Shown: piece after piece, positions 1 to 43,142 of the stretch
Numbering within the stretch: position 1 is the first letter of the stretch
How the letters are laid out: every line of letters begins with the position of its first letter
Source: a virus
DNA length: 43,142 nucleotides
Virus record (IMG/VR): IMGVR_UViG_3300031251_000046
Location: 1-43,142 of that record
Reading direction: 5' to 3' (one strand)
Notes under the pieces: generated by a model
Databases searched by the model: none
Told to the model about the DNA's origin: nothing
Seen by the model: the letters and a program-made list of their open reading frames with translations, nothing else
Translations under genes and position numbers: made by a program

Positions 1-193
1 TGCTCACCAGCCACCTTGATGGCATTGACCATTGCAGCCCCGACCACACTCGCGATGCCATCATCACGAGCGTCGAACTGAACCTCGTCATGGACCCAGA
101 GCATCTGCTCGAAGTCTTTGCCGGGGACCAGCTTGGTGGCCGCTTCAGGCCCCTGCGCGCCGATCACAGAGGGCCGAACCCCTGTCAGCTCGG
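1..193. repeat. Left copy of the contig-end overlap
   Basis: Bases 1-193 match 42950-43142 except at two sites: position 6 (a) versus 42955 (t), and position 66 (a) versus 43015 (c). The overlap lies inside the polymerase gene, so it is the signature of a circular or terminally redundant assembly, not a dedicated terminal repeat. Both differences are synonymous third-position changes (Gly GGT/GGA and Arg CGT/CGG). Confidence 0.95.
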
Positions 194-1895
194 TGTGGCA
201 GATCACCATCGCCTGTTTGAAGATGAGCGCCCCAGCGGACTGGAAGAGCGTGTTCACGGCGGCGCGCTTCGATCGAATGAACAAGCGGCGGCCGTCGAGG
301 CCGATGAGATAGCCACGCGGCTTTCCGACGACGTTGCCCTTCGCGGCCTTCCCCGTCAGCGCCGTCTCGACGGCCTCCACGAGGGCCTTGAGACCCGGTG
401 AGGCGGCGAGCAGCTTCTTGCGGGCTTGAGCGCCGGCAGCTTTCAGCCGTGCATCCGTCCCCATCATGCCCGCAGTCACCGCGATCTTCCAGTCACCGGC
501 CCCATAGGTCCAGGCATACTTGGTGTTCTTCGCAGTGTCGCGGGTGATCATCGGGAAGATCGGGATCAGCGCATCGCGGTTGCGCGAGTGCAGATCGGTG
601 CCATCTTCCTTCCGGCCGTTGAGGATCGTCTCGCGGTAAGCCCCGCCGTCATAGGGGACAGTGAAGCCCGCCTCGACGCGCGCCTCCAGCGAGTCCGCGT
701 CAACGCCCACCTGGACGCCATGCTTCTTCACTGGACGGAACAGTTCACGGAACTCCCAGCCGTAGCCCCCGGCGCTTCCGGAGAGGATGCCGGACTTGTC
801 CTTCTTGACCTTCGGGAGGTTGATGTTCGGGTTGGAGTGCGTGCCGCGGCCGGTGACCGCCCCATTGCTGTTGCAGCGGTGGTGAAGGGTCCGTGTGGCG
901 GGCCTGTAGTGCTTCAGGAGCGCCTCTTTGCCCGTTGATAGGGTGCCGATGCGCTTGGCAATCTCGAACAGCTTGGCGAGCTTCTTTGCCTCGGGAAATG
1001 GCAGCTCGTTGAGGATGTCGTCGTCGACCTTCCACTTGCCGTTGTCCGTCCGCTCCGTGGGCTTCCACCCCATCTCGATCAGGCGCTCGGCGACGTGGTC
1101 GCGGGACGCAGGATTGAATGGAACCTCCTTCACCTTGTAGGTGAGGACGCCCTTCTCGTATCCGAACTTCTTGCTGTTCACCTTCGGGATGAAGGGGGTT
1201 CGCACCGTCTTCGGGGGGAAGAGGTTCTGCAGCTCGGCGTAGACCGTGTCGTATTGCGCTTGGAGTTGTCCCAGAAGGATGCCGGCTTTCTCGATGTCGA
1301 AGCCGACCCCATATCGTTCTTGTCGCGAGATGATCCACGCGACTTCGTGCTCAAGCTCGATGGCTTGCTCACCACGTCCGCGCCAGCTCGCCAGCTCACG
1401 TTGCTCCCACCGCCACACATCGGCCGTGACGCGGCAGTCCTGCTCCATGTAGCTGTGCATCTCGGGGGACCACGCGGCCCAGCCGCCCTTGTAGTCGCCC
1501 TTGTAGTTGCCGAGGCGGTGACCGAAGGCCTCCAGAGAGTGGCGGCCCATCAGGTTCTTGGGGAAGGTCTTGGACTTGCGATCCATCTCGAAGAGCACAG
1601 GGTTCTTCGGGAAGACCAGCGTCGCGATCAGCATCGTGTCCCGCACAACGCCCTTGGGCTTCCACCAGGAGTAGACCTTGCGGATGGCGGGAACGTCGAA
1701 TGAGATGCCGTTGTGCCAGATCGTCAGGTCGGCCTCCGCGAGGATGCGGAGACCTTCCTCGATAGGGCGGTGCCCCGGCTGATCAGCGAACGAGTGAACC
1801 TCTTCGGTGTCGAGGTCTAGGAAGGCGAGGCAGTGGAGCTTGGTGAGCTTGTCGAGAAGGCCGTCCGTTTCGCAGTCAGCGACGAGGCGCTTCAA
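1..1895 (-). CDS. T7-like family A DNA polymerase (gp5-like), N-terminal 631 codons; continues at the right edge
   Basis: Replicative DNA polymerase with proofreading exonuclease. The reading frame runs off base 1 and resumes, through the duplicated ends, at 42949-42883, giving about 653 residues (T7 gp5 has 704). The N-terminus shows the exonuclease Asp/Glu pair in VADCETDGLL (D7, E9), then HNGISFDVP, matching the T7 HNG..YDVP motif. The polymerase domain has motif A (GVDADSLEARVEA), DGTDLHSRN, and motif B in RDTAKNTKYAWTYGAGDWKI; motif C (HDEVQ) is present on both copies of the overlap. The start is a TTG at 1895-1893 that shares bases with the TGA of the upstream nucleotidyltransferase (TTGA), which implies translational coupling. 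No ATG lies near this point in frame. Thioredoxin dependence, known for T7, cannot be judged here. Confidence 0.93.
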   Translation of the reverse strand, partial: MKRLVADCETDGLLDKLTKLHCLAFLDLDTEEVHSFADQPGHRPIEEGLRILAEADLTIWHNGISFDVPAIRKVYSWWKPKGVVRDTMLIATLVFPKNPVLFEMDRKSKTFPKNLMGRHSLEAFGHRLGNYKGDYKGGWAAWSPEMHSYMEQDCRVTADVWRWEQRELASWRGRGEQAIELEHEVAWIISRQERYGVGFDIEKAGILLGQLQAQYDTVYAELQNLFPPKTVRTPFIPKVNSKKFGYEKGVLTYKVKEVPFNPASRDHVAERLIEMGWKPTERTDNGKWKVDDDILNELPFPEAKKLAKLFEIAKRIGTLSTGKEALLKHYRPATRTLHHRCNSNGAVTGRGTHSNPNINLPKVKKDKSGILSGSAGGYGWEFRELFRPVKKHGVQVGVDADSLEARVEAGFTVPYDGGAYRETILNGRKEDGTDLHSRNRDALIPIFPMITRDTAKNTKYAWTYGAGDWKIAVTAGMMGTDARLKAAGAQARKKLLAASPGLKALVEAVETALTGKAAKGNVVGKPRGYLIGLDGRRLFIRSKRAAVNTLFQSAGALIFKQAMVICHTELTGVRPSVIGAQGPEAATKLVPGKDFEQMLWVHDEVQFDARDDGIASVVGAAMVNAIKVAGE

Positions 1896-2461
1896 CCAAG
1901 TATCCCGTCGAAGGGATTGGGAGGCTCGGGCGGGAACTCTGCGGTCCAGCCAGGATACTTCTGACTGATGCGCGCCCAACGGCGCTTCGAGCGGGCCACG
2001 TCGTTCTGCGCCGCGCGGGGGCTGTAGCGGAACACCTTCGCGAGGCTGTCGTTGATGAACGCGCGCGACATCTCCACCGCGCCACCATCGAAGATGATCT
2101 GCGACGTGGTGAAGTCGAAGCGCTGCACCCAGGCAAGGTCGAGGGAGGGGGTCGGGTCGACGATGATGCTGACCGGAAGCCTCCCATACTTCGTCCATTC
2201 AATGGACGTGATGGGGTCGGGACCATGGTAGTGAATGATTGCCGTCGGGCCCTTCACATACTGGGCAGTCTTGAGCACCCTGTCGGTGGAAGGATAGTCC
2301 TGGTGCGCAGGAACGAAGATGTCGATGTCCTTGACCGGGACGCCGTTGTAGAGATCACGCAGCGCGCCGCCAGCGATGATGGCACCAGGAGCGACTTGCC
2401 GGATGTCGGCCAGGATGTCGCGCCACTCTTTGGGGATATAGTCGGTGTAGAGGTCGATCAC
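1892..2461 (-). CDS. Nucleotidyltransferase-like protein (CCA-adding enzyme head-type motif)
   Basis: A 189-residue protein. It carries the pattern GGALRDLYNG (G31, G32, R35, D36) followed by KDIDIF (D45, D47). This is the glycine-rich loop plus carboxylate pair of the Pol beta / poly(A) polymerase nucleotidyltransferase superfamily, closest in look to the class II tRNA nucleotidyltransferase head. The body and tail domains needed for CCA addition are not recognisable, so the substrate is unknown. I start it at GTG 2461, preceded by CAGGAGAGCAA as a good ribosome site; the GTG overlaps the stop of the upstream small gene (GTGA). Frame further upstream is low-complexity Arg/Ser/Pro and looks non-coding. 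It is coupled downstream to DNA polymerase. Similar genes next to polymerase occur in other T7-like phages (family knowledge). Confidence 0.75.
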   Translation of the reverse strand: MIDLYTDYIPKEWRDILADIRQVAPGAIIAGGALRDLYNGVPVKDIDIFVPAHQDYPSTDRVLKTAQYVKGPTAIIHYHGPDPITSIEWTKYGRLPVSIIVDPTPSLDLAWVQRFDFTTSQIIFDGGAVEMSRAFINDSLAKVFRYSPRAAQNDVARSKRRWARISQKYPGWTAEFPPEPPNPFDGILG

Positions 2462-2607
2462 TTGCTCTCCTGTGATCTGAGATAGAGGACGACTTGGAGG
2501 ATGCCGAATGCGAAGTGCTCGGCTTGGTCGGGGGTGAGCGTGAGTGTGGCGAGGGCGGCGAGGTCGATCACGACCACACCGTCCTTTGCTTCGATGAGCG
2601 CTTTCAG
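2458..2607 (-). CDS. Small conserved-looking protein, 49 aa, probable CTG start
   Basis: Fills the 140-base space between the P-loop protein and the nucleotidyltransferase. It reads LKALIEAKDGVVVID... with a TLTPDQAEHFAFGILQ segment and ends RSQESK. The amino-acid composition is protein-like, the stop overlaps the next GTG (GTGA), and a CTG overlaps the upstream TGA (CTGA), mirroring ATGA junctions elsewhere in this genome. GTG codons at 2577 and 2571 are alternative starts, the first with AAGGA just upstream. Function unknown; the start is the weakest part of the call. Confidence 0.55.
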   Translation of the reverse strand: MKALIEAKDGVVVIDLAALATLTLTPDQAEHFAFGILQVVLYLRSQESK

Positions 2608-3104
2608 AGGAACAGAGCCTTGTAGATGTTGCGCGGCGCATCCACGTCGCCGTCGATGCCCTTGTAGCGGACACGTCTGTTCATGAGCATGTCGCGAACC
2701 TGCTTATCGATCACGCGCGCACTATCCTCGCTGTGCCGACGCCCATAGGGGGCGTAGGGCTTGACGCGGTTGATGAAGAAGCTTTCGTTGTGGAACTGTC
2801 GGAAGGCTTCGAGTGCCGCGGCGCGCTCCCAGGAGGTCTTCGCATAGATCACGCCGAGGGCGATCGGGCTGTCCGTGATCACCCAGTCCACCTCGTCCTG
2901 GAGGCGATAGACCCGGAAGTATTGCTCCGCGGTCACGACGAGCTGACAACCGAGGCGCTGCCAGTCCTTGCCGTAGTGGAGGTCCTTCGCATACTCCGTG
3001 ACCAGCTCGACCTTGCGGCCCTCGCTCTTCATGAGCGCGAAGAGCCCCGCAGCGGCCGTTGACTTGCCAGCTCCGGGGCCCGCGAAGAGGTTGATGACCT
3101 TCAT
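2604..3104 (-). CDS. P-loop nucleotide kinase/ATPase-like protein
   Basis: A 166-residue protein beginning MKVINLFAGPGAGKSTAAAG. The Walker A motif GPGAGKST spans residues 9-16, and a Walker B-like VDWVITDSP lies mid-protein. The size and the DSP after a hydrophobic strand fit small P-loop kinases/ATPases (AAA_28-like) found in replication blocks of T7-like phages. A role in nucleotide metabolism is inferred; no substrate motif is decisive. The start ATG at 3104 directly follows the TAG of the upstream gene, so translation is probably coupled. Confidence 0.75.
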   Translation of the reverse strand: MKVINLFAGPGAGKSTAAAGLFALMKSEGRKVELVTEYAKDLHYGKDWQRLGCQLVVTAEQYFRVYRLQDEVDWVITDSPIALGVIYAKTSWERAAALEAFRQFHNESFFINRVKPYAPYGRRHSEDSARVIDKQVRDMLMNRRVRYKGIDGDVDAPRNIYKALFL

Positions 3105-3569
3105 CTATTGCGCCAGCGGATCGCCCACTGCGTTTCGTTCTCCTCGGGGAGGCGGAAGTCGCCCCACCGCAGGAGCAGGTCCAGGGGGTGAGGCCGTGAT
3201 GAAGACGGCGAAGCGTGAGTAATTGTCCCCAAACCAGTCATGCGTAATGTCGATGGTGTCGATCGACACCGCGCTCTCCGGAATGGAATAGGGATCATAC
3301 TGGTAGATGGGGAGAGGCTTGTGGACGGCGACCCGGATGTAGTCGTGGGGCCCCCGGAGCCGCTCAAGAACGGAGCGCGGAAGCGTGCCGAGAAGACGCT
3401 CCTTGTTCTTCGCGTCGCGCACCTCAACGCACCCTTGTCGCACGTTGCGGCTGAGGCGTTCGTCGAGGCCTTCGGGCGTCCCGACGTTGTGCTTCACGAG
3501 GATGTCCGCCCACTCGTTGAGGGAGCGACCGCGGAAGCGCGGGAGACCCCGCAGGTAATCGTTGCTCAA
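3105..3569 (-). CDS. Hypothetical protein, 154 aa, replication block
   Basis: I do not recognise this protein. It begins MSNDYLRGLPRFRGRSLNEW, has a charged N-terminal half and a segment SIDTIDITHDWFGDNYSRF that looks like a beta-rich core, then a Pro/Arg-rich tail (SPPGPAPAVGRLPPPR). The start ATG overlaps the primase-helicase stop (ATGA), and the stop abuts the next start, so it belongs to the replication operon. No membrane segment or cysteine cluster is visible. Confidence 0.7.
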   Translation of the reverse strand: MSNDYLRGLPRFRGRSLNEWADILVKHNVGTPEGLDERLSRNVRQGCVEVRDAKNKERLLGTLPRSVLERLRGPHDYIRVAVHKPLPIYQYDPYSIPESAVSIDTIDITHDWFGDNYSRFAVFITASPPGPAPAVGRLPPPRGERNAVGDPLAQ

Positions 3570-5242
3570 AATGGAACCTCTTCGTCTGTTGAATGCGCAG
3601 ATGCGCTGGTTCGCTTGAACTCGTCGATGACCTCGTCAGCCTCCACCAGGAGGCCCGTGTCATCGTCGAAGGTGTAAGGTCCGGTCTTGCCGTTCGCGCG
3701 GCCGGTGTTGCGGTCTTTGAGCATCCGCAGCGTGGTGACGCGGCGTTCGCTCTCATCTTCTGCTTGGGTGTCGCGCTCCAGGCCGATCATGAAGTGGGCC
3801 CAGTATTGGATGGCGCGAGAGCCTTTGAAGTGCTTCCCCATGACGCGCCCACCCTCCTCATGCGAACGCCCTTCAGGGGTCGCGAGGTGGCTGACGAAGA
3901 GAAGCCAGATCGGGATTTCTTTGACCAAGCTCGCCAGCTCGGCCATGATCTTCTCCAGCGCCTTCCGCTCGTCGTCCTCCGCAGCGGCGAGCGCCGTGAG
4001 GTGATCGAGGTAGAAGAGCTGCACACCCTCCGTGTGGTAGAGAACGCGGATGGTGTCGCGGATGCGCTCCCAGTCGCAGGAGCCGAAGTGATCGTAGAAG
4101 AAGAGCCCTTGCTCGGCGTCGAGAGCATCGACAGCCGTGATCAGCTCCTCCTGCGTCCACGACCCGTCAGGGATGTGGAAGCGGCGCTTCGCTAGCTTTC
4201 CGGCGAGGCGTTTCCCGGTCTCTGCCGGCTGCTGCTCAAGGAAGAACAGGCCGACCTTTCGCTTCAGCTCAATCAGGTCGAAGACGATCTGCTGCGTGAT
4301 GAAGTCGGTCTTGCCGATGCCGGTGCCCGCGCCGAGAGCGGCGCATTCACCGAAGCGGCGACCATAGGTCCACCCCGTGAGCCGGGGAGACCACCAAGGC
4401 AATCCGTGCTCAGGCGGCGTGAGGATCGACTCGCGGACTTCGGCGAGTGTCTTGATGCCGTCCGGTCTCCACGTCTTGGCAGACCAGAGAGCGGCCACCA
4501 GCTCAGCCACTTCACCGGCCTTGAGCATCTCGTTAGCGTCCTTGCGGGGCAACGTGACGACCTTGGCGGTGCCGGGCTTGAAGAGTGGCGCGCACTCGTC
4601 GATCGCCTTCTGTCCCGCGTCATCCTGGTCGAAGCAGAGGACTACCTCTTCATAACCAGCAAATAGATCGAGGGATTTGGCGATGTCGCGTTTCGCCGCG
4701 GCAGCTCCGTTGGGGACAGAAACGACTTCCCACTTATTGCCCAGCGCCTGGGCGACGGTGAGGGCGTCGATCTCGCCTTCCGTGACGATGATCCGCCGTC
4801 CAACGGACTTACAAAGGTGGGACCCGAATAGTCGCGATGCTTTAGCGTCACCCAACCAAGGGAACTGCTTATCTGCAGTGCGCAGCTTGTGAGCAACAAT
4901 ATGAGAGTCAGCGTCACGATACTGGGCGACCTGGACGGCACCGTAGTGCGGATGTCTCGCCACGCCGTAGCCGAAGCGTCGGCAAGTCTCTTCAGTGATC
5001 CCGCGAGACGTGAGCGCCGGGAAGGCGATGTCGCGCGAAGGTATAAGGTCCAGCGCCATTCGGCCTCGTCCTTGGGCATCCCGTTCTCGGTTGCCATCTC
5101 CATGAATGTCGTCTTCACCAGCTTGGAAGGCGTGGCAGACGAAGCAGTAGGTGTGCCCATCGTCGTAAACTCCGCAGCCATCAGAGGACCCGCACTCGTC
5201 GCACGGGCCGTGATGAAGAAGGTTGCTTTCGCGTTCGATCAC
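3566..5242 (-). CDS. T7 gp4-like primase-helicase
   Basis: A bifunctional replisome protein of 558 residues (T7 gp4A has 566). The N-terminus has the primase zinc ribbon: C14, C17, C33 and C36 in CDECG...TYCFVCH. A TOPRIM-type acidic stretch follows (VTEGEIDAL, then VVLCFDQDDAG). The C-terminal half is a RecA-like ring helicase with Walker A GAGTGIGKTDF and a Walker B-like VQLFYLDHLTAL. It ends in an acidic tail including STDEEVPF, like the T7 gp4 tail that contacts polymerase. The start ATG overlaps the upstream stop at 5239 (ATGA), and the stop overlaps the next gene in the same way. Confidence 0.95.
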   Translation of the reverse strand: MIERESNLLHHGPCDECGSSDGCGVYDDGHTYCFVCHAFQAGEDDIHGDGNRERDAQGRGRMALDLIPSRDIAFPALTSRGITEETCRRFGYGVARHPHYGAVQVAQYRDADSHIVAHKLRTADKQFPWLGDAKASRLFGSHLCKSVGRRIIVTEGEIDALTVAQALGNKWEVVSVPNGAAAAKRDIAKSLDLFAGYEEVVLCFDQDDAGQKAIDECAPLFKPGTAKVVTLPRKDANEMLKAGEVAELVAALWSAKTWRPDGIKTLAEVRESILTPPEHGLPWWSPRLTGWTYGRRFGECAALGAGTGIGKTDFITQQIVFDLIELKRKVGLFFLEQQPAETGKRLAGKLAKRRFHIPDGSWTQEELITAVDALDAEQGLFFYDHFGSCDWERIRDTIRVLYHTEGVQLFYLDHLTALAAAEDDERKALEKIMAELASLVKEIPIWLLFVSHLATPEGRSHEEGGRVMGKHFKGSRAIQYWAHFMIGLERDTQAEDESERRVTTLRMLKDRNTGRANGKTGPYTFDDDTGLLVEADEVIDEFKRTSASAHSTDEEVPF

Positions 5243-5436
5243 CCGGCCTCGTCGCCTGTGAGCTTGTGCCCATACTGCCGTGCGGCGGCTGTGATCAGCT
5301 CCTCCTTGCGGCTCATCAGGCCGGCGATCGTCTCCAGGTGGCCGACAACGCCGCTGAAGGCGGTGTCCATCTCACGCTGGGTGGTGACGATCTCCTGGAA
5401 GAGGAGTGGCAGCTTGTTAAACTGCTCCTCAGTCAT
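5239..5436 (-). CDS. Hypothetical protein, 65 aa
   Basis: Small, mostly helical-looking protein (MTEEQFNKLPLLFQEIVTTQ...) with heptad-like hydrophobic spacing through about residue 45 and a polar C-terminus. It is unrecognised. It is joined by ATGA overlaps to the winged-helix gene upstream and to primase-helicase downstream, so it is co-translated with the replisome genes. Confidence 0.65.
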   Translation of the reverse strand: MTEEQFNKLPLLFQEIVTTQREMDTAFSGVVGHLETIAGLMSRKEELITAAARQYGHKLTGDEAG

Positions 5437-5726
5437 CGGTCAGCGAACGCGGTGCCGAGATGGACCTTCGGGTCGACGTAGTCCTGCACCGGGTAGTAAG
5501 GCACATGGACGTAGCGGACGAAGCGCTGCCCCGTGGAGTCGGTGTGGCGCTCGCGGTAGAACTTCATGCCGAACCACTCTTCGAGGTCCTTGATGCGGCG
5601 CGGGAGCGCACGGATGCGGAAGATCGCGGCAGCCTCGACGCCAGTGATGGAGCCCTTGTGGTGGCGGATGAAGTGGTCGCGGAGGAGTTCGGTCTGCGAT
5701 TTGTTGGCGGCGGGTTTGAATGCCAA
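5433..5726 (-). CDS. Small helix-turn-helix-like protein, 97 aa
   Basis: Contains ELLRDHFIRHHKGSITGVEA followed by AAIFRIRALPRRIKDLEEW, the spacing of a helix-turn-helix with a following wing, then a basic aromatic tail (YRERH...VRYVHVPYYP). A DNA-binding role in replication or regulation is inferred from this fold only. The start is TTG at 5726, supported by AAGGA seven bases upstream; no in-frame ATG is available. The stop overlaps the next ATG (ATGA). Confidence 0.7.
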   Translation of the reverse strand: MAFKPAANKSQTELLRDHFIRHHKGSITGVEAAAIFRIRALPRRIKDLEEWFGMKFYRERHTDSTGQRFVRYVHVPYYPVQDYVDPKVHLGTAFADR

Positions 5727-5762
5727 GGTGGTGTCCTTTCCAGTTGTCGGAATAGGTGGGGG

Positions 5763-5813
5763 ACGAAGGGGCTCCTGTCGTGTGATGCACGCAGCCGAGT
5801 TGGTCCCCTTCGT
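5763..5813. repeat. Inverted repeat in the gap before the HTH gene
   Basis: A perfect 9-bp inverted repeat (ACGAAGGGG at 5763-5771 and its complement at 5805-5813) encloses about 33 bases. It occupies most of the 96-base gap between two genes. There is no T-run after it on either strand, so it is not a typical intrinsic terminator; an operator, RNase site or attenuator is possible. Confidence 0.5.
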
Positions 5814-5822
5814 AATTGCGTG

Positions 5823-5957
5823 TCAGAGACGGAACGGGGCGCGTTCGCGAGCCAGCTCGACCCACGCGACGAGTCCGTCAGTGATGCCCGCGAGGACGAG
5901 GAAGGGCAGCGCGACTGCTACCACGGTCGCCCACGCCAGTGTTTTCCTGATCATCAT
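5823..5957 (-). CDS. Small membrane protein, 44 aa
   Basis: Reads MMIRKTLAWATVVAVALPFL and continues with a hydrophobic stretch to about residue 29, then a short polar tail ending RAPFRL. One transmembrane helix with a basic N-terminus is clear. The ATG at 5957 overlaps the endonuclease I stop (TGATG); ATG 5954 is an alternative. It could be a cryptic lysis or superinfection factor, but nothing in it decides the role. Confidence 0.65.
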   Translation of the reverse strand: MMIRKTLAWATVVAVALPFLVLAGITDGLVAWVELARERAPFRL

Positions 5958-6415
5958 CAGATGCCGAACGCTTTCTGCATGGCTGTCATGCGCTTGGGGT
6001 GGGGGTCCTCACGCATCCACTCGACAGGCGTCAGCAGCCGCGCGAACTGGAAGCCATGTTTGTGGCACCAGTCCCCGTAGGTCGTTGAGCTTGTCTTGGA
6101 GATGCGGGTGTTGGGGTTCGAGAACACGAACCGAACGTCGAGGTCGGGGAACTCGTTCTTGATGAGGAGGTGCTTGTGCCGATCTTCGGTGACGAAGCGG
6201 CCCTTCGTCTCCACGATTATGCCGTTCCAGGTGAATGGGAAGTCGGGGGTGTATCGCGCAACCCGCGCAGGGACCGTGTAACGGAGCGTGAAGGCCTCAT
6301 AGGCGACAGCGAAGCCTTGCGCGCTGATGTGCGCGCTGTTCTTGACTTCGAGGCCTGATCGGTAGCCCTCACGTTGCCCGCGAGCGTCAGAACGCTGCGG
6401 CGTCGTCGTCTTCAC
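5957..6415 (-). CDS. T7 gp3-like endonuclease I (Holliday junction resolvase)
   Basis: Resolves branched DNA and, in T7, breaks down host DNA. The signatures match the T7 enzyme: YRSGLEVK near the N-terminus, then RYTPDFPF, VETKGRF, DRHKHLLIKNEFPDLDVRFVF and YGDWCHKHGFQFA. The active-site set is visible: the Glu in SGLE, the Asp in TPDF, and the E-x-K in VETKG. At 152 residues it is close to T7's 149. I chose GTG 6415; ATG 6436 is an alternative. Either start lies inside the SSB gene's 3' end, because the first conserved residues come right after the SSB stop. Confidence 0.9.
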   Translation of the reverse strand: MKTTTPQRSDARGQREGYRSGLEVKNSAHISAQGFAVAYEAFTLRYTVPARVARYTPDFPFTWNGIIVETKGRFVTEDRHKHLLIKNEFPDLDVRFVFSNPNTRISKTSSTTYGDWCHKHGFQFARLLTPVEWMREDPHPKRMTAMQKAFGI

Positions 6416-7058
6416 CCGACTCTTCGTCGTCAGCATCCTCGTCAGACGAAGCGGCCGTCTTGGTGCCCTTGAAGCCTTCGACCTTTGCGAAGCCGAGCTT
6501 CTCGACATCCTCGTCGCCATCGTTCGAGCCGCTGGACACGAGATCGACAACCATGACGTGGGTGAGCTTCAGGGAGACGCCCACTTCCTTGTCCTTGGGG
6601 ATGTAGTAGGCCGACATCCAGAAGCGCGCGGCCGTCGTCGAGCCAGCCCACACCTCGTCGGTGATGACCTTGCCCTCGGTGTCGACCACCTTGACCTTAT
6701 TGACCTTGACCTCTTCGTTGCCGCGCTTGTCCTTGAACTTCGAGATCGCGTTGCGTTTGAAGTTGAGGGTGATCTTGCCGGTCTCGTCACCCTCGTCGTC
6801 CAGCACGGGCTGGAAGGGGGCAGCGGTCTTGATGACCTTCTTGATCTTCGGGTCCTTGCGGATTTCCTCGGCGACGCGCTCTTCGATGAGACGGTTCGCC
6901 TTCGCAATCAGGTCATGCACCTCACCCGGATCGAACTCGATCTTGATGTTGTAGGTGCCGTCCGGGTTGAACTTGGTCGACGGCTTGGTGACGTAGGCTT
7001 GCCGCGCAATGCCGGGCGGCGTGGTGAACATTTCGAGCTTGGGGCGTTTCTCAGCCAC
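6387..7058 (-). CDS. T7 gp2.5-like single-stranded DNA-binding protein
   Basis: A 223-residue SSB (T7 gp2.5 has 232). The OB-fold region shows KFNPDGTYNIKIEFDP, ITLNFKRNAISKFKDK and a VWAGSTTAARFWMSAYYIP segment typical of this family. The C-terminus is strongly acidic (SSDEDADDEESGEDDDAAAF) and ends in Phe, as in gp2.5, where that tail binds polymerase and primase-helicase. The 3' end overlaps the start of endonuclease I, so the two are coupled. Confidence 0.93.
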   Translation of the reverse strand: MAEKRPKLEMFTTPPGIARQAYVTKPSTKFNPDGTYNIKIEFDPGEVHDLIAKANRLIEERVAEEIRKDPKIKKVIKTAAPFQPVLDDEGDETGKITLNFKRNAISKFKDKRGNEEVKVNKVKVVDTEGKVITDEVWAGSTTAARFWMSAYYIPKDKEVGVSLKLTHVMVVDLVSSGSNDGDEDVEKLGFAKVEGFKGTKTAASSDEDADDEESGEDDDAAAF

Positions 7059-7075
7059 TTGGAAGGTGTCTCCGG

Positions 7076-7207
7076 TTACGGGCGGTGTTGGAGTTCGAGG
7101 CTGACCACGTCGTAGCCGGCCTCCATGAGTTTGACGGCGAGGTCGAGGGGGAGCGGAAGGTCCCTACGCCAGAAGCGCAGGGCCTTGCGGAAGAGGTGGT
7201 TGGTCAT
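7076..7207 (-). CDS. Hypothetical protein, 43 aa
   Basis: Reads MTNHLFRKALRFWRRDLPLP and then LDLAVKLMEAGYDVVSLELQ, ending HRP. The pattern 'Arg/Trp-rich helix, LPLPLDLA, LM-AG-DV' recurs in small T7-like phage proteins (recollection, not a search). The ATG at 7207 overlaps the stop of the upstream gene (ATGA). Function unknown. Confidence 0.65.
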   Translation of the reverse strand: MTNHLFRKALRFWRRDLPLPLDLAVKLMEAGYDVVSLELQHRP

Positions 7208-7431
7208 CAGAGTCCGGTCTCTGCCACCTGATTGGCGACCTTGGCGATCTCCGTGGCGATCTGGAGGGCCTCCTCGACGGTCACATGATCTCCCCGGCCA
7301 TCTGACCCGGCGAGGAACACACGGCCCTCCGTGCCCACCGAGGGTTCGACGCGGAGGATCAGCGCGTCATCATACTTGCGGATGTCGGCACCCGACCCCT
7401 GGTTCCTGGATTTCTCGATCTTGATGCTCAT
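7207..7431 (-). CDS. Hypothetical protein, 74 aa
   Basis: Begins MSIKIEKSRNQGSGADIRKY, continues with strand-like segments (DALILRVEPSV, GRVFLAGSDG) and ends in an amphipathic helix (VEEALQIATEIAKVANQVAE). No known motif. The ATG at 7431 overlaps the upstream stop (ATGA). The frame extends further upstream, but that part overlaps a better gene and is Arg/Pro-rich, so I reject the longer start. Confidence 0.65.
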   Translation of the reverse strand: MSIKIEKSRNQGSGADIRKYDDALILRVEPSVGTEGRVFLAGSDGRGDHVTVEEALQIATEIAKVANQVAETGL

Positions 7432-7709
7432 TGGTGCTGAAGCTCCCCTTCCATGTAGGGACGGATGGCGTGGAACTCGGGGCGGGCTTTCCCGTCCTTG
7501 TCGCTGACCATGTTGCTGATTGCGGTGAATGCGTCCTGCGGGGACACGCCGTAGAACTCGGAGAGGTGCATGAAGACGCACGCAGCGCCGAGAAGCTGTT
7601 CCTCGGGGGACCAGTCCTGGAGCGCGTTAAGCGTCCCCAGGGTGACGTTGGCCACCCGCGAAGGGGCAGCCAAGTTCATCAGGTCCCGATCAAACTTTCG
7701 TCGTGCCAT
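7428..7709 (-). CDS. Hypothetical protein, 93 aa
   Basis: Begins MARRKFDRDLMNLAAPSRVA and contains SPEEQLLGAACVFMHLSEFY and SPQDAFTAISNMVSD, a compact helical protein. Its amino-acid pattern resembles small phage proteins of unknown function found near SSB genes. The ATG at 7709 overlaps the stop of the small membrane gene upstream (TGATG). Confidence 0.65.
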   Translation of the reverse strand: MARRKFDRDLMNLAAPSRVANVTLGTLNALQDWSPEEQLLGAACVFMHLSEFYGVSPQDAFTAISNMVSDKDGKARPEFHAIRPYMEGELQHQ

Positions 7710-7828
7710 CAGTCGACTTTGACGAGCCAAGCAAGAATGCCTGTGAGGATGATCAAGGCGACGATTGCAGTGGTCGTCGGGGTCCAGAGCTGGTGGTGGA
7801 GGTCTTCGCCGAGAATATGGATGCCCAT
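7709..7828 (-). CDS. Small membrane protein, 39 aa
   Basis: Reads MGIHILGEDLHHQLWTPTTT followed by AIVALIILTGILAWLVKVD: a polar N-terminus and one C-terminal transmembrane helix. A GGAG site lies seven bases upstream of ATG 7828. A second ORF (7753-7878) overlaps it in another frame and also encodes a membrane helix. Role unknown. Confidence 0.6.
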   Translation of the reverse strand: MGIHILGEDLHHQLWTPTTTAIVALIILTGILAWLVKVD

Positions 7829-7878
7829 TGTTTCTCCAGGATGATGAGGTAGGCGATGGTGAAGGCGAGGAGGGGCAT
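7753..7878 (-). CDS. Overlapping out-of-frame ORF with N-terminal membrane helix, 41 aa
   Basis: Begins MPLLAFTIAYLIILEKQW and then turns Ser/Thr/Pro-rich. Its ATG overlaps the upstream coiled-coil gene's stop (TGATG), which suits translational coupling, and its last 76 bases overlap the 39-aa membrane gene in another frame. The second half is read through in the wrong-looking composition, so it may be a leader that couples translation, not a stable protein. Confidence 0.4.
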   Translation of the reverse strand: MPLLAFTIAYLIILEKQWASIFSAKTSTTSSGPRRPLQSSP

Positions 7879-8054
7879 CAGTCAGCCCTCTTCGCCAGCT
7901 CACGCTGGTATTGGCCGATGAAGCTCTGGAGCTGCAGGTTCTCAGCCCTGAGGCGCTTCACAAGCTCCTCCAGCTCTTTGACGCGGAGCGAGTGCAGCAC
8001 ATCGATCTGATCGAGGATGCGCTCATACAGTTCTGAGCGGGTCCGGAGGCGCAT
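7878..8054 (-). CDS. Small coiled-coil protein, 58 aa
   Basis: Reads MRLRTRSELYERILDQIDVL and continues HSLRVKELEELVKRLRAENL, then QLQSFIGQYQRELAKRAD. Leucine heptads run through most of the length, so a dimeric coiled coil is likely. The ATG overlaps the upstream stop and its own stop overlaps the next ATG (both TGATG). Function unknown. Confidence 0.65.
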   Translation of the reverse strand: MRLRTRSELYERILDQIDVLHSLRVKELEELVKRLRAENLQLQSFIGQYQRELAKRAD

Positions 8055-8224
8055 CAGCGCCCCTGCCGCATCTGCTTCCGCACAGCGGCCATGAACTGAC
8101 CGTGGAAGCGTCCGCGCTGTTCGCGGGTCATGGAGCGAAGGTTGAAGAGCCCCGCGCCTTTGATCGCCACGTCCCAGTGAGTGGCACCCATGCGGATCGT
8201 GACGGAGGGGGAATGCGCGGCCAT
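8054..8224 (-). CDS. Hypothetical protein, 56 aa, first gene after RNA polymerase
   Basis: Begins MAAHSPSVTIRMGATHWDVA and ends QFMAAVRKQMRQGR; basic C-terminal helix, no known motif. The start is fixed by a strong site, AGGAGATC, just before ATG 8224. The same AGGAGATC leader precedes two early genes (13645 and 14028). It is the first gene of the replication operon, downstream of the tandem repeats that follow the RNA polymerase gene. Confidence 0.65.
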   Translation of the reverse strand: MAAHSPSVTIRMGATHWDVAIKGAGLFNLRSMTREQRGRFHGQFMAAVRKQMRQGR

Positions 8225-8281
8225 GATGATCTCCTGTTGGTGAGGTCTCGTCCCAAGCGCCAAAAGCGGCTGGAATGAAAA

Positions 8282-8304
8282 GGCAAGATGCGTCGACTAA
8301 TTGG
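8282..8304 (-). repeat. Direct repeat copy A, promoter candidate
   Basis: A 23-bp unit identical to 8401-8423 and 119 bp away from it. On the minus strand it contains CCAATTAGTCGACGCATCTT. I found no further exact copy in the window, so if it is a phage promoter the other promoters must be more diverged. Confidence 0.6.
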
Positions 8305-8400
8305 CTGTGGTTGACGAGGGGCTGTTAAAGCGGCCACTGAGGTGCCCCTCAATGGCAGCTCTACTGCAGTTACACTGCACTTATATGGACATCCAACCGG

Positions 8401-8423
8401 GGCAAGATGCGTCGACTAATTGG
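8401..8423 (-). repeat. Direct repeat copy B, promoter candidate
   Basis: Second copy of the 23-bp unit; it starts 24 bases from the end of the RNA polymerase gene. Upstream on the minus strand it shares GTCAAC and CAGCCC with copy A at the same distances. Confidence 0.6.
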
Positions 8424-8446
8424 ATGTTGTTGACTTTGGGCTGCTT

Positions 8447-10879
8447 TCACGAGAAAAAGAAGTCACTGAGGAGGACTTGATTTAGGTCAAGATCACCCTT
8501 CGGAGGGAGGGGTGGGAGGTCCCCGTCGAGGATGGCGGCGTCCAGCTCGTCGCGCAGCGCCCCGAGCACATCCTTGCTGTAGATGTCCACGAAGACGACG
8601 CGGAGGCAATCCCCGAGCACGTCCGTGTCACAGGCATGGGTCCCATAGCTGTCGTGGATCATAGCGAAGGACGTGATCCCGTGGTTCAGGCACTCATCCA
8701 CCGTGAGCATCAGCGCCGCCGCATCCATGCTGTGAATGAAGTTTGGGGAGATGCCACTGGCTTGGCGGTGGGGGTCGAGCCGCTGGGTCTGCTCTTTGGT
8801 CACGAAGGTGACGAGGCTCCCGTGCAGTCGCGTCTGGACACGCCTTTCTTTCACAGCCCAGTAGGCCTGCTGTGCCACGAAGCCAGAGGGCGTCGTCCAG
8901 GTGAGTGGGACGCCGGCCTTGGTCGCCACCCTCGCGGCCTTCCTAAGCCACTCCATGGCCTCCGTCGCGGCCACAACCACCTCCCCGATTGACTTCCACA
9001 CCTGACCCCCGAGCCACGAGGCGTTCTTGATCAGCTCGTCCCCGAACGGGTTCTCCTGGCCTCCCTTGATGCGCTCGGTGACAGCCTGGATCACATAGTC
9101 CCGGCAGGAGGACTGGGTCCCGCCGTAGGGGAGCACCATCACCGGCCGCTTGGTGATCTTGCGGTCGATGCCGAAGCGGACCCACTCAGCGGCGCGCCAC
9201 GCATCCTCGCCACCTTCCGCGACGAGGGCCTTGAGGCGCTCCACCACGCGCTCTGCGACCTTCCCATAGATGTCCTGCGGCTTCTCATGGGGGATCAGGT
9301 TGACGGCCGCGCCGCCGACAGGATCACGGAGCATGGCAGAGAAGTGCTGGAGGCCATTGCAGGAGCCATCCAGGGCGATCGGCAGCCGGCTCTCAAAGGC
9401 GAGACCGGCGTCGAAGAAGCCCCGCCACTCGAAGCAGAAGGCCAGGAAGCACCAAGGGCTGTCCGCCTCGGTCCACCAGCGGTTCTCGATGGGGTTCTTC
9501 GCCACCGCCAAGATTTCCTCATAGTGGGCATAGACCCAGTCGATGCGCTCGGGGTGAGAGACCTTGTCCACGCCGAAGCAGTTCGCCCCGTGGATGGCGA
9601 GCCAGCCGGCAGCCTTGTGGGTCCCCAGAGGCTTCGCCTCGGAGAACTGGAGCAGACCCCGGCACAGATCGTTCCCCTGCGGATTAAGGCCGCCAGGGCG
9701 CGCGTAAACCCGGCCGCGGAAGTCGAGGTTGTGGGGCATGTATATCGCGGCCTCATGCTGCAGCTCCTCGGCCACGGAGAGGATTTGAGCGGCAAGGATG
9801 CGCTGGCTGCGCGCGCCGACGTTCATCTCGTAAACGCGCTTGGCGTGGCGCTTCCACTCTTTCCGGGCCTCCTCGTTCTCCTCGATGTCGTGGGGCTTCG
9901 GGGGGAGCGGGAGATCCTCGCGGTTCGGCATCCCGCCCACATCAGCGCCGGCCTCCCAGAGGGCCTCAGCGACCTTCAGCACGTCCCGGTTGATGGACCA
10001 CGGGGTCTCCTGGATGGCGTTCAGGGCCGTATGGACGACGCTCAGATCGGCCTCTTTGAGCCGCTCGGCGTGCCCCTTGGACATGCGCTTGACGAGCGGA
10101 GCCTTGAGGATGTGGTCGGAGCGGTATCCGCCGCCTCGGAGGCCCTTCCACAACCGCGGGGGGACGATCATCGGCATCGTGACTGGACGCAGGATGGCGA
10201 GCTGCTCATTGCGGCTTTTGAGCCACTCCACGAGGGCTGGAGACGCGCGGACGACAGGCGCAGACTTGTTCTTTCCGACCATGACGTGCTCGATCTCCAG
10301 CCAGTCCAGGGCCGGAGACACGGCGTCGAGGAGGAACGTCCCGATCTTCAGCCTATCCTCTTGACCCCACCCCTCCCACTCCAGCCCGTAGCGGTTCGCG
10401 GATAGGTTCATGACGGTGCGGGTGTGCTGCGGGGTCGAGCCGCGATCGGCGAGGTTGTCCATGATGACGCCGTAGAGCGCAGGTGAGCGCTCCTCGAAGG
10501 CGGCCATCTTCAGTTCCAGCTCCAGGGCCCCAGCGATGGCGGAGACGGTGTTTGAGAGGGGCCGCGACTTGTAGACCGCCACGCTGCTCACGACCGTGTT
10601 CAGGGTCAGATACGCCAGGAGGTCAGGCTCGATGTCCTTGACCGCCAGGGCGGCCGTTGACTTGCGCCCCGCCCGGCCGCCCAGGGCCGCCTCGATGCGC
10701 GTCTTGATGGCGTCCGAAGCCGGCTTGAGGGACTGCTTCATCAGGAAGAGCCCGGCCTCGGTCTCGTTCCCAGCCTCCCCTTCCCGGGCCCGGTCGAAGT
10801 TTCGATTGAACCGGGCGATGCCGCGGTCGAGGGCGCGCTTCTCCATCTCGATCTGACGGTTGAGTAATGCTTCGTCCAT
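8447..10879 (-). CDS. T7-like single-subunit RNA polymerase (gp1-like)
   Basis: Transcribes the middle and late phage genes from phage-specific promoters. 810 residues from ATG 10879 (T7 has 883). Catalytic landmarks match T7: PIALDGSCNGLQHFSAML with D504 (T7 D537), RKITKRPVMVLPYGGTQ carrying the Lys and Tyr of motif B (T7 K631 and Y639), and FAMIHDSYGTHACD with D743 (T7 D812). It ends SDFFFS, like the aromatic C-terminal foot of T7 RNAP. GAGAGGAC before ATG 10879 fixes the start; the frame extends upstream to a TTG at 10921, but that part is intergenic. The gene stands alone with a 279-base leader and is followed by the candidate tandem promoters. Confidence 0.96.
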   Translation of the reverse strand: MDEALLNRQIEMEKRALDRGIARFNRNFDRAREGEAGNETEAGLFLMKQSLKPASDAIKTRIEAALGGRAGRKSTAALAVKDIEPDLLAYLTLNTVVSSVAVYKSRPLSNTVSAIAGALELELKMAAFEERSPALYGVIMDNLADRGSTPQHTRTVMNLSANRYGLEWEGWGQEDRLKIGTFLLDAVSPALDWLEIEHVMVGKNKSAPVVRASPALVEWLKSRNEQLAILRPVTMPMIVPPRLWKGLRGGGYRSDHILKAPLVKRMSKGHAERLKEADLSVVHTALNAIQETPWSINRDVLKVAEALWEAGADVGGMPNREDLPLPPKPHDIEENEEARKEWKRHAKRVYEMNVGARSQRILAAQILSVAEELQHEAAIYMPHNLDFRGRVYARPGGLNPQGNDLCRGLLQFSEAKPLGTHKAAGWLAIHGANCFGVDKVSHPERIDWVYAHYEEILAVAKNPIENRWWTEADSPWCFLAFCFEWRGFFDAGLAFESRLPIALDGSCNGLQHFSAMLRDPVGGAAVNLIPHEKPQDIYGKVAERVVERLKALVAEGGEDAWRAAEWVRFGIDRKITKRPVMVLPYGGTQSSCRDYVIQAVTERIKGGQENPFGDELIKNASWLGGQVWKSIGEVVVAATEAMEWLRKAARVATKAGVPLTWTTPSGFVAQQAYWAVKERRVQTRLHGSLVTFVTKEQTQRLDPHRQASGISPNFIHSMDAAALMLTVDECLNHGITSFAMIHDSYGTHACDTDVLGDCLRVVFVDIYSKDVLGALRDELDAAILDGDLPPLPPKGDLDLNQVLLSDFFFS

Positions 10880-11158
10880 GCTGGGTCCTCTCTCTCTTGT
10901 GGTGCCACTTGTGGCTGCCAAAACTGCCGCTTGGCCGCCAATCCGGTGCGGGTGGAAAAGGGCTGTTATCAGGGGCCGGAATGAGGCCCTAGAAGGGTTG
11001 AATTTACTGACGTTTGGCAGCTATCTAAGGAAAAAAATAGGGACCACGCCGGAACCTAAATCCCATGCGCGGCCCCAGATCGTCCGGTTTCCCTTTAGTG
11101 GAGGGGCCGGGGTGGTGTCAATTTGGCGGGGGCTGCCACAAGGGCTGCCACAACTCCC
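10880..11158. promoter_or_regulatory. Leader of the RNA polymerase gene
   Basis: No gene visible. On the minus strand a consensus TTGACA (11121-11116) is followed about 16-17 bases later by ACTAAA, a possible but weak host sigma70 promoter. Further down, a seven-T run follows GGGA...TCCC, a poor terminator candidate. Two perfect adjacent 12-bp repeats (11130-11141 and 11142-11153) and a diverged third near 10908-10920 share the core TGGCAGCC. Confidence 0.4.
11130..11153. repeat. Two adjacent 12-bp direct repeats
   Basis: GGGCTGCCACAA occurs twice with no gap. A related sequence, TTGTGGCTGCCAAAA, lies near 10909-10923, ahead of the RNA polymerase start. Repeats at this place could be integrase arm sites or an operator controlling RNA polymerase. 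Confidence 0.5.
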
Positions 11159-11404
11159 TCAGGCGTCCTCCTCGTCCACCACCTCGATGTATCCGTTGAG
11201 TGCGGCGGCGAAGCCCTCGGGGTTGTCCTGGATGAGACGCACTGCCACCTCGGCCTGACCCCGCATCCATACGGAGGATGGCGCGTTGTAGAAGAACTCG
11301 GTCAGGCGCTCACGGCGCAGAGCCCGCTCGGCCTCCCCTTGCGTGTCGAAGGAGCGCCCGTCTTCGAGGACGTAGGACGGCTTCTGGATCACTTTGATTT
11401 GCAT
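11159..11404 (-). CDS. Hypothetical protein, 81 aa
   Basis: Begins MQIKVIQKPSYVLEDGRSFD and continues TQGEAERALRRERLTEFFYN, ending in an acidic tail EVVDEEDA. A strand-loop-strand start followed by helices resembles small phage proteins of unknown function. A GAGAGGG site precedes ATG 11404. It lies between the terminator at the tRNA edge and the RNA polymerase leader, so its transcription must begin locally or read through. Confidence 0.6.
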   Translation of the reverse strand: MQIKVIQKPSYVLEDGRSFDTQGEAERALRRERLTEFFYNAPSSVWMRGQAEVAVRLIQDNPEGFAAALNGYIEVVDEEDA

Positions 11405-11423
11405 CTGTGTGCCCTCTCATGGC

Positions 11424-11448
11424 AAAGAAAAGGCCCCAGATCGGGGCC
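11424..11448 (-). terminator. Intrinsic terminator at the tRNA edge
   Basis: On the minus strand GGCCCC-GATCT-GGGGCC forms a perfect 6-bp GC stem with a 5-base loop, followed directly by TTTTCTTT. It would stop transcripts coming from the integrase and the small ORF below it. Its stem overlaps the first four bases of the tRNA gene on the other strand. Confidence 0.75.
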
Positions 11449-11530
11449 CCTTGGCGGAATTGGTAGACGCCGCGGCTTTAGGTGCCGCTGTCCTCTGGGC
11501 GTGGGGGTTCGAGTCCCTCAGGGGCCACCA
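11445..11530 (+). tRNA. tRNA-Leu (anticodon UAG), CCA encoded; candidate attP
   Basis: The only gene I support on the plus strand. A full cloverleaf folds: acceptor GGCCCCT/AGGGGCC (7/7), D stem GCG/CGC with loop GAATTGGTAGA, anticodon stem GCGGC/GCCGC with loop TTTAGGT (anticodon TAG at 11479-11481), a 4-bp variable arm (11490-11493 with 11497-11500), T stem GGGGG/CCCTC with loop TTCGAGT, discriminator A and CCA at 11528-11530. The long variable arm fits Leu. It lies 138 bases from the integrase stop. Integrases of this type often use tRNA genes as attachment sites, so it may be the phage copy of the host site, a working tRNA, or both. Confidence 0.92.
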
Positions 11531-11675
11531 CCCGAAGCTCTGCGATCTGCTTACACAAGGCGGCGGCCCTGTCCTGCCAGACTTGGGCGCGTTCAGGCTC
11601 GTTTCGCTTGGTCCAGTAGGCGGCCTTGTCCAGCGCAAACTGGTGCGAGTATTGCAGGTCCGCGAGTATCAGCAT
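11478..11675 (-). CDS. Hypothetical protein, 65 aa, ends inside antisense tRNA
   Basis: Reads MLILADLQYSHQFALDKAAY then WTKRNEPERAQVWQDRAAAL, a helical, coding-looking protein. Its ATG overlaps the end of the integrase gene by seven bases. The last 13 or so residues (EGLEPPRPEDSGT) are simply antisense tRNA-Leu, so its C-terminus would change on integration if the tRNA is attP. Function unknown; the 5' two-thirds is the credible part. Confidence 0.5.
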   Translation of the reverse strand: MLILADLQYSHQFALDKAAYWTKRNEPERAQVWQDRAAALCKQIAELRVVAPEGLEPPRPEDSGT

Positions 11676-12685
11676 ACCCCCTCCAATGCCTTCACGGCGT
11701 CTTCCATGTGGGTCGGGGACAGGTGCGAATAGCGCTGCGTCGTGAGGATTGACGCATGGTCCATGAACTTCTGCACCCGGTAGAGGTCAACGCCCCTCTG
11801 GACGAGCCAGGAGGCCGTTGTGTGCCTGAAAACGTGATGCGGGACGCAATCCACCAGGAAAGGCAAATGCGTCTGCAGCCGCCTCCACAGGGCCGTCTGA
11901 GAGCCCTTTGAGACATGCGTGAAGGGGCCAGACTGATCCCGAGGCATCCGCTGCAGCGCGGCGCGCAGTCGGGCCGTGAGCGGGGTGGCTGTGGTGCGCC
12001 CTGACTTACGATCGACGAATGTCACGCGAGGTGCATTGCCGATGTCCACATCCTCCCACCGGAGCTTCTGCGCCTCGCTCAGGCGCGCGCCAGTGTCGAC
12101 GAGGAACAGGTAAAACGTGGCGTCGGTCGGGCGGCCCCACTTGAACAGCAGCGCCTGGATGGCCGCAAACTCCTCGGGCGTCAGGAAGCGCAGCCGACCC
12201 TCACCCTCATGTTGCCAGGAGAGCAGGGGCCGGGCCTCGATCAGGCGCATGTTCGGGTGGACTGCGAACTTGCCGAGCGTCGAGATGGCCGAGAGGTGGC
12301 GATTGACGGTCGCCCCGCTGCGCCCCCTCTTCTCCAGATCGCGGCAATACTCTGCCACTTTCTCGGTCGTGAGGCAGGATGCGGCGCTCGCCTTGGGCCC
12401 GCAGAACTCCGCGAACAGCTCGGCGTTGCGCAGCAGCGTCTCGGCCGATTTCTTCTTGCGCCAATGGGTGGTGCCGACATAGGCGACGAGGCCGCCTATC
12501 GTCGATGGCGAGGGCCCTGGAGAGGCCTTTGAGGGGCTGTCGATCGGCAGCCCCAGAACCAGATTGGCGCGCGCCCGAAGCTCCCAGGCCTCGGCCTCGA
12601 CCTTGCTGGCGAACTCGGGGCGGTAGCGGCGGCCCCCGTATGACAGGTTGACTTGCCACTTCGCCCCGCGTGGAACAACACTCAT
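11669..12685 (-). CDS. int: Tyrosine recombinase / phage integrase
   Basis: Site-specific recombinase for prophage integration and excision, 338 residues. The N-terminal arm-binding region (RYRPEFASKVEAEAWELRAR) and a SAM-like core-binding region (THWRKKKSAETLLRNAELFA) lead into the catalytic domain. Catalytic residues are visible: Arg in DTGARLSEAQKLRW, H-x-x-R in HHVFRHTTASW, His in FMDHASI and the nucleophile Tyr in TQRYSHL. GGAGGTGACCT before ATG 12685 is an excellent ribosome site. It lies between a winged-helix gene and the tRNA-Leu. Integrases are known in a minority of T7-like phages, including pelagiphages and some cyanophages. Confidence 0.95.
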   Translation of the reverse strand: MSVVPRGAKWQVNLSYGGRRYRPEFASKVEAEAWELRARANLVLGLPIDSPSKASPGPSPSTIGGLVAYVGTTHWRKKKSAETLLRNAELFAEFCGPKASAASCLTTEKVAEYCRDLEKRGRSGATVNRHLSAISTLGKFAVHPNMRLIEARPLLSWQHEGEGRLRFLTPEEFAAIQALLFKWGRPTDATFYLFLVDTGARLSEAQKLRWEDVDIGNAPRVTFVDRKSGRTTATPLTARLRAALQRMPRDQSGPFTHVSKGSQTALWRRLQTHLPFLVDCVPHHVFRHTTASWLVQRGVDLYRVQKFMDHASILTTQRYSHLSPTHMEDAVKALEGVC

Positions 12686-12688
12686 AGG

Positions 12689-13051
12689 TCACCTCCGTTC
12701 GAACTCTATCGAGCGACGCACGGCGTCGAGGACGAGCTGCCCCTTCTTGTTGAGGAAGAGTAGCTTCTCGCGGCGATCATCGGGGTTCTCTTCGAGGTCG
12801 ACGACGCCCCAACCGGCGCGCCCTCGGTCCCCATACTTCGAGAGAGCCGCGGTGGTGCGGCTCGTCCCGCTGTCCGCCATGCCCAGCCGACGCAGGATTT
12901 CCTTCTGCGTTATGCCGGGCTTTTTGGCGATCTGAAGGAAGGTCAGGACGGAGTTGACTGTCACGTCCGGGTTCCACTTCCTGAACTCCTCAAGGGCCGC
13001 CGTCATGGCATCAATCCACGCCTGATCGTCCCGCACGTCACTCCTACCCAT
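12689..13051 (-). CDS. Winged-helix (MarR-like) DNA-binding protein
   Basis: A 120-residue protein. The centre reads NSVLTFLQIAKKPGITQKEI then LRRLGMADSGTSRTTAALSK, a good helix-turn-helix, followed by a wing-like segment (GWGVVDLEENPDDRREKLLF) and LNKKGQLVLDAV, the closing pattern of MarR-type proteins. A regulatory role in the lysis-lysogeny choice is inferred from its place directly upstream of the integrase. GGAGGGTGACGAT precedes ATG 13051; an upstream in-frame TTG contains that ribosome site and is rejected. Confidence 0.75.
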   Translation of the reverse strand: MGRSDVRDDQAWIDAMTAALEEFRKWNPDVTVNSVLTFLQIAKKPGITQKEILRRLGMADSGTSRTTAALSKYGDRGRAGWGVVDLEENPDDRREKLLFLNKKGQLVLDAVRRSIEFERR

Positions 13052-13081
13052 ATCGTCACCCTCCAATTGAGTGTGGGCGCG

Positions 13082-13366
13082 CTACTCCCGACTAGGCGCG
13101 AAGGCCCAGGCGAGGAGCGCAACATGGTAGAGCCGGCCGCGCGCCGCGCAATAGTGCGACTGCAAACCAAGCTCGACCTCCATGCGCTGCGCGAAACGCT
13201 CCTCGTCTCGGAAGACCAGGGGCTCTCCTTGCGCGCGCATCCACGCGACAACGCCATCTTTGAAAGCCATCGCGAACTCTAAAACCGTCATGTGTTCTTG
13301 CATGGGCCTTACCGCCATCTGGTAGCGTGTGGGCCCTCCTCGTTTGGCTGTATTATGCGATTTCAT
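13082..13366 (-). CDS. Hypothetical early protein, 94 aa
   Basis: Begins MKSHNTAKRGGPTRYQMAVR; the body (TVLEFAMAFKDGVVAWMRAQ...FAQRMEVELGLQSHY) looks helical. No motif recognised. Start ATG 13366 has a GACGAG just before it; the ATGs at 13318 and 13303 are alternatives. Early position suggests host take-over or defence evasion, but nothing in the sequence proves it. Confidence 0.55.
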   Translation of the reverse strand: MKSHNTAKRGGPTRYQMAVRPMQEHMTVLEFAMAFKDGVVAWMRAQGEPLVFRDEERFAQRMEVELGLQSHYCAARGRLYHVALLAWAFAPSRE

Positions 13367-13420
13367 CTCGTCGCCTCACGATAGTTACTCCCTTCTGGCT
13401 GGCATTTCAAGCCTGAGGCA

Positions 13421-13645
13421 TCAGGCCGCGAGGTGCCAGCCTTCATCCTCAAGCTGGTAGCTGAGATCGGCGGCAACGCGATGGTCAACAGCAAATGAGT
13501 TAGTCCCTAGAATTTGCCAATCTTCAAGGGCAAACCTGAGGGTGGTGCTCAGGAAATGTTGAGCATCCTCACTCTCGGCTGTGAAGTGATGGACCGTTCC
13601 GAAGTCTATCACGCGAAAATCACACGGTTCTTTTGCGCCGTCCAT
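13421..13645 (-). CDS. Hypothetical early protein, 74 aa, ends LAA
   Basis: Begins MDGAKEPCDFRVIDFGTVHH and continues FTAESEDAQHFLSTTLRFAL; ends DEGWHLAA. AGGAGATCACGCC before ATG 13645 fixes the start. The C-terminal LAA resembles the end of an ssrA-type degron. Upstream lies a 22-bp leader repeat shared with the next early gene. No known fold recognised. Confidence 0.6.
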   Translation of the reverse strand: MDGAKEPCDFRVIDFGTVHHFTAESEDAQHFLSTTLRFALEDWQILGTNSFAVDHRVAADLSYQLEDEGWHLAA

Positions 13646-13657
13646 GGCGTGATCTCC

Positions 13658-13679
13658 TGCCCTGCCATCATCAGGCCGC
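13658..13679. repeat. 22-bp leader repeat, copy 1
   Basis: Identical to 14047-14068. In both places it lies a short distance upstream of an AGGAGATC ribosome site on the minus strand (genes starting at 13645 and 14028), and both are followed further upstream by GC-rich, hairpin-prone sequence. A duplicated 5' leader is the simplest reading. Confidence 0.6.
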
Positions 13680-13746
13680 TCTAGGGCATGTGAGCGACGA
13701 CAAGGCGCGCCCCGCAAGGGGATACGCGGCGGCCTTGTTTCGGCGG

Positions 13747-14028
13747 TTAGGCTGCCGCGCTGGGGGGCGCGAAGCGGTCAGCGCCGACCTTGCGGAGCGG
13801 CGTCGAGCGCATTCCAGCGGTCAGGCGAATGCTGGCGGTAAGGTCCTCGATCAGCCGGGTGCGCTTGACCAGGAGGTGCGAGGCATCCTCGATGGTTGCG
13901 CCGCGCTCCACGATGGTGAAGCGGCCGGGACCGACAATGGCGCTGGTCGTGATAGCGCCCTGCTCAACGACGATCGAAGCGGACTTGAGCGCGCGAGCCT
14001 TACGTTCCCAGTAGCCAGGATTGCGCAT
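13747..14028 (-). CDS. Hypothetical early protein, 93 aa, ends AAA
   Basis: Begins MRNPGYWERKARALKSASIV and continues VEQGAITTSAIVGPGRFTIV, a strand-rich middle, then helices (ATIEDASHLLVKRTRLIEDL) and the tail APPSAAA. AGGAGATCACT precedes ATG 14028. No family recognised. Confidence 0.6.
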   Translation of the reverse strand: MRNPGYWERKARALKSASIVVEQGAITTSAIVGPGRFTIVERGATIEDASHLLVKRTRLIEDLTASIRLTAGMRSTPLRKVGADRFAPPSAAA

Positions 14029-14046
14029 AGTGATCTCCTGTTGAAA

Positions 14047-14068
14047 TGCCCTGCCATCATCAGGCCGC
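14047..14068. repeat. 22-bp leader repeat, copy 2
   Basis: Second copy of the 13658-13679 repeat, 389 bp away, ahead of the gene starting at 14028. The spacing between repeat and ribosome site differs by a few bases between copies. Confidence 0.6.
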
Positions 14069-14120
14069 ACAAGGGCGAGGTGCGACGACGCGCGAGCGAT
14101 GAAACCCGCGCGTTTCGGCG

Positions 14121-14246
14121 TCAGCGTGTGGCGTCCAAGAGGCTCAAGAGCGCGGCCATGAAGCGGCCGGCGAGGAACATTGCGGCGACAAACATCAGAG
14201 CGCCGGGGAGGGTTTCGATGTGCTGCAGAAACTTGTTCATTGTCAT
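14121..14246 (-). CDS. Small early membrane protein, 41 aa
   Basis: Reads MTMNKFLQHIETLPGALMFV then AAMFLAGRFMAALLSLLDATR. One long hydrophobic helix (about residues 14-37) interrupted by Arg28. GGGAGATC lies just before ATG 14246; ATG 14240 is an alternative. An early inner-membrane peptide could serve superinfection exclusion, but that is a guess. Confidence 0.6.
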   Translation of the reverse strand: MTMNKFLQHIETLPGALMFVAAMFLAGRFMAALLSLLDATR

Positions 14247-14266
14247 TGATCTCCCTTAGGCTGCGG

Positions 14267-14458
14267 TTAGATGCTGCGAATGGCGATGCGAAAGGCCGCC
14301 TCGACAGCGTCGACGCCGAAGCGGCGCACCGCGGCGATTATGATGTGATGCGATTGCCCAAAGATCGGCGAGACGTATCGGCCCCAGCCGTCCGGCGATT
14401 GCTGCATCGTCTCGCGATAGTGCTTCGCGAAGTCCTCTAGTGACCAGTTCTCGTGCAT
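14267..14458 (-). CDS. Hypothetical early protein, 63 aa
   Basis: Reads MHENWSLEDFAKHYRETMQQ, then SPDGWGRYVSPIFGQSHHII, ending AAFRIAIRSI. The N-terminal helix is acidic and the C-terminal helix basic. GAGGAG precedes ATG 14458. Unrecognised. Confidence 0.6.
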   Translation of the reverse strand: MHENWSLEDFAKHYRETMQQSPDGWGRYVSPIFGQSHHIIIAAVRRFGVDAVEAAFRIAIRSI

Positions 14459-14472
14459 GGCTGTGCTCCTCT

Positions 14473-15081
14473 TTAGGCTGCTATCCGCCCACAGATAAAC
14501 TCGGAATGAAGGCGTGAGACGTGATCAGCGCTGTGGTAATTGATCACGTCACGCGCCGCGACAAATTCACACCACGTATCCCAGAGGCCCTGAACGCCGC
14601 CAAGATCGGCGCACAAGTCCAGGTAGTTTCGAATGATCTTCTGGCGCGTCGCGGCCCCTTTGGCGTTCTTGAACCGCGCCGCGGTGAACTGCTTCGCGTC
14701 CAGCCCGAAGCGCTCAATATTGTGCATGTCCAGACAGCCGGCTTCGCCCCACACTAGCTGCGCCAGGAAGCCACCCTTGACCACGCCAATGCCGGGAAGA
14801 TCGGCAAGGTATGACAGCAAGGCTTCGGGCCCGGCGAGCGACAAGGCGTCCGCTGTTTCCCAGACTTCGGCCGCATTGGCGTCAATGAAGTCTATCGCAG
14901 TCGCCTTGTGTCCAAAGGCAAACTTGCTCGCGCTCCCATGCTCGTCAAAGTCCCGCAAGGCCTTCCCAACGGTGTGCAAGGGCTGCTGAATTGTCGCGAC
15001 CACAAATTTGTAGACGCGAGCGAAATGCTTCGGAGACTGCCGCGCATAGGCGGCAATCTTCGGCTGATCTTCGGCATACAT
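14473..15081 (-). CDS. Helix-hairpin-helix protein resembling HhH-GPD DNA glycosylases
   Basis: A 202-residue early protein. The segment LADLPGIGVVKGGFLAQLVW followed by GEAGCLDMHNIERFG matches the order in endonuclease III-type enzymes, where LPGVGRKTA...AVDTH carries the hairpin, the catalytic Lys and the catalytic Asp. Here the Lys of GVVKGG and the Asp of CLDMHN fall in comparable places. No iron-sulfur cysteine cluster follows. A base-excision or DNA-binding role is inferred; a degenerate non-catalytic HhH protein is equally possible. The start is ATG 15081 after GGGGCCGCTCC. The frame extends upstream but is Arg-rich and overlaps the previous gene. The protein ends RIAA. Confidence 0.6.
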   Translation of the reverse strand: MYAEDQPKIAAYARQSPKHFARVYKFVVATIQQPLHTVGKALRDFDEHGSASKFAFGHKATAIDFIDANAAEVWETADALSLAGPEALLSYLADLPGIGVVKGGFLAQLVWGEAGCLDMHNIERFGLDAKQFTAARFKNAKGAATRQKIIRNYLDLCADLGGVQGLWDTWCEFVAARDVINYHSADHVSRLHSEFICGRIAA

Positions 15082-15098
15082 TGGAGCGGCCCCTTCCC

Positions 15099-15464
15099 TT
15101 AGACCACATGAAGTGCGGCGCGGCGCTCTTGAGCGCTCGCAGCGTGCCAAGCGGCCGGCTTGACGAACTCGACAGCGCCGTTGGGCAGTGTGAGGTAGAC
15201 GCACTCTTGGCGGCCTTCTAAGGCGGCCCAGCCCGCCATCATGCGGAGCGTCGGAGCGTCATCTTGCGAAGCGGCAATGTGATAAACGAGGCTGCAGTCG
15301 CGGACGATTGCGCCGCGTGGGTCCCGCCACAGCCCTTCGGCTTTTGTGACTGTCACGCCGTTGAAATGGTCGACGATTAGCGCCGACAATTGATTGTGAA
15401 GCACGCCTAGTGGCTCGCGGTTATTGTCCAGTGTGGGCATGATGATTCTGGCTTCGCGTAGCAT
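15099..15464 (-). CDS. Hypothetical early protein, 121 aa
   Basis: Begins MLREARIIMPTLDNNREPLG; the body alternates strands and loops (GLWRDPRGAIVRDCSLVYHI, QECVYLTLPNGAVEFVKPAA) and the tail is helical. GAGGAG sits before ATG 15464; an upstream in-frame ATG at 15479 lies within that ribosome site and is rejected. No family recognised. Confidence 0.6.
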   Translation of the reverse strand: MLREARIIMPTLDNNREPLGVLHNQLSALIVDHFNGVTVTKAEGLWRDPRGAIVRDCSLVYHIAASQDDAPTLRMMAGWAALEGRQECVYLTLPNGAVEFVKPAAWHAASAQERRAALHVV

Positions 15465-15486
15465 GGCTGTTCTCCTCATTTGGCTG

Positions 15487-15978
15487 TCAAAAGGCCGCGT
15501 TTAGAGCGGCATCTTTGTCGACTAGGAAGGCCTTCACAAAGGCCATTTGATCGACCGGGAAGTCCCCGTTTCGCTCCAAATAACGCCCCTGCCCTATGAT
15601 CTCGGCTTGAATGATCCGCGCCCATTGCAGCGTTTCATCCGTCACGCCATAGGCGTCGAAAAGGTCCCCGATTTGGGCGTAACAAGTCCGCGCCTCGCCT
15701 TGCGGTGTGAAGTCCGCGGCCATGGTCAGATGACGCCAATCGTGCCAAGCGCGAAAGGCGACATTGACACGAGCGCCGGCCGTCCCCGCGCCGTAAATCG
15801 TGCGATCGCTCGCGCCATCCCAAACGGTGACGCGCCCCTTCGCCGCATAGTCGGCGCATAGCTCTTCGTATGTGTTTGGCGCGTCCGGTGACGCGTGAAA
15901 CCCGTGCGGCAAATGCTTCAGGCACATTGCGAGGATAGCGGCATTTAGACCGCTGTTCAGCGGCTGGTCAGTCAGCAT
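15487..15978 (-). CDS. Hypothetical early protein, 163 aa; first early gene
   Basis: Begins MLTDQPLNSGLNAAILAMCL and includes AWHDWRHLTMAADFTPQGEA and IIQAEIIGQGRYLERNGDFP; ends ALNAAF. The His/Trp-rich centre is distinctive, but I cannot place it in a family. As the first gene after the 1.4 kb control region it is positioned like T7 gene 0.3 (Ocr), an anti-restriction protein. It is not acidic enough to be Ocr itself. AGGGGACC precedes ATG 15978. Confidence 0.65.
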   Translation of the reverse strand: MLTDQPLNSGLNAAILAMCLKHLPHGFHASPDAPNTYEELCADYAAKGRVTVWDGASDRTIYGAGTAGARVNVAFRAWHDWRHLTMAADFTPQGEARTCYAQIGDLFDAYGVTDETLQWARIIQAEIIGQGRYLERNGDFPVDQMAFVKAFLVDKDAALNAAF

Positions 15979-16576
15979 GGTAGGTCCCCTTGTTTCGCGC
16001 CAAGCCGTGGCGCATCGTCAGGCGAGCGGCATTTGCTCGCGACAAGGTTCTTCTTCTTCCGCCTTGCTGCTAGGTCCCCGTATCGACGGCGCTTCGCAGC
16101 GCTGCTAGTCGGGGCCTTTGGAGGCGATTTACTGGGCCGGCCCGCTAGTCCCCTTGCTCGCACCGCAAGAAGACCGTTAGGGTTTAGGTGTGACGCCTTC
16201 CCTCGCGATTAGCTATGGCTGAGGCGTCCCGGTCGCCTTTGTTTCGCTGTTCTCGCCTTTGACGGCCGCTCATTATTCGCGGGCTTGTCGTCTCGGACGA
16301 TGCGACCGGGTTAGGTCCCGGCCCCTTGGCTTCGGCTCGTCGCCTCCGCTTCGGTGAAAAGAAATTGACATAGGGCTGGCGTCATTGCAACCGGATTTAT
16401 GCCACGAATAAAATCAATGGCTTATTGCATGATCATCTAGCTGCCAAATGGCCAGCAATTGCGGGGACCGCGCAACGGAAGCTCAATAATATCAATGTGA
16501 TTTGGATAAGGCGAGCGCTCTGCGCCAGCGCAATTGCAGCCCATAAGCCATTGAATGACACATGAGCGCCATTGTT

Positions 16577-16735
16577 CGGCCATTGAGCGGCCATGGAGCG
16601 GCGCGCGCTCGACAGCCCTTGCAACGGCCATGGGGCGGCAAAGGCAAAAACATAGATTCTCGGATAGGCGGCCGAACATTTGCCGCGGGAGCAGCACGGC
16701 CGTCCCCTGGTCGTGGCTCGGCCGCTCAATGGCCG
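16577..16735. repeat. 16-bp inverted repeat pair
   Basis: CGGCCATTGAGCGGCC at 16577-16592 appears as its exact complement at 16720-16735, 143 bp away. Related GGCCAT-type words recur between the arms. Could form a long cruciform or mark a packaging or recombination site. Confidence 0.5.
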
Positions 16736-16968
16736 TCCCATGGCTGCTATCGGAGGATTAATCCGATGCTATCCTAAGGCAAATCAACGGCTTACGTGGT
16801 GACTGTGGCGCGAGCTGTGGCGACCACGCCCCTCTGAGCCCCCTCCCCGGCCGCTGTGTAGCAGTTCGAGGGGGGCCATGGGGGGAACTCGGGCGGCCTC
16901 GTAGTCTGATGGGTGCTCGGATTTTTGCACCAAACATTCGGGAATGGCATTTGCCGGTGCGCGCAGGG

Positions 16969-17037
16969 GTCACTGGTGAGCTTTGGGAGGGGTCAAGCGG
17001 GGGCATATGCTGGGAGACCCTAAAACTCACCAGTGAG
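16969..17037. promoter_or_regulatory. Two operator-like dyads (CTCAC-NN-GTGAG type)
   Basis: GTCACTGGTGAG at 16969-16980 and CTCACCAGTGAG at 17026-17037 share the dyad TCAC-NN-GTGA, with centres 57 bp apart. Paired dyads upstream of an early operon are typical of repressor operators. The winged-helix gene at 12689-13051 is one possible binder; this is inference. Confidence 0.45.
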
Positions 17038-17186
17038 CCCGGGAGAGGCCTTAGAAACGGTTTCGTTGGTTATCCTCCTGCTGTAGTAGAGCGGCGAGTC
17101 ATCGGCAGTTACGGCGGACGACATCATCAACGACAAATAAATCAATCTCTTAGCCCTTCACTTCAGGGGAAGCTCAGAGGTCGCTA

Positions 17187-17215
17187 GAGGGGCTGTGAAG
17201 CGGTCCACTGAGGTG
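17187..17215 (-). repeat. 29-base element shared with 8316-8344
   Basis: The two copies share ten identical bases, a diverged centre of eight, then eleven identical bases. On the minus strand they read CACCTCAGTGG...CAGCCCCTC. One copy sits ahead of the early region, the other just after the RNA polymerase gene. Confidence 0.6.
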
Positions 17216-17226
17216 AAGCTGAATGG

Positions 17227-17246
17227 ACCCTATAGCTGATACGTTA
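17227..17246 (-). promoter_or_regulatory. T7-type promoter candidate
   Basis: On the minus strand this reads TAACGTATCAGCTATAGGGT, close to the T7 promoter in TAA at the start and CTATAGGG at the initiation site. It is the only CTATAGGG in the window, which argues against it being the general phage promoter. Confidence 0.35.
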
Positions 17247-17281
17247 GGGATTGAAGTTGATGTGAAGGGTCTGTGATACTG

Positions 17282-17320
17282 CAGTTAGAGTGCAGTTATA
17301 TAGCAGTTAAACTACAGTTA
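17282..17320. repeat. Four CAGTTA hexamers phased at 11 bp
   Basis: CAGTTA occurs at 17282, 17293, 17304 and 17315, exactly 11 bp apart, in an AT-rich stretch. A shorter series with the same phase occurs at 8356 (partial), 8367 (perfect) and 8378 (one mismatch). Helical phasing on one DNA face suggests cooperative protein binding, as at iteron origins or operators. Confidence 0.65.
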
Positions 17321-17344
17321 AATGATCTAGTGGTTGAGATGCGT

Positions 17345-17377
17345 GGGCGCGCACATACACGTAGCAGATGCGCGCCC
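17345..17377. repeat. GC-rich hairpin downstream of terminase
   Basis: GGGCGCGCA (17345-17353) pairs perfectly with 17369-17377 around a 15-base loop. It lies 47 bases past the last late gene. No T-run follows on the minus strand, so it may be an RNA-stabilising or processing hairpin, or part of the packaging site, not an intrinsic terminator. Confidence 0.5.
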
Positions 17378-17424
17378 AGTGTCAAGTCATGTCATATGGC
17401 CACTATTCGGCCTTGATTAGGTGC

Positions 17425-17538
17425 TCACCCGAAGACGGGGAAGAACCACAGGAGCGAATACCAAGCGAAGGCGTCGGCGGCCAGGATGGCGACTACGAGC
17501 GCGATGAGGGCGGTCAGGGTGGCGGCAGGGAGTGTCAA
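17425..17538 (-). CDS. 37-aa membrane peptide coupled to terminase
   Basis: Reads MTLPAATLTALIALVVAILA then ADAFAWYSLLWFFPVFG: one very hydrophobic helix and an aromatic C-terminus. The TTG start overlaps the terminase stop (TTGA), and AGAGGAC lies upstream. A holin-like or other membrane role is possible; size and composition alone cannot decide. Confidence 0.55.
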   Translation of the reverse strand: MTLPAATLTALIALVVAILAADAFAWYSLLWFFPVFG

Positions 17539-19256
17539 TGTCGTTGTCCTCTTGCTTTGATTTGTCGGTAGTGCCCCCCGGCGTCATGGGGGCGGCCTAG
17601 GGAATGCTCCATGAACTTCTCCAGTTCGGCGTCGAGGAGGTCCTCCTTGTGCTCAAGGACGGACTGCTCCGTGTTCTGGTTCATGACCTCGACCCAGTAG
17701 GCGACGGCCCCCGCAAGGGCCTCGATACGGTCGTCATGGGCGAGCGCGCCCTTGTCCTTCGTGAGCCTCGTCATCTGGTAGAAGAGGCGTCGTCGGGTCT
17801 GCTCACCGGCCTGATAGGTGTCCGTGGAGCGGTAGTCCTGCTCGACCACGGAGCGGCAGACCACCAGCCTGTGCGAGTTGAGGATCGGCTCCAGGGTGTC
17901 GATGATCCGACGTTCCTTCTGGCCGGTGGACCAGTCGGCGTCCTCGATCGTGCAGGGGTGGATGTCGGTGGCCTTGGCCTGAAGCAGCTTCGTGAACATG
18001 CCACCGCCGAAGTTGGGCTCGACGAGGATTTGGTTCACGTCGTTGCGCCGCGCGACCCACAGGAGCTTCTCCAGCGTCTTGTCGTCGTAGCCTCCCATAA
18101 GGCCACCCGCGGCGGTGAGGAAGAGGCGGCCATGCAGCATCTTGACCACTGCGTAGCCGGTCTCATCCTTGCCCTTGCCCGAGGGGTCGATGAACATCAC
18201 CGTTCCGGCATAGGGGACGTAGCGTTCCGTCGAGACGAATGCCGGGCCATAGTAGGCGTCTGGTGCGATCCCGACACACGGGAGGTCATTGATGCGGAGG
18301 TTCGATGAAGAGCCCCAGGCGAGGTCCGCAGGGGCCCTGATGGGGTCCAGGGGGAGGATGACTAGGTCAGTCAGCCGCAGGGGGAAACGCTCGGCGTCCG
18401 AGAGAGACGTGTCGAGCATATACTGCAGGGCGAATGTGGACCGCCCCAAGGACAGCTCACGCTCCTCCAGCTCCTCGTGGGAGAAGCGTGTGTCGGTGGG
18501 CGTCCCGGTGAGGGTCGGATCATCCTCCAGTTTCTGGGCGATGAAGGTGGACAGTCGGGTGCCGTATTTCGGCAGCTTGTCCGGCATGGGGTAACGTGCG
18601 GGCCAGATGCGCGTGACGTAGCCGCGCTCCCCCATCTTGTTGTAGAGGCTGTCCTCGTTGTGGGGCGTGCCCAGGAAGAGGATGCGGCCCCCCGGCTTGA
18701 TGATCGAGTCGAACTCCTTGACCTGCTGTGCGAGCTTGTCGCGCGCCGCCTGGGTGTCCGAGTTGGTGGCCGTCTCGATGTCGTCGGGGATGATGATGTC
18801 GGCGCGGTTGCCGGTGAGCTGCCCCGTGATGCCCAGGGACTTCACCGAGGGCTCCTTCGCGGTCAGTGCTGGGCCAACGTCGAAGGATAGCTTCGAGGAC
18901 CGTTGATCGGGCCCCGGCCGCAGATGCGCGAGGATCGGCATCTCCATGATGAGGCCGAGCAACATGGTCGTGAAGTCCAGCGCAAGCTGCCCCGAGGCGG
19001 ACACGACGAGGATGCGGAGCTGCGGATCGCAGTAGAGCAACCACGCCACGAAGGCGATCGTGATCCACGACTTTCCGATGCCGCGCAGAGCCTCGACGAT
19101 GGCGCGCCGGGGGCCGTGCTGGAGGAAGTGAGCGATGTCATATTGGAGGGGAGTCGGGTCTGGGAGGTTAAGATGCTTCCAGACCACGTAGAGGAAGACC
19201 CGGAAGTCCTCTTTAAGCGGGTCCCTAGGTCCAGTCGTCGTCTTCTTCGGGTTCAC
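17535..19256 (-). CDS. Terminase large subunit (T7 gp19-like)
   Basis: DNA packaging motor and nuclease, 573 residues (T7 gp19 has 586). The ATPase has Walker A-like EALRGIGKSW, and Walker B with catalytic acid in ADIIIPDDIE, followed by the coupling region RILFLGTPHNED. The nuclease domain shows MFIDPSGKGKDETGYAVVKM, ILVEPNFGGGMF and the late acidic HDDRIEALAGAV. The start is GTG 19256, inside the 3' end of the preceding acidic-tail gene. The stop overlaps a downstream TTG. Confidence 0.95.
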   Translation of the reverse strand: MNPKKTTTGPRDPLKEDFRVFLYVVWKHLNLPDPTPLQYDIAHFLQHGPRRAIVEALRGIGKSWITIAFVAWLLYCDPQLRILVVSASGQLALDFTTMLLGLIMEMPILAHLRPGPDQRSSKLSFDVGPALTAKEPSVKSLGITGQLTGNRADIIIPDDIETATNSDTQAARDKLAQQVKEFDSIIKPGGRILFLGTPHNEDSLYNKMGERGYVTRIWPARYPMPDKLPKYGTRLSTFIAQKLEDDPTLTGTPTDTRFSHEELEERELSLGRSTFALQYMLDTSLSDAERFPLRLTDLVILPLDPIRAPADLAWGSSSNLRINDLPCVGIAPDAYYGPAFVSTERYVPYAGTVMFIDPSGKGKDETGYAVVKMLHGRLFLTAAGGLMGGYDDKTLEKLLWVARRNDVNQILVEPNFGGGMFTKLLQAKATDIHPCTIEDADWSTGQKERRIIDTLEPILNSHRLVVCRSVVEQDYRSTDTYQAGEQTRRRLFYQMTRLTKDKGALAHDDRIEALAGAVAYWVEVMNQNTEQSVLEHKEDLLDAELEKFMEHSLGRPHDAGGHYRQIKARGQRH

Positions 19257-19527
19257 TTTCTTCTTCGTCTTGGTCGACCCACGAGGGCTTGATGAAGCCC
19301 ATGAATGGCTCCATCCCGCCTTCCTCGTAGACGATCGGGTTGCCCTGAGCGTCGAGGATGCCGGTCTTCACCGTGGTGACTTCCGTGTCGTAGACCGTGA
19401 GGTCGGGCACGAACTGATAAGCCTCGTCCTCCCAGAAGCCGGGGAGGAACTCGTCCTTGGGTCGCGGGGGGTGCTGTTTAACGGCCGAGGGACGGCCGGG
19501 GATGAGAGATCGGTATCGTCTGCGCAT
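19225..19527 (-). CDS. Hypothetical protein with acidic tail, upstream of terminase
   Basis: About 100 residues starting MRRRYRSLIPGRPSAVKQHP, with a basic N-terminus and the extreme tail DQDEEESEPEEDDDWT. The frame is open back to a TTG at 19548, but ATG 19527 is the better start. It occupies the slot held in T7 by gene 18.5 (Rz), yet lacks a signal anchor, so it is not an obvious spanin. A packaging or head-completion accessory role is possible. Confidence 0.6.
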   Translation of the reverse strand: MRRRYRSLIPGRPSAVKQHPPRPKDEFLPGFWEDEAYQFVPDLTVYDTEVTTVKTGILDAQGNPIVYEEGGMEPFMGFIKPSWVDQDEEESEPEEDDDWT

Positions 19528-19596
19528 TGGGCACCAGTCGCCAATCAAGCGCGTGAGGCGGCCCCCACAACTGAATGCAGGGGCCGTTGAGGGTCA

Positions 19597-20037
19597 TTAG
19601 AAGGTGATCGTTCCGCTGACCGACCCAGCGGTCACAAGGGCCGTGGCGTCGTTGAGCGCCGGCAGCTTCGTGAGCGCGAGGCCAATGCCGACCTTGAACT
19701 CGTAGTTGATCTGGTCGGAGCCGAGGGTGAGGTGCCCTGAGGTGCCGCCCTGGCTGACCTCGAAGACCATGACCGGGGTGTCCGTGCCGGGGACCGGGGC
19801 TGTCGCCTTGTCATACAGCTTCAGGTATGCGGCGTTCGTCACATCGGAGTTGTATAGGTCGATCCCGATTAGGTGAGCCGGGGTCGTGGACAAGACCTGC
19901 GCGTTGGTCGTGGCCGTCGACACGATCGCCGCCACATTCTGCACGGAGTCGTGCGGATACAGGGTCGACACGTCGATCGGGACGAAGGTGGCGAACCCGC
20001 CCCCTCCCTGGTTGCGTTGAAGAACCGGCGTGGACAT
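19597..20037 (-). CDS. Tandem paralog 2, 146 aa (virion or fibre-associated candidate)
   Basis: Begins MSTPVLQRNQGGGGFATFVP and ends TAGSVSGTITF. The centre has AAYLKLYDKATAPVPGTDTP, the same block as in the adjacent paralog. Both genes are exactly 146 codons plus stop. The strand-rich, Gly/Thr-rich make-up suggests a small beta-sandwich, perhaps a capsid or fibre decoration protein. Similar 'KLYDKATAP...GTDTP' proteins lie near tail genes in other phages (recollection). Its ATG overlaps the stop of the upstream copy. Confidence 0.7.
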   Translation of the reverse strand: MSTPVLQRNQGGGGFATFVPIDVSTLYPHDSVQNVAAIVSTATTNAQVLSTTPAHLIGIDLYNSDVTNAAYLKLYDKATAPVPGTDTPVMVFEVSQGGTSGHLTLGSDQINYEFKVGIGLALTKLPALNDATALVTAGSVSGTITF

Positions 20038-20477
20038 TAGAACGTGATCGTGCCGACGACGGTGCTCGCACCCGCGAGCGCGGTGGCATCAGCCAGGGCC
20101 GCGGCCAGCGTGATGGCGATGCCGATGCCATTGGCGAAGGCCGGCGCGCCGTCGAGCGGCAGGACGATGAGCTGGCCACCCGAGGCGGCCGGAGGGATGG
20201 CGTAAACCGCCACCGGGGTGTCCGTGCCGGGGACCGGGGCTGTCGCCTTGTCATACAGCTTCAGGTATGCCCAGGTGGCCGCCGTGTTGCCGAGGATGAC
20301 GTAGCCGAGGCGACCGGGGACCGAAGACAGGAGCGCGGCGTTGGTCGACGCGGTGGTGATGATCGCGGCCTTGTTGGAGGTCTGCGTAATCGTCGTCGGA
20401 AGGGCCGGGGGATTGACCTGAGCGACCGGCGTGAAGCCGCCGCCACCGACGTTGCGCTGAAGGGAGGGAGTCGACAT
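20037..20477 (-). CDS. Tandem paralog 1, 146 aa (virion or fibre-associated candidate)
   Basis: Begins MSTPSLQRNVGGGGFTPVAQ and ends GASTVVGTITF. It shares the N-terminal MSTP-LQRN-GGGGF, the central KLYDKATAPVPGTDTPV and the C-terminal GTITF with its neighbour. A 59-bp stretch is identical between the two genes (20212-20270 and 19772-19830), although flanking parts have diverged. A longer frame upstream of ATG 20477 is Ser/Pro-rich and rejected. Duplication followed by local gene conversion is likely. Confidence 0.7.
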   Translation of the reverse strand: MSTPSLQRNVGGGGFTPVAQVNPPALPTTITQTSNKAAIITTASTNAALLSSVPGRLGYVILGNTAATWAYLKLYDKATAPVPGTDTPVAVYAIPPAASGGQLIVLPLDGAPAFANGIGIAITLAAALADATALAGASTVVGTITF

Positions 20478-20511
20478 GGATGATGGTTCCTTTGCTGGGG
20501 GGGTGCCGAGC

Positions 20512-21543
20512 TTACTGAAGCTCGGCCATGAGGAGGAGGGAGGATGTCGCCCCGGTAGCGCTGAGTTGCCCCGCGCGGCCGACGACGAAGCTGGAGGAGA
20601 GCGTGACGACGTTGTAGGAGGGGCTGACGGGTGAGGCCACGTCGATGGTGATGTTGAGGATGGCGGCCGTGGTTGTTCCGTCCGAGAGCTGCACACCGCT
20701 CTGGATGAGAGCCGGGGTGGCCCGCATCGGGAACGGCAGTGCGACAGAGATGATCGCGGACGAGGTCGAGACGATTATGCCCGCCGCGGGGACCTTCTCA
20801 TTGATGAAGTTGCCGAGGTATCGGAGCAGGTATCGGTAGCAGAGCGGCCACTCAATCCAGTCAGGACGCCACTCGAAGACCGTCGCGCTGGACCCAAGCT
20901 CGAACTGGGGCAACCACACCGTGCCAAGGCCGAACTCGACGTTCGTCTGGGTGTTCGCCGTCATGTTGGGGGTGGTGAACGGCGTTGCCACATAGCTGCC
21001 CGACCCCGTGGTGCCGAGGCCCTGCCACACCCGGGCCCGGGAGGTGCCATGGTTCTGGACGGTGTAGACGCCCCCCGCGATCATCGCACTCTCGATCGGA
21101 AGGATGATCGAGCCCGCAGTCACCGTGATGACCGTGTCAATGCCATTTGCGGCGAGCGCGTAGGTGTAGGTTGCACCAGCCGCGCCGCCCTTCACACCAT
21201 CGTGCCCATACGCATTGGCAGCGAGTGTGTAAGGGGAGGCCGTCGCGCGTTGGTTGATGGAGAAGCGCGCGTTGCGAATGAGGTTGCGAAACGGTTGCGG
21301 GATGGCGTTCGAAACGACGGCCTGAGGGGCCGAGGCGGTTGCTCCAATGATCACGATGCTTTCTCCTCCAGTGAATGTGTAATCGGTGACTGTGATGGTT
21401 CCCCCCACAGGGTCGATCGTGTAGGCCTGGGAATTACCATTCACCAGGACCGAGCCAGCGGTCGTCGGGGGCGTTGTGGGGTCGTAGGGATAGGTCTGCT
21501 GTCCAACGACGCCGACCGCGTTCCGCACGGATTGATTTGCCAA
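20512..21543 (-). CDS. Second tail fibre / receptor-binding candidate, 343 aa
   Basis: Begins MANQSVRNAVGVVGQQTYPY; the segment NLIRNARFSINQRATASPYT followed by AANAYGHDGVKGGAAGATYT matches a domain common in phage tail fibre and appendage proteins (N-x-x-I-N-x-x-F--QR... YG-D-W/V type). The rest is strand-rich and ends SSLLLMAELQ. Start TTG 21543 with GAGGA about 10 bases upstream. It lies after small terminase, away from the main fibre gene, so it may be an alternative adhesin attached to the fibre. Confidence 0.65.
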   Translation of the reverse strand: MANQSVRNAVGVVGQQTYPYDPTTPPTTAGSVLVNGNSQAYTIDPVGGTITVTDYTFTGGESIVIIGATASAPQAVVSNAIPQPFRNLIRNARFSINQRATASPYTLAANAYGHDGVKGGAAGATYTYALAANGIDTVITVTAGSIILPIESAMIAGGVYTVQNHGTSRARVWQGLGTTGSGSYVATPFTTPNMTANTQTNVEFGLGTVWLPQFELGSSATVFEWRPDWIEWPLCYRYLLRYLGNFINEKVPAAGIIVSTSSAIISVALPFPMRATPALIQSGVQLSDGTTTAAILNITIDVASPVSPSYNVVTLSSSFVVGRAGQLSATGATSSLLLMAELQ

Positions 21544-21557
21544 AGGTGTGTGTGTCC

Positions 21558-21785
21558 TCAGTTGTAGGTCTGACCGATGTCTTCGGCAGACTGGAAGGGG
21601 AGGCTGTCGGCGAGTCCGCCGAGGCCGTTGGTCTTCGTGGGGATGGCGTTGATGCCGTTGTCCTTGAGGAGTGCCCGCGCGACGTTCAGGTCAGCGGCCG
21701 TTGCGGTGCCGTCCTTGATCTTCGCGAGGAGGAGCTTCGCGCTCTCGTCGAGGATGTCGGATAGGGTAGTGAGGGTGTCAGTCAT
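21558..21785 (-). CDS. Small terminase subunit (T7 gp18-like)
   Basis: 75 residues: LSDILDESAKLLLAKIKDGT, ATAADLNVARALLKDNGINA and a tail LADSLPFQSAEDIG. The pattern 'KDGTATAADLNVAR-LKDNGI...LPF' is characteristic of gp18-type DNA-packaging proteins in T7-like phages (89 residues in T7). The ATG overlaps the stop of the XhlA-like gene (TGATG). It works with the large subunit at 17535-19256. Confidence 0.82.
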   Translation of the reverse strand: MTDTLTTLSDILDESAKLLLAKIKDGTATAADLNVARALLKDNGINAIPTKTNGLGGLADSLPFQSAEDIGQTYN

Positions 21786-22054
21786 CAGAGAGCCATCTTC
21801 GATAGGAGGGTGATGAGCACTCCCTTCGCGTCGCCAAGGTATGCGAGGACGCCCACCACGCCCGCCACAGCGAACATGGAGATGCGCCCCTCGACCTTCG
21901 TCACGCGCGCTGCGAGAGCCTCATGCTTGTCGCTCACACGCTGGTGGTTATCTCGATGCTCTTTGGCGAAGTCGGTGAAGTGCTGGAGGATCAGGTCAAG
22001 CTTCCCCTCGACACGACCGAGATCGCGCTCAGGAGACGTGGATTGTTCGGTCAT
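21785..22054 (-). CDS. XhlA-like coiled-coil membrane protein (holin-like)
   Basis: 89 residues: N-terminal coiled coil (GRVEGKLDLILQHFTDFAKE ... DKHEALAARVTKVEGRI) and one C-terminal transmembrane helix (SMFAVAGVVGVLAYLGDAKG). This is the layout of XhlA/hemolysin-type lysis proteins, and the slot between fibre and small terminase is where T7 keeps its class II holin gp17.5. The genome has another holin-like gene next to the endolysin, so which is the true holin is open. Confidence 0.65.
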   Translation of the reverse strand: MTEQSTSPERDLGRVEGKLDLILQHFTDFAKEHRDNHQRVSDKHEALAARVTKVEGRISMFAVAGVVGVLAYLGDAKGVLITLLSKMAL

Positions 22055-22063
22055 GCTCTTTCG

Positions 22064-23653
22064 TCACATTCTCAGCTTGATTTGCAGAAGCGCGTTGCCG
22101 GAGAAATTGTAGGTGTTCGCGTGGGAGCCATCACCCTGCTCAAGCGCCTGAACGTAATGCGAGCCGAGTTGCGGCTGTGCATTGATCGCAAGGGGCTGCC
22201 CGATCGCCATTGAAGAGTTCGCGGGCGTGTTGTTTTGGGTGAATACTCCGTTCAGCGCGCTGGTTGCTGAGTCCAGGCCGACCGCACACTGCGTGTAAGC
22301 ACCTCCGGTTGCGACCGTGCTGGTGGTTGAGTTGTAGTTGATTGCGATTGCGTCTTCCGCGAGGCCGGACACAAAATTGACCCGGTTGTTTGTGCTGCCG
22401 TGCGCCGCGCGAAAGCCGGTCGCTGTGAGCGTATAACCCACGTTATCCTGAACGGACGCGACCACGTCTCGGCGGTTGAACGCATTCCAAACATTAAGCG
22501 CGCAATAAGCGCCACCGCTCGCCGCCGCGGGGGATGGGACCCAGTCAACAAGCGCGGAGCCATTCGTCGCGATTGTTCCGACATAGACCCCATTGCCCGC
22601 GAGGGGACCGTTCGTGATGGTCACGTTGTTGACGAGCAAGCCCTGCGTTCGCCGAAGCTCCGAGGTGCCCGCCCCAGTCCCACGAGACGTGGTGGAGGTC
22701 CACGCGGGGCCACGAGTGCAGCGAAGGGTGGCACCATCCAACCACACGAACATATCGTAGAGGCTGGAGGCGGCTGCGGCGGCTGGGCTCTTCGTGGCGT
22801 CAGAGAGAGCTTGTGACAGCTCAGTGAACTGCAGTGAGACGAACGTCGAGCCATTCCACGCCGGGACGATGAAGCCCAGGTCTGGTGTGAAGTAGACCGT
22901 CGCGCCACCTGACACGGCGTTATACATGACCGGGACGCCGGACTGCAGCGTCAGCCGCCCCCCAACCTGTGGGGTTGGAAGTGTCGGAGCGCTGAGGAGG
23001 TCCGAGTAGCTCCCAGTCGCAGCCACCGTCGCGAGCCCTAGAGATGCCCGTTGAGCAGCCACTGAAGCGGACGTGAGGAGCGCTCGGCCAACCGCGGTGC
23101 TGTCGATGATCTGCGTCGACGCAACGGACATGCTCGCCGATGCAATGCGGGACCAGTGCGTCCCGTCGAACACCACGAGGTCAGTGGCGATCCAGGTCGA
23201 CACGCCATCGAGGGTGGTGGACCCTGGGTTGGAGACGATCCGGTAGTGGCCGGCTTGCCCAATCCCCGAGGCGAGCACAGGGGTGTTAGCGGCAGCGTCC
23301 CATGTCCCGTCGTAGACGAGGAGACCGGCCAGCAACGCTACACTTCGGCTCAGCTCCTGAAGGCCGAAGATCGCTTGCTTGGATGCCCTGTTGAGGGCCA
23401 GCGCGGGCAGATCGCCGGCTGTGAAATTGGAGGTGGGGTTCGCGATCGAGGTGGAGCGCGAGATGACGATTGCCTGACCGACGAGCGGCGCGGTGTTGAA
23501 GGAGATGGTCGCCGAGGATGTCCAGGTGTAAGCGGAGACAACCACACCGCCAACCGTGACGATGACATCCGAGCGGTTGAGGTAGTCAAAGGGGACGGCG
23601 AACGACACAGTCGCTCCGTCGCCCACGTAGGTGGCGGGAGTGTAGAGGGCCAT
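22064..23653 (-). CDS. Tail fibre protein (T7 gp17-like N-terminus)
   Basis: 529 residues (T7 gp17 has 553). The N-terminal 150 residues follow the T7 fibre attachment domain: ATYVGDGATVSFAVPFDYLN, VVVSAYTWTSSATISFNTAP and LPALALNRASKQAIFGLQEL. The C-terminal part is Gly/Ser/Asn-rich, strand-rich and unlike T7, as expected for receptor binding. AAGGAC precedes ATG 23653. A 70-base gap upstream carries the inverted pair CCGGGGC/GCCCCGG without a T-run. Confidence 0.88.
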   Translation of the reverse strand: MALYTPATYVGDGATVSFAVPFDYLNRSDVIVTVGGVVVSAYTWTSSATISFNTAPLVGQAIVISRSTSIANPTSNFTAGDLPALALNRASKQAIFGLQELSRSVALLAGLLVYDGTWDAAANTPVLASGIGQAGHYRIVSNPGSTTLDGVSTWIATDLVVFDGTHWSRIASASMSVASTQIIDSTAVGRALLTSASVAAQRASLGLATVAATGSYSDLLSAPTLPTPQVGGRLTLQSGVPVMYNAVSGGATVYFTPDLGFIVPAWNGSTFVSLQFTELSQALSDATKSPAAAAASSLYDMFVWLDGATLRCTRGPAWTSTTSRGTGAGTSELRRTQGLLVNNVTITNGPLAGNGVYVGTIATNGSALVDWVPSPAAASGGAYCALNVWNAFNRRDVVASVQDNVGYTLTATGFRAAHGSTNNRVNFVSGLAEDAIAINYNSTTSTVATGGAYTQCAVGLDSATSALNGVFTQNNTPANSSMAIGQPLAINAQPQLGSHYVQALEQGDGSHANTYNFSGNALLQIKLRM

Positions 23654-23723
23654 GGTCCTTATGGGAAGGTTGAGGACCGGGGCGTGAGCTTTCGCATCAG
23701 AGGCCCCGGCCGTGTCGTGTGCG

Positions 23724-26700
23724 CTACCAGCGCGGAGACTTTGGTGGGTGAACGGGACGGTCGGTGATCATCGAGTTCAGGATTGCGCCGGTGACAAGGT
23801 TGTTGCTGAACAGACGGTGCCAGTCTCGGAGTTCATCCTGGGACAGTCGCCGGTTCTCCGTGAAGGACTTGACGGTGCCGCCAATGGCCTTGCTGGTGTC
23901 AGTGATGAGTGACGTTGTGGGGTTTCCGAAGAGGAGGTCTGACTGCTGCCCAGTATTCCGCGCATCGAAGAAGGGCTTCTGCCCGAAGAACGGCAGCGCG
24001 CTATCGACGGCAGTCGGGAGCATTGAGGACCACCCATGGCGCTGAATGGCCGCCCCGATGAGGTGCGGAGCATCCAGGCGCTTGTCGATCCACGCTCCAC
24101 TATCACTGCGGCCGAGCGCAGCGATGTGCTGCTGCACGGCATAGATGAGCGTCGGGATCGCAGCACCGAGCGCGAGCGCGGCGGTCGACTGGCTGTCGTG
24201 CATCGCGAGGCCCATCATGAGCTGCTTGTCATAGGCATGGAGGGGGAATGCGCGGAACTGCATGATCATCCGCCAGATGGGATGTGGCATCCATTGGTGC
24301 ATGGAGCCGATGTCATTCTCTTGGATGACCTGTCGCGCCTTCCGCATCAAAGCCTGCTCAAAGCTGATGCGCGCTTCCTGATCCCGCCAGCTATCGAGCC
24401 GTGGGTCTGTCAGCTTACCATTCGTGAAGATGCCGCGCTCTGACTGCGCGTTATCCTTGACGCCGCGCAGCACACGCTGCAGCATCTCGTCGCTGAGGCC
24501 GAGTTGGGCCATGCGGCGGTAGTTGGCCTTCGTCGTGTCAAAGCCGCCTCCGGGAAGCTCTGGGAAGCGATGTGCCATGTCGAAGAACTCTTGCGCGATC
24601 GCCTTCGCGGTCCACTGCTTCATCATGCCGTCCACGAAGTGGAAGCCTGATAGGTGAAGCACTGCATCACTCGCCGTCGTCAACTTCTCATTGGCGTGAT
24701 CCCAGAAGCCAGAAGCCTCCAGCGGCAGTGAGTGCAGGTCGTCAGCGTGGGTGTGATCCGCGATCAAGCGGACACCTTCAGCACCGAGGCCGAAGACATT
24801 CTCCACCCATCGGTCGAGTGCGTTGGCTTTCACCCAGCGACCATCCGCGGTGATGATGCGCCGGAAGGACGGCACCTGCTGCGCGAGCGCGCCGAGGCTG
24901 ATCTCTGAGAGCATGTTGTAGCTCTCACCAAGCTGCGCGAACGTGAACTGGTTGCCGAGCCTCATGAGGTTCAGCTTCCCGAGTGCGCGGACAGCTTGGG
25001 CCCACCTCTCCTGTTGCTGCGGATGCGGGACGCCCTTGATCTGATCATAGGCAACCTGCAGCGCCTGGACTTCACGATCGGTTGTCGTCCGAGGGACGCC
25101 CTCATCGTGGCCCCTCGCGCGCACGGCGTTGATGAGCGCATTCCAGTCGCCATCGTTCGTGATGCCGTCCACCAGCAGTTCACCGGGGTTCGCAGCGTCC
25201 GGGATGCGGACACGCGCGAGAGCCACCTTCGCCCACCCGTGTCGAGCGTAGGCGTTCGTGAGCGCTGTGGCATTGTTCACGAGGAGGTCAGAGAGCTTCG
25301 TGCCGTCGTGCTCGGCAAACTCATCCATCAGGATGCGCCGCTTCGCTCGCGGATCAGCGGAGCTGTCTCGGCCCTTTCGCAGCCGCTCGATGACCTGAGA
25401 GGCTTCGTCTTCACCCAGTCCATAACGGTTGACGAGGTCCCACTTCACGCTTTCGAGATTATCGACCGCGAACATGCGAGCGACGTTGTCGTCGACCACG
25501 CCCTGTGCGCGCTTGTAAATCTCCCGAGTCATCCCTCGCCCGAGCTTGTCGAGAAGGGGAGTGTCGATGAGGTGGGGCTGTGCCGAGGCGATCGCCTTCG
25601 TGATCAACTGCTCGACGTGGGCATAGCTTTTCTGATCGACGGTGGCCGCGACCTTCGCCGCCGACCACACACGCATCAGGTAGCGCTCGTCACCTTCAAC
25701 AGACCCGAAGCCGTCAACGGGACGACCTTCGAGGCCCTCCGTGAGGAAGGGCGAGTTCTGGTGCTGGCGCACTTCGTCAGCGACGGAGTTGTAGTGTGAG
25801 GCGGCTTGTTGTGCCCACTTAGGCATCGCCTTGAACTCCGGGGAGTTGTTCGGCAGCCGCAGGGCCTCAGCGATGGTGGCTTCAAACTCAGACTCGCGGC
25901 TCTTCGCGGCGAAGTAGTTGAGACCTTTCTCTTCCTTCCAAGCGTCGAGCGCGACCTTACGCGCCTGTGCGATGCGGACGGTTGACGCGCTGGACTTCTG
26001 GCGGGCGTAAAGCTCAGCCGAGTGCGGCGTTACCGCGCCGCCTTGCTTCCCGACGCTGTCCTCGACGAGGACGCCACCGAGGGCTCTGACGGCGGGGTTG
26101 TTGGATCGACCAAGCACCCCGGCGATGCTAAACCGGACTCCTCCAAGTGCCGTTCGAGCGACACCGGATTGCTCCAGTCCGCCAAGGCCAGAGGCTGCCG
26201 AGAGTTGCGGTCGCCCTCGGGTGATGATGGGCTCCCCGGCTTCCGGGGGAAGTTCACCACTCGTGGATGCGAGGGCTTCTGAGGCGGCCTTGCCGAGCCG
26301 CTGGGCAGGCTTTGCGTTCTCATCGTATATCCCCTTCAACCAGTTCTGGAACGCCTCTGAGGGGACGTTCTCCGGGAGATTTCCTGTGGCAGCATAATAC
26401 ATCCGCCGCCAAACGTCGACCGCTCCCTTGTAGAGCTTCCCGACTACAGTGTGGTTGTCCTGCAGGTGCGCCAGCCCCTTCGCCCACTCCTGAGCGAGCC
26501 ATTCCTGGTGGCTCATGGTGTATTTGAGGTGGCTGCCCGGGTAGGCTTCCGTGACCGGGCGGTCGAGGCCAAAGCTCTCGCCGCTTATCTTCGCCACCTG
26601 TCCGGGGGCGTAGTAGGTCTTGTGGAACTCTCCGAGGGTCTGCCCGGGGACCTTCGCCTTCCAGCGGCCCCACGCTCGGTTGAGCGACGCCAGCTCCTGC

Positions 26701-28529
26701 GTTGCCCCACCCTCGGCATTGAAGCTGCCGCGGTAGAGGCGCATCCCGTGCTTGACCATGTCGTAGGCGTGGCCGAACTCGTGGCTCAACGTCTCGACGA
26801 TCATAGCCTGAGGGAGGCTGTGGTCGACCAGGATGCGGACCGAGCCGTCACCCATAGGGATCGCCACACCGAACATTCCGTCGCGCCAGCCGGACCACTT
26901 CCGAATGTCCCCGACGCGCAGCAGCGAGGTGAGGTTCAGCTTCGCGGCCAAGGCCTCGACATACTGCGCGGACTTCCGCGACAGGCTGCTCTCGTTCAGG
27001 ACGTTTGTCTCGACATCGTTGGGCCCGAGCTGGGGCCGCTCCGGGGGCGTCGGGATGTCCTTAGGCTTCGGTATATCGGTCGGGTCGGGGGGCTCGATGA
27101 TCGGTTCGGCAGGGCGGTTGTCCCCGCGGCGCGCTAGGCGGCGGCGGAAGACTTCGTCAGCGCGGTCAATCGCGTCCCACTCATCGTTCCGCTTGATGGC
27201 GTCATCGACGGTCGGGTCTCCGGTCCTGCGCGGCTGCGCCGGGTCCGCGGGGCGGATTGGCTCGGGGCGCTCGGGCGAGGGGCCGTTGGGGTCCTCGATC
27301 GCCGGCTTCGTGGGGTCAGCGTCCCCGATCGTGTCGCGGATACCCTTGCGCGCGGCGCGTCCGAAGCCCTCAGACCCATGCGCTCCTGAGAGGAGCCCGT
27401 AGGTCGCACCCAGTGCCGCGCCGGTCAGTGCTGACATGGCGAGGTCGTGGTGCTCCGGGTCACCGTTGTGGTTGAGGCTGTAGTCGAGGGCTGTGTTGGA
27501 GCCCGCTCCGAGGGCCGCATTGACGGCCACGCGGCTGGCTGTGCCGAGCTGGTAGGTCTTCGTGGCGACGTTGCCGAGGGCCCCGGTGCCCACCCCGATC
27601 GCAATAGCGGTGGGGTCGAGGAACGTCGCGAGGCCCCTCGCCGCCGTCCCACGCCAGCCCGCCGCCTCAACCTGCTGCACCTTCGACTGCTGCGTCTCGG
27701 CGGCTGATTGGATGGCGTCGGCGTGTTCGGGGGAGATGGCGTGGGTTAGCCAGTCATGATACTCGGGCGCGAGGCCCTTGGTCCGCTGGTCCCACTCTTC
27801 CTGGGACATCTTGTAGGGCTCTGCAGAGGCCTCGAATGAGGAAAGGGAGCCGGCCCTCATGATGGTGCTGGTCAGCGAGTCGGCGCTGTAGGCGGCCTTG
27901 AGAACGTCAGGAAACGATGCTGTGCTCTCGCGGTGTGCGCGCTGCTCGTCGGGGGTGGCGTCGGGCGGGGGCGTCCAGATGTCGTCGTAGGTCTTGACGG
28001 ACTTCGCAGGGACATCCATTGACCCCGGAGTGCCGTCTCCGAAGCCTGTTACAGGACCTCCGACAGGCTGCGGGGCCGAGGGCGTGACCCCGTCGAGGTT
28101 CGCCAGCTCAACTGCTCGGTTGTAGCGTTCGTTGACGTTCTTGACCTTGGGGACCTCATACTGGCGGGTCCACACGTCAGCCCCGTGCATCATGCTGTCT
28201 TGAGACCGGAGGTCATCCAGCACGCCGCGGTAGGGTCCGAGAAGTTCGTTCTTGAGGTGCTCGCGTTGAACACGCGGGTCTTGCCACGGCAGCCCCATGG
28301 CCGCCGCGGTGCTCTTGAGTTGGACGGCGCGGGTGGAGTTCCACTGACCCCACCCGATGCTGTCTGAGCCGTCAGCCCCGTCGCCTTCCGCGGTGGCCCC
28401 ACTATCGAGGTTCTTGCCGCTCTCCCAGGCGATGGAGCCGAGAGCGCCGCGCGCGGTCTGCTCCGGGACGCCTAGGTCAGTCAGCGTGTCGAGGAATGCT
28501 TGCCGGTTGACTCGGCCCTGGTCACTCAT
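23724..28529 (-). CDS. Internal virion protein D (gp16-like) with N-terminal lysozyme-type domain and HExxH motif
   Basis: Ejected channel protein, 1601 residues (T7 gp16 has 1318). Residues 1-100 form a phage tail-lysozyme-type domain: TARGALGSIAWESGKNLDSG and SIGWGQWNSTRAVQL, for local peptidoglycan cleavage during entry. A zinc-metallopeptidase-like HEFGH occurs at residues 583-587, within VETLSHEFGHAYDMVKHG; T7 gp16 is not known for this. A Gly/Ala-rich membrane-like stretch (LSGAHGSEGFGRAARKG region) and a long helical C-terminal half follow, ending in a gp16-like segment with HQWMPHPIWRMIMQFRAFPL. The ATG overlaps the gp15 stop (ATGA). Confidence 0.9.
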   Translation of the reverse strand: MSDQGRVNRQAFLDTLTDLGVPEQTARGALGSIAWESGKNLDSGATAEGDGADGSDSIGWGQWNSTRAVQLKSTAAAMGLPWQDPRVQREHLKNELLGPYRGVLDDLRSQDSMMHGADVWTRQYEVPKVKNVNERYNRAVELANLDGVTPSAPQPVGGPVTGFGDGTPGSMDVPAKSVKTYDDIWTPPPDATPDEQRAHRESTASFPDVLKAAYSADSLTSTIMRAGSLSSFEASAEPYKMSQEEWDQRTKGLAPEYHDWLTHAISPEHADAIQSAAETQQSKVQQVEAAGWRGTAARGLATFLDPTAIAIGVGTGALGNVATKTYQLGTASRVAVNAALGAGSNTALDYSLNHNGDPEHHDLAMSALTGAALGATYGLLSGAHGSEGFGRAARKGIRDTIGDADPTKPAIEDPNGPSPERPEPIRPADPAQPRRTGDPTVDDAIKRNDEWDAIDRADEVFRRRLARRGDNRPAEPIIEPPDPTDIPKPKDIPTPPERPQLGPNDVETNVLNESSLSRKSAQYVEALAAKLNLTSLLRVGDIRKWSGWRDGMFGVAIPMGDGSVRILVDHSLPQAMIVETLSHEFGHAYDMVKHGMRLYRGSFNAEGGATQELASLNRAWGRWKAKVPGQTLGEFHKTYYAPGQVAKISGESFGLDRPVTEAYPGSHLKYTMSHQEWLAQEWAKGLAHLQDNHTVVGKLYKGAVDVWRRMYYAATGNLPENVPSEAFQNWLKGIYDENAKPAQRLGKAASEALASTSGELPPEAGEPIITRGRPQLSAASGLGGLEQSGVARTALGGVRFSIAGVLGRSNNPAVRALGGVLVEDSVGKQGGAVTPHSAELYARQKSSASTVRIAQARKVALDAWKEEKGLNYFAAKSRESEFEATIAEALRLPNNSPEFKAMPKWAQQAASHYNSVADEVRQHQNSPFLTEGLEGRPVDGFGSVEGDERYLMRVWSAAKVAATVDQKSYAHVEQLITKAIASAQPHLIDTPLLDKLGRGMTREIYKRAQGVVDDNVARMFAVDNLESVKWDLVNRYGLGEDEASQVIERLRKGRDSSADPRAKRRILMDEFAEHDGTKLSDLLVNNATALTNAYARHGWAKVALARVRIPDAANPGELLVDGITNDGDWNALINAVRARGHDEGVPRTTTDREVQALQVAYDQIKGVPHPQQQERWAQAVRALGKLNLMRLGNQFTFAQLGESYNMLSEISLGALAQQVPSFRRIITADGRWVKANALDRWVENVFGLGAEGVRLIADHTHADDLHSLPLEASGFWDHANEKLTTASDAVLHLSGFHFVDGMMKQWTAKAIAQEFFDMAHRFPELPGGGFDTTKANYRRMAQLGLSDEMLQRVLRGVKDNAQSERGIFTNGKLTDPRLDSWRDQEARISFEQALMRKARQVIQENDIGSMHQWMPHPIWRMIMQFRAFPLHAYDKQLMMGLAMHDSQSTAALALGAAIPTLIYAVQQHIAALGRSDSGAWIDKRLDAPHLIGAAIQRHGWSSMLPTAVDSALPFFGQKPFFDARNTGQQSDLLFGNPTTSLITDTSKAIGGTVKSFTENRRLSQDELRDWHRLFSNNLVTGAILNSMITDRPVHPPKSPRW

Positions 28530-30775
28530 TCGTTCTTGATCCCGTGTCTCTCGTTGTAGCGTTGGATGATGGCCTTACCGACAGCGCTGTCGCGGCCGAC
28601 GAGACCGCGCCCCGACATGACCTGCTCGTAGGCCGAGTCATTGGCGGGATCGGCGATGAGGTGGTAACCCTTGACGATGGCCGTGCTGAACGGTAGGTGC
28701 CGCCCATCCGTGGTGAACTGCTGATCTGGGTCGGCCGCCTTGGCCGCCGCTGCGGCGCTAGCGCGCATCGCGGTGGCGTGTTGCAGTCGCAGGTTCCCAG
28801 CTTCTCGCTCGGCGTTGAGCGTCTGTTGCACCCCGACGAGGTCGCCATGGGACAGCCGCGCGCCGCCGTGGACCGGGATGCCGTTGCCGTCGAGGACCAT
28901 GAAGTATCCCTGGCCAGTATCCTTCAGCGTCAGGTCGCCGGGGTGATAGCCCTCGGCCTGTCCCGCAGGGGACTTGGCGTAGTCGGAGAGGATGCGGCTG
29001 GAGACCTGCCCATAGTCGAAGTCGTTGTTGGAGGACTTCCGCATCCACATGCCGCCGACCACTTGTCCGGTCTTGGCCATGTATTGGGCGGCAGCGTCCA
29101 CCGCCTCATCACCCCCCAGTCCACCGGACTTTGCGAGGGCTGTGGAGAGGCTGTGCATCTCGCGGATGATCTCGCTGCGGTTGCGCGCGTTGGCGTAGTC
29201 GTAGCCCAACGTGCCCCAGAGGGCGCGCGCCGCAGCGCTGTGTGGATTGGCGAGGGAGTCGATCTTGTTCTTGATCGCGTCGAGCTGCGGACGCATGAAG
29301 TCTGCCGTCTCAGGCGTCTCAATGCGAATTGCATTGGCTGCACCGTTGAGCGCCTGAGCGTCCGTGAAGCGGGAGCCATCCGGGTTCTGGGCGTAGTCCT
29401 GGAGGACGCGCGCCGTCGTGAAGAACGATCGGGACTTGTCGTTGAGGAGGTCCTTCGCATAGGCCGGGCTGCGATCTTCGATGGCCTTGAAGCGATTGAA
29501 TGCAACACCGAGCTGCTGGCCCTTTGCGGGGTCCGTCAGATCGGTGTTGTTCGCGAGCTTTACCGCGCTCTCGATCTCGCCCTTCCACGCCGAGTTGACC
29601 ACACCGTTGTCGATGAAGACCTGCGCCTCTCGGTTGAAGGTCTGCGTGGGGGTCTCCCCATGGGCCTTCGCAGCGGCAGTTGACTGGGCGTTGAATGCCG
29701 CGACTGCTGTGCTCTGGCGCTTCTCGCGCGTGAGCGTCTCCGTGGAGTTGTCAACGGGGTTGGTGTATTGCGTATCGGCAATGGCCTGGAATGACCCGTC
29801 ACCGGCCAGGAGATGGTTGAGGTCATCGGCCGCGACAGCCTGTTCCGTGGCGGCCTTGGCGGCCTTCACATTGGTCGTCTGCTGCACCTTTTGCCAGGAG
29901 GCGAAGGTATCAGCGCGCTGCGGGTGCTCTGCGAGAGCCGGGACGACGCCTTCCTCTCCGTTCACGCCCTGGCGCTTGGCGCTGGCAAACTCGACAGCCC
30001 AGTTGGGGTCGTCAGCCACACGCCGTCCAAGGTCCGCCCAGATGATCGCATCGGCCTCTTTGGGGGTCCGCTTGAGGCCGGTCACGAGCTGTGACTTGGT
30101 CTTGTTGATCACGTCCCAGGCGTCCTGCGGGGGGACCTTCCCGAACACACTATCCATGTCGATCTGCACGAGTTGTGCGGCGGACTGGTTGGTGTGATCT
30201 TCCTGTGCCTGGACGCGCGCTCCGAGGACCTTCTGTTGTGCGGTGGCGAGGAGAGAGTTGTATCCCGCCCCGAAGCCCCACGCTTGTCCGCTGTCGCCCT
30301 GCCACCCGTTGTCTTGGGTGATCTGCTCGCGGCGCTGCTGGAGCCACTGAGGGCCATCCTCGGGCCGCAGTGCGCCGGTGCCGATCGCCTCCGCATACTC
30401 CTTGCTGAGGTTCGCCGCGGCATACTGCCCCGAGATCATGTCCGCCTTCACCTGGACGTTCGGATGGAAGTCCCGCGGTATTTCGCCGGAGCGAACCTTC
30501 GCGTCGAACTCCTCGGGGGTGTTCAGCGCCTTGAGGCGGTCAAGCCGCTTCTGGTCGGTGGTCTCCCGGTTTGCGCTGTTGGCGACGGAGGCAAGCCCCG
30601 ACTCGAATGCGCCGACCCCGGTCGAGAATGAGGAGAGAGATTGCGCGAGGTCCCCGAGGCGGGTGTCCTGCTGGGGAGCACGCACTCCCGGAGACGCGAT
30701 CGAGACTGCCCCCGGGACTGCGAGGCGGTCTGGGTCCGTCAGCTCGGGAGGGGCGGCCCTAACGTAGTCGTTCAT
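28526..30775 (-). CDS. Internal virion protein C (gp15-like)
   Basis: 749 residues (T7 gp15 has 747). Mostly helical and polar. Recognised from size, gene order and segments such as GDLAQSLSSFSTGVGAFESG and TDQKRLDRLKALNTPEEFDA, which resemble gp15-type ejection proteins that line the trans-envelope channel with gp14 and gp16. The ATG at 30775 overlaps the gp14 stop, and the stop overlaps the gp16 ATG. Confidence 0.85.
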   Translation of the reverse strand: MNDYVRAAPPELTDPDRLAVPGAVSIASPGVRAPQQDTRLGDLAQSLSSFSTGVGAFESGLASVANSANRETTDQKRLDRLKALNTPEEFDAKVRSGEIPRDFHPNVQVKADMISGQYAAANLSKEYAEAIGTGALRPEDGPQWLQQRREQITQDNGWQGDSGQAWGFGAGYNSLLATAQQKVLGARVQAQEDHTNQSAAQLVQIDMDSVFGKVPPQDAWDVINKTKSQLVTGLKRTPKEADAIIWADLGRRVADDPNWAVEFASAKRQGVNGEEGVVPALAEHPQRADTFASWQKVQQTTNVKAAKAATEQAVAADDLNHLLAGDGSFQAIADTQYTNPVDNSTETLTREKRQSTAVAAFNAQSTAAAKAHGETPTQTFNREAQVFIDNGVVNSAWKGEIESAVKLANNTDLTDPAKGQQLGVAFNRFKAIEDRSPAYAKDLLNDKSRSFFTTARVLQDYAQNPDGSRFTDAQALNGAANAIRIETPETADFMRPQLDAIKNKIDSLANPHSAAARALWGTLGYDYANARNRSEIIREMHSLSTALAKSGGLGGDEAVDAAAQYMAKTGQVVGGMWMRKSSNNDFDYGQVSSRILSDYAKSPAGQAEGYHPGDLTLKDTGQGYFMVLDGNGIPVHGGARLSHGDLVGVQQTLNAEREAGNLRLQHATAMRASAAAAAKAADPDQQFTTDGRHLPFSTAIVKGYHLIADPANDSAYEQVMSGRGLVGRDSAVGKAIIQRYNERHGIKNE

Positions 30776-31377
30776 TAACTGACCACCTGGGTTGTTGAGA
30801 GGGTGTTGGTGTTGTGGGTTGCGCTGTTGTAGAAGCTCAGCCCCTGCCCGATGTCTCCGACGCCCGCGCCCGCGATCTTGAGGAGTTCATTCGTGCGCGA
30901 CGGAGGCTGGACGGAGGGGAGCGCGTTGTTGCGCGCCTGAGTGCCGTTGAAGGCCGACTCTTCTTGCGCGTAGATGTTCGCGCGCTCCGTGCCCAGGTTC
31001 TGGGTGATGGCGCTCTCTTGGCGGCCCTCCGACATGATGTAGCTCTGCATCAGCGCGTCGAGCGAATGGGACCCGTCGACACCCGCCGCCCCACCTGCCG
31101 CGCGCGCCGTGGCTTCCGCCTCAGTCGCCTTTAAGCGGTCATTGAAGAGTTCGGTGGAGGCCGCGTTGTTGGCGTTCGTCTGCTCGGTCGAGAACTGGTT
31201 GTAGGTCTGTGCAAGGGCGACGTTGTTTTGGATCGCGTCTAGGTAGGAATAGGCGTTGGTGCGGTTGGCCTGTTGGGAGGCCTGTCCATAAGCGGCGTTC
31301 GCGCCGAGGGCCTGGATGCCGAAGTTCGCCGCCGACAGAACGCCACCCCCGATCGCCATCGTGGTTGGATCACACAT
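30775..31377 (-). CDS. Internal virion protein B (gp14-like)
   Basis: 200 residues (T7 gp14 has 196). Begins MCDPTTMAIGGGVLSAANFG, a Gly/Ala-rich hydrophobic start typical of gp14, then a Gln/Asn/Ala-rich helical core (QASQQANRTNAYSYLDAIQN). Gp14 forms the outer-membrane part of the ejection channel. The start overlaps the 3' end of the gp13-like gene by eight bases. Confidence 0.85.
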   Translation of the reverse strand: MCDPTTMAIGGGVLSAANFGIQALGANAAYGQASQQANRTNAYSYLDAIQNNVALAQTYNQFSTEQTNANNAASTELFNDRLKATEAEATARAAGGAAGVDGSHSLDALMQSYIMSEGRQESAITQNLGTERANIYAQEESAFNGTQARNNALPSVQPPSRTNELLKIAGAGVGDIGQGLSFYNSATHNTNTLSTTQVVS

Positions 31378-31843
31378 TGGAGGCGAGAGCCTTTTCGAAA
31401 GTGATGAAGGGGACGCTGTGGGGCCCGATGACGGCCGCGCCTGTGAACTTGAAGCCCATGAGCCCGAGCCATTTGATGTGGAGGGTGTTGCGCGAGTCGA
31501 CCATGTTGCCGAGGCGCGGGTAGTGTCGGTGCCACCCTTCGATGGTGGTGGCGCAGTGCTTGAGGACCACGCGCCGGTGCCGGGTCACAGCTTCGGTGCA
31601 AACCATCCAGATCACGCCGAAGCCTGGGACGGCGCACCCATGCACCCCACACAGCCCGAGGATGTCCCCTGTTGCCGGCGCAATCATCGTCAATGCACCG
31701 ACCGTGGAGGCGGTGAAAGGCAATGAATGTTCGGGAGGGAGGCCTGAGAGGGCAACCAGCTCAGCCCGATCTTCGGGACGGAGGTGGGCGCAGACGTAGG
31801 CCACGTCATCAGGCGTGGTGGGGCGCAGGGGCGCGTGCATCAA
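31370..31843 (-). CDS. Internal virion protein A slot (gp13-like), acetyltransferase-like fold
   Basis: 157 residues in the T7 gene 13 position. Segments such as RPTTPDDVAYVCAHLRPEDR, GDILGLCGVHG, VVLKHCATTIEGWHRHYPRL and LHIKWLGLMGFKFTGAA follow the layout of GNAT acetyltransferases, a family often found in this slot in T7-like phages. Whether it is enzymatic or only virion-assembly related is unknown. It starts directly after the gp12-like stop. Confidence 0.75.
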   Translation of the reverse strand: MMHAPLRPTTPDDVAYVCAHLRPEDRAELVALSGLPPEHSLPFTASTVGALTMIAPATGDILGLCGVHGCAVPGFGVIWMVCTEAVTRHRRVVLKHCATTIEGWHRHYPRLGNMVDSRNTLHIKWLGLMGFKFTGAAVIGPHSVPFITFEKALASNV

Positions 31844-34225
31844 TTACTTCCTGGTCTTGGGGACGAAGTTGCCCTTCCACTCCGCGCGAATGAACTTCGA
31901 GGGGAGGAAGGAGTCGTTGACCAGTCGGATGGTCACGTTGGAGCTGTTGGCGAGGACGGGGAAGCTGAACACACCGTCGAACATGGACGGGGGCGCGTCG
32001 ATGTCAGGGATGGTGTCCCCGATGCGCCACCCCACGAACTCGTAAGACGATGTGGAGTTGCCGGAAGGCGTCACTTCCACGCGGAAGTAGGCGCTGTCCT
32101 GGTAGGTCACGTCCAGCTTCAAGAGCTGTAGTTGACCCTCTTGGATGACGTTCTTCCCATCCTGACTGCGGACGAATATCTCCGAGAAGGTCCGCGCCGT
32201 TGTGAACGGGACGCCGAACCACAGGAGGAGATTGCGCGTGTCACCTTGCAGTGTCACGACGTTACCTGCCACACCCGCAACGGCCATGTTCTGGTATTGC
32301 GGGGAGTAGGCGTTGAAGCGTGTCACGGCAGTGAAGGTGCCATCTGACGGCGGCGTGTAGGGCAGCACGTAGGTGGTGAGGTCTGTCGCGATGCTGTAGG
32401 TCGGCGCGGTGAGCACATCACTGCCCACACGGCGATCAAGATACGTCACCGGGCCCCCACTGTCCGTGAGGCCGGGGCTCAAGCGCATCTTCTCAAGCAG
32501 CGTCTGCCCGCCCCGGTTGATGAGGAGGTAAAGCGTGCTGTTGATAATGAACGCCGAGAGGATGCTACCCCCAACGAAATTCCACCGCGTCCAAGCGGAC
32601 TGGACCTTATCCTGGCCCTCCCAGAGGAACTTGTAGACCCAGAGTGATGACCGATCACCGACCGATGTCACGACGAGGCAGTCCTCAGTGGAGGACACGG
32701 CCATCTTGGTGGCCCCCGCGGGGATCAGGATGGGCACATGCGATGTCACTTCCTCCGCACTCGCGACATGGTAGTAGACATCGTAATACCACTCCTTCAC
32801 ACCGACATATGCGTTGCGATCAAAGGCGAAGAGGACGCGGCGTGTGATGGACACGGGCGCGACGTATCTACACAGGCTCTCGTAAGCGGACACCTGGGGC
32901 ATCTGCGCTGTCTTGGGGGAGAGCACATTCTGCGCGCCGAAGCTGAACTGGTTCTGATCAGCGAAGATCGACAGACCGTTCTGATACGGGATCGCAGCGC
33001 GGAGGACCGCCACGTTGGGCGAAGCGCTGTTGATGTCGATCGGATCGGTGTCGAGGAGGACGATCGCGGACGAGCGCCAGAAGTTGAAGAAGTCTCCGAC
33101 CTGACTCAGCACGGCGTTGTCGTCGGTGAGGAAACCAAGCCTGTCACCGAAGAACGTGACGCCATTGATCGTCGACCCCACGAAGGAGGGCTGCGGGATC
33201 GTGTTCAGGTCGCCAGCCACGCGGGGGTTCCACGAGGCGTTCTTCAGCGTGAAGCTGCCGTCTCCGTTGCGCACCAGTATCTGGGGCATCGTCGCTGGGT
33301 CGAATGATGTCTTGACCCCCGGCGCTGGGCACTCCGTCCATGACCCGATCACGGGCTGTCCGAGGCTGCCAGTCGCTGAGAACTTCACATAGTAGACCTG
33401 TTCCGCCTGGGAGGTGTCTCCGCGGATGCCCGCAACGAACCCTTCAGGAGCCACGTTCGGGAGGTTGGTGAAGAACTGAGTCTCGCCCTTCACCACCTTC
33501 ATCGCTAGCCCAGACCAGCCGTCAACACATGAGACCGTGAAGTCGATGCCCGCTGCATTCTGTATCCAGACCGTGTTTGCGTTGGTGACGATGTTCCACC
33601 CAGCCCCGACCGTCAGCGCCGCCGCGATTTGGGTGTTCAAGTGCGATGCGATCCAAGTCGTGTCGATCGTCGCCGTGTCAGTGGCCACGCCGCCGCTGTT
33701 CGTCTGCTGAGAGGCAACCTGCGTCCCATTAACGGTGACCGTGTAGGTGCGTCCGTAGTTGCCTTGGATGACGTTCACCAGCGCCTCAGGCAGCCGTGCA
33801 GGGGCCGTTGTGCTCAGCATCGCGGCGGCGATCGTCTTGTTCACGATGAACGTGTAATCGGCGATCGTGACTGCGGCGAGGTTGGTGCTCTCCGTCCCCG
33901 CGGGGACATTTAGATAGGCGTTCCCGTTCGGGTAGTTGACCGTCCGAGCATTGCCCTGGAGGTCAGTGACGGTGACGACATTGTTCGCGATGGTGACGAC
34001 GTAGCGTTCAACCTCATCGCGGTTGATCAGATGCGTGAAGGCCGTTGTGGGGACTTGGGAGAGAAGAGTGAATACGTGCTCTGTGGGCGGACGCCGCACG
34101 AGGCCGTCAACGATGACTGGCCATGTGTTGACCTCGTCGTCGGACTGCGTCGGAAGGCGCAGTGCTACGGCCTGCTGCGATATGCCGCCAAGCAGGTTCT
34201 GGATGCTACCCTTTTCTAGGGCCAT
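31844..34225 (-). CDS. Tail tubular protein B / nozzle (gp12-like)
   Basis: 793 residues (T7 gp12 has 794). Begins MALEKGSIQNLLGGISQQAV, the conserved 'GGISQQ' start of nozzle proteins, with further hallmarks RPPTEHVF and a beta-propeller-rich body including QNQFSFGAQNVLSPKTAQM. It forms the lower tail tube and fibre docking ring. It begins directly after the gp11-like stop. Confidence 0.93.
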   Translation of the reverse strand: MALEKGSIQNLLGGISQQAVALRLPTQSDDEVNTWPVIVDGLVRRPPTEHVFTLLSQVPTTAFTHLINRDEVERYVVTIANNVVTVTDLQGNARTVNYPNGNAYLNVPAGTESTNLAAVTIADYTFIVNKTIAAAMLSTTAPARLPEALVNVIQGNYGRTYTVTVNGTQVASQQTNSGGVATDTATIDTTWIASHLNTQIAAALTVGAGWNIVTNANTVWIQNAAGIDFTVSCVDGWSGLAMKVVKGETQFFTNLPNVAPEGFVAGIRGDTSQAEQVYYVKFSATGSLGQPVIGSWTECPAPGVKTSFDPATMPQILVRNGDGSFTLKNASWNPRVAGDLNTIPQPSFVGSTINGVTFFGDRLGFLTDDNAVLSQVGDFFNFWRSSAIVLLDTDPIDINSASPNVAVLRAAIPYQNGLSIFADQNQFSFGAQNVLSPKTAQMPQVSAYESLCRYVAPVSITRRVLFAFDRNAYVGVKEWYYDVYYHVASAEEVTSHVPILIPAGATKMAVSSTEDCLVVTSVGDRSSLWVYKFLWEGQDKVQSAWTRWNFVGGSILSAFIINSTLYLLINRGGQTLLEKMRLSPGLTDSGGPVTYLDRRVGSDVLTAPTYSIATDLTTYVLPYTPPSDGTFTAVTRFNAYSPQYQNMAVAGVAGNVVTLQGDTRNLLLWFGVPFTTARTFSEIFVRSQDGKNVIQEGQLQLLKLDVTYQDSAYFRVEVTPSGNSTSSYEFVGWRIGDTIPDIDAPPSMFDGVFSFPVLANSSNVTIRLVNDSFLPSKFIRAEWKGNFVPKTRK

Positions 34226-34226
34226 G

Positions 34227-34841
34227 TCAGTAGCGTGCCATCCGGCGTATGGTGACAGCGCGCACGGAGGGGCTGTCCTTCACGACGTTGTAGGACTGCG
34301 CGTCAGACTCGTCAGCAAGGAAGTCTGCCGCGGCGCGCTCTTCATCCTCGCGTTCGAACTGGTGCAGCTCACCATCACCGAGGCGGGCATCCTGATAGCG
34401 TCGGGCTGCGCGCACCGCGATGTAGCGCCGGGCACTCTCAGGGAGGTCCTCAAAGCCAAGGAGGAGAACGATGTCGGCGTAAACGGCGCGCGTAGAGACG
34501 AACACGAACGACTGCGTGGAACGGTCATAGACCTTCCCTGAACGGTAGGCGAGGGTGCCGTAGGTGTCATCCCCTTTGAACTTCACAGCCAATGTGTTGG
34601 CGGCGAATGAGATCGTATTGTCGGAGGCATTCGGGGTGAGAGCGACATTCTCATCACGATTGAAAGACCACCCTTTGGACTGCAGCGCCCGGCTCTCTTC
34701 GCGGAGGAGGCGTAGGGCCGTTCCAGCGGCTACGGTGGTGTCCTGATCGAGCGTGTTAACGGGGCTCTCGCTGATGACGAAGAGGAGCATGTTGACTGCA
34801 TCCAGCTCGGTCGTCGGGGAGTAGGTTGTGTCGTAGGCCAT
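34227..34841 (-). CDS. Tail tubular protein A / adaptor (gp11-like)
   Basis: 204 residues (T7 gp11 has 196). The start MAYDTTYSPTTELDAVNMLL with VISESPVNTLD is the family signature (TELEAVN...IGE-PVN). RAARRYQDARLGDGELHQFE in the C-terminal half is also typical. ATG 34841 has AAGGA eight bases upstream; an in-frame ATG at 34889 would lie across a terminator and is rejected. Confidence 0.93.
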   Translation of the reverse strand: MAYDTTYSPTTELDAVNMLLFVISESPVNTLDQDTTVAAGTALRLLREESRALQSKGWSFNRDENVALTPNASDNTISFAANTLAVKFKGDDTYGTLAYRSGKVYDRSTQSFVFVSTRAVYADIVLLLGFEDLPESARRYIAVRAARRYQDARLGDGELHQFEREDEERAAADFLADESDAQSYNVVKDSPSVRAVTIRRMARY

Positions 34842-34856
34842 CGGGTCCTTAAACGG

Positions 34857-34887
34857 AAAAAGCCGAGCCCCCGCGAGGGGACCCGGC
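34857..34887 (-). terminator. Intrinsic terminator after the capsid gene (T7 T-phi position)
   Basis: On the minus strand GCCGGGTCCCC-TCGC-GGGGGCTCGGC forms an 11-bp stem with G-T wobbles and a 4-base loop, followed by TTTTT. It lies 20 bases past the capsid stop, exactly where T7 has its late terminator T-phi after gene 10. Confidence 0.85.
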
Positions 34888-34907
34888 ATGTTGTGTGGTG
34901 GTGCCGA

Positions 34908-36377
34908 TTACGGCGTGGACAGCTCGACGGCCGCCTCGGGACGAAGGATGCCGTGACCAGCCGCATACTTGGCGATGAAGAACCAGCCCTGACGGCGGAC
35001 TTCGCGGTCAGCCTCGACAGCTACGTCGAGGAGTTTCACGGTGCCCACCGCGTCCTGGTGGTTCACCGAAGCGACCGTCTTGGTGTAGCTCGCCTGGGCA
35101 GACGGAGAGGTCGTCGCATCGGCCGTGAGATCGGTCGAGGGCAGGTTGGTCGTCTTGATGATCGGGAAGCCCGCCACCGAGTCGATCGAGCCCTGAGCGA
35201 TACCGCCCGAGCCGCCGAGGAACTTGTTCAGGAGGTTCGGGTTCTGCGCGAGGGCGTAGAACTGCGCGGGGCGCACGAACGCCTGACGGCCGTCCTTGCC
35301 CACCCACTTCTCGTCCAGGGTCTGGGCGGCGGCGAAGAGGGCAGCGGTGAGGACGTTCACGTCCGTCGCCATCGCGGCGTTGGTGATCTGGGAGCCACCA
35401 GCTTCACCCGTGATGGTCGCAGCCGTGCGCGCGGCAAGGATGAAGTTGCCGGCGACGTTGCGGTCGAACAGGATAGCGAGCTTGCGGCCCAGCTCCTCGA
35501 CGTAGCGCGAGCGGACTTCGAAGTGAGCCATCGCGTCGTCGATGTCGGCGATGAACGTGGTCGAGGTCAGCAGACCGTCGATCGAGATCACGCGCTCAGC
35601 GGACGAGATCACCTGACCATCGAGGTAGACGCCCGGGGTGTGGTAAGCCGCAGAGGCGCGGCCAATGACGGGAAACTGCTTTCCCGGACCCTTCCTTGCG
35701 GAGGGAGTAGACTATACCTTTGTCCATTCGATCGCACGCTGAAGCGCGATCGGGTCGTCTTTGAGCAGTCCGATGGCTGTGTTGCAACGTGTGCAAAGCA
35801 GACCGCGGATGCGTCCTGTGGTGTGACAGTGATCCACTGCAAACGCCTTATAGCGCTTTGAGTAGAGCCGCTGATCACAAATGCCACAACGACCTCGCTG
35901 CTTGGTGAACATCGAGAGGTAATCCTCCTGCGTGACGCCGAGGGTTCGTTCTCTCTGACTGATGATACGACATGCCTTACACGTCGTGTCGCGTCTACCG
36001 TTCCGGTCCTTCTTGTAGAACTCAGGCTCGGGCTTGTGCTCACCGCATTTTGTGCAGCAGTATGTTGGAAGTGCTTCCCGTCTAGTCGTTACACCTTCGC
36101 GCGTGTTGCGCAGACTTGGCTCGGGATTGCCCACGTGGGGGTTCCCCGAATTTGGGAAGTGTTTAGAGTCGGCCCAGTTCAATTTGGGTTAAGCCGACTT
36201 GCCGGACTTGATCGAGCGAACGAAGTGCCGGTCCTTGAACATCGTATCCTTCTCGAACTGAGCGAAGACCTCGCCCGAGAAGACCTTCAGAAACAGCGCA
36301 AGCGGATCGCCAGCGTTGTTGATCTGACCAAATCTGGAGACTGTGGAGTCTAAGACGCCACCAGTATCAAAAGCCAT
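34908..36377 (-). CDS. Major capsid protein (gp10-like), split by a group I intron: exon 1 36377-36192, exon 2 35678-34908
   Basis: Joined product of 318 residues (62 + 256; T7 gp10A has 345). Exon 1 begins MAFDTGGVLDSTVSRFGQIN and ends HFVRSIKSGKSA; exon 2 continues QFPVIGRASAAYHTPGVYLD, matching the T7 order SGKS-x-Q...AAYLAPG. Later blocks are VISIDGLLTSTTFIADIDDA and RFVRPAQFYAL-type capsid segments. Without splicing, exon 1 stops at a TAA that is the first intron triplet. The join keeps frame exactly (186 and 771 bases). The gene lies downstream of the lysis pair and is followed by a terminator. Confidence 0.93.
35679..36191 (-). ncRNA. Group I self-splicing intron in the capsid gene
   Basis: 513 nt. 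Exon 1 ends in U and the intron ends in G (35679), as the class requires. P1: exon GTCGGCT (36198-36192) pairs with intron GGCCGAC (36174-36168), with U-G at the splice site. P10: exon 2 CAGTT (35678-35674) pairs with intron AACTG (36179-36175), directly beside the P1 guide strand. Core: AATCCCGAGCCAAG is the P4/Q-type motif, and GTGTAACGACTAGACGGG the R-type motif. GACTA pairs with TAGTC just past the ORF (P7). The ORF therefore sits in the P8 loop. The subgroup is not assigned. Confidence 0.93.
35712..36182 (-). CDS. Intron-encoded HNH endonuclease (endonuclease VII-like)
   Basis: Likely homing endonuclease that spreads the intron. Two zinc knuckles (CCTKCGEH and TCKAC), then RGRCGICDQRLY, AVDHCHTTGRIRGLLCTRCN and AIGLL match the endonuclease VII / HNH family, with the catalytic DHCH and Asn of RCN. 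The frame is open from TTG 36182 to the TAG at 35714-35712, but the first 45 or so codons coincide with the intron core. GTG 36134 is the other in-frame start; no ATG exists. The stop TAG lies inside the P7 3' strand of the ribozyme. It would cut intronless capsid genes near the insertion site. Confidence 0.85.
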   Translation of the reverse strand: MNWADSKHFPNSGNPHVGNPEPSLRNTREGVTTRREALPTYCCTKCGEHKPEPEFYKKDRNGRRDTTCKACRIISQRERTLGVTQEDYLSMFTKQRGRCGICDQRLYSKRYKAFAVDHCHTTGRIRGLLCTRCNTAIGLLKDDPIALQRAIEWTKV

Positions 36378-36617
36378 GTTGTGTTGCTCTCGTGTGTTGT
36401 GGATCGTTGGGTGATCGAGCCAACGGGCCTACGCACGAGCATCGAGGTAGTTCAGCGGATGCCCCCCTCAGGGAACAACGACCGAGCCAAGCTGCTTTGT
36501 GTGTGAGTCCTGTTAGTCCTGCTGCTTGCCTCCTAAAGAGGAGCACAGATGCACGACGACACATTCGAGAGAGGACAGGTTGATTGGGGTGGGCTCAACC
36601 TGCAAGGCCCAGCATCA
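36378..36617. promoter_or_regulatory. Leader region of the capsid gene
   Basis: No gene visible. It contains a 7-bp perfect hairpin (AGGTTGA 36577-36583 with 36595-36601) and a small CTCCT/AGGAG hairpin near 36530-36545. T7 keeps its strongest late promoter, phi10, in this place. I could not match it to the repeats at 8282 and 8401, so the promoter is not identified. Confidence 0.4.
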
Positions 36618-36812
36618 TTAGTTGTGTTGGTCGGTGCTGGTCACCCAGCTTGGAACGGACGGAACGCCCATTCGATGGTCCACGTCTCTGCCCATGCGGA
36701 CAACCGGGCGAACCTCGGCCCAATGGACTGTGAGGGGTCCTTGGCCAGTGTCCAGAGGAACAGAGAAGCCAGCCATAAGGGGGAGGGCGACTTTCGCAAG
36801 GATCGCCCCCAC
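36618..36812 (-). CDS. Possible small ORF after the holin, 64 aa
   Basis: Starts at GTG 36812 immediately after the holin stop and reads MGAILAKVALPLMAGFSVPL, then TGQGPLTVHWAEVRPVVRMG. A short hydrophobic start could be a signal, but there is no lipobox cysteine, so it is not a clear Rz1-type spanin. It may be a third lysis gene or chance. Confidence 0.35.
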   Translation of the reverse strand: MGAILAKVALPLMAGFSVPLDTGQGPLTVHWAEVRPVVRMGRDVDHRMGVPSVPSWVTSTDQHN

Positions 36813-37022
36813 TTACTTGTGGGGGTCTTTGACGAACAGCGCGCCGACACCGAGAGCCAGGGTGTGGAACTCGGGGGTGACGAGCACGTCGACGATCGAC
36901 TTACCAGCCGCGAAGTCCGCGGAGACCTGACTTACGGAGGTCCAGATGGCGGCGCTGCCGATGGCAGTCGTAACCCAGGAGCCGAGGACGTTAGCGATGA
37001 GGGGCTTGAGGAGGGCTTCCAT
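36813..37022 (-). CDS. Holin-like membrane protein, 69 aa
   Basis: Two hydrophobic segments, roughly PLIANVLGSWVTTAIGSAAI and EFHTLALGVGALFVKDP, separated by a short polar loop, with a charged tail. Size and layout fit a small class II-type holin. It overlaps the endolysin 3' end by 32 bases and would be translated with it. It is the better holin candidate of the two in this genome because it sits beside the endolysin. Confidence 0.65.
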   Translation of the reverse strand: MEALLKPLIANVLGSWVTTAIGSAAIWTSVSQVSADFAAGKSIVDVLVTPEFHTLALGVGALFVKDPHK

Positions 37023-37737
37023 TGTGAGCTTTCAGGAGGGTGTGGAGCATCTCGGCAAGAGCGCCGAGCGCGAATGTGCCGAGCAGGATCAGCGCAAGGC
37101 CGATGTAATGCACGGTGGGGATGTCATGCAGCGGCGCGGCGATGACAGCGCCGATAGACGTGAAGACCTTCACCACAACGCCCCCGAGGAGGCCCGTAGT
37201 GGCGTGCGTCGCGATGGGTGACGGAAGGTCGGGGGGCGCATCCACGGACTGTGCGATGGGCCCTGTGTGCTTCGTGATGATCGGTGTGGTGACGCCACCC
37301 CACAGCGCGGCTTCCGCATGACGGCGCTTCACAAGCCCCGGAAGGACCTTTCCATTGGCACGAGTCCATCGGAGAAGCTGCGCCGGAACGGCCGCGTAGT
37401 CGCCCGCGTTGAGGCACTTGAGGAGTGTTGAGCGGCGGAAGTTGCCCGCCCCCACATTGAAGATGAACGAGGTGAGGGCGTCGAACTGGTGTTGTTGCAG
37501 CCGCACCTTCACACGTTCATTGATCTCCCGCTCGACCGTTGCAAGGTCATTGCGGAGGATCACGACCGCTTGATCGCGGGTAATCGTTTGTCCAGGGAAG
37601 ACCTGAGGCTGCCCCGCTGCTGCCGTGTGTCCGTAGCCGATAGTCCAAATGCCGGCCGGGCACCGATACGCAGTGAGGTAGAGCCCCTCGGAGTGGCCGA
37701 TTAAGTCCACTCCGAGTTGGCCGACAGTTTGGGTCAT
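36991..37737 (-). CDS. Endolysin, GH24 T4-type lysozyme with C-terminal membrane segment
   Basis: 248 residues. The GH24 triad is seen as E17, C26 and T32 in HSEGLYLTAYRCPAGIWT (the E-8x-D/C-5x-T rule), followed by GYGHT and the family block LQQHQFDALTSFIFNVGAGN. It cleaves the glycan backbone of peptidoglycan. After residue 170 come a Pro-rich linker and two hydrophobic segments (VVVKVFTSIGAVIAAPL and YIGLALILLGTFALGALAEM), unusual for this family, where any anchor is normally N-terminal. Its ATG overlaps the scaffold stop (TGATG), so it is coupled to scaffold translation. Confidence 0.9.
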   Translation of the reverse strand: MTQTVGQLGVDLIGHSEGLYLTAYRCPAGIWTIGYGHTAAAGQPQVFPGQTITRDQAVVILRNDLATVEREINERVKVRLQQHQFDALTSFIFNVGAGNFRRSTLLKCLNAGDYAAVPAQLLRWTRANGKVLPGLVKRRHAEAALWGGVTTPIITKHTGPIAQSVDAPPDLPSPIATHATTGLLGGVVVKVFTSIGAVIAAPLHDIPTVHYIGLALILLGTFALGALAEMLHTLLKAHNGSPPQAPHR

Positions 37738-38597
37738 CAGAACTTCGAGACGAGCATCCGCGAGATGACGCTGGCGCGGTAGGCGGGGTCCTTGCTGTAT
37801 TTCGGGTCCTGCACGGCTTTGTTCTGCTCGAAGGCGGACGCGAAGGGTTGGACGCCCTGGAGGGCACCCCCCAGACTGGTGTCGCCCTGAACCAGCCTCG
37901 GGGCTCTCCCGTTGGCCTTCTCGTAGGCGTTCTTCAGGTTGCGCACAGCGAGGAGCGCCGTGTTCGGGTCGCTGTCCATCGCCTTGTTGTAGGCCTCGAC
38001 CTCAGCCTTCGGGAGGCCAGTGCTCGCCCAGCGGACCAGCTCTCCGTAGCCATCCTTGCCGCCCGCCTCGCCGAAGATGGCGTTGTGGTGGTTGGTGACG
38101 GTGGCCTTCGAGCCTTCGACGTATTGGTCGACCAGCGCGCGCGCGTTGTCCCCGAGGACGCCCTTCAGAGACTCGGCAAGCTTCGCGCGGCTCTCCTCGG
38201 ACACATCGCCCTTCTCGGAGAACTCCGTGTTGAACGGTGTGAGATCGACACCCGCCTTAGTCGCGGCGGCGGCAGCGGCCTTATCGGCTTCCGTCTGTGG
38301 GGTCTGCTCGGTGCTCGCGGTGGTGGTGGCCGGCTTCGTCTCCGCGGGGGGCTGTTGACCCTTCTTCAGCTCAGCGAGTTCTTGCTGGGCCTTGGTGAGG
38401 GCGGCGCGCGTCTCCGCGGCAGACTTCGTGTATTCAGCGACGGAGGTGAACTGCTCTGGCAGCCAGTCGGGGCGGCTGGGGGTGGTGTCCCCCTCAGCAG
38501 CCGCGCGAGCGGCAGCCTCAGCGTCCACCTTGGCGGCCGACTGCTCCAGGGTCGGAGCGCTGGCGTGGGGGTCGACGTTAAAGCTCTGCTCGGCCAT
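37737..38597 (-). CDS. Scaffold / capsid assembly protein (gp9-like)
   Basis: 286 residues (T7 gp9 has 307). Acidic, Ala/Glu-rich and helical, with RPDWLPEQFTSVAEYTKSAA near the N-terminus, typical of T7-like scaffolds ('WLPEKF-S-E-LAK'), a Lys/Gln/Pro-rich coiled linker, and a basic C-terminus (DPAYRASVISRMLVSKF) of the kind that contacts capsid protein. It overlaps the small gene upstream (TGATG). Confidence 0.88.
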   Translation of the reverse strand: MAEQSFNVDPHASAPTLEQSAAKVDAEAAARAAAEGDTTPSRPDWLPEQFTSVAEYTKSAAETRAALTKAQQELAELKKGQQPPAETKPATTTASTEQTPQTEADKAAAAAATKAGVDLTPFNTEFSEKGDVSEESRAKLAESLKGVLGDNARALVDQYVEGSKATVTNHHNAIFGEAGGKDGYGELVRWASTGLPKAEVEAYNKAMDSDPNTALLAVRNLKNAYEKANGRAPRLVQGDTSLGGALQGVQPFASAFEQNKAVQDPKYSKDPAYRASVISRMLVSKF

Positions 38598-38767
38598 CAG
38601 TTCGTCGTCACCGTGAGAGCGATGTCGCCTTGCCGGTAGGTCTTGACGCCGGGTTCGGAGGCGATGGTCATGCCATCATCAACGGCCGCCACGCTCGCGT
38701 CCGCGGTCGTAGTGGCGATCGGCGTGTCGGGGTCTACCGGCGCGTCAGTGGTCTGTGCTTTTGCCAA
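38597..38767 (-). CDS. Small protein between portal and scaffold, 56 aa, TTG start
   Basis: Reads (M)AKAQTTDAPVDPDTPIATTT then ADASVAAVDDGMTIASEPGV and ends TYRQGDIALTVTTN. The Ala/Thr/Asp-rich start and the strand-like end look coding. The TTG at 38767 lies seven bases past the portal stop, with AAGGA about a dozen bases upstream, and the stop overlaps the scaffold ATG. A head-assembly helper is possible; no family recognised. Confidence 0.6.
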   Translation of the reverse strand: MAKAQTTDAPVDPDTPIATTTADASVAAVDDGMTIASEPGVKTYRQGDIALTVTTN

Positions 38768-38773
38768 GTTGGC

Positions 38774-40393
38774 TTACTTTCCTTGCTGTGCGGCGTGTGC
38801 CGCGATTGCAGACTGGGCGACTCCACCCGCAGCCCCGATCGTTTGGGGCCCGAGCTTCTGGATCATCTCTTGCTGCTGCTGTTGCTGCTCTTCCTGCTGC
38901 ACCTCCGCTTGGGAGCGCATCAGGTCGGTGACATCCACCCCGTAGGCCGCCGCAGACCGTTCGAAGTATTCGAAGGGCTGGACATATTTGAACACCACCT
39001 CGGACCCGAAGGTCTGCAGGACATCCGTCGTCCACGCCTTCATGGCCTGAAGGTCAGCACCGCGCCCGATCGCCTCAAGCCCCGTTGTGATCGTTGGCTC
39101 AGCCACCCCCGATGGGAGGGCGGGGACCTTGCGAACCTTCTGCATCCGTCTCTCGAAGAGGAGGACGACAGGGAGCTGCATCTCGGCGGACAGGATCGTG
39201 TAGACGCCGCCCAGGGCGTCATCCAGCTCACCGGCCACATACTTGATCTCCTCGGCCGTCACGCGCTCTGCTTGACGCTGCACCGTGGAGTTGAGCATGA
39301 AGGCGTAGGACAGGCGTTGCGCGATCACCTCTGCTTGCTTCTGCGCCGTCTGGAAGTCGGCCACCTTGTTCGCCGCCTGGACGATTGTGACATCCTCGGC
39401 GTTGCCGGACTTCACATCGCCGTTGCGCGCCGTTGCGACAACCTTGACGCGGGTGACGCCGTTGGGCTTGACGAGGAAGAGGACGCGTGCTGTCGCGGCG
39501 ATGCCCTCCACAAGCGTCTCAGAGAGCCCCTCAAGGCTGTCCAGGTCGCCGAGGAACTCCTCGACGTAGCCGCGGCCGTAGTCCTCGCTGGGCTGCGCAG
39601 ACCATCTGAGTGGTATCCACGGGCAGAACTCCAGCGGGTAGGTCCCCTCGGACTCGGGCAGGATGACGCCCTCGACCTCCTGGTGGACTTTCCATTCATC
39701 GTCCATGCGCCGCACGTAGGTGTAGAGGAACGAGGACTTGGCGCTCGTGCCGGTGTGCTGCGTCTCTGGCTTGTCGTCGGAGTCGTCATCCCCGGATAGG
39801 GCCTCGGTGACCTCTTTCTGTTCGAGCAGCGCGCGGGCAGCCTTCGGAAGGGTCTCTTTCGATAGCGGCTCCTGCACGACGATCTCAAGCACGTTCCCCT
39901 CTGGGTCCCGCCGGACGACGAACTGGTCCAGCCGGAAGCCCCTCACACGGCCCTTCTCGGGGCAGTGGAGCAGGTAGTTGCCGGAGACGATGAGGTGCAT
40001 GAGAGCGGTTGACGCGGCGACGCGGAGCAGAGCCTTGTTGATCTCCGTCATGATTGCTCGTTCTCGCCGGTTCATGGCGATCTCGAACACGCCGCGCGTA
40101 ACGCTCCCCTTCTTCCCTAACTGCTCCAGGAGATAATCGTCGATCTCGTATTTGAAGAAGGTCGTGTTGGCAGGGAAGAGGGCGAGTAGCAGCTTCGATG
40201 CTAGGTTCCTGAGACCGCGCGCCCCGAGTGATTGGAAGGGGGTGGGCAGCGTCATCGCTGGGTTGAACCCGAGCGGGGGAACCAGATAGGGAATGGTGAG
40301 GGTGGCGCAGTCACGCGCTCGGATGAGGTAGGGCTCACGGCCCGTCCTCAGAGCCTCAAAGCGTGAAGCGGCGAGCCCTGTCGAGGCCGCCAC
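38774..40393 (-). CDS. Portal / head-tail connector protein (gp8-like)
   Basis: 539 residues (T7 gp8 has 536). The family block ASKLLLALFPANTTFFKYEI is near residue 65, with YLLHCPEKGRVRGFRLDQFV, PLRWSAQPSEDYGRGYVEEF and a Gln-rich C-terminus (EVQQEEQQQQQQEM). It forms the dodecameric ring through which DNA is packaged. The start is GTG 40393, just past the stop of the glycine-rich small gene. Confidence 0.94.
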   Translation of the reverse strand: MAASTGLAASRFEALRTGREPYLIRARDCATLTIPYLVPPLGFNPAMTLPTPFQSLGARGLRNLASKLLLALFPANTTFFKYEIDDYLLEQLGKKGSVTRGVFEIAMNRRERAIMTEINKALLRVAASTALMHLIVSGNYLLHCPEKGRVRGFRLDQFVVRRDPEGNVLEIVVQEPLSKETLPKAARALLEQKEVTEALSGDDDSDDKPETQHTGTSAKSSFLYTYVRRMDDEWKVHQEVEGVILPESEGTYPLEFCPWIPLRWSAQPSEDYGRGYVEEFLGDLDSLEGLSETLVEGIAATARVLFLVKPNGVTRVKVVATARNGDVKSGNAEDVTIVQAANKVADFQTAQKQAEVIAQRLSYAFMLNSTVQRQAERVTAEEIKYVAGELDDALGGVYTILSAEMQLPVVLLFERRMQKVRKVPALPSGVAEPTITTGLEAIGRGADLQAMKAWTTDVLQTFGSEVVFKYVQPFEYFERSAAAYGVDVTDLMRSQAEVQQEEQQQQQQEMIQKLGPQTIGAAGGVAQSAIAAHAAQQGK

Positions 40394-40397
40394 TCAA

Positions 40398-40649
40398 TCA
40401 GCCTCCGGGGATGGAGAGGCCGTTGCCTGAGGACCCCCCCGTGTTGAGGTTGATCTTCAGTGCGTTAATCCCGCGGCGCTGGCCTTGGGTGTAGGTTGTC
40501 GCGTCCGTCTGATCCTTGTTCGCGACGTTCAGCACGGGGGCCAGAGGCGTCACGATGGGAGGCGGGGGAGCGGGAGCAGGGGGCGGCGGGGGGATGTAGA
40601 CGGGGGTCTGTTGACCGCCGCCTCCCCCACCGAAAAGGCCACCACACAT
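40398..40649 (-). CDS. Small Gly/Pro-rich virion protein candidate (T7 gp7.3 slot)
   Basis: 83 residues: MCGGLFGGGGGGQQTPVYIP, a Pro-rich run, then RRGINALKINLNTGGSSGNG and SIPGG. The C-terminal 'R-G--LKI-LN...G-G-NIPG' pattern recurs in small proteins just before the portal in T7-like phages; in T7 that slot is gene 7.3, a tail-assembly and host-range protein. Assignment is by position and ending only. Confidence 0.6.
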   Translation of the reverse strand: MCGGLFGGGGGGQQTPVYIPPPPPAPAPPPPIVTPLAPVLNVANKDQTDATTYTQGQRRGINALKINLNTGGSSGNGLSIPGG

Positions 40650-40928
40650 TTAGTCGGATTGATCCTTCTGACGTTTGTTGATGGCGCGCAGATGGCGGAT
40701 CAACTGCTGCTGGCCGATGCGCCGAGCTATCTCCTCCGGTGTGGGGATGTAGTCGGGCAGCCGGTCTGGGTAGGTGCGCTCCAGGAACGCGATGAGGGCG
40801 TCGTCAACAGGGGGCTCGCTGAAGTCCGGGTGGAATTCGGCGTGCTCTTTCACGGACTCCTGGTGACGTGCGAGGGGGATGTCGGAGACCTCGATCTCCT
40901 CCTCGCTCGTGCGGTTGAGCCGCGCCAT
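40650..40928 (-). CDS. Hypothetical protein, 92 aa
   Basis: Begins MARLNRTSEEEIEVSDIPLA; charged, helical C-terminus (PEEIARRIGQQQLIRHLRAI). Its ATG shares a base with the upstream TAA (TAATG) and its stop abuts the next ATG. Unrecognised. Confidence 0.65.
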   Translation of the reverse strand: MARLNRTSEEEIEVSDIPLARHQESVKEHAEFHPDFSEPPVDDALIAFLERTYPDRLPDYIPTPEEIARRIGQQQLIRHLRAINKRQKDQSD

Positions 40929-41623
40929 TACGCGCTAGGCAGGTTCACGGGGAGCTGGGCGTCCCACCACTTCGAGGCCGGGTCGAGCAGGTAGGCTCGT
41001 TCCTTGAGGAGGTAGGAGATCGCCTTCTCAATGTCCTCGACGCCGTTCTTCGCGTCGGAGCGGCAGATGTATTTGATGACGTTGGCTTGCCAGAACGAAA
41101 GGTTGTTCACACGAGCGAAGTGGATGGGCTGGATCGCGAAGCGCGAGTAGTGGCTCGGGTCGACCGCGGGGCCCACCGGAGCGGGGGCCACCGGAGCGGG
41201 GGCCACCGGAGGCGGGAGATCGACCGGGGCGGGCGGCGGGAGATCGACCGGGGCGGGCGGCGGGGGAGGGACCGGGGGAGCTGCGGGGGTCGGCCGCGCC
41301 ACGACGGCCGGGGAGAGGGCGTCCACCAGCGGCGCAGGAGCCACCGGCGCAGGAGCCACCGGCGCAGGAGCCACCGGAGCGGGCTGCGGGGGGATGACAA
41401 CCGGGGCCGGCTGTGGCTGCGGGGGGATGACAACCGGGGCCGGCTGTGGCTGCGGGGTCAGCTCCGCGGGGGTGAGTGCAATGTCGGCCATAGGTTGCGG
41501 GGTTCCTTTCTGCTGCTCGGCGGCGCGAGCAAGTCCAATGGGGCAGGTTGCGGCTGTCGCATCATCTGCACAGGGGTTCATGTGGAGGATGCCGCAGTAG
41601 CGGCAGTTGGTCGGCTCGGTCAT
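40928..41623 (-). CDS. DUF3310-type protein with N-terminal zinc knuckle and proline repeats
   Basis: 231 residues in three parts. The first 30 residues have CRYCGILHMNPC and a further Cys, a probable zinc site. Residues about 45-150 are Pro/Ala/Val repeats (PAPV units), encoded by obvious tandem DNA repeats at about 41160-41455. The last 75 residues read IQPIHFARVNNLSFWQANVI then KYICRSDAKNGVEDIEKAIS, the DUF3310 signature. Its molecular role is unknown. The start overlaps the upstream stop (ATGA). Confidence 0.75.
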   Translation of the reverse strand: MTEPTNCRYCGILHMNPCADDATAATCPIGLARAAEQQKGTPQPMADIALTPAELTPQPQPAPVVIPPQPQPAPVVIPPQPAPVAPAPVAPAPVAPAPLVDALSPAVVARPTPAAPPVPPPPPAPVDLPPPAPVDLPPPVAPAPVAPAPVGPAVDPSHYSRFAIQPIHFARVNNLSFWQANVIKYICRSDAKNGVEDIEKAISYLLKERAYLLDPASKWWDAQLPVNLPSA

Positions 41624-41844
41624 GTGGACTTAGCGATGTCCTCTTTGGTCATGGCGGTGATTGCTTCGAAGTATCCGTCCCACTGGTCCACGCCTTGGGC
41701 GCGGAGGGAGGCGAGGAAGCGAACGTCTCCAGCCATGCGGGCGTTGTGGCGGCGCGTGATCTCCAGCTCGTTCTCTTTCTTGGCGAGCCGCTTCTGCAGC
41801 TCTGCGATCTCTTCCTTGAGCGCTAACTCTTTGGTGACTGCCAC
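41620..41844 (-). CDS. Small coiled-coil protein, 74 aa
   Basis: Reads MAVTKELALKEEIAELQKRL then AKKENELEITRRHNARMAGD, a strong coiled coil in the first 40 residues, followed by VRFLASLRAQGVDQWDGYFE. GTG start at 41844 inside the exonuclease 3' end (22-base overlap). Function unknown. Confidence 0.65.
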   Translation of the reverse strand: MAVTKELALKEEIAELQKRLAKKENELEITRRHNARMAGDVRFLASLRAQGVDQWDGYFEAITAMTKEDIAKST

Positions 41845-42608
41845 AGGATCGGTTCCTTCTTGTCGAAGTCATAGTCAGATGCACGGCAGATGCGCGCCAC
41901 TCGGGCTTGCACCAGGGCGTCCTCTTCAGTGAGGCCCTTGCTCTTGAACGCCTCGACGACGCGCGACCACCGCCAGGGGAGGAGGTGCTGGGGTGGCAAG
42001 CCCCCTTCGTCGAGCAGGAACGCCTCAGCCTTCTTGGGGCCGATGCCGGGACAGCCCTTGTAGCCATCAGTCGCATCACCCATGAGCGTCTGCATCAGGT
42101 GCCAGTGGTCGGCTTCATGCTCGCTGATGCGGACCGCAGTCTCACTCTTCGTGTCCCAGAACAAGCCTGGGATGGTCTTCATGTCCTTGTCGAGCGAGAT
42201 GATGATCTTCTTGCCCTTCAGCTTGGGCCAAGTAGACCAAATTCCCAGAACGTCATCTGCCTCCAGTCGTGGCTTGTCGACGGCGTCCCACTTGGCGGTG
42301 AGGTGCTGTTTGAGGGCTCGAAGAAGGATAGGCTTACGTGTTGCTCGTCGATTGGACTTATACGAAGGCAGAACGTCATACCGAAAGCAACGCTCTGCAC
42401 TAAGAGCCACAAGCGTTCGTCCTGCTGCAAAGCGGTCAGCAAATGATCCGAGGAGATCGTCCAGCTTTCCCTCAGCCTCAGGGAGATCGGCGTTGAATGT
42501 CGTGCGTCCATCAGCCCACTCAATGGCCTCTTCAGCGGCAGCCGCGACGCGGTATGCGAACACGTCTCCGTCGATGAGGACGGTTGTCTTAGGTATCTTG
42601 AATGCCAC
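41823..42608 (-). CDS. 5'-3' exonuclease (T7 gp6-like)
   Basis: 261 residues of the FEN/5'-nuclease family (T7 gp6 has 300). Metal-binding acidic residues show in TVLIDGDVFAYR near the N-terminus, LEADDVLGIW, and IIISLDKDMKTIPG; the H3TH segment is GDATDGYKGCPGIGPKKAEA. It removes RNA primers and degrades host DNA in T7. The start is GTG 42608, immediately after the stop of the GIY-YIG gene. Confidence 0.9.
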   Translation of the reverse strand: MAFKIPKTTVLIDGDVFAYRVAAAAEEAIEWADGRTTFNADLPEAEGKLDDLLGSFADRFAAGRTLVALSAERCFRYDVLPSYKSNRRATRKPILLRALKQHLTAKWDAVDKPRLEADDVLGIWSTWPKLKGKKIIISLDKDMKTIPGLFWDTKSETAVRISEHEADHWHLMQTLMGDATDGYKGCPGIGPKKAEAFLLDEGGLPPQHLLPWRWSRVVEAFKSKGLTEEDALVQARVARICRASDYDFDKKEPILWQSPKS

Positions 42609-42887
42609 TCAGACCTTTCCCTGGAGGCTCAGGAGGAACGATCGTGCGTCCTCGTGGTGAATGTTGAACCACTCCCCTTCCCCCCGGAAGCCGCGCAGCT
42701 TCACCTTCATGGCAGCCTCAGCGGCCGACCGATCGGGGAAGTGTGCAGCGAACTCCAGCTTGAAGTCGCGGAGTGGGGAGCAGGTTTGGTAGGCGGGGAG
42801 CCGCGCTTCGATGTTCGCGGCGCGGCCGATCTTGGTCCACCCCGGCCATGCAGGGTTCGTGATGAGGTAGACGTAGCCGGGCTTAAT
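42609..42887 (-). CDS. GIY-YIG / T5orf172-type nuclease, start unclear
   Basis: About 92 residues: KPGYVYLITNPAWPGWTKIG then RAANIEARLPAYQTCSPLRD, AAHFPDRSAAEAAMKVKLRG and GEWFNIHHEDARSFLLSLQG. This is a compact GIY-YIG fold (GYVYLI ... KIG-A, Arg in the first helix, late Glu in GEWF). The domain begins two residues after a possible ATT start at 42887 that overlaps the polymerase TAA. The nearest in-frame ATGs lie far inside the polymerase gene. Probably a free-standing homing-type endonuclease next to DNA polymerase; a rare start codon or translational reinitiation must be involved. Confidence 0.7.
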   Translation of the reverse strand: MKPGYVYLITNPAWPGWTKIGRAANIEARLPAYQTCSPLRDFKLEFAAHFPDRSAAEAAMKVKLRGFRGEGEWFNIHHEDARSFLLSLQGKV

Positions 42888-43142
42888 GGCACTCTGCCCA
42901 GTTGCGCCCGTAGTCGGCGTTGCCGGCCATCGGGCAGTGGCATTTGAAGTGCTCTCCAGCCACCTTGATGGCATTGACCATTGCAGCCCCGACCACACTC
43001 GCGATGCCATCATCCCGAGCGTCGAACTGAACCTCGTCATGGACCCAGAGCATCTGCTCGAAGTCTTTGCCGGGGACCAGCTTGGTGGCCGCTTCAGGCC
43101 CCTGCGCGCCGATCACAGAGGGCCGAACCCCTGTCAGCTCGG
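42883..43142 (-). CDS. DNA polymerase (gp5-like), C-terminal part
   Basis: The 3' end of the polymerase gene from the left edge. It carries motif C as LWVHDEVQFDARDD and ends ADYGRNWAECH, like the T7 polymerase C-terminus (NWAICH). The stop TAA lies at 42885-42883. Bases 42950-43142 duplicate 1-193; only 42883-42949 add new codons. Confidence 0.93.
   Translation of the reverse strand, partial: ELTGVRPSVIGAQGPEAATKLVPGKDFEQMLWVHDEVQFDARDDGIASVVGAAMVNAIKVAGEHFKCHCPMAGNADYGRNWAECH
42950..43142. repeat. Right copy of the contig-end overlap
   Basis: Matches 1-193 except at 42955 and 43015. See the left copy for the synonymous nature of both differences. Confidence 0.95.

Follow-up and report, generated by a model that had tools for sequence, protein, structure and literature searches.

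Phage group I introns have been described mostly in DNA-metabolism genes. In the 43,142-nt DNA analyzed here (the window, which is IMG/VR virus record IMGVR_UViG_3300031251_000046), the frame of a gp10-like capsid gene is interrupted by a stop codon after 62 codons. What is the interrupting segment, and how could a complete capsid protein be made from such a gene?

A removable segment in the capsid gene of a T7-like phage

The preliminary description assigned the DNA to a T7-like phage, and the gene content agrees: the window encodes a single-subunit RNA polymerase, primase/helicase, head-tail connector, scaffold, gp10-like capsid protein, nozzle and large terminase. A complete tRNA-Leu gene (anticodon TAG) adjoins an integrase gene at window 11445-12685, and the phage is probably a temperate T7-like virus that integrates at a tRNA-Leu gene. 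The capsid locus is organized as follows, with a slash marking the splice junction here and below.

36192..36377 (-): capsid exon 1, 62 codons, ending ...SGKSA; placed by junction alignment to intronless capsids
34908..35678 (-): capsid exon 2, from QFPVIG... to the stop; PF21703 Gp10A-like, E 8e-57; spliced 318-aa product
35679..36191 (-): group I intron, 513 nt, TAACCC...GGGAAAG, terminal omega-G; RF00028, 32.6 bits, E 2.2e-6; covariation in 13 introns
36192 and 35678 (-): splice junction, last base of exon 1 (AAGTCGGCT/) and first base of exon 2 (CAGTTTCCC)
36189..36191 (-): TAA stopping the unspliced exon-1 frame, intron bases 1-3

The unspliced frame starts at 36377 on the minus strand and meets the TAA directly after ...SIKSGKSA. 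When bases 36191-35679 were taken out, the frame was rejoined to give 318 aa and a stop, with the SGKSA/QFPVIG motif intact and the peptide SGKSAQFPVIGR across the junction; the intron boundaries originally proposed were exact. By its sequence, window 35679-36191 on the minus strand is a group I intron in a gp10-like major capsid gene.

Uninterrupted relatives of the gene were sought by tblastn, the query being residues 1-245 of the spliced capsid protein. Isolates including Rhizobium phage Pasto, Pseudomonas phage LUZ100 and Bordetella phage BB8 each gave a single unbroken match over about 95% of this query. An intronless relative carrying residues at the insertion point had been named as one case that would count against an intron, and the opposite was found: intronless capsids align straight over GKSA/QFP with zero extra residues there. 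At least 120 stretches of the viral collection carry the capsid DNA motif without an interruption, and the intron-bearing allele is therefore in the minority. Annotated phage records were queried by blastn with three introns, that of the window and those of L024 and L012 (two relatives described below). No isolate with this capsid intron was recovered; the matches were short ones to EndoVII or to P7-P9. None was found in the bacterial genomes searched.

Fold of the intron

The RF00028 covariance search that had been proposed as a check was carried out. In a sensitive scan of 901 nt, the model matched 35689-36247 on the minus strand with 32.6 bits (E 2.2e-6) and was the only family found in the stretch; the E value was 2.5e-8 when this one family was scanned. 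The score falls under the Rfam gathering score of 50, and a gathering-level Rfam scan of the stretch reported no intron. Because RF00028 gives only 34-41 bits for known DNA-polymerase introns of phages, a score below the cutoff is ordinary for introns of this kind. The model also matched in 6 of the 10 records searched (1 of them identical to the window), in 3 of them above the gathering score. The pairings are located as follows.

36192..36199 (-): P1 5' strand, exon 1, AGUCGGCU, final U pairs with G
36167..36179 (-): internal guide sequence, P10 strand AACTG plus P1 3' strand GGCCGACT; 13/13 pairs with the ligated exons
35674..35678 (-): P10 3' strand, exon 2, CAGTT
36154..36159 (-): P3 5' strand, CTTCCC
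36074..36079 (-): P3 3' strand, GGGAAG
36145..36149 (-): P4 5' strand, TCGGG
36121..36125 (-): P4 3' strand, CCCGA
36130..36141 (-): P5 hairpin
36118..36120 (-): P6 5' strand, GCC
36093..36095 (-): P6 3' strand, GGT
36083..36087 (-): P7 5' strand (R), GACTA
35710..35714 (-): P7 3' strand (S), TAGTC; overlaps the ORF stop codon TAG
36066..36069 (-): P8 5' strand, TCCA
35723..35726 (-): P8 3' strand, TGGA, within the ORF
35689..35706 (-): P9 hairpin, GCAA loop

The segment thus combines a P3-P9 core, including the P4/P6 and P3/P7 pairings, with a U.G pair at the 5' splice site, an omega-G and P10, as is diagnostic of group I introns. The five pairs of P10 (AACTG with CAGTT) had been read correctly. 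P1, with its U.G, also holds, at 8 pairs including the U.G rather than the six Watson-Crick pairs plus U.G first counted. The core motifs and P7 (GACTA with TAGTC) had been reported as readable, and P7 is now backed by covariation. The guide at 36179-36167 on the minus strand pairs with all 13 bases of the ligated exons that it faces; among all junctions in the spliced gene, a 13/13 pairing was reached by the true junction and its direct neighbor only.

Group IA (T4-type) introns are marked by extra P7.1/P7.2 hairpins between the P7 5' strand and the P3 3' strand. Assignment to this subgroup was not supported, since P7 and P3 are only 3 nt apart, and the intron was assigned to no subgroup. The minimum-energy fold of the whole 556 nt had a z score of -3.9 against shuffled sequences, yet it was not the group I fold, and we did not count it as evidence.

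Related introns at two sites and covariation

Relatives were found by searching IMG/VR, in uncultured T7-like phages, with the intron ORF. One of them, L003, is 100% identical and comes from a separate contig, of either the same phage or one very close to it. At least 12 others are distinct (L004-L012, L024, L026 and L028); all lie in T7-like capsid genes and have the same core and ORF. Neither these introns nor the ORF had been mentioned in the preliminary description. All 13 intron-bearing genes align as capsid across the junction, and the frame is open across it after splicing in all ten introns checked. The intron lengths among the relatives fall into all three classes modulo 3.

Nine relatives (L004-L008, L010, L024, L026 and L028) use the main site, GCU/CAG or GCU/CAA. 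Three (L009, L011 and L012) use a second site 9 nt, or three codons, upstream, GGU/AAGAGTGC; they represent a natural site shift inside one gene. The guides of the second-site introns fit their own exons at 12 of 13 positions, against 7-8 of 13 for the main-site guides tried on those exons (window and L024). Across the 13 introns, the guide tracks exon changes and is wholly rewritten at the second site. The U.G pair at the 5' splice site and the terminal G are present in every intron, and P10 has 5 pairs in 12 of the 13 (4 of 5 in L010).

In P3, P4, P6, P7 and P9, 15 of 25 pairs had double changes among the 13 introns, with 52 double-change cells compared to 15.3 +/- 3.0 in shuffles. Paired cells amounted to 97.8%, and to at most 43.4% when the partner was slid by one column. 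These compensatory changes support P3, P4, P6, P7, P9 and the pairings with the exons as elements of the predicted structure. P8 was scanned separately; its complementary strands co-change in most introns (e.g., TCCA with TGGA, CAACCAT with ATGGTTG, and GATTCACTT with AAGTGGATC), and it is the least secure helix because the scan chose doubtful strands in L006, L007 and L026.

A predicted EndoVII-type homing endonuclease encoded in the intron

The intron contains one long ORF.

35712..36182 (-): EndoVII/DHHRN homing endonuclease ORF, 156 codons plus stop, TTG start in L1, domain at residues 77-154

The product has an Endonuclease_7 domain (PF02945, E 6e-24). It carries the arrangement CxxC...D-H-x-H...R...CxxC-N of the DHHRN enzymes, a motif set defined for the homing endonuclease F-CphI (PMC6083498); the enzymes of all 13 introns retain D-H-H-R-N. 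Codons in L8 differ by 0.30/0.21/0.60 at the three codon positions, and therefore the endonuclease is selected as a protein. For the N-terminal extension, encoded by the ribozyme core, protein-level selection was rejected (0.28/0.29/0.30).

Several relatives have peculiarities of their own. In both L011 and L012, an in-frame TGA replaces a zinc-ribbon cysteine (CKA*RII), and the two ORFs overall retain codon periodicity when compared with each other (0.09/0.04/0.32); the TGA may reflect recoding, a start at a TTG farther downstream, or decay common to both. The endonuclease frame extends beyond P7 into P9 in L005 and L026, and in L026 the TAG ends exactly at the 3' splice site. Klebsiella phage vB_VIPKPNMC04 (L057, 964-1341) has an EndoVII gene between two internal virion protein genes, its start and stop nearly touching these neighbors; it is a free-standing relative within late structural genes.

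A probable mobile intron and two other readings of the segment

Taken together, the segment is almost certainly a mobile group I intron, predicted to be self-splicing, with an EndoVII-type (DHHRN) homing endonuclease. Its RNA would fold into P1-P10, cleavage would follow the U of the P1 U.G pair, and ligation of the capsid exons would restore the 318-aa shell protein. The endonuclease would most likely cut intronless capsid genes near GKSA/QFP, and repair would then copy the intron in. We infer splicing in vivo, cleavage and homing from the sequences. That twelve relatives lie within a few bases of one another in the same gene points to a moving element. Over 66 pairs, the mean identity was 66% for the enzymes and 50% for the host capsid proteins (correlation, 0.33); for the window and L005, the values were 78% and 40%. 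This gap fits intron transfer between phages, and a slower-evolving enzyme could partly account for it.

Could the segment instead be a decayed intron, or an endonuclease gene in a capsid pseudogene, with the capsid no longer made from this gene? The window endonuclease has neither an ATG nor an evident ribosome site, and its intron scores under the gathering level, which speaks for this reading. However, every pairing and the catalytic residues are intact, the exons are open and full length, the same layout recurs in 12 other contigs, and a second capsid gene did not turn up among the proteins searched. We consider this reading very improbable. Still less credit can be given to an insert that is never spliced and is translated, by readthrough of the TAA, as part of a capsid variant. 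The 513-nt length and the position of the ORF in the exon-1 frame would allow this in the window, but two stops stand in that frame (the TAA at entry and the TAG at the end of the ORF), the relatives' lengths fall into all classes modulo 3, the core codons lack protein-level selection, and the ribozyme pairings covary.

Expression of the endonuclease

In 12 of the 13 introns, the open frame begins at an ATG, TTG or GTG that lies within L1 or adjoins it; some of these starts overlap the exon-1 stop (as ATGA or TTGA), and the farthest is 11 nt past it. From L1 the frame is open for 35-45 codons through P3, P4, P5, P6 and P7; the TGA of L011 and L012 breaks it later. Starts for the window ORF are limited to TTG in L1 or an in-frame GTG in P5, with no ATG. 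The distances from the start to the splice G and from the splice G to P7 shift modulo 3 in L006, L028, L011 and L012 and compensate every time. Because the core codons are aperiodic while these lengths compensate, the core peptide is unselected but the frame is apparently kept. When L1 was shuffled, an open start in the right frame arose in 5-18% of cases for nine introns, the test being uninformative for L006, L009 and L012; since the introns are related, this counts as support and not as a probability.

Ribosomes entering the core hinder splicing, and a stop just inside an intron may protect its folding (PMC2988022, PMC3984707). We infer that the endonuclease is made from unspliced capsid mRNA, by ribosomes that reinitiate just past the exon-1 stop and thereby compete with splicing. 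We further propose, tentatively and at just short of an even chance, a switch set by the ribosomes that finish exon 1 and stop at the first intron codons. Where they depart, the ribozyme would fold and splice, giving capsid; where they restart at the adjacent ATG, TTG or GTG, they would cross the whole ribozyme core and make the homing endonuclease, preventing the splicing of that message. If so, the enzyme dose would be tied to capsid translation without a ribosome site of its own, and the leader peptide would be a by-product of the ribozyme sequence.

With the intron itself unchanged, the enzyme may instead start inside it, using a dedicated ribosome site or an uncommon start codon, the open core frame being inherited chance; we regard this as a real possibility, though appreciably below even. 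L010 has no L1 start and has an ATG after GGAG in L8, the DNA-polymerase introns of LUZ24 and CLB_P1 begin their ORFs in L6, and the window has the in-frame GTG in P5. Against this, no ATG, GTG or TTG was found between the core and the zinc ribbon in the other 12 introns, and in four introns the L1 start and the length of the core shift together modulo 3.

Relation to known introns and significance

The preliminary description presented the capsid location as a departure from the known polymerase-gene introns of T7-like phages. The location is real; group I introns in capsid genes were already known in other phages (PMC3706429). The one in mycobacteriophage LittleE, whose splicing was verified by RT-PCR, likewise lies in the major capsid gene, comes with an endonuclease gene, and has a U before the 5' splice site and a G at the 3' end (PMC3706429). 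It differs in its host phage (a Mycobacterium siphovirus), its length (819 bp), its capsid protein and site, and its LAGLIDADG-like ORF on the opposite strand, unlike the EndoVII-type ORF found here. A capsid-gene group I intron of lactococcal phage Tuc2009 is cited in the same paper (PMC3706429).

The T7-like DNA-polymerase introns (K1F, CLB_P1 and Salmonella CHRF_10037) and that of LUZ24 are also group I, match RF00028 at 34-41 bits, and share a short similarity with the capsid intron at the P7-P9 end of the core; LUZ24 also has an EndoVII-type ORF. They differ in interrupting a polymerase gene, in having the ORF in L6 with its own ATG and in a longer P7-P3 junction, whereas the capsid intron has its ORF in L8 and a frame open through the core. 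DHHRN enzymes in polymerase introns, including T7-like ones, were already known (PMC6083498). F-CphI resembles the window enzyme in its C-terminal EndoVII motif with D, H, H, R and N and in its association with a group I intron, but it is free-standing beside psbA, whereas the window enzyme, of predicted cutting activity, lies inside the capsid intron (PMC6083498). ORFs overlapping a ribozyme core are known in general (PMC3984707). In T4 td/I-TevI, the ORF likewise reaches into the core and translation-splicing competition is expected, but I-TevI has its own ribosome site and a late promoter (PMC2988022), while in the window the frame opens next to the exon-1 stop and spans almost the whole intron. 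In the open-access papers searched, we found no description of T7-like capsid-gene introns or of an ORF that begins in L1 and traverses the whole core, and earlier reports of either are possible; the combination of a capsid-gene group I intron with a DHHRN enzyme, at this site and with this ORF layout, was not found there.

With at least 13 members in the main structural gene of T7-like phages, this intron family shows that podovirus late structural genes have also been colonized, apparently by a moving element that has settled in a gene essential to the phage. The two sites 9 nt apart, with their matching guides, offer a natural set of cases in which to follow a change of intron site, and because a frame is kept through the ribozyme core, the conflict between translation and splicing can be tested directly.
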